NCBI RefSeq assembly: GCF_000242435.1
Contig: NZ_JH591188.1
Location: forward strand, 418,488 to 482,487
Source of the DNA: Dialister succinatiphilus YIT 11850
GTDB lineage: Bacteria; Bacillota; Negativicutes; Veillonellales; Dialisteraceae
DNA: 64,000 nucleotides
Direction of reading: 5' to 3'
Shown here: positions 1 to 64,000 of the stretch, piece by piece
How positions within the stretch are numbered: the stretch's first letter is position 1
How the letters are laid out: each line of letters opens with the position of its first letter
Made by a program: the position numbers and the translations under genes
The notes under the pieces: generated by a model
Told to the model about the DNA's origin: nothing
Seen by the model: only the letters and a program-made list of their open reading frames with translations
The model's database searches: none

Positions 1-473
1 AATTATACCAAACTGGCAAGACTCATGCTATTTTTCTGTTTACAAAGCCTGGACTTTCAAGGGGTGCAGGGGATTTTTACCTGCGAAGTTTGAGTCAAAA
101 CGTAAAAAATCATGAGCTGAATATATTTTTGTATATTGTACCTATCCTTTTCACTGCTCTAAGTGGAATAAATTGCGCAATGTTGCAATTACTAACGTCG
201 ACAAATCTGACGGAAATCATTATGGGGTTTGGTCATGGGATGGATAGAGGAACTATAATTATGTCTTTTGGAATTTTAGGTATAGCTGATTATGCAGTGG
301 CTTTATATTATTATCTACATAACAATAACCAAAGCAATTCGACCAAATGTGCCCAAAAGCAAAAAAGGGCTAATCCATTAATTCTTCCAATTTTAATGAT
401 TGTTAATATTGGCTGGCTGTATTTATGGAAAGATGCAGTTTATGTTTTGGTGAAATTGATTTTGCATATTTAG
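1..473 (+). CDS. Partial small polytopic membrane protein, CDI immunity-like
   Basis: The reading frame is open from the window edge, so the 5' end is missing; a TTG at 90 could start it, but the frame upstream also reads like protein. The visible part has about three hydrophobic segments (near codons 10-30, 45-65 and 105-125 counted from the TTG) separated by polar loops. It has the same size, AT-rich composition and position before a toxin remnant as the other small membrane proteins of this locus, which suggests an immunity protein of a CDI-type system. No family was recognised from sequence, so the function is inferred from context only. Confidence 0.5.
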   Translation, partial: LYQTGKTHAIFLFTKPGLSRGAGDFYLRSLSQNVKNHELNIFLYIVPILFTALSGINCAMLQLLTSTNLTEIIMGFGHGMDRGTIIMSFGILGIADYAVALYYYLHNNNQSNSTKCAQKQKRANPLILPILMIVNIGWLYLWKDAVYVLVKLILHI

Positions 474-544
474 AACTAATATTATTAATAATTATTCACC
501 GTTGAGGATCGATTTACATTGAAAAAGCCATTCTCTGTACTTGG

Positions 545-828
545 CGCATTAAATTGAGAAATATGGGGAACAAGGAAGATTACAAAACAGACGGTATGTA
601 TATTTCCTATGTTTTATCATATCTCTCATATGGCACAAACTATTTCGTACGTAGCTGCAGAAACTAATCATCCCATCATAGGAGCAGTCATATCTATTAT
701 TGGAGAAAGTGTATCAGATGAACTCTCTGAACAGCTGAAGGATAAAGCAAAAAAATCTTTTGGTAACCGATGAGGAAAAAGAAAGTGAAAAAGAAATAGA
801 AAGGGTCAAGATACAGAAGGATAATTAA
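545..828 (+). pseudogene. Degraded C-terminal tail of a CDI-type toxin
   Basis: No intact ORF is present. One frame (about 602-770) reads AAETNHPIIGAVISIIGESV and then SDELSEQLKDKAKKS, which lines up with the tail of the orphan toxin at 3205-3858 (KSTDNPVLGTMAGVMDSMV, then a Lys/Glu-rich helix). After a stop near 770 the homology continues in another frame as a Glu/Lys-rich end to the stop at 826, so there is at least one frameshift. The immunity-like gene just downstream (862) is a paralog of the one after 3858, so this is the remnant of a duplicated toxin/immunity pair. Confidence 0.55.
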
Positions 829-861
829 TTAAATGTCTTATCCAAAGAAAGGGATGCTATA

Positions 862-1272
862 TTGATACAGTATAGATTGATTTTGCTTATGGACAGCGTT
901 TTATTTATGATAAGCAATCGCCTGCAGCAAGGCGAGACGAAAACGCAAAAATTATATTATTATGCAGGCGGTTTATCAGGCTTATTATATTTTTCATGGC
1001 TTTTATACATTAGTGTAAACCATTATGATTTTAATGTAGCAGTCATGTTCTGCTTTATTTGTGCTATTTTTATTCTGCAGAATAGAAGATCTCAGTGGTG
1101 CTCCAGAAAAAAATATGATATACAGATAAAACTATATGGGGATAATTCAAAAGAAGCAAAGCAATGCAGGAGGCATATCAGCTGTTTGCGGATATTAAAT
1201 AAAGCTTATTATATTGGATTGGCGATTTTTATATTTGTGCTTGGGGTTGGATTCCATAATGGAAAACTTTAA
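862..1272 (+). CDS. Putative membrane immunity protein, paralog of the protein at 3855
   Basis: 136 residues from a TTG start preceded by a purine-rich AAAGAAAGGG site. About three to four hydrophobic segments are seen. It shares clear identity with the product of 3855-4274: an N-terminal hydrophobic helix, an Arg-Leu pair, then QKLYYYAGG against QKLSYYIGG and YFSWLLYISVN against YFSWLLWLSIN, and a similar charged middle part. Both genes directly follow related toxin tails. This fits an inner-membrane immunity protein against a membrane-acting CDI toxin, but no known immunity family was recognised. Confidence 0.6.
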   Translation: MIQYRLILLMDSVLFMISNRLQQGETKTQKLYYYAGGLSGLLYFSWLLYISVNHYDFNVAVMFCFICAIFILQNRRSQWCSRKKYDIQIKLYGDNSKEAKQCRRHISCLRILNKAYYIGLAIFIFVLGVGFHNGKL

Positions 1273-1409
1273 GGGAATATATTTGGCTAGACAAGATTTC
1301 TTATGCTGCTTTCATCTATTACATATCTGTTGTAGCAAACTTCATGCAACTCCACAACCACAATGACGCTTTTGGAAAGTATTGATACTTTAATGGGATT
1401 ATTTCTTAA

Positions 1410-2142
1410 TTTGCGTTTTTGGGGGACTGGGGGATTAGTGCAGGAGAAAACATCCACCTCACTGGAAGCACCCTGGAAGCCTTGGGAGACCGGGGATCCC
1501 TTATCCTCCATGCAGGAAAGAACATCACCCTGGACACCGGCACCCTGAGTGCCAGGAAAGACATGACGGAAAACAGGGACACTATATAAGGACCTATCGG
1601 AAAACGGAAATGGGCAATACCTTAATGGTAGGAAAAGATATGACCTTATCTTCCGGAGGGAATCTTTCTGCAAGAAGCAGCATCCTGGCTTCAGAAAATG
1701 GTAAAGTCACCCTGGCAGCGGGGGATGACGTGATCTTTTCAAACGGGTATAATGAAGCCAGGAATGACTACGGCCTGAAATACAAAGAAAAGGGCTTCCT
1801 CTCCGGCAAGATTACTGCTGTCAAATGCCATGACGAAGAAAAGAAAGCATCGCCTGCCATCATCTCCGGAGACAGTATATCCATTCTCTTCGGAAAGGAC
1901 ACCAGAATATCTGCATCCCAGATCATTGCTTCCCACGATGTGACGGCAGCGGCTGGCGGAATATCCATATTTCCTCAGCCCCTGAATACGAGTCCCATGA
2001 TTACGAAAAGCAGGTCAAGAAGAACCAGGAGCAGGATATTTCTACCTTGAATCGGAATACAGAAAGCAGCCTGAATAAGCCGAAGGAAATCTTCGATAAA
2101 TCCAAGGTGGAAGAAAAACAGGAACTCATCCAGATGAAATAG
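1410..2142 (+). pseudogene. CdiA/filamentous haemagglutinin remnant (FHA repeats to pre-toxin region)
   Basis: Three overlapping frames each carry part of one haemagglutinin-repeat protein. Frame A (1410-1589) reads ISAGENIHLTGSTLEA and HAGKNITLDTGTLSA. Frame B (about 1574-1968) continues with VGKDMTLSSGGNLSAR and LAAGDDVIFSNGYNEA and ends near ASHDVTAAAGG. Frame C (about 1966-2142) continues with SSAPEYESHDYEKQVKK and a Glu/Lys-rich stretch. The alternating G-x-D/N-[IV]-x-[LF] pattern is typical of FHA repeats in CdiA-type exoproteins. Two frameshifts and a stop at 2140 make it a pseudogene. The N-terminal secretion domain and most of the repeat stalk are missing. Confidence 0.75.
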
Positions 2143-2460
2143 GGAAACCATGGACAGAAATGTATAAACACGGAGTCCGAGGCCCGGGGGGGCGCACTTG
2201 GATAATACAATGCAGTCGGAAATGCAGTGGGTGGGATTGTAGATATCACCGGCGATTTTAATACCTATAGCGGAAAAGACTTGGAAATAGCTGTGGGAAT
2301 TGATACGTTTAAGCTTGCATTTGGAATCTTAGGAGGAGCATTGGCACCAGTTCCTGGTATAGTAATTTCAGTACCATTGGATCACGGCGCTTATTGGATT
2401 AAGCAAAATCTTATAATAACTGATAAGCAAAAACAGAAACGGGGAGATAATAAAAAATGA
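2143..2460 (+). pseudogene. CdiA C-terminal toxin remnant with hydrophobic tail
   Basis: The frame of the preceding CdiA remnant continues past in-frame stops at 2140 and near 2203 with NAVGGIVDITGDFNTYSG, then a hydrophobic stretch (AFGILGGALAPVPGIVISV) and a basic end. The open part from a GTG at 2227 is 77 codons. It overlaps the next gene by ATGA (2457-2460), the usual spacing of toxin and immunity genes. Because most of the toxin body is gone, activity is unlikely; the hydrophobic tail resembles that of the orphan toxin at 3205-3858 in general character only. Confidence 0.5.
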
Positions 2461-2969
2461 TTGCAGCCTTATCTATTATTACCATGCTGGCCTTCTTCAT
2501 AAGTCTATTATTCAACTGGATAACCTCATACAAAAATATGGAAACGAATGCATTCAAGATTATCTATACGATGGGATATATAGGAGCACTCTTAGCAGTA
2601 TTCATTATCCTTGATTTTATCTATCGCATTTCTCAGCCATATTCAGTGATTTCAATGAAATTTATTGTAGGAACACTTTTATCCATGGGAATATTATTCC
2701 CTGTCTCAGGATATCTTATTATAAGGATGAAGATATTAAATGCTAAATATGCGTATAAAAGACATAATGCTCCTTTCCCTGAAGATTACGAATGGTGGAT
2801 TGAATTAAAACGGATAGCATTTGTTTTGAACATTGTTGATATTATTATCGCTGCTTTGATTTTATTAGATACAGTTTGCAGCTGGGATGATTCTATCATT
2901 GGGCGGAATTGGAATAATACAGTGGTTAATGGTAAAATGATTTCCAATTATAATAAATATGATTGTTGA
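2457..2969 (+). CDS. Putative membrane immunity protein (four hydrophobic segments)
   Basis: 170 residues starting at an ATG that overlaps the stop of the toxin remnant. Hydrophobic segments lie near residues 3-20, 32-53, 64-88 and 115-138, with a charged loop at 90-112. It is not obviously related to the two paralogous immunity-like proteins at 862 and 3855. Position directly after a CdiA C-terminal remnant with ATGA overlap is the only argument for an immunity role. It may be kept although its toxin has decayed, which is common in CDI immunity arrays. Confidence 0.55.
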   Translation: MIAALSIITMLAFFISLLFNWITSYKNMETNAFKIIYTMGYIGALLAVFIILDFIYRISQPYSVISMKFIVGTLLSMGILFPVSGYLIIRMKILNAKYAYKRHNAPFPEDYEWWIELKRIAFVLNIVDIIIAALILLDTVCSWDDSIIGRNWNNTVVNGKMISNYNKYDC

Positions 2970-3204
2970 TTTGAAATAATTGCATTCATTGACAAAAGGA
3001 GGAAGGACATTAAGAAAGAATGTCGAAAATATTATTGTTGGGACAACGGGAGAATAGGGGGGGTATAGTTTGGGTATAACTATCTAAACTAATCAGCAGG
3101 TAGATAAATCAAATAAAAATGGCGTTCTGGTTATCAAAGATAACGAGTCTGGAGCAGGTCGAATCATAGATTTAGAGGGCAGAACTGGAGAAGTATTTAG
3201 TAGT

Positions 3205-3858
3205 TTGGACTATCCGAATATGCTGAATCCTTATTCGACTGATTTGGTATTTACCCGCACAGATTCGGGCAACCAACATCCTCAGGGAATATATTCATTT
3301 GGAGAGCATGATGGATATATAGTGATTAATCATGCATTATATCCAGATGCGGTGTATGACTGGACTGAAACAGACGTAATGGGGAAATCCCTGCTTTCGC
3401 ATAAAACAACAATGTCTATTGATAAGTTCTCGCTTGCTAAGGATACAGTTGAAGGCATCGGCACTTATCCGTTTGCGCTTGCAAATAAATACGGTGTGGA
3501 TGCAGGTCATGCAAAATTGTTAGCAACAGGTCCGCTAAAAGCATTGGATATTTACCAGACGTGGCAGGACGATTGGAAAAATTATAGTGGTATTGACTGG
3601 TGGGGCGCACAGGGGATTAATATTGGGATTCCGGTAATTTTAAAGGTAGGAATTGGCTTTGCATCATCAGCAATTGTAATTAAGTCGACTGATAATCCAG
3701 TTTTAGGGACTATGGCAGGAGTGATGGATAGTATGGTTGCCGGTGAAGCAGAAAGTCAAACCATAAAAGAAGTTAAGGAAAAATTATTGAAAGATAATGA
3801 TTCAAAACGAAATGAAAAGGAAAATAACCAGAATGATGAAAAAGAAGGGGGAATTTGA
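3205..3858 (+). CDS. Orphan CDI-like toxin C-terminal module (unrecognised toxin domain)
   Basis: The listed start is TTG 3205, but the frame is open from 3088 and the extra 39 codons (VLVIKDNESGAGRIIDLEG) look like protein, so this is a toxin module cut off from its parent exoprotein. Further upstream the same frame is broken by stops at 3085 and 3055 but reads RKNVENIIVGTTGE, reminiscent of the VEN(N) pre-toxin junction. The soluble first part is followed by a long hydrophobic region (about codons 137-175: INIGIPVILKVGIGFASSAI) and a very charged Lys/Glu/Asn tail. The gene overlaps the immunity-like gene by ATGA. Membrane insertion is inferred from the hydrophobic part and the polytopic partner; no known toxin family was recognised. 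Confidence 0.5.
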   Translation: MDYPNMLNPYSTDLVFTRTDSGNQHPQGIYSFGEHDGYIVINHALYPDAVYDWTETDVMGKSLLSHKTTMSIDKFSLAKDTVEGIGTYPFALANKYGVDAGHAKLLATGPLKALDIYQTWQDDWKNYSGIDWWGAQGINIGIPVILKVGIGFASSAIVIKSTDNPVLGTMAGVMDSMVAGEAESQTIKEVKEKLLKDNDSKRNEKENNQNDEKEGGI

Positions 3859-4274
3859 TGATTCTTTCTAGCGCGTTTTTTATCGTACTGTTGACCGTAT
3901 TTTTAGTAAGCAGCCGATTACATGAGAAAGAAAGTTTGATTCAGAAACTTTCTTATTACATTGGAGGATACGGTGGCTTTATATATTTTTCTTGGCTTTT
4001 ATGGCTGTCGATAAATGGCATGGAGATAGATACTGTTACTATGCTGGTTGTAATATCCATTGTGTATCTTTGTGTTCTTAACAGGGTTAAATATAACTTT
4101 AAAATCAAATACGAAAATGTCAAAAAGCATGATGAACAATCAAAAGATGTACAGAAATATTATGACTTGATTCGATTTGCATCTTATGGACAGGTGGTCG
4201 TCTTTATCGGATTTATGATGATTTTGATGGTTATTCTTTTAGGGATTTATAATGGACGCATTGCCTTATTATAG
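3855..4274 (+). CDS. Putative membrane immunity protein for the orphan toxin
   Basis: 139 residues; the ATG at 3855 overlaps the toxin stop, and GGGGG lies just upstream. Three to four hydrophobic segments: residues 3-20, 38-53, 60-75 and 112-135, with a basic cytoplasmic-type loop around 78-105. It is a paralog of the protein at 862-1272. The pair arrangement with an upstream hydrophobic toxin module supports an inner-membrane immunity protein. The reading frame is intact, unlike most toxin parts of the locus. Confidence 0.6.
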   Translation: MMILSSAFFIVLLTVFLVSSRLHEKESLIQKLSYYIGGYGGFIYFSWLLWLSINGMEIDTVTMLVVISIVYLCVLNRVKYNFKIKYENVKKHDEQSKDVQKYYDLIRFASYGQVVVFIGFMMILMVILLGIYNGRIALL

Positions 4275-4400
4275 AGTGACCGATTTTGAGCGCCGTTTCC
4301 GAAGAAATTCCTTTACTTTGCACAGTCTGTCAAGAATGAGAATCTTTGACGTTATGCCTGACTTGGTATGGCTTGCGGCGTCATATACATTTTCTATAGA

Positions 4401-4430
4401 AAGCCCCGAGGTAAAGCTCCGGGGCTTTTC
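4401..4430 (+). terminator. Intrinsic terminator closing the CDI-like region
   Basis: Perfect 8-bp stem AAGCCCCG (4401-4408) with CGGGGCTT (4420-4427), 11-base loop, followed by a short T-rich tail. It marks the boundary between the AT-rich CDI remnant region and the more GC-rich operon that follows. The 125 bases between 4275 and 4400 hold no gene that I can support. Confidence 0.7.
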
Positions 4431-4486
4431 ACGAAGTAATAGCTTTTTTCCCTGCGGTTGTATAGAATAAAGGAGGAAGTAAATGA

Positions 4487-4519
4487 ATGGATAGGCAGCT
4501 CCGGCTGCCGTTGAGATAA
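4487..4519 (+). CDS. Possible 10-codon leader peptide upstream of the DUF2157 gene
   Basis: A very strong ribosome site (AGGAGG at 4471-4476) does not stand before the 4521 ATG but before a short ORF starting at 4487 (M-D-R-Q-L-R-L-P-L-R) whose TAA at 4517 ends one base before ATG 4521. A second ATG at 4483 gives only three codons. Translation of the main gene may therefore be coupled to this leader. This is sequence-based inference; nothing shows that the peptide itself has a role. Confidence 0.35.
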   Translation: MDRQLRLPLR

Positions 4520-4520
4520 A

Positions 4521-5927
4521 ATGAATCGGGATGTGATAGGTATGTCGAATCGAGGATGGCTGAAGCAGGAGATTCCTCACTGGGTGAAGGAAGAGGTCAT
4601 TACAGAGGATGCGGGGAAGAAGATTCTTTCCCGGTATAAAAGACAGGACAGTGCGGCTTACAGGGAAGCCCTGTTTATCCTGGCTGCAGTGTGTATTATA
4701 GGTGGGATTTTCTTTCTCTGTGCCAGCCTGTGGAGCGGACTGGACCAGGATCAGCGGTTCCTGCTGGCCCTGGCGCCGCTGGCTGTGTCTTTTATTCTGG
4801 CAGCAGCGGTGGCGCTGGTGGATAAAGGTCTTTTGGCTCCGAAGGAAAAGAAAAAGGAGATGGATGGCGAAGAAACGGAGGAGGAAGTGCTTCTTCCGAA
4901 GAAATCGCCACCGGTGCACCGGGTGCCGGTGTTCCTGCGGGAGGCGGCCTCCACTTTCCATGGCATATGTCTCATCGCCGCCTTCTGGATGGTGGGGGAT
5001 TCTTTCAAGCTGTCTTCTGATTTGTACACGGCTCTTGCCCTCTGCGCCTTTCTTCTTCTCATCATGACGGTGGTAACGGAGTCGGCGGGCATGGGGATTA
5101 TTTACATGATTGTGTCCGTAGGCATTTTTTATAGTGCGCCGGTGAGGGGCTGGCCGGAGGCGGCATCCTGGATTTACATGTTCCTGGCTCTGGGAATTCT
5201 GGGCCACATGCTCCGGAGCCACCGGGACCGGGCGGTGGTGTGCTTTTCCTGGGTGTGGGCGGTAGGCATACTGCTTCTTATTTTCTGGTCTGCAGGAAAT
5301 ATGCTGTGGCAGACGATCTTCTTCTCCCTGGCAGCTTCGCTTACCTGGATGGCAGGGGGGCTTTTCCGTTCCTACGGCCTGGGGGCTGATGCACTCCGTT
5401 TCTTCGGCGGTATTGCGGTATTCGCCGTGCTTTTGGAGGGATCCTATGGCGCTGTGTGGGCGGATATTTCCGGCAGCTATGCGCTGTGGTTCATTTTCCT
5501 TCTTTTCCTGGCGGCGGATGGAGTACTTCTTTTCCGTATGGCTTTGAAGAAGGAATGGCTTTCGGTGCTGGCGGGGCTCACGCCCTTTGTCATGGGCCTT
5601 TCGGCTATTGTGTCTATTTTTGAAACTTCCGGTGCCCTGCCGGCCATTATCGTTTCCGTATATACGGGCATTCTGGCAGGAGGCGTCATCATCCGTGGCC
5701 TTCTGACAGACCGGGCGGTGCAGAGCTGGGCCGGTGTGTTCCTTCTGGCCGGTGACGGAGCCATCCGGGTCATTGACTCGGCCCTTACCTTTGCCCAAAG
5801 AGGGTTCTTCTTCCTGGGCATCGGCCTTCTGGCGGCGGTAATCTGTTATTTTCTCTACCTTCCTTCCAGGAAAAAGGCGCCGGTCCATAGGGACAGGGAA
5901 AATCAGGGAGAGGAGGGATCCCGATGA
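4521..5927 (+). CDS. DUF2157 family polytopic membrane protein
   Basis: 468 residues. The soluble N-terminal part (about 1-50, EEVITEDAGKKIL and a downstream Arg-Tyr) matches the start of DUF2157 proteins, and about 12 hydrophobic segments follow from residue 53 on, interrupted by a charged loop at about 108-135. It overlaps the next gene by ATGA, and that gene encodes the GDYXXLXY-type partner usually found with DUF2157 proteins. Biochemical function is unknown. The ATG at 4521 lacks a good ribosome site of its own; an internal ATG at 4542 is an alternative start. Confidence 0.75.
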   Translation: MNRDVIGMSNRGWLKQEIPHWVKEEVITEDAGKKILSRYKRQDSAAYREALFILAAVCIIGGIFFLCASLWSGLDQDQRFLLALAPLAVSFILAAAVALVDKGLLAPKEKKKEMDGEETEEEVLLPKKSPPVHRVPVFLREAASTFHGICLIAAFWMVGDSFKLSSDLYTALALCAFLLLIMTVVTESAGMGIIYMIVSVGIFYSAPVRGWPEAASWIYMFLALGILGHMLRSHRDRAVVCFSWVWAVGILLLIFWSAGNMLWQTIFFSLAASLTWMAGGLFRSYGLGADALRFFGGIAVFAVLLEGSYGAVWADISGSYALWFIFLLFLAADGVLLFRMALKKEWLSVLAGLTPFVMGLSAIVSIFETSGALPAIIVSVYTGILAGGVIIRGLLTDRAVQSWAGVFLLAGDGAIRVIDSALTFAQRGFFFLGIGLLAAVICYFLYLPSRKKAPVHRDRENQGEEGSR

Positions 5928-6595
5928 TATCGAAGAAGTTATCCCTTATCCTTCTGGCCGTGGTTTTTGTGATTGAAGGAGTTTCCCTTTTCTGGATTCG
6001 CGGTGATTACCGTTCCACCATGATGGACGGAGCAGAATACGAGGTACCGGCAGCCATCGATTTCAAAGGGGATTTTTACGGGAGAAATTATCTGCCCATT
6101 TATATTCCTCTCACCGAAGCGCCCTGGAAGGGCACGGCCACGCCGGAAAAGGGAGAGGAGATCTACCTGTCCTTTGATAAGAACGGGGAGGGGCTGCTGG
6201 AAATTACAGGCGCCTCTGACAGGAAGCCCGGCGGTATGTATATCATAACCCGGGTGGTTTCTGCATCGGACGGGCTTGTACATTTCCGCTTCCCTGCGGA
6301 CCGCATGTACATGCTGCCGGAGCAGCTGAAGAAGCTGTCGGTGGTAGAGCTGTCGGAACGGGTGCAGCTGAAGGATAAGAGCGGGAAGAAGACGGAAACA
6401 AGGATGAAGAACGACCTCACTGCCCTGATCCATATCAAGGACGGCAGAGTGGTGATTTCCAAGGTGCTGGCCAATGGTTCTCCGGTGGAGCAGACCTACA
6501 CCACAGTGGGAAAGAATCTGTCTGTGAAATATGCCAGAAGCGGAAAGGAAAAGGATGCCTATTCCGTAGGCAGGGATATGGAAGAAAAACAATAA
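5924..6595 (+). CDS. GDYXXLXY domain protein
   Basis: 223 residues with an N-terminal membrane anchor (about residues 6-23) and an extracytoplasmic remainder. The motif around residue 49 reads KGDFYGRNYLPIYIPL, a form of the GDYxxLxY signature that names the family. It overlaps the DUF2157 gene by four bases, and co-occurrence of these two families is well known, so they probably form one membrane unit of unknown role. Confidence 0.75.
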   Translation: MISKKLSLILLAVVFVIEGVSLFWIRGDYRSTMMDGAEYEVPAAIDFKGDFYGRNYLPIYIPLTEAPWKGTATPEKGEEIYLSFDKNGEGLLEITGASDRKPGGMYIITRVVSASDGLVHFRFPADRMYMLPEQLKKLSVVELSERVQLKDKSGKKTETRMKNDLTALIHIKDGRVVISKVLANGSPVEQTYTTVGKNLSVKYARSGKEKDAYSVGRDMEEKQ

Positions 6596-6612
6596 GAAAT
6601 GGAGGGAGACCT

Positions 6613-7086
6613 ATGTACATTATTTTGATGCGTCACGGGGAAGCGGTTCCCCAGACGGAAGATATAACGAACAGGGAAAGAGGGCTTACGCCCAAGGGCA
6701 TGCGGCAGGCCCGCCGGTCCTCCCGCATGCTGGCCCGTTTTCTGAAGGATCATCCGATCCGGATTTTTACATCCCCCTATGTGCGGACCAGGCAGACTGC
6801 CGGTATCCTGGCGGAGGAGTGCTTTGCCGAGGAAATCCATACGGCCGATGAGCTGCTCCAGCCCAACTGGCAGATGGTACGGAATCATCTTCTGCAGGAG
6901 GGCTCTCCCATTGCCCTGGTGAGTCACCATCCTTTCCTGCAGTCCTATCTCCTGACCACCTGCAGTGCGGCTGTGAAATTTGACCTGGCCGGCATTGCGG
7001 TGATTGATTATGATCTGAAATGGAACCAGGGAAAGCTGATAGGCTATTTCACTTCCGATCTTCGTCAGCTGAAAAAGGAGGACTGA
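6613..7086 (+). CDS. SixA-type histidine phosphatase family protein
   Basis: 157 residues beginning [13 protein letters not shown], the RHG phospho-acceptor motif of the histidine phosphatase superfamily, with the second catalytic His in SHHPFLQ near residue 105 and the conserved Arg in [10 protein letters not shown] near 57-61. Length fits SixA, which dephosphorylates phosphohistidine in signalling or PTS proteins; the substrate here is unknown. GGAGGGAG precedes the ATG. It lies 17 bases after the GDYXXLXY gene and 3 bases before thiD, so it is co-transcribed. Confidence 0.8.
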
Positions 7087-7089
7087 ATC

Positions 7090-7899
7090 TTGATACCAGT
7101 ACTGACAGTGGCAGGCTCTGATTCTTCCGGCGGCGCCGGTATCCAGGCGGATCTCAAGACTTTTGCCGCCCTTGGCACCTACGGCATGAGCTGCATCTGT
7201 GCTTTAACGGCCCAAAATACGAAGGGGGTCACCATGGTGGTGAATACGCCGGTGGACATGGTGAAGGCCCAGCTGGAGGCTGTATTTGATGATATTCCGC
7301 CCAGGGCGGTGAAAACGGGCATGCTTTCTTCTGCCCCCATTGTGGAGACGGTGGCCGATTTCCTTTCTTCCCATGGAAAGGTGCCCCTGGTGGTGGATCC
7401 GGTGATGGTGGCCACCAGCGGCGCCGTGCTGCTGGAAGAAGAGGCCATTCAAAGCTATAAGGAAAAGCTCATTCCCCTCTCCACCCTGATTACCCCTAAT
7501 ATCCCGGAGGCAGAGGTGCTGTCGGGTCTTTCCATTCAGAATGAGGAGGACATGAAAAAGGCGGCTCTGGCCCTGATGGACCTGGGTCCTTCGGCGGTGC
7601 TGGTGAAGGGCGGCCACAGCGTGGAAGATGCCAGGGATATCCTCTATGATGGCAGGGAGTTTCATGTATTTTCCGGCAGGCGGATTTCTACGGAAAACAC
7701 CCATGGCACCGGCTGCACTCTTTCAAGCGCCATTGCAGCTTCCATGGCTCGGGGTCTTTCCCTCACCGAAGCGGTGGGAGAAGCGAAAAAGTATATGGAA
7801 GGGGCGATTAGAAGGGCCGCGGTGGATTCCGTAGGACATGGACACGGTCCGGTGCACCATTTCTGGTTCTATGGGGAAAACTGGGGGCACATGGAATGA
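7090..7899 (+). CDS. thiD: Hydroxymethylpyrimidine/phosphomethylpyrimidine kinase ThiD
   Basis: 269 residues from a TTG start preceded by AAGGAGG. The N terminus [19 protein letters not shown] is the ThiD signature that binds the pyrimidine; the C-terminal [15 protein letters not shown] motif carries the anion hole and catalytic Asp/Cys region of ribokinase-like kinases. ThiD phosphorylates HMP and HMP-phosphate to HMP-pyrophosphate for thiamine synthesis. No other thi gene or TPP riboswitch is seen nearby, so it may work in salvage or as a pyridoxine/HMP kinase. It overlaps the next gene by ATGA. Confidence 0.92.
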
Positions 7900-8486
7900 A
7901 CTATCCCTTCTTCGCCTTCATGGCCCGGCTGAAATATATCTCCCGCTGGGGTCTCATGCGGAATTCCATTTCTGAAAACGATGCAGAGCATACCCTGCAG
8001 ACCGTCATGATTGCTCATGCACTGGCGGTCATAGGAAGGGATATCTTCCACAAGGACCTGGACCCGGAGCGGGCGGCCCTGCTGGCGCTCTATCACGATG
8101 CCAGCGAAGTTTTTACCGGGGATATGCCGACGCCGGTGAAATATTTCACCAGTGATCTTCGGGAGCAGTACCAGAAGATAGAAGATCAGGCCCGGGAAAA
8201 GCTCCTCCGTACCCTGCCGGAAAGGCTCCGGCCTTCCTATAAACCCTATGTGGTGGATATGGAAAAAGATCCCCTCTGGCCCCTGGCCAAGGCGGCGGAC
8301 ACCATGAGCGCCTACCTGAAATGCATGGAAGAAATCCGGGATGGCAACAGCGAGTTCAAGGAAGCCTTCAAGTCTACGGAAGAAAAGCTGAAGGCTCTTC
8401 ATATGGAAGAAGTGGACTGGTTTATGAAACACTTTGCTTCAAGCTTCATGGAAACACTGGACGAATTGAATAGAAATATCCGATAA
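7896..8486 (+). CDS. YfbR-like HD-domain 5'-deoxynucleotidase
   Basis: 196 residues. HD-domain metal ligands are seen in NDAEHTLQT (His), LYHDASEVFTGDMPTPVKY (His-Asp) and the later KAADTMSAYLKC Asp, the pattern of E. coli YfbR. The family removes phosphate from deoxynucleoside 5'-monophosphates. The gene overlaps thiD by four bases and is the last gene of the operon, ending in a hairpin of the common repeat family. Confidence 0.85.
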   Translation: MNYPFFAFMARLKYISRWGLMRNSISENDAEHTLQTVMIAHALAVIGRDIFHKDLDPERAALLALYHDASEVFTGDMPTPVKYFTSDLREQYQKIEDQAREKLLRTLPERLRPSYKPYVVDMEKDPLWPLAKAADTMSAYLKCMEEIRDGNSEFKEAFKSTEEKLKALHMEEVDWFMKHFASSFMETLDELNRNIR

Positions 8487-8534
8487 AAAAGGGACTGCGA
8501 AGAAAGGTCAATCATTTCTTTGCAGCCCTTTTTT
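8485..8534 (+). terminator. Terminator hairpin after yfbR-like gene (repeat family)
   Basis: A-tract, arms GGGACTGCGAAGAAA and TTTCTTTGCAGCCC around a short loop, then six T. Member of the dispersed hairpin family with the GAAGAAATG...CATTTCTTC type core. Confidence 0.8.
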
Positions 8535-8630
8535 CAGAAAGCACGGATTTTCTGGAGGCCTTTTTGGATTCTTCCCTTTTTATGCCATGGGGGGAAGGCG
8601 CCATGGGAACAGCCGTCCTGTGTACGAATC

Positions 8631-8695
8631 CTTATGACGATGCAGGGCATGAGAATTTTGATTAAGGCAGATTTTATGAATGAATCCATGCTTCC
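8631..8695 (+). repeat. Degenerate right half of the GGAAGC inverted-repeat element
   Basis: The sequence ATGACGATGCAGGGCATGAG followed by a T-rich part and CATGCTTCC matches, with scattered substitutions, the right half of the 159-bp element at 45907-46065 (ATGACGAAGCAGTGCATGAA ... CAGTGCTTCC). The left half is absent. The rest of the 8535-8771 gap holds only the promoter of the next gene. Confidence 0.6.
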
Positions 8696-8698
8696 TTA

Positions 8699-8727
8699 TA
8701 GACAGAAGGAACATGGGAGTGTATAAT
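8699..8727 (+). promoter_or_regulatory. Promoter of the amino-acid-binding lipoprotein gene
   Basis: TAGACA (8699-8704), 17-base spacer, TATAAT (8722-8727). The -35 box lies four bases beyond the end of the degenerate inverted-repeat remnant. Confidence 0.6.
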
Positions 8728-8771
8728 TATTTACATAAAACGTATAAATTGCATAAAAATGAGGTGCTCCT

Positions 8772-9596
8772 ATGAAACTTTGGAAAAAAGGCATATTGAT
8801 TACATCGGCTCTTCTGCTGGCGGCAGGCATGATGGCAGGCTGCGGCGGAGAAAAACAGGCCGCTTCCTCCGCTTCCGGAAAAAATGTGCTGAAGGTAGCT
8901 ACCAATGCCACCTATGTGCCCTTTGAATTCAAAACAAAGGACGGCAAGGATTATACAGGCTATGAAATCGACGTGGTCAGGGCGGTGGCAAAGGAAATGG
9001 GCCGGGATGTGGAGTTTAGAAACATTGCCTTCGACGGTCTCATCCCATCCCTCCAGTCTAAGGAAGTGGATATGTCTGCTTCCGGTATGACGGCTACGAA
9101 AGAAAGGGCGGAAAAAATCCTTTTCGCGGCTCCTTTCTATGAAACCAAGCTGGCAGTGGTCACCAAGGCAGACAGTGACATCCACTCTGTAGATGACATG
9201 AACAAGGGCCAGGAAATTGCCGTGCAGGTAGGCACCACAGCTGCCTACTACGCCCAGGATAAGGGTATGAAAACAAGAAACTTCGATCACTCTTCCGATA
9301 TTATTATGGAACTGAAAGCCGGCGGCGCTGTAGCAGGCATTCTGGATAAACCGGCGGCCGATTACTTCGTAGCCACCGATGGCAAAGGCGCTTTCCGGGT
9401 GGTGGATGTGCCGGACTCCAAGGTCCAGTACTTCGCCTTCGGCTTCAACAAGGACAATAAACAGCTGCAGCAGGAAGTCAATAAAGCCATTGCGAACCTG
9501 AAACAGAAGGGTACGCTGAATGAACTTCATGAAAAATGGTTCAAGACGCCGCTCCCCGATATGCCGGCCACTGCAGAAGAAGCCCTGGGCATCTGA
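8772..9596 (+). CDS. Amino-acid ABC transporter substrate-binding lipoprotein
   Basis: 274 residues. N-terminal lipoprotein signal peptide with Cys near residue 23 (MMAGCGG), then a PBP2 (HisJ/GlnH type) fold: NATYVPFEFKTKDGKDYTGY, YEIDVVRAVAKEMG, MTATKERAEKILFAAPFY and the VQVGTTAAYYA hinge region are typical. It would bind a polar or basic amino acid in the periplasm. No permease or ATPase gene is adjacent: the gene has its own promoter and terminator, so it is an orphan binding protein serving a transporter encoded elsewhere. Confidence 0.85.
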   Translation: MKLWKKGILITSALLLAAGMMAGCGGEKQAASSASGKNVLKVATNATYVPFEFKTKDGKDYTGYEIDVVRAVAKEMGRDVEFRNIAFDGLIPSLQSKEVDMSASGMTATKERAEKILFAAPFYETKLAVVTKADSDIHSVDDMNKGQEIAVQVGTTAAYYAQDKGMKTRNFDHSSDIIMELKAGGAVAGILDKPAADYFVATDGKGAFRVVDVPDSKVQYFAFGFNKDNKQLQQEVNKAIANLKQKGTLNELHEKWFKTPLPDMPATAEEALGI

Positions 9597-9603
9597 TAGA
9601 CAT

Positions 9604-9635
9604 AAAAAAGAGCTCCCGAAAGGGGCTCTTTTTTA
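9604..9635 (+). terminator. Intrinsic terminator after the binding-protein gene
   Basis: A6-GAGC...CCC, GAAA loop, GGGGCTC and six T; symmetric enough to act on both strands. Confidence 0.85.
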
Positions 9636-10180
9636 GTGAGCTGGTGGACTGGCAGGACAGCTATCCGCTATCCGCTATCCGCTTCCCGCCGACTGGTACT
9701 TATTACCGATTGTCTCATATGCTTCGGGTACCGAGATTCTTCACTTCGCTCAGAATGGCGACACCGGCGGGAAGGGAAAGCCGTAACACCGTCTGATTTC
9801 TAACGTCAAATTCACGCCCCTATCCTCCGTCGCCTAACGGCGTGCACAGCGAACAGATTTTGAAGGAGCGAAAGCGACGCACAAAATGTAGTGAGTCGTT
9901 TCTCCACGGGAAAGCATGTCACTGGATTCTCGGGTCCCTATGCTCCCCTACGAATCCAGTTCCTTTGCCACTCTTTAGGGGCCATCCCCTTTCTTAGGAA
10001 GGGGGCTTTATCACTTCGCCATGCAGTACTGGAGACACAAAGGTAAATTCCGTAACGCTGCCTTTATATTCATCGCCGAAGGCGATACCACAACCCTCGG
10101 GCCCTAGGCCCGTCAAACCTGAGAACCTTCCGGCCTTTAGGCCGGTCAATCTTAATAACCTTTGCGCCTTAAGGGCGCAG
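9636..10180. repeat. Mosaic palindromic intergenic block R1
   Basis: 545 bases without a gene. It holds the microrepeat CTATCCG three times, the CCGAGATTCTTCACTTCGCT sequence known from many genomes as spurious HSERSEESR-type ORFs, and then a series of short perfect palindromes (GGGCCCTAGGCCC, CCGGCCTTTAGGCCGG, GCGCCTTAAGGGCGC) joined by a TCAA-n-CTT-n-AACC linker. Related blocks lie near 14045, 26463, 27742, 45640 and 61205. Confidence 0.75.
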
Positions 10181-10185
10181 GACCC

Positions 10186-13100
10186 CTACATCTTCTCCAC
10201 TTCTATGGCTTTCCCGTAGGTGAAGGACCAGAGGTAGAGGTGGGACACCGGTTTGCCCAGCAGTTTTTCTGCTGCTTCTCCATAGACCTGGAGCTGGATT
10301 TTGTAATGCTCTTTCAGCTCTTCTTCTGTCATGGTGCGGTCGGTTTTGTAGTCGATGATGATGAAATCCTTTTCGTATTCCAGAAGACAGTCCATAACGC
10401 CCTGGAGGAAAATATTTTCTCCTTCTTCACATTTCGGGTAGAAGGAACGGGCTGGGAGAAGGATGGAAAAAGGCATTTCTTTGCGGATGTGGGAGGCGGT
10501 TTTCATCTTTTCTGCCAGCGGTCCTCTGGCGAAGGCAAGGAGGGAGGACAGGGGGCTGGGTTTTCTCTTTTGAGAGAGAAGGATTTTCCCTTCCTCTTCG
10601 GTGAAAACCTTCTCTTCCACCAGCTGCCGCAGGGCGGCTTTCAGGGATTCTGCATCGGCTGGAAGGGTGGTGAAGTCTATCATTTCCATGGCTTTATGCA
10701 TGAGGGTGCCGAAAGAGGTGCCCTGGTATTTCGTTTCATCGCCTGAGAGGAAGAGGGGCGGTGCCGCATAGTCTGCGTCCAGACTGTCTCCATCATCTGC
10801 CAGTATCACCGAAGGCTGCGGCGGCTCATCGCTTGCTGCATATTCTGCCAGTTCCCGGAGGTGCACGGCGGCAGTGGCAGTGAGCTTGGCCGGCGTTTCG
10901 AGGGCACCTTGCCAGGGGTAGGTCCAGGAGAGCTGGGCGTCCATCCAGTCTGGCGCCTTGGCTGGAAGATGAGCGAGGAAATGGGAAAGCTCTGTTTTTT
11001 CTTCCCGATTTTCTTCCTTTGGTGACGGAAGGAGGCTGTCCTTTCCGTTTATAGGGGAAGCCTCTTTTTCGTCTTCTGTGAGAAGGTCCATCTGGCTGGT
11101 GATGGAAAAGGAAAAGCGGGAGTGGTCTCTTGGGGCGTCGTTCCGATAGGAAGGGATTTTTCCTGCCCTGTCCCAGGCATCTTTCATGGTGCGGTGCCGC
11201 AGGGCGGCGGGCATGATCCAGTCCAAAAAGGATTTGGCGTTGGCCGTGAGGTGGGCAGGAAGAGGAGAAAGGGCCTCACCGGATCCGGCAGAGGAAAGGG
11301 ACGTGGTCCAGCGGTCCAGGTCCGAGGCAGCGTCTTTCATGACCGCTGTAACGAAGAGCTTGTCCCGGGCCCTTGTCATGGCCACGTAGAGAAGGCGGGC
11401 TTCCTCAGCCAGGTTTTCTCTGTGGGACGCTTCCCTGAGGGCATACCAGTACAGGCTGGGCCAGCGGACCCTGTTCTTTTTGTCGTAGTACTGGATGCCA
11501 AGGCCCAGGTCTTTATGACAAATCGCAGTCTGCCAGGTATCCCGAAGGTTGAATTCTTTCCGGGCATCTGCCAGGAAGACCACGGGAAATTCAAGGCCCT
11601 TGCTCTTGTGGATGGTCATAATGTGGACAGAGTCGGGCACGGCAGAAATAGCCAGGGCTTTGAAAGATTTCTTTTCCTTTTTCAGCTTGGACAGATAGTT
11701 CAGGAAGGAGTAGAGCCCGCTTTGCGGGGCGCTGTCCCGCTCCAGAGCCAGATGGTAGAAGGAAAGGATATGCCCTGCCCGCCAGGCGCCGCCGGAAAGG
11801 CCGGATACATAGGTGAGGTAGTCCGTATCTCCCAGTATACGGCGCAGCAGGGGCGCTGTGCCGTCCTGCATGCCGTTTTCCCGCCAGTCACGGTAATGGT
11901 GGAGGAATCGGTGGAGCTTCTCTTCCTTTTCTTTCGAAAGGACCGATGATGTAAGGACGGGCCAGAGGTTCGTCTCTCCCTGACGTACCTTTTCCAGATA
12001 AAGGAGGGAAAGGTCCTTTTCGTCCAGCCCTGCAAAGAAGGAGCGGAGTACTGCTGCCAGGGCCAGGTCCTGCCGGGGATTGTCCAGAATTTTTAAAAGG
12101 GCCCACAGGACTTCCACTTCGCTGTTTTCCATGAAGTCTTCTTCCTTATCAGAAACGGCGGGAATGTGGTTCTCTTCCAGCACCTTCATGAGCTGAGGCC
12201 CTTTTCCGGCAATGGAACGGAGAAGGATGACAATATCCCCATACTTTATGGGTCGGAAGGTGCCGTTTTTTTCCATCACCATGCCGCCGTCCATGATTTC
12301 ATGGATACGGCGGGCGATGAGGCGCCCTTCCAGCGCTATATTTTCCAAGTCCCGCACATCTTCGGACACCTCCGCATCTTTGAGGCCCTCCCTGTCGATG
12401 AGGTCCATGGAAACGCTGCCGCCCACATAGGACAGGGGCCTTTCTTCTTCATGGCGGCCGGCATAGAGGGCTTCCGCATCGCCGTAGTCCAGCTCCAGGG
12501 ATTTGGCTGTCATGATCTGGCGGAAAATGAAATTGATGGACGAAAGAATGGCGGCGTCGCTTCGAAAATTGCGGTTCAGGTCGATTCGATGGCAAGGGGC
12601 GTCTTTATCCAGGGAATAGGTGTGGTATTTCTCAAGGAAAATGGTGGGATCCGCCTGGCGGAAGCGGTAAATGCTCTGCTTGATATCGCCCACCATGAAG
12701 CGGCTGCTGCCGCTCGATACCAGGGCGGTAATGAGTTCCTGCACGCCGTTGGTGTCCTGGTATTCATCAATCATCACTTCCTTGAACTGGCGGCGGATGG
12801 ACAGGGCGGCGGCAGAAGGGAAAAGGGCCGCCTTTTCCGGCGTGAAATGAGGATTATCCCTGTCCAGAAGGATGTCCAGGGCGTAATGCTCCATGTCATT
12901 GAAATCCATGAGGCCTTCCTGCTTCTTCCTGGTCCTGAGGGCGGCAGAAAAATCCAGGGCCAGACGGGAAAGGACGGTGACTGTGGGAAGCATGGCTGCC
13001 GTTTCAGAAATCCATTGCTTTTCCGGTATCTGGGCAAAGGGGGCAATTTCCTTCTGCCACAGCTTTTTGGCGCCCTCCCGAAGGGTCTTGATGGTTTCCG

Positions 13101-14040
13101 CCTCCGGCGATTTGGTGAAATCGGCGGGTTTGGCAAAATGGTAGGCTTCCGCCTGGGCCTTGCTCATACTTTTCAGCCGGTCAAAGGTAAAAGAAGGCAG
13201 GGAAAACCAGTCCTTCCAGCTTTTCATGGCAGAAAGGGTAGAAAAATAGGCATATTCATTGCTCATCTGCTCGCCGTATACCGCTTTTGCGGCGGGGCTC
13301 ATTTCCATGATGGCAAATATCTGGCGATAGGAGTCCATAATCTTTTCGGAAAGGGACATGAGCTTTTCCAGTACTGGCCTGTCCCAGGCAAGGTCATCCA
13401 TGGTGGCCTTTTCCGGAATGCGGTAGTGGGAAGGAAGGCGGCGAATCCAGTCCTCCGGAAAGGGGAGGGAGGAGGCAAAATGGAAAATGCGGAGCACCAT
13501 ATCCTTTAAGGCCCGGTCCTGGTAGCGGTCGGCAAAAAGGTCGACGGTGTCAAGAAAATGGACATCTCCCTTTTCATACCATTTCTCCAGTACTGAGGAC
13601 AGCACGTCATCTTCCAGCAGGAATTCCTCATTTTCGTCGGAAATAATCCTTGTTTTCGGATCCAGGTCCAGAAGGTAGAAATACTGGCGGATAATGGACT
13701 GGAAATAAGAATCCAGCGTAGAAATCTGGGCGCTTCCCAGGAGGGAAATCTGTTTTTCCAGATGGCGGATCCGCCCTTCATCATCTGCTTCGTCGGCTTC
13801 CTTCAAGGCGTCGGACAAAGCCTGGGAAATACGGGCTTTCATTTCGCTGGCGGCGGCTTTCGTGAAGGTAAGCACCAGAAGCTCATTAATATCCGTATGG
13901 TTTGCAGGATCCTTGACCAGACGGGCAATCCGTTCCGTAAGGACCGCTGTTTTTCCACTGCCGGCGGCAGCAGAAAGAAGAAGATTCTTCCCTCTCACCG
14001 AAAGGGCTTCTTCCTGTTCTTTTGTCCAGTGGTTACTCAT
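10186..14040 (-). CDS. addA: ATP-dependent helicase/nuclease subunit A (AddA)
   Basis: 1284 residues, the usual AddA size. UvrD-type motifs: Walker A LLSAAAGSGKTAVLTERI (about 18-35), Walker B MIDEYQDTNGVQ, motif V HKSKGLEFPVVF, motif VI LLYVAMTRARDKL. The C-terminal RecB-like nuclease has FIIIDYKTD and a following QLQVYGEA. AddAB processes double-strand ends for RecA and replaces RecBCD in Firmicutes. It stands downstream of addB on the same strand but is separated from it by a 487-base palindromic repeat block, unlike the usual overlapping addB-addA pair. Confidence 0.95.
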   Translation of the reverse strand: MSNHWTKEQEEALSVRGKNLLLSAAAGSGKTAVLTERIARLVKDPANHTDINELLVLTFTKAAASEMKARISQALSDALKEADEADDEGRIRHLEKQISLLGSAQISTLDSYFQSIIRQYFYLLDLDPKTRIISDENEEFLLEDDVLSSVLEKWYEKGDVHFLDTVDLFADRYQDRALKDMVLRIFHFASSLPFPEDWIRRLPSHYRIPEKATMDDLAWDRPVLEKLMSLSEKIMDSYRQIFAIMEMSPAAKAVYGEQMSNEYAYFSTLSAMKSWKDWFSLPSFTFDRLKSMSKAQAEAYHFAKPADFTKSPEAETIKTLREGAKKLWQKEIAPFAQIPEKQWISETAAMLPTVTVLSRLALDFSAALRTRKKQEGLMDFNDMEHYALDILLDRDNPHFTPEKAALFPSAAALSIRRQFKEVMIDEYQDTNGVQELITALVSSGSSRFMVGDIKQSIYRFRQADPTIFLEKYHTYSLDKDAPCHRIDLNRNFRSDAAILSSINFIFRQIMTAKSLELDYGDAEALYAGRHEEERPLSYVGGSVSMDLIDREGLKDAEVSEDVRDLENIALEGRLIARRIHEIMDGGMVMEKNGTFRPIKYGDIVILLRSIAGKGPQLMKVLEENHIPAVSDKEEDFMENSEVEVLWALLKILDNPRQDLALAAVLRSFFAGLDEKDLSLLYLEKVRQGETNLWPVLTSSVLSKEKEEKLHRFLHHYRDWRENGMQDGTAPLLRRILGDTDYLTYVSGLSGGAWRAGHILSFYHLALERDSAPQSGLYSFLNYLSKLKKEKKSFKALAISAVPDSVHIMTIHKSKGLEFPVVFLADARKEFNLRDTWQTAICHKDLGLGIQYYDKKNRVRWPSLYWYALREASHRENLAEEARLLYVAMTRARDKLFVTAVMKDAASDLDRWTTSLSSAGSGEALSPLPAHLTANAKSFLDWIMPAALRHRTMKDAWDRAGKIPSYRNDAPRDHSRFSFSITSQMDLLTEDEKEASPINGKDSLLPSPKEENREEKTELSHFLAHLPAKAPDWMDAQLSWTYPWQGALETPAKLTATAAVHLRELAEYAASDEPPQPSVILADDGDSLDADYAAPPLFLSGDETKYQGTSFGTLMHKAMEMIDFTTLPADAESLKAALRQLVEEKVFTEEEGKILLSQKRKPSPLSSLLAFARGPLAEKMKTASHIRKEMPFSILLPARSFYPKCEEGENIFLQGVMDCLLEYEKDFIIIDYKTDRTMTEEELKEHYKIQLQVYGEAAEKLLGKPVSHLYLWSFTYGKAIEVEKM

Positions 14041-14044
14041 AGTA

Positions 14045-14527
14045 TTTCTCCTTTCAGTGAGGCCATAGTGTGCTGATGTATTCGTGTGCTGGTGGGACAG
14101 TGGGAGAGTGAGGGGGCTGTCGGCTTCCGGCTCCCGGCTCCACGCTGGCTGGTATTTACTAACTTTTGTGTCACTATCGGCAGGTGCTGACGTTCAGGAT
14201 GATGGGTGGGAGGCGGGGAGGAAAGCGTAACGCAGGCTCCTTCCCGCAGACCAGTATTTACTACCGATTGTCTCATATGCTTCGAGTACCGAGATTCTTT
14301 GCTTCGCTCAGAATGACGAGCCCGGCGGGAAAGGGGCCGCGAAGCGGCATACATATTCACCGCCGAAGGCGATACCCCCCCTCTGAACCCTTTGAACCGA
14401 CACGCCCATCAGGGCGTGTCAAATGGCGATACCACCACCCTCGGAGGCGAAGGCCAATGATGCCCCTTGAGCGAAGCGAACACAACCTGCTGCGGAGCGG
14501 CCATAACCTTCGGGGCCGCCGGCCCCG
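14045..14527. repeat. Mosaic palindromic block R2 between addB and addA
   Basis: The only large gap in the addBA pair. It has the GATTCTTTGCTTCGCTCAGA motif, CTCATATGCTTCGAGTACCG, and palindromes such as GACACGCCC/GGGCGTGTC and GGGGCCGCCGGCCCC joined by GTCAACCTT. Apparent ORFs here (one containing HSERSKESR) are spurious. No promoter for addA was recognised inside, so read-through from addB is likely. Confidence 0.75.
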
Positions 14528-17500
14528 TCAACCTTCCCCTTTTGAACCCTCTGAACTCTCTGGTCCTTGGGGTTTCTCCATTGCCCTTTCCGCCAGCTGT
14601 TTTTTCAGTTCCCTGTCGGTGGGAAGATTGACATAGTCGTAGCTTTCCCCTTCACCTTTTGGATCGAAGCGGCAGATGGCATGGAAGGGGCAGTAGGTGC
14701 AGGGTACCTGGTTTTTGTATCGTACCGGACGGATGGGGATATGGCCTTTTTCCATGTGATGATAGATTTCCAGCAGTTTTCTTTTCACTATGGTGAGAAG
14801 GTTTTGGAAATCTTCGGCAGACAGAGTGGAGGCGGTCTGGGTGAGAGTGCCTTTCCCTGACAATTTGACAGGGAGGAAGGAGTCCTCCTCTCCGGCGGCA
14901 CCATCGAGGCGGCGCAGGATGTCGGTGTCGGAAAGAATCCAGCCGGAGGTATACTCCTTATCTTTCAGCGGCGGATTTCCTCCCGGCGGCACGGCAGGGA
15001 GGCTCTTCACATCGCCGGACAGGTAGATGTACATGAGGGCGGCGGGAAGAAGTCCCCCGCCTCCTTCTTCTTCCACGTCCAAAAGGTAGGTGAGAAGCTG
15101 CAGTTTCAGCCCTGCCACTGCTTCCTGAAGGGTGGCGGTGGTATGACCGGTTTTGTAGTCGAAAATGGCCACGGCCTCCCCGCAGCTGTCGATACGGTCG
15201 ATTTTGCCGTTCAGGGTGAACGTATCCTTTTCGCCGGAAAGGTGAAGGTAGAATTCCTTTTCCAGCGCCTTTGTGTCAAAGGAGCTGTTCTGACTCCATT
15301 TGCGGAGGGCTGTAAGGGAGCGGCGGAAAGTTTCGTTCAGTGCCTTTTCCGTATAACGGGAGGCGCCGTCGGCGTGGAGGGCACCGTAGCGGACCTTGGG
15401 GGCCAGGCGGGAGGCAATGGTTTCTGAAAGATTCTGGATATCTTCGTCCGTGGCATCCCGCCACTGTTTCTTTTCTTTTGACAGGGACTGCCCGAACTGG
15501 TGGAGTCCTGCATGCAGATAGCTGCCGAAATCCATGGATTCCATTTCCCCTTCGTCCCGTTTGTCGATTTTAAGTCCGTAACGGACAAAGTACATGAAGG
15601 GGCAGCGGCGGTAGTTTTCAAAGCGGGTGACAGAACCGAAGAAGCGGCCCTGGGGCTTGAAAAGCTGATCCGCCAGGTCTTTCGGAAGGGGCGGCGCCTC
15701 GTTTTTGTACTGGTATCCGGCGAGGGCGTCCTTCACATCCTCTTCATAGCCATTATCCCGGGCCCAGCGGACCAGGGCGGCCCAGGGAGAGTTTTTCTCG
15801 GGGATTTTCTCCCGGAGAAGGGCAGGAAGAAGGGAGAGGGCCTGCCGGGGATTGGCGAAATAGGAGCGGTCCGTTTCCCTATCCTCCGGCGTCAAGGTGC
15901 GCTCCTCCGAGGTATAGCCCAGGCGGCGGAGCTGGGAAAGGAGGAAAGAAGGCTCCGTGTCATTGTGGTCATCGTTCACGGAAGGCATGGTCATGTACAG
16001 CACCTTCTCTGCCCTGGTGAGGGCCAGGTAGGTGAAGAACTGCTCTTTATGCACTTCCTCCAGCAGGCTTTCACCGAAAATGAGGCGGCTGTCTTTGAAA
16101 ATCTTCTGCCGCTCCAGCTCGGTGAAGAAGCCTCCTTCCTCCACGCGGCGGGGAAATTCCCCTTCTACGGTGCCGGGAATGAAGACAGCTGCAGCTTCCA
16201 TGGCATAGCCCCTGTCCATGCCGGTGACGGTGACATGGTCCAGGGTAGGGGGGATGGTGGAGTAGGTGAGGGCAGTGAGGCCGTCTTCGAAGATGGAGAG
16301 AAAATTTTTTTCTGAAATCTCGTCATCACCAGCGGTGTGGACGATTTCATCCAGAAGGGAAAGGATTTTCTTCCACACCTGCAGGTGAGGACGAAGGTTG
16401 GTGCGGAGCGCTTCCTTTTCATCCATGGCTGAGAGGGTGTCCGGTATCTTTTTATCCATCATCCACTGGTAGAGGAGGCGGCAGCGGTCTTTAGACTTTG
16501 GGCTCTGGCTCCATTTTTCTGCCAGTTCGTCCAGCATGGCAGTGAGGCGGGTGCGCCAGGCATTGACCTCTGTGAGCTTTGCCTGTTCTTTTTCGGAAAG
16601 AGCAGGCGGCGGTGCATCCAGATCCCGGTAGGTGCGGAATTCCCATGGTTCGTGGTACTGCCAGGGGCGGATGCCATGGGAGAGCACATAATTCTCCAGC
16701 CGGTCCACCTCTTCCTCCTGCCATTCCGGAAGGAGGAAGGTTTTCAGCATGCGGAAAATGGTTTCCCGCTGCCAGCCGCTGTTTTTCCGGCTGCATTCAG
16801 CGGTGAGGAAACGGACCAGACTGTCCAGAAGCACCACCAGGGGATGGTTGTTCATAGGATGCTTCCGGTCGATGAATCCGGGGATTTCATAGCGCTTGAA
16901 GGACCGCTCCAATGTATCGTCATAGTCCTCCGGGTTTCGGAGAAGGACCAGAATATCCCTGAAACGGAGATGCCGGTCCCGCACCAGGGACAGAATGGTT
17001 CTGGAAATGAAATCCACTTCCTCAGCCCTGTGGGAGGCGGTGATGAGGTGAAGACCTTCATCGGAAGCCGGGTTGGCTGCTGGAGGAAGGGGAGAATGGG
17101 CTGCCCGCCGGTTGAAGAAAAAGCGGGCCATGGCTTTCAGGCGGGGAGAAGCAAAGCGGCAGTCCTCGGACAGGAGAATGGATGAAAAGTGGCGCTCCTC
17201 TGCGGAAAGGAGGGAGAAAAGATGGAAGGGGCGGGCAAAATTGGGATTGACTGCCGCTTCTTCCGGCCTGTCCATCTGCAGTGTCATGGTGACTTCTTCT
17301 GCCGTGTGTAAAAGGGCGTAAACAATGTGGATTTTCTGGGGCGCCATGCCGTTGAACCCGTCAATCCATACACGGGAGGAACGGAGGGTGGGAGATTTGG
17401 GAATTTCCCGGGCCAGCAGGTCGAAAAGGCTCCCTTGGTAGTCGAAGTGGTCTTTCAGGTATTGGTGGTAGGCGCGGTAAAGGAGGGAAAGGTCCTTCAT

Positions 17501-17962
17501 TTTCCGCCCCAGCGGCGTGTCGCCCTGGGCTGTGGCGGCGTTTTCCAGATCCTTCTCTGATACGCAGAACATATCCAGCTGATGGAAAAAGCCCGTCAGC
17601 TCTTCAGAAAAATGGGGCTGGGAAGCCGCTTTCATCATCATTTGCAGCTGGTCCCTGTTTTCCTCCAGAAGACGGCGGAGAATGATCTGCTGTCCAAGCG
17701 GTGACAGGGCATCGCTCACCGGCGAATGAAGCTCCTGAAATACGCGGTAGGCCAGGCGGGAAAAACCGCACACCGTTACATTGGTAAATCCTTTGCCGGG
17801 GAAGGATTCTGCCAGCCGGTACTCTGCAGTGTATGTGCCCTGGTCAGGCACCAGAAGAAAAGCCTTCCGCTCCGGATGGCCTTCCACGTATTCCCTGATT
17901 TCCCGGCAGCATCGCTCTGTTTTTCCCGTGCCAGCGCGGCCGAATATAAAATGAAGTCCCAT
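14528..17962 (-). CDS. addB: ATP-dependent nuclease subunit B (AddB)
   Basis: About 1144 residues from ATG 17962 (MGLHFIFGRAGTGKTERC); a GTG at 17980 is in frame but the GGGAG site fits the ATG. Walker A GRAGTGKT lies at the N terminus. The C-terminal nuclease has IFDYKTGHTTATLQ, and the four Cys of the AddB iron-sulphur cluster are visible: one in YRRCPFMYF and three in CTYCPFHAIC. It is the partner of AddA for recombinational repair. No strong promoter was recognised between it and the divergent MFS gene. Confidence 0.95.
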   Translation of the reverse strand: MGLHFIFGRAGTGKTERCCREIREYVEGHPERKAFLLVPDQGTYTAEYRLAESFPGKGFTNVTVCGFSRLAYRVFQELHSPVSDALSPLGQQIILRRLLEENRDQLQMMMKAASQPHFSEELTGFFHQLDMFCVSEKDLENAATAQGDTPLGRKMKDLSLLYRAYHQYLKDHFDYQGSLFDLLAREIPKSPTLRSSRVWIDGFNGMAPQKIHIVYALLHTAEEVTMTLQMDRPEEAAVNPNFARPFHLFSLLSAEERHFSSILLSEDCRFASPRLKAMARFFFNRRAAHSPLPPAANPASDEGLHLITASHRAEEVDFISRTILSLVRDRHLRFRDILVLLRNPEDYDDTLERSFKRYEIPGFIDRKHPMNNHPLVVLLDSLVRFLTAECSRKNSGWQRETIFRMLKTFLLPEWQEEEVDRLENYVLSHGIRPWQYHEPWEFRTYRDLDAPPPALSEKEQAKLTEVNAWRTRLTAMLDELAEKWSQSPKSKDRCRLLYQWMMDKKIPDTLSAMDEKEALRTNLRPHLQVWKKILSLLDEIVHTAGDDEISEKNFLSIFEDGLTALTYSTIPPTLDHVTVTGMDRGYAMEAAAVFIPGTVEGEFPRRVEEGGFFTELERQKIFKDSRLIFGESLLEEVHKEQFFTYLALTRAEKVLYMTMPSVNDDHNDTEPSFLLSQLRRLGYTSEERTLTPEDRETDRSYFANPRQALSLLPALLREKIPEKNSPWAALVRWARDNGYEEDVKDALAGYQYKNEAPPLPKDLADQLFKPQGRFFGSVTRFENYRRCPFMYFVRYGLKIDKRDEGEMESMDFGSYLHAGLHQFGQSLSKEKKQWRDATDEDIQNLSETIASRLAPKVRYGALHADGASRYTEKALNETFRRSLTALRKWSQNSSFDTKALEKEFYLHLSGEKDTFTLNGKIDRIDSCGEAVAIFDYKTGHTTATLQEAVAGLKLQLLTYLLDVEEEGGGGLLPAALMYIYLSGDVKSLPAVPPGGNPPLKDKEYTSGWILSDTDILRRLDGAAGEEDSFLPVKLSGKGTLTQTASTLSAEDFQNLLTIVKRKLLEIYHHMEKGHIPIRPVRYKNQVPCTYCPFHAICRFDPKGEGESYDYVNLPTDRELKKQLAERAMEKPQGPESSEGSKGEG

Positions 17963-18156
17963 CACTCTATCTCCCTTCACCCTGTAATATATTCATTATA
18001 CTATGACAGATAGAAAACCGCAGGAAGAAAAGGGCAGGCCCAGGGGATCAAAGTACCATGATATCCACGAGCACTGGAATATCTGAAACTGTTTACTTTC
18101 CGTCATTTTGTGATACAATAGGATTACTTCGTTGTCGTAATAATGAAAGGTATGCT

Positions 18157-19323
18157 ATGTCGGAAAATAAAATCTGGACCCGGGAATTCGTGGGAATGGG
18201 ACTCACGAATTTCTTTTATTTTATGTCCCAGTACATATTGATCGCCGCTCTTCCTGTGTTCATCATGGACGATTTAGGGAAGGGGCAGTGGGAGGCAGGC
18301 ATGGCCATGACCTGCTTCCAGATCGGCACGGTGCTCTGCCGGCCCCTGGCGGGACGGATTATTGATGGGGTAAACAAGCAGAAACTTCTTTTCGGAGCGT
18401 CCTTCTTGTTTTTCCTGCTCATGGCCGGTTTCTACTTTGCCTCTTCTCTTCATGCGGTGTGGTTTCTCCGCCTTGTCCATGGCGCCGTGTTTGCTTTGGG
18501 CACCACTGCCTCTGCAGCCATGGCGGCTCTTGTACTTCCTCGGCGGCGTAAGGGAGAGGGCATCGGTTATTTTGCAGTCTGCGGGAACATGGCCATGGTC
18601 ATCGGGCCGCTGGTGGGACTTTTGATTATGGATTACCTGGGAGCCCATCCCCTCTTTATTTTCCTGGCCCTGCTGGCGCTGGGAGCCATTGTGGCAGGAA
18701 ATGGAAAGAAGCTGCCCGATGAAACCATCCTGCCTGGCGGAAAAAGGCAGAAGGGTTTCCATATCAGCGATTTCATAGAAAAAAGAGCCCTTCCTTCCGT
18801 TATCCTGGGAGGTCTTGTGTTTTTTGCCTACGGCGGCGTGCTGACCTTTATCCCCATGTATACCAGAAGTCTGGGCATGGGCGGGAGCACCAGCCTTTTC
18901 TTCCTGGTTTTTGCCCTGGTTATCGTGGTGACAAGGCCTTTTGTGGGCTATCTCTTTGACCATCATGGCCCCAATGCCACCGTGTATCCGGGATTTGCCT
19001 TTTTCTCCCTGGGTTTCATCCTTTTCAGCCTGGCAGGAAATCTGACGGTCCTTCTCCTTTCAGCAGCGGTGCTGGGAATCGGATTTGGCGCTCTGGCTCC
19101 CGCTTTCCAGACTCTGGCAGTGCAGAGCGCCCCGGCATCCCGGGCAGGGGTGGCTACTTCCACCTATTTCTGGTCTCTCGATATTTCCGTAGGCCTGGCG
19201 GCAGCAGTGCTGGGCGTGGCAGCCAATGCCTTCGGCTATCCCTTCATGTACGGCGTCATCTGTCTTTCTTCTTCCCTCCTGGGCCTTGCCTACTACTTTT
19301 TCTGGAGGAGAAGTCTTTCCTGA
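18157..19323 (+). CDS. MFS transporter
   Basis: About 388 residues starting at MSENKIWTREF (ATG 18157, GAAAGG site 7 bases upstream); the ORF is open from 18058 but the upstream part lacks a ribosome site. Twelve hydrophobic segments and the motif-A-like loop GRIIDGVNKQKLLFG after helix 2 mark the major facilitator superfamily. The fold resembles drug/metabolite exporters of the YfcJ/AraJ type; the substrate is unknown. Single-gene unit ending in a family hairpin. Confidence 0.85.
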   Translation: MSENKIWTREFVGMGLTNFFYFMSQYILIAALPVFIMDDLGKGQWEAGMAMTCFQIGTVLCRPLAGRIIDGVNKQKLLFGASFLFFLLMAGFYFASSLHAVWFLRLVHGAVFALGTTASAAMAALVLPRRRKGEGIGYFAVCGNMAMVIGPLVGLLIMDYLGAHPLFIFLALLALGAIVAGNGKKLPDETILPGGKRQKGFHISDFIEKRALPSVILGGLVFFAYGGVLTFIPMYTRSLGMGGSTSLFFLVFALVIVVTRPFVGYLFDHHGPNATVYPGFAFFSLGFILFSLAGNLTVLLLSAAVLGIGFGALAPAFQTLAVQSAPASRAGVATSTYFWSLDISVGLAAAVLGVAANAFGYPFMYGVICLSSSLLGLAYYFFWRRSLS

Positions 19324-19336
19324 TTCTTTGCATTTC

Positions 19337-19384
19337 AAAAGGGGCTGTAAAAAAATGGTAATCATTTTTTCACAGCCCCTTTTT
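19337..19384 (+). terminator. Terminator hairpin after the MFS gene (repeat family)
   Basis: GGGGCTGTAAAAAAATG and CATTTTTTCACAGCCCC arms with a T tail; member of the dispersed hairpin family. Confidence 0.8.
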
Positions 19385-19439
19385 GCTGCCTTTCCCAAAA
19401 CATGGGCCTGTTGTCAGGACAGGGCGGGAAGATGCAGCC

Positions 19440-19595
19440 TCAGTCCTTGATTATAATTTTTTCTACCAGCCCTTCAATCTGCTTTTCTCCGTCAGGGAAG
19501 GAGGACAGGTGGTTGATGTACATGAAGGAAACCTGGGAACCGATATAATTCCGGAAGCGGTTGAATTTTTCAGGATTTTTTTCAGCATCAATTCT
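19440..19595 (-). pseudogene. 3' fragment of an unidentified gene abutting tatC
   Basis: On the - strand a frame ending at TGA (19440-19442) reads KNPEKFNRFRNYIGSQVSFM then YINHLSSFPDGEKQIEGLV and KIIIKD. It looks like the C-terminal end of a real protein but has no start; its upstream end runs into the first recognisable residues of TatC on the other strand. I do not recognise the family. The join of two incomplete genes points to a deletion or rearrangement breakpoint near 19590. Confidence 0.4.
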
Positions 19596-20178
19596 TACAG
19601 CACCGGCGGGCCATCTTTACTTTGCTCGGCCGGCGGAGGTCTTTGTCATTTATATGAAGACGGCAGTAATCGCCGGTTTCATCCTGGCGTCGCCGGTGGT
19701 TTTCTTCCAGTTCTGGCGTTTTATCCTGCCGGCCATGACGGACAGGGAACGGACCTGGACCATTCTCTTCGTCCCCCTCTCGGTGGCACTTTTCCTTGGG
19801 GGCATTGGATTTTCCTATTTCCTTGTCATGCCCCAAAGTCTCCATTTCCTCATGGCCTTCGGCGGGGAGAATTTCACGCCTCTTCTTTCCATGGAAAGCT
19901 ATCTGGAGTTTGTGCTCCTCATGATTCTTCCTTTCGGAGTCATCTTTAATATGCCCCTCCTTATGACCGCCCTTTCCCTGGCGGGGCTGGTACAGGGAAA
20001 GACACTGAAAATGGGAAGAAAATTTATCATCCTTGGCTCTTTCATTCTGGCCGCCGTGATAACGCCCACTCCAGATATTCTCACCCAGTCTCTCCTGGCT
20101 CTGCCTGCTATTGGCCTTTATGAGATTTCTCTTCATGTCATGGGCCTGCTGGAAAGGGCAAGGAACCGCAGATTGTAA
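19561..20178 (+). pseudogene. tatC: 5'-truncated twin-arginine translocase subunit TatC
   Basis: TatC similarity begins at LTAPAGHLYFARPAEVF (about codon 13) and runs to the end: GFILASPVVFFQFWRFILPA, FLVMPQSLHFLMAFG, SYLEFVLLMILPFGVIFN and AAVITPTPDILTQSLLALP. Five of the six TatC helices are present, but the usual N-terminal stretch of about 45-60 residues with HLEELR and helix 1 is missing. The TTG/ATG choices near 19561 have no good ribosome site. The gene is therefore probably a remnant; a shortened functional form is possible but less likely because the N terminus contacts the signal peptide. Confidence 0.7.
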
Positions 20179-20211
20179 AACCATACACACTGCTTTTCTC
20201 CATCAAAGGAA

Positions 20212-20239
20212 AAGACCGCCTTTCAGGACGGTCTTTTTT
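20212..20239 (+). terminator. Intrinsic terminator after tatC remnant
   Basis: AAGACCG-CC, loop TTTCA, GG-ACGGTCTT and a T tract. Confidence 0.8.
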
Positions 20240-20258
20240 CTTTGGTGTCATGGGATTT

Positions 20259-20288
20259 TAGACAGAGGATTTTGGGATATGATATAAT
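20259..20288 (+). promoter_or_regulatory. Promoter of the first pilin-like gene
   Basis: TAGACA (20259-20264), 18-base spacer, TATAAT (20283-20288). The same TAGACA -35 is used before the binding-protein gene at 8699. Confidence 0.55.
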
Positions 20289-20339
20289 TAAGATAGAACA
20301 ATGTGTGAAAATCAAGGTAAGGATAAAGAGGTGAGAACC

Positions 20340-20981
20340 ATGTGGAAGGAAAAAGGACAGAACATCATTGAATATGCCCTCATGCTGGCACTGGTGGTAG
20401 GCATCGGAAGCTTTATCTACACCCAGGGGTATGGGGACAACATTTCCGCCGTTTTCAACAATGCAGGAAACCTGTTGGAAGAGGTGAATACAACCCAGGA
20501 AGAGGCGAAAAAGGAAGCGGACAGGAACGCGGACAGGAGCTATGCGGAACATCTGGGAGACCTGCTGAAAAATGCAGTGACTGATGGATCCATAAAGCTG
20601 GGTGATGGCAGCTCTGTCTACCTGCTGGTGCAGAATGAGCCAAACTCCAAATATCATAATCTGCATATGAATGGGGCCAAAACCGGCGGCAAGGTCTGGA
20701 TTAAAAATGCCAATGGAAATCTGGTTGATTATGGCAACGCTGGATTTGATACCATGTTGGATACGGTAGGCGGCAATTATCACAATTATCAGGATGCAGC
20801 GGTGAAGCAGGATGGTGTCTACTGGTACGGCGTGCAGATTAAAAAGGATTCCACCGGTAACAGCTATACCCTCTCCTACATGGACAGCAATATAGACAGT
20901 TATAAAAATAATTATTCCGGTTTTGATATAAATCAGGCCAATGCGCCCTATAAAACAGAAACCTGGCCTCCGACTCCCTGA
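20340..20981 (+). CDS. Flp/TadE-like class III pilin-like protein with long C-terminal domain
   Basis: 213 residues from ATG 20340 (AGAGGTGAG upstream; an ATG at 20301 lacks a site). The N terminus MWKEKGQNIIEYALMLALVV has the Gly|Gln-x-x-x-Glu-Tyr signature of Flp-type IVb pilins, where prepilin peptidase cleaves after Gly and Glu5 is conserved. Unlike true Flp pilins of about 60 residues it carries a further 170-residue polar domain rich in Asn, Asp, Gly and Tyr. It shares the N terminus and a FNNAGNLLEE segment with the genes at 59660 and 60364. No Tad assembly gene is in the window. Surface or pseudopilin role is inferred. Confidence 0.65.
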   Translation: MWKEKGQNIIEYALMLALVVGIGSFIYTQGYGDNISAVFNNAGNLLEEVNTTQEEAKKEADRNADRSYAEHLGDLLKNAVTDGSIKLGDGSSVYLLVQNEPNSKYHNLHMNGAKTGGKVWIKNANGNLVDYGNAGFDTMLDTVGGNYHNYQDAAVKQDGVYWYGVQIKKDSTGNSYTLSYMDSNIDSYKNNYSGFDINQANAPYKTETWPPTP

Positions 20982-20996
20982 AGGACGGAGACATGC

Positions 20997-21043
20997 AAAA
21001 AGGGCTTAGAAGAAATGGATGGTATTTCTTCTAAGCCCTTTTG
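20997..21043. terminator. Bidirectional terminator hairpin (repeat family)
   Basis: AAAAAGGGCTTAGAAGAAAT and its near-complement ATTTCTTCTAAGCCCTTTT between two convergent genes. Confidence 0.8.
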
Positions 21044-21153
21044 ACTGTTTGCAGGAGAAAGGCGGAAGGGGAAGCATGGAACCCTGTCTATACCCAGAGC
21101 CGGAGGGGCAGCGTCAAAGTCCCTGAACCCCTTCGAAGCCGGAGAGCGCGGCT

Positions 21154-21849
21154 TCATTTTTCCTCATACAGGGGATTCACCAGGCGGATGATCCAGGTTT
21201 CGCCTCCGGTGAATTTACTGTTGTATTTCCTTGCCGTATCTTCATAGCGCTTTTTCAAGTCCCTGACCGTTTCTTCCAAAGTGGTTATGTTTTTGACGGC
21301 AGTGTCGGAACGCATGTCTTTGCCGCACACCGGGCAGAGGGGCGGATGGATGAAGCTGCGGTTCACTCTGGATTTGCAGTGGGGGCAGGATACGAAGGGA
21401 GCGGTGAATTTCTTCTCGTTCTGTTCCTTTGTATAGGTTGACAGCTTTTCTTCTTTTTCCCGGAGCCTTTTTTCCAGGGATACCATTTTAGGGGAAGGGG
21501 TGATGCCGATTTTATATTTCACGGCATAGGAGGTGGGGATGGACTTCAGGTATTCCAGCGCCTGGGTGCGGGTATTGCAGACCTTTTCCTTGAAGAAGAG
21601 GCCCTTGAATACTTTATTGGCTTCCCTTTTGCCGAAGCCTTCTTTGAGCATGTCTTCTTTCATGGTATCCTTCATCCACTGGGAAGGCTTTGTGAGGTCA
21701 AACTCCCAGATTTTTTCCTTCCAGGCGTGGGCGGCCGCTTCTTCCGCAGGGCGGAGGGGCTGGGCGGTCTTTGTATTCTCAGTGCCTTTCGGGGGCATAT
21801 CAGTTTGGGAAAAGAGGCTGCCTTCTTCCATTTCTGCTTTCCTTTTCAT
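21154..21849 (-). CDS. Hypothetical zinc-ribbon, coiled-coil protein
   Basis: 231 residues from ATG 21849 (AAGGAGAC site); the longer frame to 21966 lacks a site. The middle has two CxxC pairs, SCPHCKSRVN and LCPVCGKDM, spaced as in a zinc ribbon, flanked by charged segments that look like coiled coils (about 125-150 and 195-220). No signal peptide or membrane segment. I do not recognise the family; a nucleic-acid- or protein-binding role is only a guess from the ribbon. Confidence 0.65.
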   Translation of the reverse strand: MKRKAEMEEGSLFSQTDMPPKGTENTKTAQPLRPAEEAAAHAWKEKIWEFDLTKPSQWMKDTMKEDMLKEGFGKREANKVFKGLFFKEKVCNTRTQALEYLKSIPTSYAVKYKIGITPSPKMVSLEKRLREKEEKLSTYTKEQNEKKFTAPFVSCPHCKSRVNRSFIHPPLCPVCGKDMRSDTAVKNITTLEETVRDLKKRYEDTARKYNSKFTGGETWIIRLVNPLYEEK

Positions 21850-21944
21850 TGATGTCTCCTTATGTTCATTTAGGTTTCGTGAATTTTTGTTCTTATACAC
21901 TATAAACCATATGGTTCCATTCATCAACTGTTGAAGAGAGGCAT

Positions 21945-21990
21945 GAAAAATCCGTGAAGAAATCATTCATCATTTCTTCACGGATTTTTT
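21945..21990. terminator. Hairpin between FNT channel and zinc-ribbon genes (repeat family)
   Basis: AAAAATCCGTGAAGAAAT and ATTTCTTCACGGATTTTTT form an almost perfect 18-bp stem; it overlaps the stop region of the FNT gene, so it also terminates that gene. Confidence 0.85.
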
Positions 21991-22825
21991 ATTTCCGTTC
22001 CACCTTCACCTGGGCGGAGACGAGAAGAGTAAAGATGCCGGTGCCGCCGATGATGTTGCCAAGGCCGGTGGGAATCAGGAATCGGAAGAAATAGTCGTAA
22101 ACCGAAGAATCGCCCATGAGCACGGCATAGGCTGCTTCTCCGGAGCCTACCACCACATGGGCGAAGCCGCCGATGGCGATGAAGTAGGTGAAGGTGAAGA
22201 TGGTGAAGAAGGAAAAGCCCCGGGACATGGGAATCATCCAGACCACTGCGGCAATGAGCATGCCGGCGGGAATCCCTTTGAAAATGTTCTCCAGGGGAGT
22301 AGGGGTCATGATGTGGTGGGCGGTGGAGAGAAGGAAGGATGTGATTTCCGACGATGCAAAACAGGAGGAGGTCATGAAGAGGGCGGAAAGCAGGGTACCG
22401 GCCATATTGGAAAGAAGGACGATGGCCCATAGCCGCCCTATACGAAGGAGGGTTTTCCAGGAAGGGCTTTCAAAGAAGGGAATCACGGTGGTAATGGTAT
22501 TTTCCGTGAAAAGCTGAAGCCTTCCCAGAATGACGATAAGAAAGCCCGTGGTGTAGCCTATGCCGCTGATGGCGTCGGCCCAGGGGCTATGGCCGGCATA
22601 CATGGAGAGGACGGCGCGGAAATAAAAGGAGAAGGAAATCATAAGTCCTGCAGCCAGGGCGGAAAAGATGAGGGGCACCGTGGCCCGGTCCAGTTCCTTT
22701 TCTCCATCATGACGGATGATTTCAAAAATCAGGGAGGAGGACAGTTTCTCGTATTCCTCGACAATGACTTTGGTTTTGGACTGTTTGACTTCTTCCTCAA
22801 AACGGGAATCAGCGGTTTCTTTCAT
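21989..22825 (-). CDS. Formate/nitrite transporter (FNT) family channel
   Basis: 278 residues. A charged N-terminal extension (1-45) precedes six hydrophobic segments. LIVILGRLQLFTENTITTVI matches the FNT signature after helix 2 with the conserved GxxLFT segment, and AHVVVGSGEAAYAVL contains the His of the central gate region. It resembles the YfdC-like branch with a longer N terminus more than FocA proper, so the substrate (formate, acetate, lactate or another small anion) is uncertain. Single gene between two family hairpins. Confidence 0.85.
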   Translation of the reverse strand: MKETADSRFEEEVKQSKTKVIVEEYEKLSSSLIFEIIRHDGEKELDRATVPLIFSALAAGLMISFSFYFRAVLSMYAGHSPWADAISGIGYTTGFLIVILGRLQLFTENTITTVIPFFESPSWKTLLRIGRLWAIVLLSNMAGTLLSALFMTSSCFASSEITSFLLSTAHHIMTPTPLENIFKGIPAGMLIAAVVWMIPMSRGFSFFTIFTFTYFIAIGGFAHVVVGSGEAAYAVLMGDSSVYDYFFRFLIPTGLGNIIGGTGIFTLLVSAQVKVERK

Positions 22826-22844
22826 AGGGGCTCCTTGGGCGAAT

Positions 22845-22883
22845 AAAAAAGGGCTGTGAAAAGAAGAGTCTTTTTCACAGTCC
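22845..22883. terminator. Terminator hairpin after the LysR gene (short member of repeat family)
   Basis: GGGCTGTGAAAAGA and TCTTTTTCACAGTCCC form the stem. The A-tract side serves the - strand LysR gene. Confidence 0.7.
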
Positions 22884-22890
22884 CATGGAT

Positions 22891-23805
22891 TTATCTTTCC
22901 GGCGGAAGGCCGGCGTATTCTCTGGCGAAGTCGGAGAAGTTGTCGATAATGTATTTCTTCAGCATTTCTGCCGGCGGCGAAAGCTTCTCGCCTTTCTTCC
23001 AGGACAGGCTGATGTAGCGCTGGCAGTTCGGAGAGGCAATAGGCACCAGGGCCACATGGTCTCCGCCTACGCCATGCCAGGTAATGCGGGGCGCAAAGGA
23101 TACGCCCAGGCCTGCGCGGATAAATTCACGCACGGTCATGGGGCTGTCGCTTTCCAGCACCACATGGGGGACGAAACCGGCCATGCGGCAGTAGAAATCG
23201 GTGATGGTTCGAAGGCTGGCTCCGGCTTCCAGGGAAATAAAGCCGGCTTTTTCAAATTCATCCAGGTTGACTGAGGATTTCCGGGCATGGGGATCCGTGT
23301 CCGGCATGGCCAGCATAATGTCTTCCTTCAGCAGGGTGACGGAGTGATCATTTTCGATGGGGTTGATGGAGGAGGACAGGAAAAGGTCCACATGATTCTG
23401 GCTCTGCTGCCCTGGTTTGCTGCGCTGCTGCAGGATTTCAAAGCGGATATCCGGATGCTCCTGGCGGAAGCGGGTAAGGAAGGCAGGAATAATCATGGAA
23501 GCGGCAAAAAGGGAAATGGTGACCGTCAGTTTCTGGGCTTCCTTGGTATCTGCCAGTTCTTTCTGGGCGCCGTGAAGTTCCTGCATGATGCGGTTCGTGT
23601 GTCGGAGAAGAATTTCGCCGTACTTGGTGAGTACGATATTGCGGCCGCTTCTGGAGAAAAGCGGTACGCCCAGCTCCGTTTCCAGCACTTTGATGGTGTG
23701 GGACAGAGAAGGCTGGGAAATATGAAGGGCTTCAGCCGCCCGGGTCAGGTGCTGGAGCTCAGCTGTTTTCTGGAAATAGCTCAAAGCGAGGAGCGTTAAT
23801 TTCAT
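22891..23805 (-). CDS. LysR family transcriptional regulator
   Basis: 304 residues. N-terminal winged helix-turn-helix: YFQKTAELQHLTRAAEALHI, SQPSLSHTIKVLETELG and GVPLFSRSGRNIVLT are typical LysR residues, followed by the PBP2-type effector domain. GGGGGA precedes the start. Target and effector are unknown. It is transcribed toward the FNT gene and divergently from the transaldolase, either of which could be a target. Confidence 0.9.
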   Translation of the reverse strand: MKLTLLALSYFQKTAELQHLTRAAEALHISQPSLSHTIKVLETELGVPLFSRSGRNIVLTKYGEILLRHTNRIMQELHGAQKELADTKEAQKLTVTISLFAASMIIPAFLTRFRQEHPDIRFEILQQRSKPGQQSQNHVDLFLSSSINPIENDHSVTLLKEDIMLAMPDTDPHARKSSVNLDEFEKAGFISLEAGASLRTITDFYCRMAGFVPHVVLESDSPMTVREFIRAGLGVSFAPRITWHGVGGDHVALVPIASPNCQRYISLSWKKGEKLSPPAEMLKKYIIDNFSDFAREYAGLPPER

Positions 23806-24052
23806 AATATCCCCCTCAATTCCAATGGTGGAGTTCGAATTAAAAACAATAGTTTCTTTTATTTAATTATACACTTCACTCTATCAATAATCAATGAATA
23901 TAAAATATCATGCATTGTAATTTAGAAATTCCGGTAAATGATTCATTTTTGCAAAATCCGAGGAAAACATAGAAAACAGGGGGGATCGAAAAATAACCGG
24001 AGAGAAATGGGAACAGGAATGGGTATTTATAAAAATTTTTTATAGAATCATC

Positions 24053-24088
24053 TAAGGGAGGACTGATTGATAAGGGAGGACTGATTGA
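24053..24088. repeat. Perfect tandem duplication of an 18-bp unit
   Basis: TAAGGGAGGACTGATTGA occurs twice in direct succession (24053-24070 and 24071-24088), just upstream of the candidate small-RNA promoter in the 518-base lysR-transaldolase gap. The rest of 23806-24052 is AT-rich with no gene seen. Confidence 0.9.
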
Positions 24089-24092
24089 ATCA

Positions 24093-24262
24093 TTGACTTG
24101 TTTTATTCCTGAAATTGTATACAATGCAGGAACCGGGGAACCGCAGGAGCTGTTTAAGCCCCCGGTCACCCGGCAGGGCATGATTTCCTGCGAAAACAGA
24201 CTTCGTGACCTCTGCGATTTGCGGCGGCTTCCATCATTGGATGGCGTTTTCATTTTTTCATT
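24093..24262 (+). ncRNA. Candidate small structured RNA or leader upstream of transaldolase
   Basis: A promoter-like TTGACT (24093) and TATACA (24118, preceded by TTG) are followed by three short hairpins: CCGGGG...CCCCGG, GCAGG...CCTGC, and CCATC-ATTG-GATGG, the last with a T-rich tail. Short ORFs on both strands overlap here without ribosome sites. The arrangement looks like an independent transcript of about 130 bases ending before the TTGACA at 24261. No RNA family was recognised. Confidence 0.25.
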
Positions 24263-24323
24263 GACAGAAGGGGCAGATGGTGTGAAAATGTACTATATAC
24301 ATTGAAGCAAAGGAGAAAAACAA

Positions 24324-24971
24324 ATGGAATTTTTTATTGATACTGCTGATGTAGAGGCCATTCGCAAGGCCAATGATATGGGATTTATTTCCGGTGTAAC
24401 CACCAATCCTTCCCTGATTGCCAAGGAAGGAAAAGATTTCCATGCCACCATTAAGGAAATCGCATCCATTGTGGACGGCCCTATTTCCGCCGAAGTACTG
24501 GCTGACGATGCAGAAGGCATGATTGAAGAAGGCAAAGTACTGGCTGGACTGGATCCTCACGTGGTAGTGAAGATTCCTATGACCCCGGAAGGCATGAAAG
24601 CAGTCAAGGGCCTGAAAAAACTGGGTATCCGTACCAATGTGACCCTGGTATTCTCTGCCAACCAGGCACTGCTCGCAGCCCGCGCAGGCGCTTCCTATGT
24701 AAGCCCCTTCGTAGGCCGTATCGATGATATTGGCTGGGATGGCATCGAACTGATCCAGACCATTTCTGAAATCTTTGAACTCCATGGCATTGAAACAAAG
24801 ATTATTGCCGCTTCCATCAGAAAGCCCCAGCACATTATGCAGTGTGCCCTGGCCGGCGCTGATATTGCTACCGTTCCATTCCAGGTGCTCATGGATGCCA
24901 TGAAACATCCGCTCACCGATAACGGCATTGCCCGGTTCAAAGCAGACTGGGCCAAAGCCAACATGAAATAA
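24324..24971 (+). CDS. Transaldolase / fructose-6-phosphate aldolase-like protein (TalC type)
   Basis: 215 residues, the length of the short bacterial transaldolase (TAL/FSA) class. [34 protein letters not shown], the Schiff-base Lys in [16 protein letters not shown] and [12 protein letters not shown] are all family hallmarks. It would exchange dihydroxyacetone units between sugar phosphates in the pentose phosphate pathway. GCAAAGGAG precedes the ATG. Single gene, terminated by a family hairpin. Confidence 0.92.
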
Positions 24972-24983
24972 GTACAGAAAATG

Positions 24984-25030
24984 AAAAAGAGCTGTGAAGA
25001 AATGATTGACATTTTTTCACAGCTTTTTTT
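24984..25030 (+). terminator. Terminator hairpin after transaldolase (repeat family)
   Basis: AAAAAGAGCTGTGAAGAAAT and ATTTTTTCACAGCTTTTTTT around the core loop. Confidence 0.85.
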
Positions 25031-25111
25031 GCCCGGGAAATCATCATTTCAAGTAAACATTTCATTTTTGAAGGGGTCCTACTATAATAAATATATAAAA
25101 TCTGAATATGA

Positions 25112-25138
25112 CGGCCTGCTGCAGAGGAAGACAGGCCG
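25112..25138 (+). promoter_or_regulatory. Hairpin directly before the MATE ribosome site
   Basis: Perfect 7-bp stem CGGCCTG (25112-25118) with CAGGCCG (25132-25138), immediately followed by CAGGGGG and ATG 25150. A TATAAT at 25083-25088 lies upstream. The hairpin may modulate translation; this is inference. Confidence 0.35.
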
Positions 25139-25149
25139 CAGGGGGTAAA

Positions 25150-26472
25150 ATGAGACATATTGATTTCACATCAGGCCCGGTAGGAAGGAAAATTCTGCTC
25201 TTTTCCCTGCCTCTCATGGTGGGGAATGTATTCCAGCAGCTTTACAATGTGGTGGATACACTGGTGGTGGGAAAATTTTTGGGAGAAGCGCCGCTGGCGG
25301 CGGTAGGGAGCGCCTATACCCTCATGATTTTCCTCACTTCCATACTGATTGGCCTTACCATGGGCGCAGGCGTTTATTTTTCCCTCTGCTTCGGCAGGAA
25401 AAATTTTGACCGCATGAAACAGGCTGTTTTTATTTCCTTTCTGTCCATCGGTCTTCTGACGGTCATCATGAACGGTGCTGCTTACCTTCTTCTGGATGAG
25501 CTCATTTCCTTCATGCAGGTGCCCTTTGAGGTCATTCCCTATATCCGGGACTATTTATGGTGGATATTGACAGGGCTTTTGGCGGTGTTTCTCTATAATT
25601 TCGGCGCCGCACTCCTGAGGGCCGTGGGAGATTCCGTGACGCCCCTTCTCTTTCTCATTCTCTCTTCGCTCATGAATGTGGCGCTGGACATTCTTTTCGT
25701 GGTGTATCTGGATTTCGGCGTAAGTGGTGCTGCAGAGGCCACCGTGATTTCCCAGTACGCGTCCGGCGCAGGTATCTTTATTTACTGCCTGTTTCGGCGG
25801 GAGTTCCATATTTCAGGGAAAGACAGGGTCTGGAGCCGTGAAATCTTCTGGGACATGTCGAAGCTCTCCCTTCTGACCAGTCTCCAGCAGAGCATTATGA
25901 ATTTTGGCATTCTTCTGGTGCAGGGGCTGGTGAACAGCTTTGGCACCACTGTGATGGCAGCCTTTGCGGCAGGCGTGAAAATCGATACCATTGCCTATTC
26001 GCCGCTTCAGGACTTCGGCAACGCTTTTTCCACCTATGTGGCCCAGAACTGGGGTGCAGGAAAGAAAGCACGTATCCGGCAGGGCGTGATTACAGCAGGA
26101 AAGATGATTTTCCTTTTCTCCATCCTGGCCAGCTGCCTGGTATCCCTCCTGGCGCCAACGCTTATGGGCTTCTTCGTACCGGAAACGGCAGAAGAGGTGA
26201 TTGCAGTGGGGGCGCACTACCTTCGCATTGAAGGCAGCTGCTACCTGGGCATCGGCATCCTTTTCATGCTCTACGGCTTCTACCGCGCCATCAAACGGGC
26301 CGGAACGAGTGTCATCCTTACCATCCTCTCCCTGGGCACACGGGTGGTGCTGGCCTACTTTCTTTCCTCTTTCCCTGAAATCGGTGTTACCGGCATCTGG
26401 ATTTCCATCCCCATCGGCTGGGCCCTGGCAGATATGTATGGTATCATAAAGGGGTACAAATTAGTGAGATAG
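25150..26472 (+). CDS. MATE family multidrug/metabolite exporter
   Basis: 440 residues from ATG 25150 after AGGGGGT. Twelve hydrophobic segments in two similar halves. IPLF-type MATE features: PLMVGNVFQQLYNVVDTLVV, GEAPLAAVGSAY and, in the second half, LQQSIMNFGILLVQGLVNSF and VAQNWGAGKKARIRQG. The NorM/DinF-like proteins export cationic compounds using Na+ or H+. No neighbouring regulator explains its substrate. Confidence 0.92.
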   Translation: MRHIDFTSGPVGRKILLFSLPLMVGNVFQQLYNVVDTLVVGKFLGEAPLAAVGSAYTLMIFLTSILIGLTMGAGVYFSLCFGRKNFDRMKQAVFISFLSIGLLTVIMNGAAYLLLDELISFMQVPFEVIPYIRDYLWWILTGLLAVFLYNFGAALLRAVGDSVTPLLFLILSSLMNVALDILFVVYLDFGVSGAAEATVISQYASGAGIFIYCLFRREFHISGKDRVWSREIFWDMSKLSLLTSLQQSIMNFGILLVQGLVNSFGTTVMAAFAAGVKIDTIAYSPLQDFGNAFSTYVAQNWGAGKKARIRQGVITAGKMIFLFSILASCLVSLLAPTLMGFFVPETAEEVIAVGAHYLRIEGSCYLGIGILFMLYGFYRAIKRAGTSVILTILSLGTRVVLAYFLSSFPEIGVTGIWISIPIGWALADMYGIIKGYKLVR

Positions 26473-26705
26473 TGAGATAGTGAGCTAGTGGGACAGTGAA
26501 GGCGGCTGTCGTCTATCCGCTGGCTGCGGGGGCTTTCCACGAGGGCTTCCCGCCGACCGGCATTTATCAATATTTCTGTTACTTACGGTTCTTACCGAGA
26601 TTCTTCGCTTCGCTCAGAATGACACGCAGGGCGGCAAGCCAATCCCGTAACGCTCATTTCATATTCGTCGCCCGCAGGGCGATACCACCGCCCTCTGAAC
26701 CCTAT
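26463..26705. repeat. Mosaic repeat block R3
   Basis: Starts with short tandem GTGAGATA/GTGAGCTA units overlapping the MATE stop, then GATTCTTCGCTTCGCTCAGA and CGCCCGCAGGGCGATACCAC. Same family as R1 and R2. It ends about six bases before the AAGGAGG of the next gene. Confidence 0.75.
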
Positions 26706-26724
26706 TTCTTTAAGGAGGTATCCT

Positions 26725-27741
26725 ATGAAAAAGAAAATCATTTCTGTCATGACGAAGAAGGAACGCATCCAGGCGGCCATCCGCGGCGAGGAAGTGGACC
26801 GGGTGCCCTATTCCCTGTGGACACATCTGCCTATGATAGACCTGGATCCTGTGAGCAATGCCGAGCATACCTACGATTTCTATAAAAAATATGATGTGGA
26901 TATTCTGAAAACCATGAATAACGGCATGTACAGCGTCGAGGATTTCGGAGCCAAAACTGATTTCAGCGATGTACCCAAAGGCGGCGTGGCCCGGATTACA
27001 GAGACGCCGGTGAAGGAACCGGAGGACTGGCTCAGGCTCAAGCCGGTATCCGTGAATGAAGGGGCCCTGGCCAGGGAGCAGAAGTATCTGAAGCTTCTCC
27101 TGAATCAAACAAAGGGAGAAGTGCCCGTCGTATTTACGGTGTTCAGCCCCCTCACCACGGCCAATAAACTCTGCCCCTCCATGATGGACCATATCCGGCA
27201 GGGTCATGGAGACAAGGTGAAGGAAGCGCTGAAGGTGATTACAGAAACCACCTGCGCCCTGGTGCAGCGGGTTATCGAACTGGGGGCTGACGGTATCTTT
27301 TTTGCCACCCAGCTTTCATCCTATAATCTCACAGAAGAATCCTTCTATCGGGAATATGGCATGCCCTACGATCTGGCAGTGCTCTCCGCCTCGTCGGGCT
27401 GGTGCAACGTGCTTCATGCCCATGGCAAAAATATCATGTTCCCCCTCCTTCGCAAATATCCGGTGCAGGTTTTCAACTGGCATGCCTTCGAATCGCTGCC
27501 GGAAATCGCAGAAGCCCAGCTCCTGACAGGAAAGTGCATCATGGCAGGTCTGGAGCGGATGGATATTACAGAACACCATAAAAATGAAATCGAACGGGAA
27601 ATCTATGAAACCCTGAAACAGACAGGCGGCAGAAAAGTCATTCTTTCCCCGGGCTGCGTCATCCGCTATCCCCTGGATGAAGACATGCTCTCCTTCGTGA
27701 GAAAGGCAAAGGAAGAAATCGAAGGAAAGATGGAATTGTGA
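26725..27741 (+). CDS. Uroporphyrinogen decarboxylase (URO-D) family protein
   Basis: 338 residues with an AAGGAGG site. The URO-D fold is suggested by KKERIQAAIRGEEVDRVPYS, LGADGIFFATQLSSYN, LHAHGKNIMFPLLRKYPVQV and FNWHAFESLPE, and by GRKVILSPGCVI near the end. The HemE-specific RQAGRY substrate motif at the N terminus is absent, so this is not a typical haem-pathway enzyme. Corrinoid methyltransferases (MtaA/MtbA type) and uncharacterised URO-D proteins share this fold. No haem or corrinoid gene lies nearby; substrate is unknown. Confidence 0.8.
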   Translation: MKKKIISVMTKKERIQAAIRGEEVDRVPYSLWTHLPMIDLDPVSNAEHTYDFYKKYDVDILKTMNNGMYSVEDFGAKTDFSDVPKGGVARITETPVKEPEDWLRLKPVSVNEGALAREQKYLKLLLNQTKGEVPVVFTVFSPLTTANKLCPSMMDHIRQGHGDKVKEALKVITETTCALVQRVIELGADGIFFATQLSSYNLTEESFYREYGMPYDLAVLSASSGWCNVLHAHGKNIMFPLLRKYPVQVFNWHAFESLPEIAEAQLLTGKCIMAGLERMDITEHHKNEIEREIYETLKQTGGRKVILSPGCVIRYPLDEDMLSFVRKAKEEIEGKMEL

Positions 27742-27993
27742 GATGGTGTGCTGGTGACAGGGGAAGGCTGCTGGCTGTCAGTTATCCGCTGTCTGCTTTA
27801 CGCAGGCTGGTAGACGGCGGGAAAGCAGACAGCGCCTTGCCACCTTCAGCCTGAAAAGCCCCTGCGCCCTGAGTGAAGCGATGCACAAAATGAAGTGCCT
27901 CATTTCCCCCTTTGGGACACAACCTGCCTGCGTCAGCAGGCCATAATCTTCGCCTGCGGAGCGGGCGAAGGCTACCCTCTGAACCCTCTAAGC
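27742..27993. repeat. Mosaic repeat block R4
   Basis: Starts with GTGAGATGGTGTGCTGGTGA right at the stop and contains palindromic units CCTGCCTGCGTCAGCAGG and TTCGCCTGCGGAGCGGGCGA joined by CATAATC/CTACCCTCTGAACCC linkers. No gene is seen. Confidence 0.7.
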
Positions 27994-27994
27994 C

Positions 27995-28861
27995 TTATGA
28001 ATTCTTAATATTTCCTGCCACAATGCCTGCTCCGATAAGGAAGATGCCTGCCCACTGGATGGGGGTGATGGATTCACCCAGCACCAGAAGGGCCATGACG
28101 AGGGCCACAGGAAGTTCCGATGCGGCCAGCACGGAGCCAAGACCGGGGCCTACATGGGGCATGCCCCAGGCCAGAAGAAAAGGCGGCAGGGCTACGCCGA
28201 AAATACCAAGGAGGAAGCCATAGGGGAGGAGAAGGGGCCAGGAGGAAAAATCAAGGAGAAAGACCGGCGGAAGGAGAAGGAAGGTCAGCAGGGTATCACC
28301 GGTGGACATGAGAGCTCCCTTCAGGGCAGGGGCTATGCCTTTTCCCAGAAGGGAACTGGCACACATCATGGCAGTGTAGGAAAGGGCGGAAAGAAGGCCC
28401 CACACCATGCCGGAGGAAAAGGAAAAGTCGGCGCCTTCATCCAGAAAACCGGCTGAGAGCAGGGTGCCTGTGAGGCAGAGAATGATGGAAAGGAGCTGCT
28501 TCTTTTCCGGCAGCTTTTTAAAAATCAAAGATTCCGCCGCCGTACCCATCCAGATAGACTGGAACAGGAAAACCACTGCCAGGGAGGCAGAGAGACTTTC
28601 CAGGGAATGGTAGTAGAAAATGGTGGTGAGCGCCATGGGAATGCCAATGGCTGCAAGGGACAGAATCTGGAAGAAAGAAGGAATCCGTCTTACGGTAAGT
28701 ATGGCGGAAAGCCATAGAAAGAGCATGCCGAAAAGACACTGCATACCGCTCACATCGGCGAGAGTGAGGCCAGCGGCATAGGCGGTTTTTACAAAGGTGG
28801 AAAGAATGCCGTAGCAGGCGCCGGCGGAAAATACGATAAATGCATAGAATCCTTTATGCAT
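27995..28861 (-). CDS. EamA/DMT superfamily transporter
   Basis: About 288 residues from ATG 28861 (GGAGGAAATC site); the ORF is open to 28996 but that part has no site. Ten hydrophobic segments in two EamA halves; FSAGACYGILSTFVKTAY at the start and LGSVLAASELPVALVMALLV with GESITPIQWAGIFLIGAGIV in the second half are characteristic of drug/metabolite transporters. Substrate unknown. Confidence 0.88.
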   Translation of the reverse strand: MHKGFYAFIVFSAGACYGILSTFVKTAYAAGLTLADVSGMQCLFGMLFLWLSAILTVRRIPSFFQILSLAAIGIPMALTTIFYYHSLESLSASLAVVFLFQSIWMGTAAESLIFKKLPEKKQLLSIILCLTGTLLSAGFLDEGADFSFSSGMVWGLLSALSYTAMMCASSLLGKGIAPALKGALMSTGDTLLTFLLLPPVFLLDFSSWPLLLPYGFLLGIFGVALPPFLLAWGMPHVGPGLGSVLAASELPVALVMALLVLGESITPIQWAGIFLIGAGIVAGNIKNS

Positions 28862-29028
28862 GATTTCCTCCAAAAGAAAAGCACAGTGCAGCATGCACTG
28901 TGCGGCGAAAACAGAAAATTCTGAAAAAATCCACAACCATGACGGTTTTATTGTCTGCAGTCTATCATATGGGAAGGGAAAAGGCAAGGCCACCATGATA
29001 GAAGGCAGACCTTGAAAAAAGCAGATGA

Positions 29029-30159
29029 TTATTCAGCTTCCAGGGAGTCAAGAAAAGTGCTCATGGCCTGGAGGCCTTTTTTTAATGTGTCCCTGTCGGC
29101 GGCATAGCCGATACGCATGGAACGGGGTTCATCGAAGCAGTCCCCCGGGGTTACGAAGGTGCCGCAGCTGTCATACATGCGGCGGCAGAGGGTATAGGAA
29201 TCTATGGGAAAATCATAATACACCAGTGCGGTGGTACCGGCTTTGGGCTTCACATAGGAAAGGCGAGGTTCTTTTTGAATCCAGTGATCCAGGATATCCA
29301 GATTTTCCCGGATGATTTTTTTATTTCTTTCCAGAATCTGATTTTTGGAAGCCAGGGCCAGCGCGGCAATGGCTTCGTCCATCATGCCGCAGCTGATGAG
29401 GTTGTAGTCACGATGGGACCAGAACTGCTTTAAGGCATCTTTATCATGGGTGGCAATCCATCCCAGACGGACGCCGGCCAGAGAAAACACTTTGGACATG
29501 GAAGAAGTGGAAATGCCTTTTTCGTACATGTCCACAATGGACGGCTGCCATTCGTCATCCTGGGTGAGATGGCGGTATACTTCATCTACCAGAAGGTAGG
29601 CGTCAGATTTTTTGGCAATGTCCACCACTTTCTTCAGAATTTCGGGAGACATCAGGGCGCCGGTGGGGTTGTTCGGATTATTGAGGCAGATCATCTTCAC
29701 ACCGCCTCGGGCCATTTCTTCCAGTTCCTCCAGGTCCGGGAGATAGCTGTTTTCCTTTTTCAAATGCAGGATTTCCACCTTTGCTCCCAGGGAGGCAGGA
29801 ATGGAGTAGAGCTGCTGGTAAGAGGGCATGATGGAAATGACCTTGTCTCCCGGATTGATAAGGGAATAAAAAACATGGTGGTTAGCCCCGGAAGCACCAT
29901 GGGCAGGAACGATTTCATCGGGCCTGATGGTGTGGTACAGGGCAGCAATGCCTTCCTTCAAATCAGGAGAACCTTCTATATAGCCATAGGTGAGACGGCG
30001 GGCACAGAGTTTGTTAAGGAATGATTCCTTATGGGTTCCCGACAGTTCAAAAAGTTCGTCCAGTGAAATGGAATCCACGCAGGTTTCGGCAATATTGTAC
30101 CGGGCACCTGTTTCATAGGCATTCATCCATTCTTCGACAGCAAAGGGTTTAATGTTCAT
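29029..30159 (-). CDS. PLP-dependent aminotransferase, class I/II
   Basis: 376 residues. Fold-type I hallmarks: YGYIEGSPDLKEGIAALY near 60, LNNPNNPTGALMSPE near 160, LVDEVYRHLTQ near 190 and the PLP-binding Lys near residue 223 in STSSMSKVFSLAGVRLGW; a C-terminal Arg in RSMRIGYA binds the substrate carboxylate. It is closest to aspartate/aromatic aminotransferase-like proteins; the amino acid is not clear. It has its own promoter and a leader that folds into two mutually exclusive structures, so it is likely regulated by termination control. Confidence 0.88.
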   Translation of the reverse strand: MNIKPFAVEEWMNAYETGARYNIAETCVDSISLDELFELSGTHKESFLNKLCARRLTYGYIEGSPDLKEGIAALYHTIRPDEIVPAHGASGANHHVFYSLINPGDKVISIMPSYQQLYSIPASLGAKVEILHLKKENSYLPDLEELEEMARGGVKMICLNNPNNPTGALMSPEILKKVVDIAKKSDAYLLVDEVYRHLTQDDEWQPSIVDMYEKGISTSSMSKVFSLAGVRLGWIATHDKDALKQFWSHRDYNLISCGMMDEAIAALALASKNQILERNKKIIRENLDILDHWIQKEPRLSYVKPKAGTTALVYYDFPIDSYTLCRRMYDSCGTFVTPGDCFDEPRSMRIGYAADRDTLKKGLQAMSTFLDSLEAE

Positions 30160-30173
30160 GATATAACCTCCTT

Positions 30174-30295
30174 AAAAAAAAGAGGATTTATTCCTGCCTT
30201 TCAATGGTTTTCGCCATATTACCTGCAGCAGGAATAAACCCTCTTGGCTCCCTATCCGGTGACAGGGAAGAGTTTCTTATGAAATTACACATATA
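30174..30295 (-). promoter_or_regulatory. Switching 5' leader with terminator, class not recognised
   Basis: On the - strand a stem AAACTCTT/AAGAGGGTTT (30275-30268 with 30245-30236) encloses CCCT-loop-AGGG. Its 3' arm is also the 5' arm of a 17-bp terminator stem (AGAGGGTTTATTCCTGC, 30244-30228, with GCAGGAATAAATCCTCT, 30197-30181) followed by seven T. The two folds exclude each other, as in a riboswitch or attenuator. I could not match it to T-box, SAM, lysine, TPP, glycine or preQ1 consensus features. Confidence 0.55.
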
Positions 30296-30324
30296 ATAAT
30301 ACATGGGGAAAAAGATTCTGTCAA
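30296..30324 (-). promoter_or_regulatory. Promoter of the aminotransferase leader
   Basis: TTGACA (30324-30319), 17-base spacer, TATTAT (30301-30296) on the - strand. Confidence 0.75.
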
Positions 30325-30384
30325 TGGATGGAAAGGTTTCTGCTTTCTTATAGAAGGGCAGACTTGCGATCCCACGGTCAGACC

Positions 30385-30433
30385 AAAAAGGAGCGGTGAA
30401 GAAATGATTTACATTCTTTCACCGCTCCTTTTA
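30385..30433 (-). terminator. Terminator hairpin after the PotE-type gene (repeat family)
   Basis: AAAAAGGAGCGGTGAAGAAA with TTCTTTCACCGCTCCTTTT. The outer arm GGAGCGG is matched by CCGCTCC, a compensated variant of the usual GGGCTGTG arm. Confidence 0.85.
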
Positions 30434-30441
30434 TTTATTTT

Positions 30442-31785
30442 TTATTTCTTATCAATAGGCGGATAGGTGGAAACTTCCGGCGTCGGCGCATAGCGGAGGC
30501 GGGAGGAAATGAGGGCATAAATGACGAGGCCCATGGCAGCTACGAAAGCGCCTTCCAGAATGACGGTCCAGCCGCAGCCGTATACAGCGTAGCAGCTGTA
30601 GATACCGCCTACAATAGCTGCTGCATTGGCCAGCTTTGCCTTGTCATGGGGAATGCCTTCGGCTTTCTGCAGATCCGATACGGCGCCCATGGCGAGAAGG
30701 TAGGGGATGAGGTTAATCATGACAGCCAGGTTGATGAGCACATTGAACTGCTTTAAGAGAGTGGGGCTCATGGTGGAGAGGGTCATGATAACCTGGATGG
30801 CCACCAGGGATCCGATAGCCACATAGGGAGAACGGAAACGGTTGACCTTGGACAGGAATTTCGGGAAAAGCCCGATGGAGGAAGCTTCTCTTGCTACTTC
30901 GGAAACGGTGAACTGCCAGGCAGTGAGGGACACGAAGCAGGAGCATACCAGCATGCAGGAAATAATATATCCTGCTTTTTCTCCGAACATGGTGGCATAA
31001 GCCAGTCCGAAGGGAGCTCCGGAAGCCATCAGTTCCTTGTAAGGTACCAGGCCGCCGATGATAGCAGTAGAAGTGGTGTAGCAGGCACCTGCCAGAAGAG
31101 TACCGGCCAGTACGGCAATGGGTACATTCTTTTCCGGATTCTCCACGGTGTCGGAGTTAGCGCAGGCAGTTTCCAATCCCAGGAAGGCCCAGATGATGAC
31201 GGCAATGGAGTCTTTCATGATATCGTAGAATGGCAGGTTTCCGGGATTCCAGGCTTCGCTATAGATACCGGTATCAAAGAAGAAGAAGCCGCAAAGGAGA
31301 AGGCCTACCACTGGAGATACGACACAAAAAACGCCGAGGGAAGTGAATTTGCCGAATTTCTTGGGGCCCACCAGACTGATGGTGGCTGCCAGAATGAGGA
31401 CACCGATGGTGGCCATGCACACTTCCACAGGGGAAAGGGTGAGGCCGAACACGTAGGAGCCGTAGCTGACGACGCCGCTGGCAATGGCTGCATTGGCGAT
31501 GATTAATGAAATGGTGTAGCAGAAATTGGAAAGGAAATTTCCCGCTCTGCCGAAACGGTACTCCGCATAGCCGCCCATGCCGCCTACCTTGGAAGTATGC
31601 ATGCCGCAGCGGGCAAAGGCATAAGCCAGAATCGTGGCTCCGATGGAGGCCAGAATCCACGCAAAAATTGAAGCTGTCCCGATTTCTGCCAGTGTGGCCG
31701 GCAGAAGGATAATACCGGAACCCATCATGTTGATGGCTGTTACTGTTGTGAGCTGTACCACTCCCATTTTTTTGCTCTTAGACAA
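30442..31785 (-). CDS. Putrescine/ornithine antiporter-like APC permease (PotE family)
   Basis: 447 residues from TTG 31785 (SKSKKMGVVQLTTVTAINMM); GAAGGGA stands seven bases upstream. Nearly every part recalls E. coli PotE: NMMGSGIILLPATLAEIGT, GGMGGYAEYRFGRAGNF, AFLGLETACANSDTVENPEK, APFGLAYATMFG, AWQFTVSEVAREAS and FNVLINLAVMINLIPYLLAMG. Twelve hydrophobic segments. PotE exchanges ornithine and putrescine across the inner membrane; cadaverine/lysine exchange (CadB) is the nearest alternative. No ornithine decarboxylase gene is in the window. The frame stays open upstream to 31947, see the leader entry. Confidence 0.85.
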   Translation of the reverse strand: MSKSKKMGVVQLTTVTAINMMGSGIILLPATLAEIGTASIFAWILASIGATILAYAFARCGMHTSKVGGMGGYAEYRFGRAGNFLSNFCYTISLIIANAAIASGVVSYGSYVFGLTLSPVEVCMATIGVLILAATISLVGPKKFGKFTSLGVFCVVSPVVGLLLCGFFFFDTGIYSEAWNPGNLPFYDIMKDSIAVIIWAFLGLETACANSDTVENPEKNVPIAVLAGTLLAGACYTTSTAIIGGLVPYKELMASGAPFGLAYATMFGEKAGYIISCMLVCSCFVSLTAWQFTVSEVAREASSIGLFPKFLSKVNRFRSPYVAIGSLVAIQVIMTLSTMSPTLLKQFNVLINLAVMINLIPYLLAMGAVSDLQKAEGIPHDKAKLANAAAIVGGIYSCYAVYGCGWTVILEGAFVAAMGLVIYALISSRLRYAPTPEVSTYPPIDKK

Positions 31786-32016
31786 GGTTGTTCCCTTCTT
31801 TCTTAATCCAAATCGCATGAAGCGTATTGGGGGAAAAATATTGTCCCGGAATAAACCGGATGATGCAGTCATGAAAATCATCAAGGCATGCACGAGCCCC
31901 ATTTGCTTTCTATAAAGGTGAAAGAAACAGGGCATAAAGAAAACCATCCGTTATTTTTTAACGGTTCGCTGCTCAACTGCTCTCGGGGCAGGGCGCGATG
32001 AATTTTTATTTACTGC
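31786..32016 (-). promoter_or_regulatory. Long 5' leader of the PotE-type gene
   Basis: About 230 bases lie between the promoter and TTG 31785. It has a hairpin AACCGTT/AACGGATGGTT near 31943-31970 and a CCGG-TTTATT-CCGG hairpin near 31847-31860. An in-frame upstream ATG (near 31932) would add 49 codons (HLYRKQMGLVHALM...), but it has no clear ribosome site. Polyamine transport genes are often controlled through such leaders; a specific mechanism cannot be read here. Confidence 0.35.
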
Positions 32017-32045
32017 AATATACCATAAATGAAATCATATGACAA
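32017..32045 (-). promoter_or_regulatory. Promoter upstream of the PotE-type gene
   Basis: TTGTCA (32045-32040), 17-base spacer, TATATT (32022-32017) on the - strand, in a strongly AT-rich stretch. Confidence 0.65.
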
Positions 32046-32218
32046 GACTTTTTTACAATTTTTTTTGTAAAATTTTTTCTATGAACTCATATGGACTTTT
32101 GAGAACTTTTGAGGAAAAAGAAGAAAAATAGCAAAAAATGCTTGCCATCATGGTTTGGCATGGATTGGAATGATACATCATGATGTATTGTGAAATTTCA
32201 TGGTAAAAATGAACAAAA

Positions 32219-32251
32219 CCCCGGAAGGGCGTCATGGTGGGCATTCCGGGG
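32219..32251. repeat. Isolated inverted repeat in a 600-base gene-free AT-rich stretch
   Basis: CCCCGGAA (32219-32226) pairs with TTCCGGGG (32244-32251). Read on the - strand it is followed by a T-rich stretch and could terminate transcription. No credible gene was found between 32046 and 32640; the 84-codon ORF at 32436-32690 overlaps the greA promoter and lacks a ribosome site. Confidence 0.5.
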
Positions 32252-32640
32252 AATTCCTCGATTTGGCGGGGATGAATATCCTGCATAAAATTGAAACTAA
32301 TATGGATAAAAATACAATTTTGTAAAATGGGCGTAAATTTCTATTAGCCCTGTGCCGCCTGAAACAGCCCCAAATTGCCCCATATAACCTCACAGGGGAA
32401 ATTTCTGATTTTTAATTGAGAAAACAAGCAAAATAATGAGAATAATATATTTTTTCTTGAGTCAATTAGAAAAATGTTTTATAGGAAAAAAGAGGGAAAA
32501 ATCCCTTCTTCCTGAGGAGAAAGAAGGACCGTTTTGGTGGACACGGTTTTGGCAGAGCAGGGGAGATAGAAAAAAGTTTTCTGTCAAACGCCATCCAAAG
32601 AAAGGCATGTTGGGGAAATGGGAAACAATACGTAAATTGT

Positions 32641-32670
32641 TTGACTACACCCTTCATTTTGCTATATACT
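32641..32670 (+). promoter_or_regulatory. Promoter of greA-lysS
   Basis: TTGACT (32641-32646), 18-base spacer, TATACT (32665-32670). Confidence 0.75.
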
Positions 32671-32747
32671 ATGAAATATGCCCTGTTTAGGATTCCCCTA
32701 TGATATCTATATAAGGTATAAGTATTAAAGAAAAGAGGCAGATTGTT

Positions 32748-33221
32748 ATGGCAGAAATGCAGCGTACTCTGGTCACCAGAGAAGGCCTTGAAAAGATGCA
32801 GAAGGAACTGGATGAACTCCGTTCCACAAAACGTGCGGAAATTGCACAGCGCCTGAAGGCCGCCATCGCAATGGGCGACCTTTCCGAAAACTCCGAATAT
32901 GATGAAGCTAAGAACGCCCAGGCTTTCCTGGAAGGCCGTATCCTCCAGCTGGAACAGCAGATCCGCACCGCCCAGGTCATTGAAAAGGTGGCTAAGGACC
33001 GTGTAGATGTTGGTTCTACCGTACTCATCGAAGATATGGAAGAGCATCTTCAGGAAAAGGTGACCATTGTAGGTTCCACCGAATCCAATCCCTTTGAAGG
33101 CCGTATTTCCAACGAATCCCCGGTAGGACGTGCCCTGATGGGAGCCAAGGCCGGCGATACGGTGGAAGCAGAAGCGCCTAACGGCGTTTTGAAATACAAA
33201 GTCATTTCGATTGAAGAATAA
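32748..33221 (+). CDS. greA: Transcription elongation factor GreA
   Basis: 157 residues. N-terminal coiled-coil hairpin (LVTREGLEKMQKELDELRST, then AAIAMGDLSENSEYDEAKNA with the acidic tip residues) and the C-terminal FKBP-like part (VGSTESNPFEGRISNESPVG, GRALMGAKAGDTVEAEAPNG). GreA rescues backtracked RNA polymerase by stimulating transcript cleavage. It is 28 bases upstream of lysS and shares its promoter, a common arrangement in Firmicutes. Confidence 0.96.
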   Translation: MAEMQRTLVTREGLEKMQKELDELRSTKRAEIAQRLKAAIAMGDLSENSEYDEAKNAQAFLEGRILQLEQQIRTAQVIEKVAKDRVDVGSTVLIEDMEEHLQEKVTIVGSTESNPFEGRISNESPVGRALMGAKAGDTVEAEAPNGVLKYKVISIEE

Positions 33222-33249
33222 TATGACTGGTAGGAAATGAGGTTAAGGA

Positions 33250-35190
33250 ATGACAGAAAATAAAAACCAGAATACACAGCACAGCGGTCCGAAACTGAAT
33301 GACCAGATGATCATCCGCCGCGAAAAGCTGGATAAAATCCGTGCACTGGGCGTAGAACCCTACGGACAGAAATTTGAATGGGACCACCATGCTGCCGATA
33401 TCCGCAAAGAAGCGGAACAGCTGGAGAAGGATGAGACCCATGTCCGCATTGCCGGCAGAATCATGATCCGCCGCGGCCAGGGCAAGACAGCCTTCTGCGT
33501 GCTTCGTGACCAGACCGGTGACATCCAGGTTTATTTCAAGAGAGATGAGCTTCCTGAAAATGAATGGGCCCTTTTCAAGCTGGTGGATATCGGTGATATC
33601 CTTGGCATTGAAGGCACCGTCTTCACTACCCATACCGGCGAACTGACCGTGCGGGTTCTCCATTTCACTATGCTCTCCAAGTCCCTGCGCCCGCTGCCTG
33701 AAAAATGGCATGGCCTCACAGACAAGGAACAGCGCTACCGCCAGAGATATCTGGACCTCATCATGAATCCGGAAGTTCGGGAAACCTTCGTGAAGAGAGC
33801 TGCCATGATGTCTGCTATCCGCAAATGGTACACAGACCACGGCTTCCTGGAAGTGGAAACCCCGGTGCTGCAGCCTCTCTATGGCGGCGCCAATGCAAAA
33901 CCCTTCACCACCCATTTCAATGCCCTGGATATGACCATGTACCTGCGCATTGCTCCGGAACTGTACCTGAAGAGACTTCTGGTAGGCGGCTATGAACGGA
34001 TTTTTGAAATTACCAGAAACTTCAGGAATGAAGGCATGGACACCCGTCATAATCCGGAATTCACTGCCATCGAAACTTACCAGGCCTATGGTGATATCGA
34101 AGATGTCATTAACCAGACAGAACAGATCGTGGCTGCCTGCGCTATGGCTTCCTACGGTTCCATGAAATTCACTTATGAAGATACGGAAATCGATGTCACT
34201 CCGCCATGGCCGCGGCTTACCATGGCTGAAGCTGTGAAAAAATACACCGGCGAAGACTTTGATGCCTGCCAGACCATCGAAGACGCCAGAGCCATTGCAG
34301 ACAAGCTCCATGTGGAATACGGCGAATACGACGGCTTCGGCAAGATTCTTTCCGAATGCTTTGATGCCTATGTGGAAGAACACCTGATTCAGCCGGTGCA
34401 TATCACAAAGCATCCTATCGAAGTATCCCCTCTTTCCAAACTGGATCCGAAAGATCCGCGCTACACCATCCGTTTCGAATCCTACATTTACGGCCGCGAA
34501 CTGGCAAATGGCTTCTCCGAATTAAATGATCCCATTGACCAGAGAAAACGGTTCGAACTGCAGGTGGAGGAAAGAAAGCACGGCGACGACGAAGCGCATC
34601 CGATTGATGAAGATTTCCTGACTGCTCTGGAATACGGCATGCCTCCTACAGGCGGACTGGGCATCGGCCTCGACCGTCTCTTCATGCTTATGACCAACTC
34701 CGCTTCCATCCGCGACGTCCTCCTCTTCCCGGCCATGAAACCGGAAACAGCACTGGAAAAGAAGACGGCCCAGGAAGCTGAAAGACTGGCCAAAGAAGCA
34801 GACGATGAACCTATCGACTTCTCCAAAGTAGAAATTGAACCGCTCTTCAAGGACTATGTGGACTTTGATACCTTCAGCAAGTCTGATTTCCGGGCTGTCA
34901 AAGTCAAGGCCTGCGAAGCAGTGCCCAAGAGCAAGAAACTCCTGAAGTTCACCCTGGACGATGGTACAGGAGAAGACCGCATCATTCTCTCCGGCATTCA
35001 TGCCTACTATGAACCGGAAGAACTGGTAGGAAAGACGCTGATTGCCATCGTAAACCTTCCGCCAAGGAAGATGATGGGCATCGACTCCTGCGGCATGCTT
35101 CTCTCTGCCATTCATAAAGAAGAAGGGGAAGAAAAGCTTCACCTCCTCATGGTAGACCGTCATATCCCTGCCGGTGCCAAACTTTATTAA
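33250..35190 (+). CDS. lysS: Lysyl-tRNA synthetase, class II, with C-terminal tRNA-binding domain
   Basis: 646 residues, longer than the usual 490-510. Residues 1-500: OB-fold anticodon domain (VRIAGRIMIRRGQGKTAF), motif 2 FRNEGMDTRHNPEFTAIE and motif 3 GLGIGLDRLFML. A linker near 505-530 leads to a Trbp111/MetRS-type tRNA-binding OB domain (about 535-646: KSDFRAVKVKACEAVPKSKK, RIILSGIHAYYEPEELVGKT, PPRKMMGIDSCGMLLSA). This appendage normally sits on MetRS or phenylalanyl-tRNA synthetase beta. It probably raises tRNA affinity. The reading frame is continuous, so it is a real fusion. Confidence 0.96.
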   Translation: MTENKNQNTQHSGPKLNDQMIIRREKLDKIRALGVEPYGQKFEWDHHAADIRKEAEQLEKDETHVRIAGRIMIRRGQGKTAFCVLRDQTGDIQVYFKRDELPENEWALFKLVDIGDILGIEGTVFTTHTGELTVRVLHFTMLSKSLRPLPEKWHGLTDKEQRYRQRYLDLIMNPEVRETFVKRAAMMSAIRKWYTDHGFLEVETPVLQPLYGGANAKPFTTHFNALDMTMYLRIAPELYLKRLLVGGYERIFEITRNFRNEGMDTRHNPEFTAIETYQAYGDIEDVINQTEQIVAACAMASYGSMKFTYEDTEIDVTPPWPRLTMAEAVKKYTGEDFDACQTIEDARAIADKLHVEYGEYDGFGKILSECFDAYVEEHLIQPVHITKHPIEVSPLSKLDPKDPRYTIRFESYIYGRELANGFSELNDPIDQRKRFELQVEERKHGDDEAHPIDEDFLTALEYGMPPTGGLGIGLDRLFMLMTNSASIRDVLLFPAMKPETALEKKTAQEAERLAKEADDEPIDFSKVEIEPLFKDYVDFDTFSKSDFRAVKVKACEAVPKSKKLLKFTLDDGTGEDRIILSGIHAYYEPEELVGKTLIAIVNLPPRKMMGIDSCGMLLSAIHKEEGEEKLHLLMVDRHIPAGAKLY

Positions 35191-35208
35191 TCCATGAAGT
35201 AACTAATC

Positions 35209-35237
35209 AAAAAGCTGCCTTACGAGGCAGCTTTTTT
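35209..35237 (+). terminator. Intrinsic terminator after lysS
   Basis: AAAAAGCTGCC, loop TTACGA, GGCAGCTTTTTT. Confidence 0.88.
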
Positions 35238-35239
35238 GA

Positions 35240-35267
35240 TTGCAATTTTTCACTGTAGTGATATACT
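35240..35267 (+). promoter_or_regulatory. Promoter of the folT unit
   Basis: TTGCAA (35240-35245), 16-base spacer, TATACT (35262-35267). Confidence 0.6.
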
Positions 35268-35286
35268 GTATCCAATTTATAAGTTA

Positions 35287-35410
35287 GCAGAGTAAGTGCA
35301 GGTGCGCAGGAAAAGGCTGGCCCTTTTCCTCCAGTGCCGGATGAACGGGGAGTTGTCATCCGGACGAAAAGCAGGAATGCTTGCGGTGCCTGTGCTGCAT
35401 CCCGCTGCTG
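35287..35410 (+). promoter_or_regulatory. Tetrahydrofolate (THF) riboswitch, with an extra hairpin
   Basis: The conserved parts of the THF-I aptamer appear in order: GCAGAGTAAGTG, GCGC, AGTGCCGGATGAACGGGGAG, a partner ATCCGGACGAA, TTGCGGTG and TGCATCCCGCTGC. The pairing CCGGAT/ATCCGG forms one arm. Between GCGC and AGTG, where the family has a short UUAA-like joint, a perfect 9-bp hairpin AGGAAAAGG-CTGGC-CCTTTTCCT (35308-35330) is inserted. Downstream CTGCATGG/CCATGCAG and an ACTCCTTT segment that could mask AAGGAGG suggest control of translation of folT. Confidence 0.8.
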
Positions 35411-35460
35411 CATGGAGACTCCTTTCCATGCAGCTCTGCATGAAGGAGGTCTTTTTATAA

Positions 35461-35975
35461 TGCATAAAAATAGAGAAAAGGAAATGGTGGTTCTGGGAAT
35501 TCTTACGGCACTGGCAGTGCTTCTGTCCTATGTCTTGGCCATACAGACACCCTTTGTGAGGATTACCTTCGGCTTCCTGCCCCTGGCTCTGGCAGGGGCC
35601 CTCTATGGGCCATGGAAAGCGGGGCTGGTGGGGGCGCTGGATAACCTGATCGGCACGGCTCTTGTGGGGACAAGCATATTTTTTCCCGGCTTTACCCTGT
35701 CCGATTTCCTTACAGGCTTCATTTTCGGCTATTTCTTCTACAAAAAGAAAATCAACTTTCCCTATGTGTGCATTCCGTTCCTTGTCATTATGGTCTTGAT
35801 CCACCTGGGGCTTAATACCCTGTGGCTGGTACTTTACTATGACAAGGCGGCCTCTGCCATTTTTCTGGGACGACTGATCAAGAATCTGATCTGTTTCCCT
35901 ATGGAAGTGGGTCTTTTCCTTCTGATATATAAGAAGGCCTATGGGCGGATATCCCTCTTGGCTTTGGGCAGATAG
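35461..35975 (+). CDS. folT: Folate-specific ECF transporter S component (FolT)
   Basis: 171 residues from ATG 35461 after AAGGAGG. Five to six hydrophobic segments; FVRITFGFLPLALAGALYGP and WKAGLVGALDNLIG match S components of the FolT group, and an N-terminal ALAVLLSYVLAI helix is typical. It would bind folate and associate with the shared EcfAAT energising module encoded elsewhere. The THF riboswitch immediately upstream strongly supports the substrate. Confidence 0.92.
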
Positions 35976-36010
35976 ATCATGGGAAATCAGCGGTCAGGCC
36001 GGTGGTCATC

Positions 36011-36055
36011 AAAAAAGCTGTGGAAACAGGATTTTTCTGTTTCCACAGCTTTTTT
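36011..36055. terminator. Bidirectional terminator between folT and guaB
   Basis: AAAAAAGCTGTGGAAACAG and CTGTTTCCACAGCTTTTTT, a 17-bp stem between convergent genes. It keeps the outer AGCTGTG arm of the hairpin family but has a different inner core. Confidence 0.85.
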
Positions 36056-36074
36056 ACATTTTTGGTGAGGAAAA

Positions 36075-37580
36075 TCAGCGGTCGGAGCCGTCTTTTTCTT
36101 TCCGGATAACGTCGTGGGCGCCGCCTTCTACGATGGAGGTAGCGGATACGAGGGTGAGCTTTGCTTTCTTCTGCAGTTCCGGAATGGTGATGGCGCCGCA
36201 GTTGCACATGGTGGCTTTAATCTTGGCACAGGTCTTTTCTACATTTTCCTTCAGCGGGCCTGCATAGGGAACGTAGGAATCCACCCCTTCTTCAAAGGCC
36301 AGTTTCTTGGAACCGTCCAGATCGTAGCGGCCCCAGTTTCTTGCACGGTTGGAACCTTCGCCCCAGTATTCCTTGACCACCGTGCCGCCTACGGTTCTCT
36401 TCTGTGTGGGGGATTCGTCGAAACGGGCGAAATATCTGCCCAGCATGACGAAGTCAGCGCCCATGGCCAGGGCCAGGGTGATGTGGTGGTCGTAAACGAT
36501 GCCGCCGTCGGAGCATACCGGTACGTAAATGCCTGTTTCCTTGTAGTATTCATCTCTGGCCTGGCAGACTTCGATGAGAGCGGTAGCCTGGCCGCGGCCG
36601 ATGCCCTTTGTTTCACGGGTGATGCAGATGGAACCGCCGCCGATGCCTACTTTTACGAAGTCAGCGCCTGCTTTGGCCAGGAAGAGGAAGCCGTCGCGGT
36701 CAACCACGTTGCCGGCACCTACTCTGACCTTGCCGTTGTATTTTTCATGAATCCAGTTCAGGGTGATTTTCTGCCATTCGGAGAAGCCTTCGGAGGAATC
36801 AATGCAGAGTACGTCAGCGCCTGCATCTACCAGCTTCGGCACCCTTTCTTCATAGTCCCGGGAGTTGATGCCGGCACCGACGATGAAGCGTTTCTGGGCA
36901 TCCAGCATTTCGTTGGGGTTTTCCTGATGGGAATCGTAGTCCTTGCGGAATACGAAGCCGTAGAGCTTGCCATCTTCAAAGAGAACGGGGAGGGAATTGA
37001 TTTTGTTGTCCCAGATAATGTCGTTGGCTTCGGAAAGGGTGATGCCGTACTTGGCGGTGATCAGTTTTTCCAGAGGGGTCATGAAATTTTTAACTTTTTC
37101 CGATTTATCCATACGGCTTACGCGATAGTCACGGCTGGAAACGATGCCCACCAGTTTACCGCCGGAAGTGCCGTCGTCGGTAATGGCTACGGTGGAATGG
37201 CCGGTCTTTGCTTTCAGAGCCAGTACATCGGCCAGGGTGTTTTCAGGAGAAAGGTTGGAATCGCTGGGAACAAAGCCTGCCTTCTGGGCTTTGACTCTGG
37301 CAACCATGGCTGCTTCCTCTTCCGGGGTCTGGGAGCCGTAGATGAAGGAAACGCCGCCGTTTCTTGCCAGTTCCACTGCCAGTCTTTCACCGGATACGGC
37401 CTGCATGATTGCAGAAACCATGGGGATATTTAATGTAATAGCCGGTTTTTCACCTTTTTTGAACTTCACCAGCGGTGTCTTCAGGGACACGTTTGCAGGA
37501 ATGCAGTTCGTATCAGAATATCCCGGAATCAGGAGATATTCATTAAAGGTATGTGCCGGTTCATTAATGTAGGTTGCCAT
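36075..37580 (-). CDS. guaB: IMP dehydrogenase
   Basis: About 501 residues. The ATG at 37580 fits AAGGAGG better than the ATG three bases upstream. TIM barrel with two CBS domains inserted at about 105-225; catalytic Cys near residue 319 in [20 protein letters not shown], the flap region NWGRYDLDG and a [20 protein letters not shown] phosphate-binding segment. It makes XMP for GMP synthesis. The sequence reads like a divergent GuaB branch ([13 protein letters not shown] in place of the usual GSxxRY flap start), so a GMP-reductase-like or variant IMPDH cannot be fully excluded. Confidence 0.88.
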
Positions 37581-37853
37581 CATTTCCTCCTTGAATAAAA
37601 AAATTCCATAACAGGGTATTAAGGATAAATATACATCTTTCCTTGCAAAGGGTCAAGTGCTTTTTGCAGGTTCCCTTCTGCTACGCTGTCATTATATTTT
37701 TACCCATTATAGCCTATATTGGAAAGGGAGAAAAGGGGGAACATGGCGGGGCAGCAGAGAGGGATGCCTGCTTTCTGTCAAAGGGCTTGAATAGATCGGG
37801 AAGAGGGCTGTTTTTCGTCTTCGGCTCATGGAAGAACTGTGGCGGTACCAATG

Positions 37854-37898
37854 AAAAAAGGAGCTGTGAAGAAATGATTTACATTTTTTCACAGCCCC
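37854..37898 (-). terminator. Terminator hairpin after tetR-type gene (repeat family)
   Basis: AAAAAAGGAGCTGTGAAGAA with TTTTTTCACAGCCCC. The 37581-37853 stretch before guaB holds no gene that I can support. Confidence 0.75.
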
Positions 37899-37905
37899 GT
37901 TCGCT

Positions 37906-38466
37906 TTACAGCAGGGGTCTGATAACGGCCCTGAAATAGGCGTCCAGTTCTTCCGGCGTTTCCTTCATATTTCGTCTCACCCACCACTGCACCATTTCCA
38001 CGAAACTTCCGGAAATGTGGTTCAGCAGGAACTCTTCCGGCACCGGGCAGGAAGGCTTTCGGTCCTTTAAAAGGTAGGAGGAAATGAGTCTGTCCAGACT
38101 GGATTTGAAAAAACGGAGAAAAATATCGCTGCTTTCTGAGGTGAGAAGATCTCTCACATGGTTGGTGTTGGCATCGATATGCTGCAGCAGATGGCAGAAT
38201 ACAGGATCCGGCACACCGGGTGCCATATGGGCATCGCTGGGAACATTGTCGTGCATGACACCTTCGATGATATGGTCAAAAAGCTCGCTGCACATTTCCT
38301 TCAAAAGGCTGTCCTTGGCTTCAAAGTGGGCATAGAAGGTGCTTCTTCCTATATTGGCACGGTCAATAATGTCCTGGATGGTGATTTTAGAGTAGGGCTT
38401 TTCTGACAAAAGGGCGCTGAAGGCGCTGAAAATAGCCGCTCTTGTTTTCTGCTGGCGACGGTCCAT
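37906..38466 (-). CDS. TetR/AcrR family transcriptional regulator
   Basis: 186 residues. N-terminal HTH: RAAIFSAFSALLSEKPYSKI, TIQDIIDRANIGRSTFYAHF and EAKDSLLKEM fit the TetR DNA-binding domain; the C-terminal part is the usual variable helical ligand domain (TetR_C-like LISSYLLKDR, FVEMVQWWVRRNMKETPEEL). It stands alone, so its target is not visible, and may be itself through the AT-rich upstream region. Confidence 0.9.
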   Translation of the reverse strand: MDRRQQKTRAAIFSAFSALLSEKPYSKITIQDIIDRANIGRSTFYAHFEAKDSLLKEMCSELFDHIIEGVMHDNVPSDAHMAPGVPDPVFCHLLQHIDANTNHVRDLLTSESSDIFLRFFKSSLDRLISSYLLKDRKPSCPVPEEFLLNHISGSFVEMVQWWVRRNMKETPEELDAYFRAVIRPLL

Positions 38467-38674
38467 AAACGTTCTCCCTGTCTGGCTTTCGGAAATCAGG
38501 AATCATGGCCTGCCTTCCTGATTTATAGTACTATTTGTTCACTATCAATACTAGTGTAATATAGGAATGGCTGCAATGCAAGCTGGGGAAAGGGAGAAAA
38601 AGGAATTTTAACTTTAGTTTACACTTCCCTTATAATTTCATCATCAGAGGCGATGATTCTTTTTATAATTCCAT

Positions 38675-38713
38675 CAAAAAAGATGAGAAAGTAATTTCAC
38701 TTTCTCATCTTTT
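38675..38713 (-). terminator. Terminator hairpin after metQ
   Basis: AAAAAAGATGAGAAAGT and ACTTTCTCATCTTTT. The rest of 38467-38674 is AT-rich upstream region of the TetR gene, with an imperfect inverted repeat around 38527-38555 that could be its operator. Confidence 0.75.
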
Positions 38714-38767
38714 AAATGAAGGGTTTCATGGCAGGTCAGCCCTGATTCAGGATTTCCCTGGAGAGGC

Positions 38768-39601
38768 TTAGAAAGTGGCCTTAATGGAGCCGTTGTATTT
38801 CTTGTTGATGAAATCCTTAGCTTCCTGGCTGTTCAGCGCCTTCATGAGCTTCTGCAGTTCCGGACGTTTTTCATCGCCTGCGCGGACAGCTACGATATTG
38901 GCATAGGGGGAGTCAGAGCTTTCGGTGTAGATGGAGCTCTTGGGGTCCAGTTTGGCTTCCAGGGCAAAGTTCATGTTAATGACGGCAATGTCCGCATCTT
39001 CCAGAGAACGGGGCAGCTGTGGCGCTTCCAGTTCGGAGAACTGAAGGTTCTTCGGGTTTTCAGCAATGTCCTGGGGCGTTGCGGTAATGGGGGCACCGTC
39101 GCGGAGCTTAATGAGACCGGCGGACTGGAGTACCAGAAGGGCACGGCCGCCGTTGGTGGGATCATTGGGGATTGCTACATGGGCACCGTCGGGGAGATTT
39201 TTGATGTCTTTGATTTTGTTGGAATATACGCCCATGGGTTCCAGATGTACGGTGCCGATGGAAACCAGGTTCAGGCCCCGGGATTTGCAGAATTCGTCCA
39301 GATAGGGTTTATGCTGGAAATAGTTGGCATCCAGGCTCTTGTCGTTCAGAGCCAGGTTCGGCTGTACATAATCGGTGAATTCCACGATTTCCACGTTGAC
39401 CCCTTCCTTGGCCAGCTGGTCCTTTACGGAATTCAGGATTTCTCCATGGGGAACGGGGGAAACGCCGACTTTAATGGTAACGGCTTTGTCCGGAGCGGCA
39501 GATTTGGCAGGGGCGGCGGCTTTCTCTCCTCCGCAGCCTGCTAAAAATCCGACAGCTGCCAGTGCGGCAATGGATGCGATCAGGGTCTTCTTGTAGTTCA
39601 T
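38768..39601 (-). CDS. metQ: MetQ/NlpA family methionine-binding lipoprotein
   Basis: 277 residues with a lipoprotein signal (AALAAVGFLAGCGGEKA, Cys near 23). VGVSPVPHGEILNSVKDQLA, VEFTDYVQPNLALNDKSLDA and NYFQHKPYLDEFC are typical NlpA motifs; VRAGDEKRPELQKLMKAL is near the end. It would deliver methionine to the MetNI transporter. metN and metI are not adjacent, so the gene is isolated, but a T-box with a Met specifier upstream confirms methionine control. Confidence 0.92.
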   Translation of the reverse strand: MNYKKTLIASIAALAAVGFLAGCGGEKAAAPAKSAAPDKAVTIKVGVSPVPHGEILNSVKDQLAKEGVNVEIVEFTDYVQPNLALNDKSLDANYFQHKPYLDEFCKSRGLNLVSIGTVHLEPMGVYSNKIKDIKNLPDGAHVAIPNDPTNGGRALLVLQSAGLIKLRDGAPITATPQDIAENPKNLQFSELEAPQLPRSLEDADIAVINMNFALEAKLDPKSSIYTESSDSPYANIVAVRAGDEKRPELQKLMKALNSQEAKDFINKKYNGSIKATF

Positions 39602-39619
39602 AATACTCCTCCTATGATG

Positions 39620-39895
39620 AAATCAATAAAAAAAACCTTCCTCCCGAAAGGGACGAAGGATTCTATTCGTGGTACCACCCAGATTCACTTTTCCGTCGCC
39701 GGAAAAGCCTTATGAAGTACGCCGGCTCTGCCTTGATACTTCTTTTCTGTAACGGGAATTCCCGGTCTGCCTGATGATTCAGCAGAGAGGCTCAGAGGCC
39801 ATGTTCAGCAGGCTATCCAAGGCCCCTTCCCACCTGTGGGGGCTCTCTTTGCTCTTCCTTCCCGCGTACTCTTCTCTTCATTGCCTTTATGAAGT
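39620..39895 (-). promoter_or_regulatory. T-box riboswitch, methionine specifier (metQ leader)
   Basis: On the - strand the leader begins near AATGAAGAGAAGAGTACGCG, has the stem-I AGAGAG segment, a specifier loop CTGAACATGGCC with the ATG (Met) codon, and the T-box itself TGGGTGGTACCACG (about 39664-39683), followed by a terminator CCTTCGTCCCTTTCGGGAGG with a T-tract. Uncharged tRNA-Met would pair with specifier and T-box and allow read-through into metQ. Confidence 0.92.
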
Positions 39896-39902
39896 TGAAA
39901 AT

Positions 39903-39932
39903 ACTATATCACTCTTTCCCTTTTTTCGTCAA
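39903..39932 (-). promoter_or_regulatory. Promoter of the metQ T-box unit
   Basis: TTGACG (39932-39927), 18-base spacer, TATAGT (39908-39903) on the - strand. Confidence 0.75.
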
Positions 39933-39984
39933 GAGGATTTTTGACAGGCTTTGACAATTTTCCTGAAGTGGTTTATTATTTATT

Positions 39985-40002
39985 TAGTCAGCTTACTAAC
40001 TA
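39985..40002. promoter_or_regulatory. Putative MarR operator, site 1 (upstream of marR-type gene)
   Basis: TAGTCAGCTTACTAACTA is an 18-bp imperfect palindrome almost identical to the site at 40714-40731. The 40003-40160 stretch to the gene start contains no other feature. Confidence 0.6.
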
Positions 40003-40160
40003 AAAACGCCGCTCATGAAAGAAGTCTGTTCTTATAAGGATTGTCTGGACCGCCGGGTCAGAAAATTATGAAGCAGCCCGGGGCATCCTTTCTGTCCTTT
40101 TCCTGCCATGGCAGGAAAAGACACATCATGAAATCGGCCTTTCCTGATACGGGAGGATTT

Positions 40161-40649
40161 ATGTATCGAAATTTTGTGTTTCCATCACGGGAGGAACTGG
40201 CATCCCATGCCCGGGAGATGCCGGAAATCCATCCTGACGATGTGATTACCATGCTTACGGTGATGAAGGCGGCCGAGGAAATCAAAGGGAAAACCGATGG
40301 TATCCTGGAGCGGAGGTACCACATGTCCCAGGGAAAGCTCTGTGTCATGATTATCCTTCACCAGCACAGGGAAGGGCTGGCACCGTCGAAGCTGGCCGTT
40401 ATGGCAGGAGTGACGAAGGCCACCATTTCCGTCATGCTGGCCCGCATGGAGCGGGACGGGCTGGTGAAAAAATCGGTGAATGCAGACGATGGAAGAGCCC
40501 GGCTGGTGTATCTCACCGACAAGGGCCGGGAGGAAATGGACAGTATCCTGCCGGACCATTATGTACGGATTTCCCGTCTCATCGGCAGGTTGGATGAAGG
40601 GGAAAAGAAGGAGCTGGTGCGGCTTCTCCATAAAATCGTGGATGAATAA
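40161..40649 (+). CDS. MarR family transcriptional regulator
   Basis: About 162 residues from ATG 40161 (MYRNFVFPSREE) behind GGGAGG; the ORF is open from 40041 without a site. The winged helix is clear: SQGKLCVMIILHQHREGLAP, SKLAVMAGVTKATISVMLAR and MERDGLVKKSVNADDGRARL, followed by the wing and DKGREEMDSILPDHY. It probably represses itself and the following hlyD-permease pair, since the same palindrome lies before both. Confidence 0.9.
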   Translation: MYRNFVFPSREELASHAREMPEIHPDDVITMLTVMKAAEEIKGKTDGILERRYHMSQGKLCVMIILHQHREGLAPSKLAVMAGVTKATISVMLARMERDGLVKKSVNADDGRARLVYLTDKGREEMDSILPDHYVRISRLIGRLDEGEKKELVRLLHKIVDE

Positions 40650-40713
40650 TGGAAATCACTCTGATTTTCCGGTCATTTTCTGATAGAAAGTGACCGGTAT
40701 TTTCAGCCCTATA

Positions 40714-40731
40714 TAGTCAGCCGGCTAACTA
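40714..40731. promoter_or_regulatory. Putative MarR operator, site 2 (upstream of hlyD-type gene)
   Basis: TAGTCAGCCGGCTAACTA: half-sites TAGTCAGC and GCTAACTA are inverted repeats with one mismatch. It lies 21 bases before the hlyD ATG. Confidence 0.65.
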
Positions 40732-40752
40732 AACAGGTTTGGAGGTCAAGAT

Positions 40753-41865
40753 ATGGATATGCATAGTAAACCGGTGAAAATTGGATTGTTTTTTCTGGGG
40801 CTCATAGCGGTGTGCGGGCTGGTGCTCCTCTTCAAGGGAAATGATGCCGTAGCCATGGCCAAGGAAAAGCGGGATGGCATTGTGACTGCCGAGCAGATCA
40901 AGGTGTCCTTCGATTCTGTCAGCGGCCGCCTGCTGAAGGAAAACGTGAAGGAAGGGGACCGGGTGAAGAAGGGGGATGTGCTCATGGTGATGGACCCAAC
41001 GGATACGGACCTGGATATTAAAAAACTCCGTTCCCAGATTGCCCAGCTGGATGCACAGATCAGCTCCATGGCAGGAAGCATTGATGTGGCTTACCAGAAA
41101 GCGGATACCGACGAAGTGGAAACTCATCGCCAGATCGATCAGCAGAAGGCGGTGCTGGCATCGTCAGAGGCAGTGTATGAAAACAAGCTGTCTGATTACA
41201 ACAGGAAACGGCAGCTGGTGGAGGCCGGCGCCATTTCCCAGCTGGAAATGGATAATATAACTGCCAGTCTCCGCACTGCCGAGGCAGATGTGCGGGCTCA
41301 GCAGGAGCTTCTCCATAAACTGCTGGGCGGTGCAGAGGACCGGGACAATACGGAAGATATTGCTCTTCTCACCATTGCCCAGGAAAGGCAGAGCGCTGAC
41401 AATAAAGCCAATGACCTGGAATCTCTGAGACAGCAGAAAAAGCAGCTGGAGGTGGCTCTGGAACAGAAGGAGGTCAATAAGAAAAGGCTGATCCTTCGGG
41501 CCCCGGAAGACGGGAAAATCCTGAAGGTGATTGCCAAGGAAGGCGAAATGGTTTCAGCTAATACGCCGGTGATTCTTCTGGAAAGCAGCCGCTATTACTA
41601 TGACATTTATGTGAATGAGGTAGAAAAGGGACAGATGAAGGAAGGAGACCGGCTCACAGGTCATACGGTGTCCGGAAACAGGGAAGTGCCCGGCACGGTG
41701 CGTCTCATAGCCAAAGCGCCGGGGTTTGCGGATTTCAAAATGTCCAGGGAAAAGAGCTCGGCTGATCTGACAGCCTTCCAGATTCGTACCTACATCGACC
41801 CCGTACCCGGTGTGATTCCGGGAATGACAGTGGAGGTGAACCGTCATGAGTTCACTGGCCGATGA
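40753..41865 (+). CDS. HlyD/EmrA family periplasmic adaptor (membrane fusion protein)
   Basis: 370 residues. N-terminal signal anchor (GLFFLGLIAVCGLVLLF), a lipoyl-like half AEQIKVSFDSVSGRLLKENV with KEGDRVKKGDVLMVMDPTD, a long coiled coil (about 85-250), the second lipoyl half LRAPEDGKILKVIAKEGEMV and a beta-barrel with VEKGQMKEGDRLTG. It links an inner-membrane exporter to an outer-membrane channel. It overlaps the permease gene by 20 bases, so the two act together. Confidence 0.88.
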   Translation: MDMHSKPVKIGLFFLGLIAVCGLVLLFKGNDAVAMAKEKRDGIVTAEQIKVSFDSVSGRLLKENVKEGDRVKKGDVLMVMDPTDTDLDIKKLRSQIAQLDAQISSMAGSIDVAYQKADTDEVETHRQIDQQKAVLASSEAVYENKLSDYNRKRQLVEAGAISQLEMDNITASLRTAEADVRAQQELLHKLLGGAEDRDNTEDIALLTIAQERQSADNKANDLESLRQQKKQLEVALEQKEVNKKRLILRAPEDGKILKVIAKEGEMVSANTPVILLESSRYYYDIYVNEVEKGQMKEGDRLTGHTVSGNREVPGTVRLIAKAPGFADFKMSREKSSADLTAFQIRTYIDPVPGVIPGMTVEVNRHEFTGR

Positions 41866-42964
41866 AATCCATTTCCTCTTTTCCGGCAGGGGCATGCCTT
41901 ATGAAAAGGTATCCCTCCTGGTGGCCATCGTGATTACTGTCTTCTTTACGGCGGCCATGGGCTACAACTATACCAGGGATGTGAATGTGGTGGTGGTGGA
42001 CCTGGACCATTCCAGGACGAGCCAGGAAGTAGTGGAAATGATTCACTCTTCTCCCCACATGAAGGTGGGCCATGTGCTGTACACTCCGGCGGACCCGAAG
42101 GATTTCTTCTATGAAGACAAGGCCTATGCGGTGGTTTGCCTGCCGAAGGACCTGGAACGGGACCTGTATTCCGGCACCTCGGTGAATATAGGCCTTTACT
42201 GCGACTACACCAATATCGCCCTGACCGCCGATATCCAGGCTGCCATGAATGAAATCGCCGCGGAGCTGAATGGAATGAACAGCGGCTCTACCGAAAGCGG
42301 TCTGGTGGTGAGTACCCGTTACCTTTTCAACCCCACAAGCAGTACCAGCAATTCGGAAACCGAAGGGTTCCTCTTCTTTTTTTCCAGTATGTTCTTTACC
42401 TTTGCCACCATCGGCATGGTGCCAAGGCTGAAGCTGGAGGACAAATGGGAGGCCCTTCTGGAGAAGGGATCCCCCTTTGACCTTATGGTGCGGATTCTTC
42501 CCTACATGGGCTGCCTGATTACAGCCCTCATGGTGGGTATGGCCATTCTCCGCATCTGGGGCAATATGGTTATATCCGGCAGCTTTCTTCTTTTCATGGC
42601 CCTCCAGATTTTCTACATCTGGGGTGTAGGCATGATGAGCATTCTTTTCGGCTGGACCGCCGCCAACCCCGGCGTGGCTTCCAGCCGCATGATTCTTTTC
42701 ATCCCCGGCGGTTTCATTCTGGGCGGACAGACGGCGCCCCTGGTTTTTATTCCCTACTGGGCCCAGGTGCTGTCCCATTTCTTTCCGCTGACCTGGGAAT
42801 TCCATTTCGTCAGGGATATCCTCATGCGGGGCGCCGGTTTTGGCGATATAATGCAGGAAATCGGGGCGTTCTTCCTCTATCTCCTGGCCATTGCGGCGGT
42901 TTTCTGCCTCCGCTTTGAAAAGGCCCGGAAAGACTGCGTGAAGGAAGGGCTGATTCATTCGTAA
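41846..42964 (+). CDS. ABC-2 type transporter permease (YhiH/YbhR-like)
   Basis: 372 residues. One helix near 22-40 (VSLLVAIVITVFFTAAMGYN), an extracytoplasmic domain of about 150 residues (VNVVVVDLDHSRTSQEVVEM typical of ABC-2 exporters), then five C-terminal helices with FMALQIFYIWGVGMMSILFG and PLTWEFHFVRDILMRGAG. This is the YhiI-YhiH/YbhS-R layout. No ATP-binding protein and no TolC-like gene lie nearby, so either the ATPase is encoded elsewhere or the pair is incomplete. Confidence 0.85.
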   Translation: MSSLADEIHFLFSGRGMPYEKVSLLVAIVITVFFTAAMGYNYTRDVNVVVVDLDHSRTSQEVVEMIHSSPHMKVGHVLYTPADPKDFFYEDKAYAVVCLPKDLERDLYSGTSVNIGLYCDYTNIALTADIQAAMNEIAAELNGMNSGSTESGLVVSTRYLFNPTSSTSNSETEGFLFFFSSMFFTFATIGMVPRLKLEDKWEALLEKGSPFDLMVRILPYMGCLITALMVGMAILRIWGNMVISGSFLLFMALQIFYIWGVGMMSILFGWTAANPGVASSRMILFIPGGFILGGQTAPLVFIPYWAQVLSHFFPLTWEFHFVRDILMRGAGFGDIMQEIGAFFLYLLAIAAVFCLRFEKARKDCVKEGLIHS

Positions 42965-43021
42965 CGCTTTGCTTCGAGAGGGCATTCTTTTAACAGCAGA
43001 AATTGCAGAACAGGAGGCAGT

Positions 43022-43450
43022 ATGGAAATCAAAAAGATCCTGGTTCCTCTGGACGGCTCACCGGAATCAGAGAAAGCCTTCACCTTCGGGCTGGACCTGG
43101 CGGAAAAGTATGATGCCCGCCTGGTGCTGGCCCATGTGGTGGACATGAATGAAAAAATGACGGCCCTGGATCAGGTCACCATGAGCGGTTATGTGCCTTC
43201 GGAAATACTGGATGAAGGGTACCGGCTTCTTTCCCGGTCTGCCCGCAAGGTGCCGCCCCATATCCGTCTTGATACCATGGTCCGTATCGGCGCTCCGCCG
43301 CAGACCCTCCTTTCCATGGCAGAAGATACAGGAGCGGATCTTATCGTCATGGGAAGCCGGGGCCTTGGCGCTGTGCGGAGCATCGTCATGGGCAGCGTGA
43401 GCCAGTATATCCTTCACCATGCCAGGGCCATGGTGACCATAGTGAAATAG
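43022..43450 (+). CDS. Universal stress protein UspA family
   Basis: 142 residues: KKILVPLDGSPESEKAFTFG at the N terminus and the ATP-binding G-x2-G-x9-G-S motif in MGSRGLGAVRSIVMGSVSQY near the C terminus. Single Usp domain, cytoplasmic. GGAGG precedes the ATG. It lies 57 bases after the permease gene and may be co-transcribed with it; specific role unknown. Confidence 0.92.
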   Translation: MEIKKILVPLDGSPESEKAFTFGLDLAEKYDARLVLAHVVDMNEKMTALDQVTMSGYVPSEILDEGYRLLSRSARKVPPHIRLDTMVRIGAPPQTLLSMAEDTGADLIVMGSRGLGAVRSIVMGSVSQYILHHARAMVTIVK

Positions 43451-43499
43451 AAAAAGGGGCAGTGAAGAAATGTTTTACATTTCTTCACTGCCCTTTTTG
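43451..43499. terminator. Bidirectional terminator between usp and argD (repeat family)
   Basis: AAAAAGGGGCAGTGAAGAAA and TTTCTTCACTGCCCTTTTT between convergent genes. The outer arm GGGCAGTG/CACTGCCC is a compensated variant. Confidence 0.88.
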
Positions 43500-43531
43500 A
43501 TTTCCTGAAAAATCAGCCCGGTTCAGGGGTT

Positions 43532-44707
43532 TTAAATGATGGATTCTGCAAGTACATCCTTCATGAGGGAGACTGCCTTTTTCAAATCTGTCCAGGGAAT
43601 GTTCAAAGCCGGCAGAAGACGGATTTTTTCCTTGGCCGTAAGCACCACCACCCCTTTGGCCAGGAGCCGGGGCACGATTTCCTTCACGTCCTTATCCGGC
43701 TCTATGCCCCACATAAGGCCCATGCCGGCCACCGATTTCACGCCTTTGGCACCGGTGAATTCATCTTTGATGTACTGCCCTTTGGCGGTTACTTCCTTTA
43801 ATAGAGCATCATCGATTCTTGCCATAATGGACAGGGCACCGGCGCAGGCAATGGGGTTGCCGCCGAAGGTGGAACCGTGGGTGCCGGGGGTGTATACATT
43901 TTCTGTCTTTTCATTGAACATGGTAACACCCAGGGGAAGACCGCCGCCGATACCTTTGGCGGTGGACACGATATCCGGTTCCACGTCATAGTTCATATAG
44001 CCGTAAAGCTTTCCGGTGCGGCCGTTGCCGGTCTGCACTTCATCCACGATGAGAAGGATATCATGGTCTTTGGCATATTGGCCGACGCCTTCGAAAAATT
44101 CTTTGGACAGCGGGTGGACGCCGCCTTCACCCTGGATGGGTTCCACCATGACAGCGCAGACCTGGGGGTGTTCTTCGCAGAGTTTGATGAAAGATGGCAG
44201 GTCATTGGCCGGAGTATAGAGGAAGCCCGGTGTGAAGGGGAAGAAATCCTTGTGGAAAATGTCCTGGCCTGTGGCGGCAAGGGTGGTAATGGTGCGGCCG
44301 TGGAACCCATTGATGAGGGTAATGATTTCATTTCTTTCTTTTCCATACTTGTCAATGGAGTACTTCCGAGCTCCCTTGATGGCGCATTCATTGGCTTCGG
44401 CACCGGAGTTGGAAAAGAAAACCTTCTTCATGCCGGTCTTTTGACAGAGCATTTCCGCCAGGCCGGCCATGGGCTTCGTGTAGAAAAGATTGGAAACGTG
44501 GTTCAGCACATGAAGCTGGCTGGTTACGGCGTCCATCCATTTCTCGTCGGCCACGCCGAAAATATCAACGCCGATACCGCTTCCCATGTCGATGTAATCT
44601 TTTCCCTCTTCATCTATGAGGTGGGAGCCTTTTCCTTTCACAAAGCATACGGGATATCTGGAATAGGTATGGGCTATATAGGCAGCATCTTTTTCTTCTG
44701 TATTCAT
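43532..44707 (-). CDS. argD: Acetylornithine aminotransferase
   Basis: 391 residues, class III PLP enzyme. KGKGSHLIDEEGKDYIDMGS, VFFSNSGAEANECAIKGARK, FHGRTITTLAATGQ, the Asp in LIVDEVQTGNGRTGKLY and the PLP Lys in VSTAKGIGGGLPLGVTMF are all in place. It converts N-acetylglutamate semialdehyde to N-acetylornithine. Last gene of the arg operon, 63 bases after argB, with AAAGGAG before the ATG. Confidence 0.94.
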   Translation of the reverse strand: MNTEEKDAAYIAHTYSRYPVCFVKGKGSHLIDEEGKDYIDMGSGIGVDIFGVADEKWMDAVTSQLHVLNHVSNLFYTKPMAGLAEMLCQKTGMKKVFFSNSGAEANECAIKGARKYSIDKYGKERNEIITLINGFHGRTITTLAATGQDIFHKDFFPFTPGFLYTPANDLPSFIKLCEEHPQVCAVMVEPIQGEGGVHPLSKEFFEGVGQYAKDHDILLIVDEVQTGNGRTGKLYGYMNYDVEPDIVSTAKGIGGGLPLGVTMFNEKTENVYTPGTHGSTFGGNPIACAGALSIMARIDDALLKEVTAKGQYIKDEFTGAKGVKSVAGMGLMWGIEPDKDVKEIVPRLLAKGVVVLTAKEKIRLLPALNIPWTDLKKAVSLMKDVLAESII

Positions 44708-44770
44708 AGTGAATCTCCTTTATGAGTGGGCTGGTGACCTTTTGAACCCGGGGGCGGGGAATCGGTCCTT

Positions 44771-45625
44771 TTATTTCGTAAACATGGTTCCCAGTCCTTC
44801 ATCGGTGAGCAGTTCGATGAGGATGGCATGGGGGATTTCTCCATTTATGATGAAAACTTTCTTTACCCCTTCTTTGACGGCGTTGGTGCAGCAGTCTACT
44901 TTGGGAATCATGCCGCCGGCAATGATTCCGCTCTTTTTCAGCTCTTCTGCGTCAGCAAGGGACATCTGGCTGATCAGGGAGTTTTCATCGTCCTTATCCC
45001 TGAGCACGCCGTTAATATTGCTCATGACTACCATGGATTCGGCGTGAAGGGCGGCGGCAATTTTGGCTGCCGCCGTATCGGCATTGATGTTGTAGGGGGT
45101 TCCGTCGTCGTCAATGCCGATGGAGGAAATGACGGGGATGAAGCCGCCATCCAGAAGGTCATCCAGGATTTTCGTATTGATTTCATCGATTTCGCCTACA
45201 TGACCCAGCTTTTCATTTTTCTGGTGGACCTTGATGAGGCCGCCGTCGATGCCGCAGAGGCCTACGGCCTTTCCGCCCAGGGCGGACAGGTCAGCCGCCA
45301 GGCTTTTGTTGACCTTGCCGGCCAGGACCATCTGCACCACTTCCATGGTGTCATCGTCGGTGACGCGGAGGCCGTTTTCGAAATGGGACTCGATGGACAG
45401 TTTCTTCAGCATGGCGCTGATTTCAGGTCCTCCGCCGTGAACGAGGATAACCTTGACGCCTACCAGCTGGAGAAGAAGAATGTCCTGCATCACTGATTTT
45501 TTCAGCTGGGGATCGGTCATGGCGTTTCCGCCATACTTGGCTACTACATATTTTCCTGTATATTCTTTAATGTAAGGGACGGCCTGGGTCAGGATTTCCG
45601 CCCGTACTGCATTGGATGTATTCAT
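44771..45625 (-). CDS. argB: Acetylglutamate kinase
   Basis: 284 residues, amino acid kinase fold: VVAKYGGNAMTDPQLKKSVM, LVHGGGPEISAMLKKLSIES, VMSNINGVLRDKDDENSLIS and IIAGGMIPKVDCCTNAVKEG. It phosphorylates N-acetylglutamate. It lies in the arg operon but is separated from argC by 486 bases of mosaic repeat and a small inverted-repeat element, so expression must cross that block or start within it. Confidence 0.95.
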   Translation of the reverse strand: MNTSNAVRAEILTQAVPYIKEYTGKYVVAKYGGNAMTDPQLKKSVMQDILLLQLVGVKVILVHGGGPEISAMLKKLSIESHFENGLRVTDDDTMEVVQMVLAGKVNKSLAADLSALGGKAVGLCGIDGGLIKVHQKNEKLGHVGEIDEINTKILDDLLDGGFIPVISSIGIDDDGTPYNINADTAAAKIAAALHAESMVVMSNINGVLRDKDDENSLISQMSLADAEELKKSGIIAGGMIPKVDCCTNAVKEGVKKVFIINGEIPHAILIELLTDEGLGTMFTK

Positions 45626-45639
45626 AGTGGACTCCTTTA

Positions 45640-46095
45640 TTTAGTGGGCTGGTGGGCTAGTGGGATAGTGGGCTGTATTCCCGTACACAAGAGGGTTCAG
45701 GCACCTATGGCGTTCGGGTTCAAGCAGCCGCCGGGCCTGCGCCCTGGGCTGCTTGAACCCGGGTTCGGCCTGGGATTGGCTGCCGCCTTCGGCGCCTTTT
45801 TAATATCAGCGCCAGCCGAGCCCCTTTTTTCAATATGCGCCCATAGGGCGCCACCACAACCTTCGGCCCGAAGGACCGTTAAACCTAAGAACCCTCCGGC
45901 CATTAGGGAAGCGCTGATTAAATCGTTGTTTGCTTTTATTCTTGAATTTTTATGCAATGCAAGGAATGAGGCGACGCGAATAGCGAGCTATTTAAGGAGC
46001 CTCATGACGAAGCAGTGCATGAAAATTCTTATAAAAGCAAACTCTATGAATTAATCAGTGCTTCCCTAGGCCGGTCAATCTTAAGAACCCTGTGA
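45640..46095. repeat. Mosaic palindromic block R5 between argC and argB, interrupted by a small element
   Basis: Begins with GGGCTGGTGGGCTAGTGGGA microrepeats, has TTCGGCCCGAAGGACCGTTAA and a CCGGCCATTAG...TAGGCCGG palindrome that is split by the element at 45907-46065, and ends with GAAAGCGGCTCGCCGCTTTC. The linkers AACCCTC and GTCAATCTTAAGAACC are those of R1. Confidence 0.75.
45907..46065. mobile_element. Small inverted-repeat (MITE-like) element, 159 bp
   Basis: Ends GGAAGCGCTGATTAA and TTAATCAGTGCTTCC form terminal inverted repeats with one mismatch, and pairing continues inward with TTTGCTTTTAT/ATAAAAGCAAA. It interrupts the palindrome CCGGCCATTAGGCCGG of block R5, which is intact in R1 (CCGGCCTTTAGGCCGG at about 10119-10136), and is flanked by TTAG and CTAG, consistent with a short target duplication. 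It has no transposase ORF. The terminal repeat recalls IS5-type ends, but this is from memory. Confidence 0.7.
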
Positions 46096-46111
46096 AAGCG
46101 GCTCGCCGCTT

Positions 46112-47080
46112 TCAGATCACCAGTCCCGTTTCTTCCGGCATACCCAGCATGAGGTTCATGCATTCGATGGCGGCGCCGGATGCGCCTTTGCCCAGGTTGT
46201 CGAAGGTGGAAATGACAAGGACCCGGTCATCGTTGCCGGCGATATGGATGGTGAGGCTGTCTTTTCCTGCGTTTTCATTGGCAGAGAGGAAGAGGCCGTT
46301 TGTCTCTTCCAGAGACAGGGGGGAGAGGTGAATGAGCTTGGAATTTTCATAATGTTTTTTGAAAATCATATGAAAATCATCGGTGTCGATATCACCGGGC
46401 AGTCCGCAGGGCAGCTGGAGAAAGTGGGTGTGGAAGCCGATGGTGACTTCCATGCCTTCGAAGAAGTCGTCCACCACCGGGGAAAAGAGGGGCGCTTCAC
46501 AGAGGTGGCACACTTTCATGATTTCCGGAAGGTGCTTATGGTTCTGGGAAAGGCCGTACTGCCGGGGCGCCTTGAAGTCGGCTCCTTCTTCTTCGTTGTA
46601 CTGGGCAATCATTTTCTTTCCGCCGCCGCTGTAGCCGGTGAGGGAGAAGCAGTGGAGGGGATAGTTGATGGGAAGGATGCCTGCATGGATCAGGGGGTAG
46701 AGGATGGAAATAACGCCGCTGGCATGGCAGCCGGGAACGGCTACTTTCTGCGCTTTGGAAATGGCTTCTTTCTGGTCTTTGGAAAGTTCCGGGAATCCAT
46801 ATACCCAGTCGTCGTCGGTGCGGTGGGCGGTGGAGGTGTCAAGGATGCGGATGGGGATATCCTTCACGGCCTCTACCACTTCTTTCGAGGCGGCGTCGGG
46901 AAGGCAGAGGAACATGAGGTCTGCTTTTTTTGCAAAGGCTTGAATGGTTTGAATATCTTTTCTTTTATCTTCCGGCAGATGGAGGAGTTCTATATCTTTT
47001 CTTTCGGACAGCCGGTCCTGAAGACGGAGTCCTGTGGTTCCCGATTCACCTACAATGAATACTTTCGGCAGTGTTTTCAT
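46112..47080 (-). CDS. argC: N-acetyl-gamma-glutamyl-phosphate reductase (short, type 2)
   Basis: 322 residues, near the type-2 length. KVFIVGESGTTGLRLQDRLS is the NADP-binding N terminus with a GxxGxxG-like turn, ILDTSTAHRTDDDWVYGFPE and the catalytic Cys in VAVPGCHASGVISILYPLI follow, and SQNHKHLPEIMKV carries the active-site His. It reduces N-acetylglutamyl phosphate to the semialdehyde. AAAGGAGG precedes the ATG, 14 bases after argF. Confidence 0.92.
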   Translation of the reverse strand: MKTLPKVFIVGESGTTGLRLQDRLSERKDIELLHLPEDKRKDIQTIQAFAKKADLMFLCLPDAASKEVVEAVKDIPIRILDTSTAHRTDDDWVYGFPELSKDQKEAISKAQKVAVPGCHASGVISILYPLIHAGILPINYPLHCFSLTGYSGGGKKMIAQYNEEEGADFKAPRQYGLSQNHKHLPEIMKVCHLCEAPLFSPVVDDFFEGMEVTIGFHTHFLQLPCGLPGDIDTDDFHMIFKKHYENSKLIHLSPLSLEETNGLFLSANENAGKDSLTIHIAGNDDRVLVISTFDNLGKGASGAAIECMNLMLGMPEETGLVI

Positions 47081-47094
47081 GATGGTTCCTCCTT

Positions 47095-48105
47095 TCAGTC
47101 CATGGGATATTCGCCGAAGGTGGCTACCATGACTGCTTTAATAGTGGGAAGCCGGTTGGCTGCTTCCTGGAAAGCCAGGGAGAAGGGGGCTTCGAATACA
47201 TCATCGGTCACTTCGATGCCATTCAGGCCGAAACGTTCATAAATGTCTTTTCCCACCTTTGTTTCTGTGTTGTGGAAGGAAGGCAGGCAGTGGCAGAAAA
47301 CGGTATCCGGATTTCCTGTATTTTTTATCATGTTCATGGTAATACGGTAAGGCATGAAGAGCTTGATTCTTTCGCCCCACAGGTCGTAGGGGTCTCCCAT
47401 GGTTACCCATACGCCGGTGTAAATGACATCCAGTCCCTTCACTCCTTCCACCGGATCATCGGTGAAGGTAAAGGAAGCTCCTGTTTTCTCGGCTATCTTC
47501 TTGCACTTGGCGGTGAAATCATCTTCCGGGAAATACTGGGCAGGGCCGATGATTCTGAAATCCATACCGGCAAGGGCGGCGCCGGCCATGAGGGCGTGGG
47601 CCATATTGGACTGGCCATGACCTACATAGGCATAGGACAGCTGATTCAAGGGCTTTTTGAAATGTTCCTTCAGGGTAAGGAAATTGGCCAGGGTCTGGGT
47701 GGGATGGTCATAGTCCGTAAGACCGTTCCATACGGGAACGCCGGCTTTGGCGGAAAGCTCTTCCACCGCGCTCTGGGCATACCCCCGGAATTCAATGGCG
47801 TCGAACATGCTTCCCAGTACCCGGGCGGTGTCGGCAATGGATTCCTTCTTGCCAATCTGGGTGCCTGTGGGCCCCAGGTAGGTGGTGAAGGCTCCCTGGT
47901 CATGGGCTGCCACTTCGAAAGCACACCGGGTGCGGGTGGAGTCTTTCTCGAAAATAAGGGCAAAATTTTTACCGTTTAAAGTTTTGATTTCTTTTCCGGC
48001 GGCCTTGTCCTGCTTCAGCTTTTCCGCCAGGTCCAGATAGTAGGCGAATTCTTCCGGTGTGTAGTCCAGCATGGAGAGAAAGGAATGGTTCAGTAAGCTT
48101 TTCAT
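47095..48105 (-). CDS. argF: Ornithine carbamoyltransferase
   Basis: 336 residues. Carbamoyl-phosphate site [20 protein letters not shown], the [20 protein letters not shown] segment, [20 protein letters not shown] in place of the usual GDxRNN, and the ornithine-binding [16 protein letters not shown]. It forms citrulline from ornithine. The long 330-plus form and loops are also seen in catabolic ArgF types, but the operon with argC, argB and argD supports biosynthesis. Confidence 0.94.
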
Positions 48106-48172
48106 GATATACCTCGTTGTATGTTTTTAACTTTTTTGGAATCTGGATATATGGTTTATGAGTGAACCATTC

Positions 48173-49351
48173 TCATCGGGAGAGGGCCTCCAGGGCAGCT
48201 GCTGCTTCCAGGGTGATGCCCAGAGGAAGGATGGATTCATTGATGGCAAAGGATGCATTGTGCAGGGCCGGCGTATTTCCGTCGCCGGTGCCCAGCCAGA
48301 AGAAGGCGCCGGGGAATTTTTCAAGGTAGGAGGAGAAGTCTTCCGCGCACATGGATGGGAACTCTGGCTCTGTGATATGTTCTTCTCCCAGGTAAGCTTT
48401 TCCCACTTTCTTCAGGAAATCAATCTTTTCCGGTGTATTGATGGTGGCGCTGTGGCCTCTGACATAGTTCAGCTCCGAATGGGTGTGGAACATGACATCC
48501 AGACCTTTCAGGATTTCCCCCAGCCTTGCTTCCATCTTGTCCCGAAGCTCCGGACGGTAGGTACGGCAGGTGCCTTCCAGATAAGCATCCTCAACCCCTA
48601 CGTTGTAACGGGTGCCCGCATTCATGAGGCCGATGGTGCACACCACATTGTCCATGGGGTTCATTTCCCTAGAAATCAGGGACTGTACATCAATGATGAA
48701 ATGAGCTGCTGCCACCAGGGCGTCGGTGCCGTTATGAGGCTGGGCAGCATGGGTGGATTTCCCTTTGATATGGACATAGAAACGATCAGATGCCGCCATG
48801 AGGGAACCGGGCTTTAATCCCACCTGGCCCGTGGGAAGCTCCGGCCATACATGAAGGCCATAGATTTCCGATACATCGTCCAGCTTCCCGCTGGCTGCAA
48901 TGTGGCGGCCGCCGCCGATGGCTGCTTCTTCCTCGGCCGGCTGGAAAACGATTTTTACAGTGCCGTGAATCTGATCCTTCATTTCATTCAGTACGGCGGC
49001 AGCGCCCAGAAGGATGGACATGTGACCGTCATGGCCGCAGGCATGCATGACCCCTTCGTTTTTGGAAGCAAAAGGAAGGCCTGTAAGCTCTGTCACCGGA
49101 AGGGCATCCATGTCGGCCCGGAGGGCCACCGTCTTCCCCGGATGGCTGCCTTTGATGATGCCCAATACGGCATTCTGGAAAAATCCTGTTTCATAGGGGA
49201 TGCCCAGATTTTTGAAAACCTCCTGGATATAGGCTGAAGTTTTGACTTCCTTTCCGGAGAGTTCCGGATATTCATGGAAATGTCGTCTCCAGGTCACCAC
49301 CTGTGGCAGAATGGCTGTGACTTTTTCCTTAACTTCTTTTTCGTACATCAT
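48173..49351 (-). CDS. M20 family metallo-amidohydrolase
   Basis: About 393 residues from ATG 49351; a second ATG follows at once, and the ORF is open to 49399 without a good site. Di-zinc M20D motifs: RRHFHEYPELSGKE, LRADMDALPVTELTGLPFAS, HACGHDGHMSILLGAAA, IVFQPAEEEAAIGGGRH and the late CAEDFSSYLEKFPGAFFWLG. The family includes hippurate hydrolases, IAA-amino-acid hydrolases and N-acetyl-amino-acid deacetylases. As first gene of the arg operon it may act as the N-acetylornithine deacetylase, since no argJ or classical argE is seen here. Confidence 0.85.
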   Translation of the reverse strand: MMYEKEVKEKVTAILPQVVTWRRHFHEYPELSGKEVKTSAYIQEVFKNLGIPYETGFFQNAVLGIIKGSHPGKTVALRADMDALPVTELTGLPFASKNEGVMHACGHDGHMSILLGAAAVLNEMKDQIHGTVKIVFQPAEEEAAIGGGRHIAASGKLDDVSEIYGLHVWPELPTGQVGLKPGSLMAASDRFYVHIKGKSTHAAQPHNGTDALVAAAHFIIDVQSLISREMNPMDNVVCTIGLMNAGTRYNVGVEDAYLEGTCRTYRPELRDKMEARLGEILKGLDVMFHTHSELNYVRGHSATINTPEKIDFLKKVGKAYLGEEHITEPEFPSMCAEDFSSYLEKFPGAFFWLGTGDGNTPALHNASFAINESILPLGITLEAAAALEALSR

Positions 49352-49398
49352 TGAGACGACCTCTTTTCCTGACTTTAATTGGCGTTTTTGTATATACA

Positions 49399-49412
49399 TG
49401 AATATTTATTCA
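49399..49412. promoter_or_regulatory. ARG box (ArgR operator) heading the arg operon
   Basis: TGAATATTTATTCA is a perfect match to the inverted-repeat consensus TGAATnnnnATTCA. It lies about 48 bases upstream of the M20 gene start, close to a TTGAGT/TATTTT promoter-like pair on the - strand (about 49413-49440). Arginine-bound ArgR would repress the operon here. Confidence 0.8.
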
Positions 49413-49741
49413 AGTAAAATAGACTAAAATATATGAAACTCAACAGATCTTCATGAAATATAGCGAAAATACAAAAAACGTGTGCAAATTTGGTTGCAAT
49501 AATAATACAACTTTACGAATATATATGCAAGAGGGAAAGGAAAATTTTTTATCAAAAAGATGAAACCGGCACCTGCCGGTGAAGAACAGCATGGGAAGAA
49601 GGCGGAAGCAGCGGAGAAAATATTTCTTAAGAATTTCGACAAAGTATGATATAATGGCAATAATATGCAGGCATCCAGCGAGAACGGACAATCATAGATC
49701 TGAATCATGGGAGAGACGCATGGGGCGTTCTCTTTTTTTTA

Positions 49742-49784
49742 GGAAGCGCTGATTCATTCACTTTGTGAATCAATCAGTGCTTCC
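49742..49784. mobile_element. Minimal copy of the inverted-repeat element, 43 bp
   Basis: GGAAGCGCTGATT, a CATTCACTTTGTGAATC centre, AATCAGTGCTTCC; ends are identical to those of the 159-bp copy. TTA flanks it on both sides. It sits in the 587-base stretch between the arg operon and the helicase gene, which otherwise holds only AT-rich sequence and the ARG box. Confidence 0.7.
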
Positions 49785-49938
49785 TTAATGCCCCGGAAGG
49801 AAACCGGGAAGATATACCGGAAAGAAACTGACAGGGTCAGCTCTTTCCGATATATAGGTATTATTTATATCAAAGGCCTGCTTTTACTTATCATTGGGCA
49901 CCATGCCCGCGTACCCATGAACGCATACAGGAGGAAAC

Positions 49939-51453
49939 ATGTACGACACATTTAAAGAATTGGGAATTGCGCCGGAAATACTGAAGGCCGTGGAGGATAT
50001 GGGATTCGAGGAACCAAGTCCCATCCAGAAGGCAGCCATTCCTATTGCCCTCACCGGAAAGGATCTGATCGGCCAGGCCCAGACCGGCACCGGCAAAACC
50101 GCAGCTTTTGGCATTCCCATCCTGGAAAGGATTGACACATCCAAGCCGGGACCCCAGGCCGTTGTCCTTTCCCCTACCAGGGAACTGGCCATCCAGTCTG
50201 CTGAAGAAATCAACCATCTGGCTCAGTACCTTCCCATTCATGCCCTTCCCATTTACGGCGGGCAGGACATTGAAAGGCAGTTCAAAGCTCTCCGGAAGCA
50301 TCCCAACATTATCGTGGCCACTCCGGGCCGTCTCATGGACCATATGAAGAGAGGCACCATTGACCTGTCCCATGTACAGGTTCTTGTGCTGGACGAAGGG
50401 GACGAAATGGTGGATATGGGATTCATCGACGATATCCGCACCATTCTGGCCGGCATTCCGGAAGAAAGACAGACCATGTTCTTCTCCGCCACCATGCCGG
50501 AACCGATTCGCCAGCTGGCTGAGACCTTCCTCAAAGATCCGGAACTGGTGAAAATCAAAGCGGCCACTGTGACCATTGACCTCATCGAACAGGAATACAT
50601 CGAACTGCCGGACCGCCAGAAATTTGATGCCCTCTGCCGCCTGCTGGATATGCAGGATCCGGAACTGGCCATCGTTTTCGTCCGTACCAAGAGAAGATGC
50701 GATGAAGTGACGGAAGCCCTGAAGAAGAGGGGATACATGGCAGAAGGTCTTCATGGCGACCTGTCCCAGCAGAAAAGAGACACTGTGGTGCGCCAGTTCA
50801 AAGAAGGCACCATTGATATTCTGGTAGCCACCGATGTGGCAGCCAGAGGCCTTGATATTTCCGGTGTGACCCATGTATACAACTTCGATATGCCCCAGGA
50901 TCCGGAGATCTACGTACACCGCGTAGGACGTACCGGCCGCGCAGGCAAGACAGGCCTGGCAGTGACATTCGTCATTTCCAGGGAAATGGGACAGCTCCGG
51001 GATATTGAAAGAGTCATCCGCCGCCGTATCAAGAGACGGTCTGTTCCTACCCTTTCTGAAGTCATCGAAGGCAACCAGAAGGCTGCCATTGAAAGCCTTT
51101 CCGACACGGCCCAGGGCGGCGGCCTGGAGGAATACAGGGAAAGCGCGGAAGATCTCCTGAATGATGTGGACTCCGTATCCCTGGTGGCTGCTGCTATCAA
51201 GCTGCTCACCAAACAGCCCGATGTGACACCGGTAAAGATTACAGAAGAAATGCCCAATTTCCGCAGACGCAAAGGAGCTCCCCGCCGTCACTTCGATGGA
51301 GACCGTCCCCGGAGAAGAAGAAATTCTGAAGGCGGCTGCCGCTTTGAAGGCAAAAGGCAGCGCCGTTTCGACAGCCATTCCGGCCAGCCCCGTCAGAATA
51401 ACGGCAAAAACATTCACGAATCCAATTTCAAACCCTACTTCAGGGAAAACTGA
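49939..51453 (+). CDS. DEAD-box ATP-dependent RNA helicase (CshA-like)
   Basis: 504 residues. Q motif FEEPSPIQKAAIPIAL, motif I AQTGTGKTAAF, Ia SPTRELAIQ, motif II VLDEGDEMVDMGF (DEGD rather than DEAD), motif III FFSATMP, then VATDVAARGLDI and HRVGRTGRAGKTG of the second RecA-like domain. The C-terminal 100 residues include a basic, Arg-rich low-complexity tail that binds RNA. The Gly in motif II is unusual but Asp-Glu and the last Asp are kept. CAGGAGG precedes the ATG; single-gene unit. Confidence 0.93.
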   Translation: MYDTFKELGIAPEILKAVEDMGFEEPSPIQKAAIPIALTGKDLIGQAQTGTGKTAAFGIPILERIDTSKPGPQAVVLSPTRELAIQSAEEINHLAQYLPIHALPIYGGQDIERQFKALRKHPNIIVATPGRLMDHMKRGTIDLSHVQVLVLDEGDEMVDMGFIDDIRTILAGIPEERQTMFFSATMPEPIRQLAETFLKDPELVKIKAATVTIDLIEQEYIELPDRQKFDALCRLLDMQDPELAIVFVRTKRRCDEVTEALKKRGYMAEGLHGDLSQQKRDTVVRQFKEGTIDILVATDVAARGLDISGVTHVYNFDMPQDPEIYVHRVGRTGRAGKTGLAVTFVISREMGQLRDIERVIRRRIKRRSVPTLSEVIEGNQKAAIESLSDTAQGGGLEEYRESAEDLLNDVDSVSLVAAAIKLLTKQPDVTPVKITEEMPNFRRRKGAPRRHFDGDRPRRRRNSEGGCRFEGKRQRRFDSHSGQPRQNNGKNIHESNFKPYFREN

Positions 51454-51456
51454 TAG

Positions 51457-51490
51457 AAAAGCAGGAAGGGAAGGTGCCCTTCCTGCTTTT
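51457..51490 (+). terminator. Intrinsic terminator after the helicase gene
   Basis: AAAAGCAGGAAGGG, loop AAGGTG, CCCTTCCTGCTTTT; 14-bp perfect stem. Confidence 0.92.
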
Positions 51491-51635
51491 AAGGTGGGCC
51501 GGGATATGACGCCTGCGCCTGTCCTGGCACAGGTTGCTTTGCGGTCCTTTTTGCCAGTTCAGCCGAAAGACTTGTTAAAAAAGGAGACATAGTGTATTCT
51601 ATATTCATAGAAATAAATATAAAGGAGGCTGTCCT

Positions 51636-51920
51636 ATGAAAAAAGTGATTATGATTAAAATTCCCGGCTGTCCCTACTGCGCTAAGGCCAGAAAGGCCAT
51701 TGGCCTTCTGCAGGAAGAAGAACCATACAAAGACATCAAGGTGGAGGAAATCGATGAAACCACCCAGCCGGACCTGGCGGCGCCCTATGGAAAGGATTAC
51801 TATTATGTGCCCAGCCTTTTCATTGAGGGGAAGAAGTACTTTGAAGCCAAACCGGGTATGGACTACGATACCATTGAAAAAGCGGTGAGGGACGTATTTG
51901 AGGAAGCACGGAAGGCTTGA
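51636..51920 (+). CDS. Glutaredoxin-like protein
   Basis: 94 residues. KIPGCPYCAKARKAIG carries the CPYC redox motif, and YVPSLFIEGKKYFEAKPG holds the cis-Pro and the glutathione-binding turn. A thioredoxin-fold thiol-disulphide oxidoreductase of the cytoplasm. AAAGGAGG precedes the ATG; flanked by its own terminator. Confidence 0.88.
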   Translation: MKKVIMIKIPGCPYCAKARKAIGLLQEEEPYKDIKVEEIDETTQPDLAAPYGKDYYYVPSLFIEGKKYFEAKPGMDYDTIEKAVRDVFEEARKA

Positions 51921-51932
51921 CCTGTAAAAACC

Positions 51933-51964
51933 AAAGGCCGTTTCGCAGAGGAAACGGCCTTTTC
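51933..51964 (+). terminator. Intrinsic terminator after the glutaredoxin gene
   Basis: AAAGGCCGTTTC, loop GCAGAG, GAAACGGCCTTTTC. Confidence 0.88.
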
Positions 51965-51987
51965 GCTGTGGAAGAAAGGAAAATGGG

Positions 51988-52707
51988 ATGGACAATTTCG
52001 AGGAGAAGAACAGAGGCTATTGGAATGAGCGGAGCCGCGGCTACAGCAGTCTTAGACAAAAGGAACTGTCCGGGCCGGACAGCAGGGCCTGGGAAAGGTT
52101 CCTGATGGAAAGGCTTCCGAAGGGAAGACCTCTTCGTGTTCTGGATGCAGGCACGGGGCCTGCCTTCCTTGCCATTATCCTGGCAAAGACAGGATGCAGA
52201 GTGACGGCCCTTGATTTCTCTGCCTCCATGCTGAAAGAGGGGGCGGCTAATGCGGAAAAGGCGGGAGTTTCCATTTCTTTCACGCAGGGCGATGTGATGA
52301 ACCTGCCCTTTCCGGAAAGCAGCTTTGATGCCATTGTGACCCGCAATGTGACCTGGAACCTGCCCGATGTGCCCAGGGCCTATGCGTCCTGGCAGAGGGC
52401 TTTGAAAAAAGGGGGCGTCCTTCTTAACATGGACTCCAACTACGGTCCCATGGATTTCACTGCCGCTGCGAAACTTACCAAAAATGCGCACCACGGTGTG
52501 GCGGAAAGTCTTATAGAGACCTGCCAGGAACTGAAGGACTCCATCCGTATCAGCACCCACAGCCGGCCGGCCTGGGATGTGGAACGGCTGCGGCTTCTGG
52601 GCTTTTCTTCCGTCACATGGGAAGAGGATATACGCCCTCTTGTGCACCTATCCAAAGAATGGGACTACGACCCGCTGCCTCTTTTCTGCATCAGGGCGGT
52701 GAAATAG
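51988..52707 (+). CDS. Class I SAM-dependent methyltransferase
   Basis: 239 residues. Motif I VLDAGTGPAFLAIILAKTG, motif II VTALDFSASMLKEGAANAEK, FTQGDVMNLPFPESSFDAIV and TRNVTWNLPDVPRAY fit the Methyltransf_11 group. It resembles small-molecule methyltransferases of the UbiE/BioC-like superfamily; the substrate is unknown. It follows the previous terminator by 23 bases and lacks a clear promoter of its own. Confidence 0.88.
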   Translation: MDNFEEKNRGYWNERSRGYSSLRQKELSGPDSRAWERFLMERLPKGRPLRVLDAGTGPAFLAIILAKTGCRVTALDFSASMLKEGAANAEKAGVSISFTQGDVMNLPFPESSFDAIVTRNVTWNLPDVPRAYASWQRALKKGGVLLNMDSNYGPMDFTAAAKLTKNAHHGVAESLIETCQELKDSIRISTHSRPAWDVERLRLLGFSSVTWEEDIRPLVHLSKEWDYDPLPLFCIRAVK

Positions 52708-52809
52708 AAGGGAGACGGTAGAAAGCAGAGGCCCATGATTTCATCTGCGGACCTGCTTTTCCTTTATTTCACTGCATACGTATGGAGGAATCAGGAGTTT
52801 TGACATGGG

Positions 52810-52856
52810 AAAAGGGCTGTGAAGAAATGGTCATCATTTCTTCACAGCCCCTTTTG
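52810..52856. terminator. Bidirectional hairpin between methyltransferase and nadE (repeat family)
   Basis: AAAAGGGCTGTGAAGAAATG and CATTTCTTCACAGCCCCTTTT, convergent genes on both sides. Confidence 0.85.
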
Positions 52857-52929
52857 GGATATGATGAAAATGTATCAAACTCCGGCAAAGCTGCCGCAGC
52901 AGCCCTCAGGCGCAGAACGCCAGTCAAAC

Positions 52930-54810
52930 TTAAGAACCTTTCACGACCTTCAGCATTTCTTCCTTCATTTCCAGATACCGGTCCGTATAGTAGGGGCCTG
53001 CCTGGGATTCCCGAAGATCGTAGCCGTAGGGACGCCGGCTGATGGCGATGAGGGGCGGCGCCTGGATTCGTTTGGCTACGGCAAATCCTGCAAAAAGGTT
53101 CCACCAGCGCTCCAGGTCCTGAATGAAAGCGGCGTGAGTGGGAAAGAGGTCTTTTACCTTTACGGAACAGCCCAGATGCTCTTCTAGCGTTCCTTCCCTG
53201 TACCAGGCCAGGATGTCCTCCGGTGTATTTCTCTGCCAGGGTTCTACAAAGCTTTTCAGCAAATAGTCATGGTATTCGTAAATGAGAGGATCCCCCAGGC
53301 CTTTGGTGACATCCTGGTTCTCCGACAGTTCGGCACTGGGTTTTACGGTGAAAATCCCTTTGGGAATGACTTCCTGCCCGTACCATTCATTCAGGGCCCT
53401 GCCCAGTTCATAGATCTGGTATTTCCACAAATCCGCCGTAGCCGCCAGGGCGCCGGCCAGGTCGCCGTAGAGGGTGCCATAGCCTACGGTCATTTCCGTT
53501 TTATTGGCGTTGCAGGTGAAGATACCGCCGAAGGCGGCGGAGAGTGCGGAAAGAATGCGGCTGCTCCGGTCCCGGGCCTGCATGTTTTCTTTCATAAATC
53601 CGGTGAGATGGATTTTTTCTTTTCCCACAGGAAGTCCTTCCAGGGCCCGGGCCGTTTCATCAATGAAGGAACCGATGGGAATGGTCAGATAGGGGGATTC
53701 CAGATGATCGGCCAGTTTTCTGGCCAGGTCCTTTGTCATTTCTGAATTGAAACGGGTAGGCGTATTCACTAGAAGGAGATGATCTTTGGGCAGCACTGAA
53801 CGGTAGAGGGCGGCGTTTACGGCAGAGTCGATGCCGCCGGATACGCCAATCACCACCTTGCCCACGTGGATGGCAGAAAGGAATTTTCTGACTCCGTAAC
53901 GGAGAGCAGGAAGAAGCATGCGGCCCTGGAAGGGAGCCATAGGCTTTTCAGACATCAGATTTCCAGAGTCCCTGTGGAAAAGGAAGAGGCACCGGGGCTC
54001 TTCATAGGGGCGGGCTTCGGCGATGAGGGTCCCTTCTTTATCATAGGCGGCGGTCATGCCGTCGAAGGTATAGCAGGTTTTTCCGTTATTCTGCAGGCCC
54101 CGCTGATTGACGTAAATCATGGGGATGTGGAGTTTGGAAAGGGCATCGCCCAGCATGCGGTGCCGCTTTTCATTTTTCCCCAGAGTAAAGGGGGAGGCCG
54201 ACAGGTTGAGGAAAAGGGAAATATCCTTCTTAGCCAGAATGGACATGGGGGAAAGACTGTAGTTTTCATCCCAGCTGTCTTCGCAGAGAAGGACACCGGT
54301 GCGAATGGTTTCGCTGCCGGCAGGAAGGAGGAAGGGCGTCAGCGCCTCTTCTAAGGAAAGGCCTTCTTCCAGGGCCTCCTGGCGAAGGGAGGTAAAGTAG
54401 CGGCGGTCATCGAAGCAGCGGTAATTGGGAAGAAGGGTTTTAATAACAAAAGGATGCCTGCCGTTTTCCGGAATGAGGAAATGACCACCGGCGGCGGCAA
54501 AGGCGGCGTTGTATTTCCGGGGCCTGCCGTCGTCGTTTGTCTTTTCCCAGTCTATGGCGCAGCTGCCCCAGAGGATGGTGATGTCCCGGGAGGCGGCGGC
54601 TATTTTTTTATTATAGGCTTCGCATTCCCGGAGAAAAGCGTTTTGGTCCCACAAATCGCCGATGAGGTAGCCGGTGAGGCACATTTCCGGAAGCACCAGC
54701 ATATGGGCCCCTTTCTCCCTGGCCCTTTGGATTTCTTTTTCTATCTGCTTCCAGTTTTCCCGGATGTTTCCGGGAATCACATCAATCTGGGCGGTGGCAA
54801 TTTTTATCAT
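52930..54810 (-). CDS. nadE: Glutamine-hydrolysing NAD+ synthetase
   Basis: 626 residues, two domains. The N-terminal nitrilase-type amidase has Glu in LVLPEMCLTGYLIGDLWDQN, Lys, and the Cys nucleophile in TGVLLCEDSWDENYS. The C-terminal synthetase has the PP-loop KVVIGVSGGIDSAVNAALYR and the NANKTEMTVGYGTLYGDLAG segment. It amidates nicotinic acid adenine dinucleotide using glutamine. Single-gene unit on the - strand. Confidence 0.95.
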   Translation of the reverse strand: MIKIATAQIDVIPGNIRENWKQIEKEIQRAREKGAHMLVLPEMCLTGYLIGDLWDQNAFLRECEAYNKKIAAASRDITILWGSCAIDWEKTNDDGRPRKYNAAFAAAGGHFLIPENGRHPFVIKTLLPNYRCFDDRRYFTSLRQEALEEGLSLEEALTPFLLPAGSETIRTGVLLCEDSWDENYSLSPMSILAKKDISLFLNLSASPFTLGKNEKRHRMLGDALSKLHIPMIYVNQRGLQNNGKTCYTFDGMTAAYDKEGTLIAEARPYEEPRCLFLFHRDSGNLMSEKPMAPFQGRMLLPALRYGVRKFLSAIHVGKVVIGVSGGIDSAVNAALYRSVLPKDHLLLVNTPTRFNSEMTKDLARKLADHLESPYLTIPIGSFIDETARALEGLPVGKEKIHLTGFMKENMQARDRSSRILSALSAAFGGIFTCNANKTEMTVGYGTLYGDLAGALAATADLWKYQIYELGRALNEWYGQEVIPKGIFTVKPSAELSENQDVTKGLGDPLIYEYHDYLLKSFVEPWQRNTPEDILAWYREGTLEEHLGCSVKVKDLFPTHAAFIQDLERWWNLFAGFAVAKRIQAPPLIAISRRPYGYDLRESQAGPYYTDRYLEMKEEMLKVVKGS

Positions 54811-54901
54811 GACAAAGCCTCTTTTCCATGAAATCTTGTTCTTTTCTCCATTGTACAGGCAGGAAGCAGGCCTGTAAATCTTTTATTTCCTCAATCATAG
54901 A

Positions 54902-54932
54902 TTGACTTGCATCGAGCTTTAACCAGTATAAT
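54902..54932 (+). promoter_or_regulatory. Promoter of the MBL-fold hydrolase gene
   Basis: TTGACT (54902-54907), 19-base spacer, TATAAT (54927-54932); the spacer is longer than ideal. Confidence 0.5.
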
Positions 54933-55000
54933 AAAATAATGGCTATATGGCTCGATGGATGTACTGATTCCATCATCGTTTCCCTATGAAAGGAGAACCT

Positions 55001-56101
55001 ATGCTTTCTTTGATCAAAATTTCAGCCCTGGGGGCAGCCTGCCTCCTGCTGGCGGGCTTCTGGTTTATCAACCGGGACGAAATGGATCCTTTGATGACGC
55101 CGGCAAGGAAGGCGCGCATCGAAGCGTCACCTCATTACAGGGACGGTGAATTCCATCCGGAAGTGCCCCATGAAAAAGTGACAGCGGACATATCCTTTTG
55201 GAAGTCCTTCTTGTTCCCCGCCGCCGGCGTGAATATTCCTCAGGATCCCATGGTTCATGAGAAAAAAGACCTGAAATCCATTCCCCCATGGGACGATGTG
55301 GTGGTGTGGCTGGGGCATTCCTCCTTCTATATGCAGCTGGGCGGAAAGAAAATACTTATTGACCCTGTATCTTCCCTGTACGCTTCGCCTTTTCCGTTCA
55401 TCGACAGAGCCTTTGACGGGAGCAATGTGTACGGTCCGGAGGACATTCCCGATGATTTGGATGTCATGGTGCTGTCCCATGATCACTGGGATCATCTGGA
55501 TTATGATTTCGTGAAGAAAATAGAACCGAAAGTACATCATGTGGTGACGGGCCTTGGAAATGGAGGCTATTATGAAAAATGGGGCTATCCCCTTTCCAAA
55601 ATCCATGAAGCCGACTGGAATGAAGAGGTAAAGCTGGATGGTCTTTCTGTCTGGGTACTTCCTACCCGCCATTTTTCCGGGCGCCTGCTCAAAAGGAACC
55701 AGACCCTTCCTGTTTCTTTTGCCTTCATTACGCCGAATCGGAAGGTGTACTACAGCGGCGACGGCGGTTATGACGGAAGATTCAGGGACATGGGAAAGCA
55801 GTTCGGCGGCTTTGACCTGGCTTTGATGGAAGACGGCCAGTATAATCAAAATTGGCACTCTGTCCATATGCTGCCGGAGGAAAGTGCAAAGGCAGTGGAG
55901 GAAATCGGGGCCAGAGCGCTCATTCCCTGCCACAATGGTAAATACGCCCTCTCCACCCACACCTGGCAGGAGCCCTATGAAAGAATGAAACTGGCGGCGG
56001 AAGGTAAATCCTTCCGCCTTCTGACCCCGGAAATCGGGGAAGCCGTCCATATAGGCGATGATACCCAGCAATTCAGGGAATGGTGGAACATGATGAAGTG
56101 A
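55001..56101 (+). CDS. MBL-fold metal-dependent hydrolase (UlaG/NAPE-PLD-like)
   Basis: 366 residues from ATG 55001 behind AAAGGAGA; an ATG at 54986 lacks a site. An N-terminal membrane anchor (ISALGAACLLLAGFWFI) places it at the outer face of the inner membrane. VVWLGHSSFYMQLGGKKILI, the metal motif VLSHDHWDHLDYD, PTRHFSGR, and YYSGDGGYDGRF with a late His in IPCHNGKYAL follow the beta-lactamase-like fold of NAPE-PLD and RomA types. Substrate unknown, possibly a phospholipid. Confidence 0.85.
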   Translation: MLSLIKISALGAACLLLAGFWFINRDEMDPLMTPARKARIEASPHYRDGEFHPEVPHEKVTADISFWKSFLFPAAGVNIPQDPMVHEKKDLKSIPPWDDVVVWLGHSSFYMQLGGKKILIDPVSSLYASPFPFIDRAFDGSNVYGPEDIPDDLDVMVLSHDHWDHLDYDFVKKIEPKVHHVVTGLGNGGYYEKWGYPLSKIHEADWNEEVKLDGLSVWVLPTRHFSGRLLKRNQTLPVSFAFITPNRKVYYSGDGGYDGRFRDMGKQFGGFDLALMEDGQYNQNWHSVHMLPEESAKAVEEIGARALIPCHNGKYALSTHTWQEPYERMKLAAEGKSFRLLTPEIGEAVHIGDDTQQFREWWNMMK

Positions 56102-56159
56102 CAATTTCATAAAGAATGAAAACCTTCACCCTGACAGCAGGGATTGCGCTTCGCGCCAG

Positions 56160-56201
56160 GGAGCTGTGGATAAAGGGCAGAGATTTTTCCACAGCCCTTT
56201 G
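56160..56201 (+). terminator. Terminator hairpin after the MBL gene
   Basis: GGAGCTGTGGAtAAA and TTTTTCCACAGCCCTTT; keeps the outer GCTGTG arm of the hairpin family with a different centre. Confidence 0.65.
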
Positions 56202-56257
56202 GCAGCCTTTCTTCCGGAAGGAAGATAAAAAATCTTCTCAAACAGGAAAAACCATGG

Positions 56258-56311
56258 TATAATGAATTGTATTTTCTAGATATGAAAAGCTTTGCATCTT
56301 TGTGGTATAAT
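56258..56311 (+). promoter_or_regulatory. Two tandem extended -10 promoters before typA
   Basis: TGGTATAATGA occurs at 56256-56266 and TGGTATAATGA again at 56304-56314, each with the TGnTATAAT extended -10 form (TATAAT at 56258 and 56306). Neither has a good -35 box. Two start points for typA are likely. Confidence 0.55.
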
Positions 56312-56358
56312 GACAGAGATACATTGATTTTATAGTACCCGAGGGGGAAAAAGAAAGA

Positions 56359-58179
56359 ATGAAAAGAGAAGATATCCGCAACATTGCCATTATCGCCCAT
56401 GTCGACCATGGCAAGACGACTCTTGTCGATGCCATGCTGAAACAGAGTCATGTTTTCAGGGACAACCAGAAAGTGGCAGAACGTGTCATGGACTCCAACC
56501 CGCTGGAAAGGGAAAGAGGCATTACCATTCTGGCAAAGAACACTTCCGTCATGCACAATGGTGTTAAAATCAACATCGTTGATACCCCAGGGCATGCTGA
56601 CTTCGGCGGCGAAGTGGAACGTATCCTGAACATGGTAGACGGCGTGCTCCTTCTGGTAGACGCCCATGAAGGCCCTATGCCCCAGACCAAGTACGTTCTC
56701 AGAAAAGCACTGGAACATAAGCTGAAACCGATTGTTGTCATCAATAAGATCGACCGTCCGGACCAGCGTATTTCTGACGTGGAAGGCGAAATTCTGGACC
56801 TCTTCATCGAACTGGAAGCAGATGATGACCAGCTGGATTTCCCGCTGATTTACTGCTCTGCCAGAAACGGCATTGCCAAGCTCCATATGAATGATGAAGG
56901 CAAGGATCTGGGCCCCCTCTTCGATGCCATTCTTAAATACTGCCCCTGCCCCGATGTGGATCCCGACGGCGGCCTGCAGGTTATGGTGACCACCCTGGAA
57001 GCCGATGATTATCTGGGTAAAGTAGCCATCGGCCGTCTGACCCGGGGCACTGCCAAACAGGGCATGCCGGTAGCCATCACTGACGGCACCAAGATCCGCA
57101 GCGACCATATCGGCTCCCTCTTCACCTGGCAGGGAATGAAACGGACTCCCGTACAGGAAGCCAAAGCCGGCGACATCATCGCCATGGCAGGCTTCAAGGA
57201 TATCAACATCGGTGAAACCGTAGCCGATGCTGCCAATCCGGAAGCCCTCCCGTCCATCCACATCGACGAACCGACCCTGTCCATGGTATTCCATGTCAAC
57301 AAGAGCCCCTTTGCTGGCAAGGAAGGGGACTTCGTGACCTCCCGTCACATTCGTGCCCGTCTCTACAAGGAAATTGAAACCAATGTGGCTCTTCGCGTAG
57401 AAGACACCGATACATCCGATGCTTTCAAAGTGTCCGGCCGCGGCGAACTCCATCTCTCCGTACTCATCGAAACCATGCGTCGTGAAGGCTTTGAACTGGA
57501 AGTTTCCAAACCCCAGGTTATTTACAAAGTCATCAATGGCAAGAAGTGCGAACCGCTGGAAAGACTGACCATCGAAGTACCGCAGGAATTCATGGGCGCT
57601 GTTATGGAAGGCCTTGGCCCCAGAAGAGCGGAAATGATTTCCATGGAAGAACTGGCCGGCTACATGAAGATGGAATTCTCCATCCCTGCCCGCGGCCTCA
57701 TCGGCTTCAGAAATGAACTGCTCACCACCACCAGAGGCACCGGCATTATGTACCATGTATTCCAGGGCTATGCACCCTACAAGGGCGATATTCCTGAAAG
57801 AACCAGAGGCTCCCTGGTTGCTTTTGAAGCAGGCGTTACCACTGCCTACGGCCTGAACTCTATTCTGGACAGAGGCGAACTCTTCCTGGAACCGGGGGTT
57901 GAAGTATACGAAGGCATGATTGTGGGCGAAAACTCCAGAGACCAGGATATGGACGTGAACCCCTGCAAGAAGAAGCACCTCACCAATACCCGTGCTTCCG
58001 GCTCCGATGAAGCCATCAAGCTGCCGCCATGCCGCAAGTTTACCCTGGAATCGGCACTGGAATGGATCAATGATGACGAACTGGTGGAAGTGACACCAAA
58101 GAGCATCCGCATGAGAAAGATGGTTCTTTCCCGCCAGGCCCGCTATAAGAATGCAAACGTAAAGAAGAGCCAGCAGTAA
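56359..58179 (+). CDS. typA: Translational GTPase TypA/BipA
   Basis: 606 residues. G1 [17 protein letters not shown]2 region [14 protein letters not shown]3 [17 protein letters not shown]4 [10 protein letters not shown], then domains II, III, V and the BipA-specific C-terminal domain with [33 protein letters not shown] and a basic end. TypA binds ribosomes and acts in 50S assembly and stress growth. The 705-codon ORF on the opposite strand is a shadow of this gene. Confidence 0.97.
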
Positions 58180-58197
58180 GGGACTTCTCTTTATGAC

Positions 58198-58246
58198 AAA
58201 AAAGAGGCTGTGAAAAAATGGCAATCATTTCTTCACAGCCTTTTTT
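58198..58246 (+). terminator. Terminator hairpin after typA (repeat family)
   Basis: AAAAAAGAGGCTGTGAAAAA and TTTCTTCACAGCCTTTTTT with the ATGGCAATCAT core. Confidence 0.85.
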
Positions 58247-58425
58247 GTGGCTTCCTGTCCGCCGTGGAACTATGACGCTCCGTTTTCATAGGAAACCATT
58301 GGCTTTTATGAAAGACAATGGATTCTATTTCCTTTTGCCCCGGGCTCTTTTAAAAGCGCTTAATTTTCTTTCATTTTTGGTATATAATAAAAATATACAG
58401 ATTCTATTTGGAAAGGAGGACCTCT

Positions 58426-58929
58426 ATGAAAAAGATTTTATGTATGGCTGCCGCTCTGGCACTGGCAGGCACAGGCATGGCTGGCGCCTTTGGCGGCATT
58501 ATGGATACGGAAGCGGGGTATGGGTACAACAGTGCTGCCGACGGCATTCACAGCGCCCATATCGAAGTGAAGCCGATTCCCAAGGTGGCCGTAGGCGCGG
58601 AATACCGGCACTGGAACAACCGGGGCAATGAAACGGACGTATATGCCAAGTACAAAATCGGCCATTTCTACGTAGGCGCCGGCAACCGGAACTACTACGA
58701 CAGGGATGCCAGAATGTTTGGCCTCATCGAAGGGAAAGCCAATGTGCTGGGTCCTCTGGATGCCTATGCAGGGCTTCTTGTGTCCAGCGAGGAGAGGCAG
58801 TACAAGGCCGGTTTGAAACTGGACCTGGTGCCTACAGCCTTTGATATCGATGTGAACTATACCTACTACGACAGAGACGACGTGGATAACGAAGGCGGCG
58901 TAGGCGTAGGACTGAATTACCATTTCTGA
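58426..58929 (+). CDS. Small outer-membrane beta-barrel protein
   Basis: About 167 residues from ATG 58426 (AAAGGAGG site). Signal peptide KKILCMAAALALAGTGMAGA. The mature part alternates polar and aromatic residues in about eight strands (AHIEVKPIPKVAVGAEYRHW, TDVYAKYKIGHFYVGAGN, YKAGLKLDLVPTAFDIDVNY) and ends in GVGVGLNYHF; a C-terminal Phe is the signal for the outer-membrane assembly machinery. It supports a diderm host. Function unknown. Confidence 0.78.
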   Translation: MKKILCMAAALALAGTGMAGAFGGIMDTEAGYGYNSAADGIHSAHIEVKPIPKVAVGAEYRHWNNRGNETDVYAKYKIGHFYVGAGNRNYYDRDARMFGLIEGKANVLGPLDAYAGLLVSSEERQYKAGLKLDLVPTAFDIDVNYTYYDRDDVDNEGGVGVGLNYHF

Positions 58930-58941
58930 AAGATTGACAGC

Positions 58942-58975
58942 AAAAAACGGTGCTCTTTGGGGAGCACCGTTTTTT
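58942..58975. terminator. Bidirectional terminator between beta-barrel and pilin-like genes
   Basis: AAAAAACGGTGCTC, loop TTTGGG, GAGCACCGTTTTTT; perfect 14-bp stem between convergent genes. Confidence 0.92.
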
Positions 58976-58976
58976 A

Positions 58977-59660
58977 TTACCGGATGGTATACTCTTTTCC
59001 TGTGCCCGGTGCGTATACCAGGGTGGCCTGGCCGGAAGAGTCAGCGGATCCTGTGTAATAGGTCTGCCGCAGCCCGGCATTCTGGATGCCGTTTCCGGCA
59101 TCATACACATAATAGTCCACCGGTACGCTGATATGACCGCCGGGGCGGGGGTATTCGTATCCGCCGCTGCTGGTGGCCCGCCAGCTCCAGTTTGGATTGG
59201 TGCTGGCATGGCCTGAAAGGGGGCCGTTTTGGGAAGCAGAATAATAGATAAGCACATAATAATCGGTGGACCCCTGCGAAACCCGTCCGATAGACCAGGC
59301 ATCGCCCTCACTGAAAGGAATATTGAGGGCCCGGGCCACCTGATTTCCTTCAGCGGTGCCGGAATAGACATAATGGGTGGAACCTGCAAGCAGAAGGGAG
59401 CCTAGGCCCCCGTTTCTCTCGGCAATGGCCCGGCCCAGCAGGTCGGGAATGGAAAGGGGCTCTTCCTCCTCTTTTGACGAACTCTTTGACGCCCCATTTT
59501 CCATAAGATTTCCTGCATTGTTAAACACGGTGCGAATGGAATCGCCCATGAAGCTCTGCTGGTAAATCAGAAAGCCGATGCCTGCGATAATGGCCAGAAG
59601 AAGGGCGTATTCGATAAGATCCTGCCCTTTTTCACGGAATGGCTGTCCTTTTCTGCCCAT
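58977..59660 (-). CDS. Flp-type pilin-like protein with C-terminal domain
   Basis: About 227 residues from ATG 59660 (MGRKGQPFREKGQDLIEYAL); GAGG lies eight bases upstream, whereas GTG 59669 overlaps it. EKGQDLIEYALLLAIIAGIG is the class III prepilin cleavage and helix region. The extension has GDAWSIGRVSQG and DYYVLIYYSASQNGP, shared with the neighbour gene upstream (GDAWSLGRLTNK, DLYVLVYYSAADNG), then a Gly/Tyr-rich end. Together with the next gene it forms a two-gene unit; the third paralog lies at 20340. Confidence 0.65.
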   Translation of the reverse strand: MGRKGQPFREKGQDLIEYALLLAIIAGIGFLIYQQSFMGDSIRTVFNNAGNLMENGASKSSSKEEEEPLSIPDLLGRAIAERNGGLGSLLLAGSTHYVYSGTAEGNQVARALNIPFSEGDAWSIGRVSQGSTDYYVLIYYSASQNGPLSGHASTNPNWSWRATSSGGYEYPRPGGHISVPVDYYVYDAGNGIQNAGLRQTYYTGSADSSGQATLVYAPGTGKEYTIR

Positions 59661-59727
59661 AAAATTCACCTCTTCTTCCTTATGATTTCATCATTTTATC
59701 CTATGAATCCTTTTCTGTCTATCCCTG

Positions 59728-60364
59728 TTATGTGCGGACTGTATTTTTCCCCTCCGGCCCTTTTACCACCATGCCTGTGGTGCCGTAACCGAAGACGGCG
59801 GAGCTTCGCACATACTCATTGCTTTCCTCTCCGGTGGACGGATTGAATCCATACTTGGTTACATAAGCTACGGGAAGGGGGTTTCCCGTGGGAGGCCAGT
59901 TTTGAATCGCCGGGGCCGTAGACGTCCCATCCGGTTTTGAATTTTGAAATAGGATAATTGCCGTTGTCGGCAGCGGAATAGTAAACCAGGACGTAAAGGT
60001 CTGTCTTCTTATTTGTCAGTCTTCCCAGAGACCAGGCGTCGCCTTCTGCATAGGGGATGCCCAGCTTTTTCGCCAGGGCGTCTCCAGCCCTGGTGCCGGA
60101 ATGGACATATTCATTTTCCTTCAGGGACCAGGTACCCTTTCTGATGGCGGAACTGATGGAAGCAAGAAATGGCTTGTAGTCAGGAGAGGAAATGCGGGCG
60201 CCGGTTTTTAAAAGACTGTCTGCCTGGTTAAAAACGGCACGAATGGACGGAACCGGGCCGCTCTGATCATATATGTAAAAACCGATGGAAGTGATGATGG
60301 CCAGGAGAAGGGCATATTCTATGAGGTTCTGCCCCTTCTTCCCGGGAGGTATTGGGCTCTTCAT
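59728..60364 (-). pseudogene. Flp-type pilin-like gene with a frameshift
   Basis: The ORF from ATG 60364 (KKGQNLIEYALLLAIITSIG) ends at 59816 with an unrelated tail after KFKTGWDVYGPGDSKLAS. In the next frame, starting near 59935, the text continues sensibly as QNWPPTGNPLPVAYVTKYGF, PSTGEESNEYVRSSAVFGYG and GTTGMVVKGPEGK to a stop at 59728. A single-base indel near 59925-59945 thus splits a gene of about 210 codons. It may be a real mutation, a phase-variation state or a sequencing error. Confidence 0.7.
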
Positions 60365-60400
60365 GGTAAATCCTCCGGTTTCTTTCCTTACGAATGGATT

Positions 60401-61195
60401 TTATTCTACTTTGTCCCAGTCAGGGCGGCGGTCGCGGAATACGTTAATCCGGCTTCTTACCTCATGAATCACATCGGTATCCACCCGGCCGAAAGCGATA
60501 TCTTCATCATCTTCCAGATGGCATATATCTTCGCCCCAGGGGTCAAGAAGAAGGGATTCGCCGGCGTATTCCGTATCTCCCGATTTTCCGGCCTGGTTTA
60601 CGCAGGCCATGTAGAACTGGTTTTCAATGGCCCGGGCCCGGTTCAGGGTGACCCAGTGGTGGTTCCTGATTTTAGGCCAGGCGGCGGGGACGAAGAAAAG
60701 GTCCACATCCAGAAGGGCTTCCCGCCGGATGAGCTCCGGGAACCGGATATCATAGCATATGGCCATGGAGCAGGAAAGACCATCCAGCTCAAAATGGGAC
60801 AGATGGTTTCCCATGCGGAAATACCCGGGCTCTCCAGAGAGAGAAAAGCCGTGGATCTTGTCGAAGGAAGTGACCAGGTCTCCCTTGCGGTCAAATACAT
60901 AGGACCGGTTATAAATATCCTGTCCCACTTTCACGGCAGTGGTGCCGCCTACAATGTTCACCCCATGGGAGGCGGCTATGGAAGAAAGAAGGCTGCAGGT
61001 TTCCTTTCCTTCTTCATCGGCCAGCAGGGACAGGTTTTCCTTAGGGAAAAAACCGGTGTTCCAGGTCTCCGGAAGCACCAGGATGTCCGGCTTTTTTTCC
61101 ATGGCCTTTTCCATCATGTCTCTGGCATGGGCAAAATTGACTTTGGGATTTCCCATTTCTACATGCATCTGCAGCAGTGCGATTCGTAATTTCAT
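60401..61195 (-). CDS. Carbon-nitrogen hydrolase (nitrilase superfamily, omega-amidase-like)
   Basis: 264 residues from ATG 61195 behind AAAGGAGG; the ORF continues to 61297 into repeat sequence. Catalytic triad: Glu in LVLPETWNTGFFPKE, Lys in TSFDKIHGFSLSGE, Cys in SMAICYDIRFPELIR. AWPKIRNHHWVTLNRARAIE is also typical of the Nit2/YafV group that deaminates alpha-ketoglutaramate and related omega-amides. Substrate remains inferred. Confidence 0.9.
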   Translation of the reverse strand: MKLRIALLQMHVEMGNPKVNFAHARDMMEKAMEKKPDILVLPETWNTGFFPKENLSLLADEEGKETCSLLSSIAASHGVNIVGGTTAVKVGQDIYNRSYVFDRKGDLVTSFDKIHGFSLSGEPGYFRMGNHLSHFELDGLSCSMAICYDIRFPELIRREALLDVDLFFVPAAWPKIRNHHWVTLNRARAIENQFYMACVNQAGKSGDTEYAGESLLLDPWGEDICHLEDDEDIAFGRVDTDVIHEVRSRINVFRDRRPDWDKVE

Positions 61196-61204
61196 GGATA
61201 ACCT

Positions 61205-61530
61205 CCTTTGGAATAGTGAGCTGATGGGACAGTGGGGCGGCTTACCGCTATCCGCTGTCCGCTTACCGTGAATGGTATTTAATGCCGACTGTCTCAAATG
61301 CGGCGTGTACTGAGATTCTTCGCCTGCGGCTCAGAATGACTGTGGAGCGGGAAGAAAATTCCGCAGCGCTGACTTCATGCTCATCGTCCGCAGGACGATA
61401 TCTGCCCCTTGAGCGCCAGCGAACACAACCTTTCTATACAACCCGCCGCCGGCAGGCGGCCATAACCCTCGGGCCCGCAGGGCCCGTCAACCTTCCCCTC
61501 TGAACCCGGCCGCGAAGCGGCCCTTATTTC
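61205..61530. repeat. Mosaic palindromic block R6
   Basis: Has GAGCTGATGGGACAGTGGGG microrepeats, GATTCTTCGCCTGCGGCTCA (a variant of the shared CTTCGCTTCGCTCA motif), CGTCCGCAGGACGATA, CCGCCGGCAGGCGGCC, GGGCCCGCAGGGCCCGTCAA and GGCCGCGAAGCGGCC. No gene is seen. Confidence 0.75.
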
Positions 61531-61560
61531 CATCATTATATCATCGAACGATGGACTACG

Positions 61561-61586
61561 AAAAAACCTCCCGAAGGAGGTTTTCT
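61561..61586 (-). terminator. Terminator after the M18 aminopeptidase gene
   Basis: AAAAAACCTCC, CGAA, GGAGGTTTTCTT; read on the - strand the A6 becomes the T-tract. Confidence 0.75.
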
Positions 61587-62872
61587 TAATCGAAGAACTG
61601 GATGGACGCGTTCACCAGGTAAGCGGTGTCCAGAGTGCCTGCCGTTTCGTAGGAGGAATGCATGGCCAGCTGGGCAAGGCCGATGTCCACGGTGGGCATG
61701 GATACTTTGGTGTTGGAAATATTTCCCAGAGTGGAGCCGCCGGGGTTGTCGCTCCTGTTAGTGAAGGTCTGCACAGGAATGGAAAGGTCCCGGCACAGTT
61801 CCTTGAAGCGGGCAGCCGAAAGGCCGTCGGTGGCGTAGCGCTGCTGGGCATTGTACTTGATGACGATGCCGCCGTTGATGACAGGGCGGTTCACGGGGTC
61901 CGCATATTCCGGATGGTTGGGGTGGACGCTGTGGGCGTTGTCAGCGGAAATCATGAAGCTTCCTGCCGTCATGGCCATGGTTTCATCGTAGGAGAAGCCA
62001 AGGGAATAGGACAGCCTCTGGAGCACGGTGGCAAGGAAGGGGGAACCGGCGCCCTGGGCGGTGCCGCTTCCCACTTCTTCGTTATCAAAGAGGGCGTATA
62101 CAGATATATGTTTTTCTTTTTTGCCCCGCATGAATCCGCGGAAGGCTGCAAAGGCGCACTGCAGGTCATCCAGTTTCGGAGAGGAAATGAATTCCTTTTC
62201 TTCTCCCCAGATGGTGCCGGGTACCCGGCTGTAAAGGTAAAGGTCATGGGCCACAATATCTTCTGTCTTCACGTTGGCGGAAGCGGCAATGACGTCCATA
62301 AAGGAGGTCTTTTCCGTGGCAAGGCCGTAGAGGGGAAGAAGGTCCTTCTGTACATTCCAATCCTTCTTGTGGTTTACGTTCCGGTCCATGTGGATGGCTA
62401 CGGAAGGAATGACCAGCATGGTGCCGTCTACGGCTGCCAGCTTCTGGGCCAGATGGCCGTTCTCACGGACAATGAGCCGCCCCGCCACGGAAAGGGGCCG
62501 GTCCAGCCAGGTGGACATGATCATGCCGCCATAGCCTTCTACGTTCAGCTTCACGTAGGGACCTTCCTTAATTTCCGGATTTTCCTTGATTTTAAAGCAG
62601 GGGGAATCGGCATGGGAAGCCATGATATGGAAGGAGCGGGCTCCTTCTTCCGGTACCGTAAAGGCGATGAGGGCGCTGCCGTTTCTGGTGACCACATATT
62701 TCCCGCCTTTTTCAATGTGCCAGGGGTCCTCTTCCCGGATTTCCGTAAATCCGGAATAGAGGAGGGCTTCCTTCACTCCGTGCACTGCATGAAATACGGA
62801 GGGGGAGCGGGCGATAAAATGAATGAGGTTTTCACCTACTTCTACTGTTGTTTCCGGCTTTTCCGCATTCAT
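61586..62872 (-). CDS. M18 family aminopeptidase (aspartyl aminopeptidase-like)
   Basis: 428 residues. Metal ligands and motifs: IMASHADSPCFKIKENPEIK, KLNVEGYGGMIMSTWLDRPL, SPKLDDLQCAFAAFRGFM, ALFDNEEVGSGTAQGAGSPF, SADNAHSVHPNHPEYADP and a final MHSSYETAGTLD. These fit M18 (ApeB/DNPEP) tetrahedral aminopeptidases, which remove N-terminal acidic or neutral residues in the cytoplasm. The start overlaps the stop of the upstream secreted-protein gene by one base (TAATG), so both form an operon. Confidence 0.92.
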   Translation of the reverse strand: MNAEKPETTVEVGENLIHFIARSPSVFHAVHGVKEALLYSGFTEIREEDPWHIEKGGKYVVTRNGSALIAFTVPEEGARSFHIMASHADSPCFKIKENPEIKEGPYVKLNVEGYGGMIMSTWLDRPLSVAGRLIVRENGHLAQKLAAVDGTMLVIPSVAIHMDRNVNHKKDWNVQKDLLPLYGLATEKTSFMDVIAASANVKTEDIVAHDLYLYSRVPGTIWGEEKEFISSPKLDDLQCAFAAFRGFMRGKKEKHISVYALFDNEEVGSGTAQGAGSPFLATVLQRLSYSLGFSYDETMAMTAGSFMISADNAHSVHPNHPEYADPVNRPVINGGIVIKYNAQQRYATDGLSAARFKELCRDLSIPVQTFTNRSDNPGGSTLGNISNTKVSMPTVDIGLAQLAMHSSYETAGTLDTAYLVNASIQFFD

Positions 62873-63255
62873 TATTTCTTATGGTTCACCTTTCTCTGGT
62901 ATACGGCTTCTGCCATCTGGGCTCTTGCGCGGATGACAGGGTTATTGGTATTGATGGAGGTGGGGGTGAAATTGCTGGTATAGTGGAGGGTGTTCGTTTC
63001 CTTTTCCATTTCTACCACCTGAATGGTGCCGGCCGTGCGGTCATAGGCATAGGTGTAAGTGCAGGTGCCGCCGTCGATGGCTTCCACAGCTACGAAATGG
63101 AGGATTTCGTGGCCGTTGGTAGTGGTCTTGACTTTGGTTTCGTCCATGTCGATGGAAATGGTATCGTTATATTTCCAGTAATTTTCAGCAGAAACAGTCA
63201 TGGAGCCTGCAGCAATGGCAGCAGCCAGGCCCAGGGCAATCATCATTTTTTTCAT
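62872..63255 (-). CDS. Small secreted hypothetical protein
   Basis: 127 residues from ATG 63255; GTG/ATG choices four codons upstream lack a better site. Signal peptide KKMMIALGLAAAIAAGSMTV with cleavage near SAE. The mature protein (about 105 residues) is polar with a likely beta structure (TYTYAYDRTAGTIQVVEME) and a basic C-terminal end. Family not recognised. It is co-transcribed with the M18 gene; a TGTTATAAT extended -10 on the - strand (near 63313-63321) may drive both. Confidence 0.65.
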   Translation of the reverse strand: MKKMMIALGLAAAIAAGSMTVSAENYWKYNDTISIDMDETKVKTTTNGHEILHFVAVEAIDGGTCTYTYAYDRTAGTIQVVEMEKETNTLHYTSNFTPTSINTNNPVIRARAQMAEAVYQRKVNHKK

Positions 63256-63498
63256 AGGGCTACTCACTTTCCCGGGAAAAATCAGTTCCCGTTACCATAA
63301 TGAAATCTATATTATTATAACATATGAGAAGAAAAGACAAAAAGAGATTCAGGAAGCAGCAGGATTGTAACCGCTGCCTGCTGACGGTCTTTCGCGTATT
63401 CTCTGCATTTTCCATGAGGGGTTAAAGTTCTGCGCACAGGCTGCCTGCCAGATTCATAGCCCGAGGCAGCGCCGCCACCTGCTGGACCTTTCCCCTAT

Positions 63499-63506
63499 GC
63501 TATAAT
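63499..63506 (+). promoter_or_regulatory. Extended -10 promoter of truA
   Basis: TGCTATAAT (TATAAT at 63501-63506) with no convincing -35. The 63256-63498 stretch holds a CAGCAGG...CCTGCTG hairpin near 63355-63385 and no gene. Confidence 0.5.
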
Positions 63507-63537
63507 AGACAGTAAAGCAAAAAAAGGAGGGCCCATC

Positions 63538-64000
63538 ATGAATTACGGATTTATTGTTTCCTATGACGGAAGCCGCTATGAAGGCTGGCAGCGGCAGACG
63601 AGGACGAAGGACACGATCCAGGGGAAGCTGGAAGACACGCTGGAGAGGATTACCGGGGCCAAGGGGCAGGTGATCGGTGCCGGGCGGACCGATGCCGGTG
63701 TCCATGCCCTGGGGCAGTATGCCAATGTCCATCTGCAGGAGGAATATGACCTGAAAATGCTGCAGGATGCATGGAACCGGGCTCTGCCTGATGATATTTC
63801 CATTCATGGTCTTGCAATCAGGGATGAAAGATTCCACAGCCGCTTTTCGGCAGTGGAAAAACACTACCGCTACTGTATCCGGGTGGGGGCGGAGAAGAAT
63901 GTATTCCGCCGCCGCTATGTGTGGCAGCTGGGAGAAGCGCTGGATGTGGAGGCTATGAGGCGGGGCGCCGCATTTCTTACAGGAACCCATGACTTTACTT
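63538..64000 (+). CDS. truA: tRNA pseudouridine(38-40) synthase TruA, partial
   Basis: The first 154 codons are in the window; the gene runs off the end. VSYDGSRYEGWQRQTRTKDT and GAGRTDAGVHALGQYANVHL, the latter with the catalytic Asp, are TruA signatures; RFHSRFSAVEKHYRYCI follows. It isomerises uridines 38-40 in the tRNA anticodon arm. AAAGGAGG precedes the ATG. Confidence 0.93.
   Translation, partial: MNYGFIVSYDGSRYEGWQRQTRTKDTIQGKLEDTLERITGAKGQVIGAGRTDAGVHALGQYANVHLQEEYDLKMLQDAWNRALPDDISIHGLAIRDERFHSRFSAVEKHYRYCIRVGAEKNVFRRRYVWQLGEALDVEAMRRGAAFLTGTHDFT

Follow-up and report, generated by a model that had tools for sequence, protein, structure and literature searches.

A leader preceding a PRK07324-family aminotransferase gene in Dialister succinatiphilus is a probable Gd4v-type riboswitch candidate

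The locus analysed lies within a 64,000-nucleotide stretch of Dialister succinatiphilus DNA (the window) and comprises a PRK07324-family aminotransferase gene on the minus strand (ATG at 30159), preceded by a leader of about 115 nt that carries a 19-bp terminator at its end. Features were assigned as listed, with the basis of each assignment in brackets.

30296 to 30324, minus strand: sigma-70 type promoter (-35 TTGACA at 30324-30319, -10 TATTAT at 30301-30296)
30268 to 30275, minus strand: AAACTCTT, 5' strand of an alternative, possibly antiterminator, stem (folds of truncated transcripts)
30249 to 30268, minus strand: hairpin 1 of the aptamer, TCCCTGTC-ACCG-GATAGGGA (six of its seven pairs covary in 40 orthologous leaders)
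30227 to 30245, minus strand: terminator 5' strand AAGAGGGTTTATTCCTGCT, the foot of which can pair with 30275-30268 instead (fold and alignment)
30197 to 30226, minus strand: conserved apical core within the terminator (alignment of leaders and variant comparison)
30174 to 30198, minus strand: terminator 3' strand and U run (fold)
30167 to 30173, minus strand: Shine-Dalgarno sequence AAGGAGG of the aminotransferase gene (sequence)
29029 to 30159, minus strand: PRK07324-family PLP-dependent aminotransferase, 376 aa (NF005593, 535 bits, cut-off 476)
27995 to 28861, minus strand: EamA (DMT family) transporter, the next gene downstream on the same strand

The promoter had a 17-nt spacer and matched 11 of 12 consensus bases, from which the start was inferred, and the good promoter of the original prediction was borne out as a near-consensus TTGACA-17-TATTAT arrangement. 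The hairpin placed by that prediction inside the 5' part was located as CCCTGTCACCGGATAGGG at 30267-30250 (minus strand), with kissing-loop bases ACC at 30260-30258, and AAGAGGGTTTATTCCTGC occupied 30245-30228 on the same strand. The 3' terminator strand was GGCAGGAATAAATCCTCTT (30198-30180), with a T run down to 30174; the terminator was recovered as predicted, its length being 19 pairs in the fold rather than 17. The apical core contained GCAGGT (kissing GGT at 30223-30221), TGAAAGG (30203-30197), and an apical hairpin, D2, in which ATGG (30217-30214) was paired with CCAT (30207-30204). The full-length leader had a minimum free energy of -44.1 kcal/mol, compared with -25.8 (sd 3.2) for shuffles (z = -5.7).

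The closest orthologue of the aminotransferase noted was that of Dialister sp. UBA1703 (85% protein identity). The window enzyme was found to be related to GntC (8FFT) and capreomycidine synthase, keeping GntC residue E9, the PLP lysine and R346, with TC in place of the cyclases' SS and without H250 (all mapped by eye); E9, T26 and C27 were invariant across 13 homologues of the window enzyme, and E9 of GntC is thought to tune guanidine in arginine cyclases. Co-transcription of the aminotransferase and EamA genes was considered uncertain because a terminator-like hairpin (28903-28881) precedes the latter. Directly upstream of the leader, on the same strand, lies a gene for a putrescine-ornithine antiporter (PRK10655, 30442-31791, minus strand). 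Elsewhere, the window contains a THF riboswitch (Rfam RF01831, 35286-35409, plus strand), before an open reading frame resembling a FolT-type membrane transporter, and a T-box leader (Rfam RF00230, 39646-39890, minus strand).

Protein orthologues were gathered from 80 public loci and the upstream regions were read, about half of them having the same leader, and 40 orthologous leaders were aligned. In this alignment 93% of cells were paired, with changes on both sides in 29 of 38 pairs (counts that ignore relatedness among the leaders), and the covariation score was 0.55, where shuffles scored 0.26 and slid controls no higher than 0.18. The check that had been proposed, covariation in leaders of orthologous genes, came out positive, with covarying pairs in hairpin 1, in the terminator and in the apical hairpin that it carries. 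CACCGG in hairpin 1 and AGGU in the upper terminator were invariant across the 40 leaders, and the apical hairpin was present in all but one. The kissing pairs ACC/GGU showed no variation (40/40), and were co-changed in distant relatives, to GCC/GGC in L128 (SugE gene), L181 (MATE gene) and L202, and to CCC/GGG in L194 and L195, before genes of PALP-family PLP enzymes. Hairpin 1 and its loop bases were conserved, with covariation, over distant Firmicutes and Synergistetes. From the covariation and kissing-loop data, the aptamer was therefore assigned to hairpin 1 and the upper terminator and not to the 40-base 5' part; an aptamer-like part of about 40 bases, as originally proposed, did not agree with the positions of the conserved bases, which were those of the hairpin-1 loop and of the upper terminator (GCAGGU ... 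UGAAAGG), joined by ACC/GGU. A model, R1, scored the window leader, itself among its members, at 59.6 bits (E 8e-10 in its own genome). Scanning the whole phylum gave few matches, and scans of the families and genera near known carriers yielded further ones in greater number.

No Rfam 15 family matched the window leader at its gathering score, and permissive thresholds also gave nothing meaningful. The leader, unclassified in the original prediction, was instead placed in the Gd4v motif, a guanidine-IV variant first found upstream of a transaminase gene and for which PRK07324 is the commonest gene (Lenkeit et al. 2022, PMC9788692). It is very probably a Gd4v riboswitch candidate, an ON switch that controls the PRK07324 aminotransferase gene at the level of transcription; the class is already published and remains an orphan riboswitch candidate. 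As described by its authors (PMC9788692), Gd4v consists of a first hairpin linked through a pseudoknot to a second one that is a terminator, with an extra apical hairpin D2 and a base other than G at D1. Its consensus has further sequence features, D3 and D4, which the authors give in a figure; the comparison made here covered D1 and D2. The motif is located before PRK07324 transaminase, GNAT or MATE genes, and ligand-induced read-through is put forward there as a hypothesis. It is also reported to be enriched in gut bacteria.

The window leader contained the Gd4v core, namely hairpin 1 with a CACCGG loop, a terminator with an AGGU internal loop, and ACC/GGU pairing between them. D2 was present as ATGG/CCAT in the window and as ACGG/CCGT, a compensatory change, in the UBA1703 leader. 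D1, placed from differences between leaders rather than from the published figure and in an alignment that is one base out of register for the window, was an A, the third base before the final GG of UUGAAAGG; at this position most Gd4v leaders had U or C, and the guanidine-IV leaders of MATE genes had G. Downstream, NF005593 was matched above its cut-off, and the Rho-independent terminator expected of a Gd4v RNA was present in the fold, read-through being a prediction. The window leader shared with Gd4v the PRK07324 gene, the kissing-loop hairpin pair with the terminator second, D2, a D1 other than G, and the genus Dialister, and differed in the 3' strand of its core, UUGAAAGG where the Gd4v consensus has UUAUAAGG, and in an unusually long complementarity of the 5' flank to the foot of the terminator. 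The UUGAAAGG core was seen in two Dialister leaders only, those of the window and of UBA1703. Counted from A30275, the window RNA reproduces the published construct lengths, 95 nt to position 30181 and 162 nt to 43 nt past the start codon, an agreement that is no more than suggestive of the window holding the same RNA as the published Dialister constructs. The earlier reading of a switching leader before an aminotransferase gene was well supported, because the leader belongs to a published riboswitch candidate backed by covariation.

By analogy with the guanidine-IV and Gd4v papers, the window leader is proposed to act by ligand-driven antitermination. Without ligand, the nascent RNA would complete the 19-bp terminator, and the U run would be where RNA polymerase stops. 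Once ligand is bound, the hairpin 1 loop ACC would pair with the internal-loop GGU of the upper terminator hairpin, and the resulting kissing structure would block closure of the terminator foot, so that transcription would enter the gene. In the Dialister leader of the window, pairing of the 5' flank with the terminator foot over 8 bp may contribute to maintaining the read-through state.

This alternative stem was examined since a simple antitermination mechanism would follow from it. In folds of truncated transcripts, AAACTCTT paired with GAGGGTTT (30243-30236); most predicted folds of 52-104-nt RNAs had the stem, either in full (7-8 bp) or in part, and it disappeared once the terminator foot was transcribed, the full-length RNA folding into the terminator. 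The exclusive pairing noted originally was accordingly reproduced in predicted folds, and the stem is real in the window sequence. Across the leaders, an 8-bp stem was found in a few only, including the two Dialister ones, and elsewhere complementarity between flank and foot was mostly 3-5 bp, pyrimidine against purine. The native helix score was 10.2, compared with 8.6 for permuted pairs (78 leaders), and 10.1 compared with 8.6 when 42 leaders less than 70% identical were used (p about 0.0005), with no excess over permuted pairs for shifted flanks; a tree-simulated null gave p = 0.027. A free duplex search of 20-nt flank against 20-nt foot gave p = 0.47, and was too loose to inform. In independent sister pairs, tested by exchange between sister leaders on the tree, flank/foot covariation was absent (9 for, 14 against, p = 0.66), and the same test on hairpin 1 gave 26 for and 1 against. 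A conserved antiterminator helix is not claimed, because this control for ancestry removed the covariation. The stem, originally taken as the hallmark of a switch, was long in the window (8 bp) and mostly shorter in the family, with no covariation in sister pairs; it is possibly a helper in Dialister, and is not established as a family feature.

A conventional antiterminator, in which the AAACTCTT flank pairs with the terminator foot and the ligand just stabilises the helix around hairpin 1, draws on the prevalence of this minimum-energy pairing among the truncated window transcripts and on the excess of native over permuted scores, which survived the tree-simulated null. It was nevertheless judged rather unlikely, given the contrast between the flank/foot and hairpin 1 sister pairs, and the excess may partly reflect shared ancestry together with a pyrimidine-rich flank opposite a purine-rich foot. 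The Gd4v paper mentions neither an antiterminator nor an alternative stem in its main text (PMC9788692). In 2020 the discoverers of guanidine-IV called its antitermination mechanism unresolved, and a later description has the kissing loop and the terminator competing sterically; the competing stem in Dialister offers a concrete test of antitermination of this type.

A guanidine-IV riboswitch proper (mepA / GGAM-1; Lenkeit et al. 2020, PMC7736828), sensing free guanidine, shares with the window leader the overall fold, with two hairpins, kissing loop and terminator-based ON logic, and the same model also recovers guanidine-IV leaders before MATE and SugE genes. This assignment is nonetheless very improbable: guanidine-IV has G at D1, no apical hairpin, SugE and MATE genes, and binds guanidine (PMC7736828), whereas the window leader has D2 and no G at D1, and, as stated in the Gd4v report, a transaminase gene has never been seen with guanidine-IV (PMC9788692). 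That report further describes D. succinatiphilus RNA as not modulated by guanidine up to 10 mM, and D. succinatiphilus constructs as giving only the terminated product without ligand, with no compound on the authors' list active; one Gd4v example bound guanidine weakly, and none was properly switched by any ligand (PMC9788692). Guanidine was rejected as the ligand on the base at D1, the presence of D2, and the published probing of the unresponsive Dialister RNA.

Attenuation by a leader peptide or a protein (ribosome stalling, T-box-like control, or an RNA-binding protein) would suit a leader that carries a terminator and precedes the gene of an amino-acid enzyme, and an open frame does begin at the promoter edge, but the ATG of this frame sits at the predicted start site without a ribosome-binding site, the conserved features are RNA structure and loop bases, and no T-box was matched at the leader by the scan that detected one elsewhere in the window. 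Such attenuation is highly unlikely, and its leader-peptide form was rejected on the position of the ATG and the conservation at the RNA level. An ordinary terminator merely ending upstream transcription, with hairpin 1 present by chance, is scarcely credible even though intergenic terminators are common, as a strong promoter of its own lies just upstream, and conserved, covarying hairpin 1 and loop bases in distant Firmicutes and Synergistetes refute it.

Divergent relatives were also found in Dialister. In the same genome, a second, weaker relative (G000:C3:17297-17399; L123, 1501-1603; 28.5 bits) adjoins a PRK07324 paralogue and precedes genes for two half-size EamA proteins, and the arrangement is the same in a related Dialister genome (G005:C173:8376-8478; L122). 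Both have a divergent Gd4v-like core without the UAUAA segment.

With the leader taken as a Gd4v candidate, gene contexts were compared across the class. A second aminotransferase follows in 14 of the 36 Gd4v-PRK07324 loci examined (for the one scanned, the nearest models included PRK08912 and GntC, both below cut-off), an ornithine-cyclodeaminase/mu-crystallin protein in 8 of 36, and an argininosuccinate lyase family protein in one. Other Gd4v-type leaders precede genes for GNATs, one of them then followed by half an EamA protein, and MATE transporters. A Gd4v-like leader with a weak score (L121, 1501-1597, minus strand, 47.9 bits) precedes a gene for a homologue of the lysine exporter LysO (Lys_export), a context that hints at a basic amino acid as ligand. 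Together, the neighbouring aminotransferases, ornithine-cyclodeaminase-like enzymes, GNATs, and DMT, MATE and LysO exporters suggest that the ligand is a basic or guanidino amine, most probably one that the downstream enzymes process and the neighbouring transporters export. Arginine, agmatine and canavanine are reported as already excluded (PMC9788692), and none of the papers found in a literature search names the Gd4v ligand. More tentatively, Gd4v might sense an arginine-like guanidino or basic amino acid, such as a hydroxylated form of arginine or an arginine antimetabolite from the diet, and turn on the genes that transaminate, acetylate and export it, with the Dialister UUGAAAGG core and the version without UAUAA as further specificity variants. 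The contexts with a second aminotransferase, an ornithine-cyclodeaminase-like reductase, argininosuccinate lyase, and LysO or EamA exporters narrow the search for the ligand, the identification of which would point to a metabolite sensed and eliminated by gut microbes.

Two further kinds of Gd4v-like leader were noted. Those with CCC/GGG kissing bases (L194, 1501-1593, minus strand; L195, 1501-1589, plus strand) are possibly another specificity variant, and a second Gd4v copy in Blautia sp. MSJ-19 (L158, 1501-1601, minus strand), in which the hairpin-1 loop is damaged (CTATCAGG), is probably a decayed duplicate.
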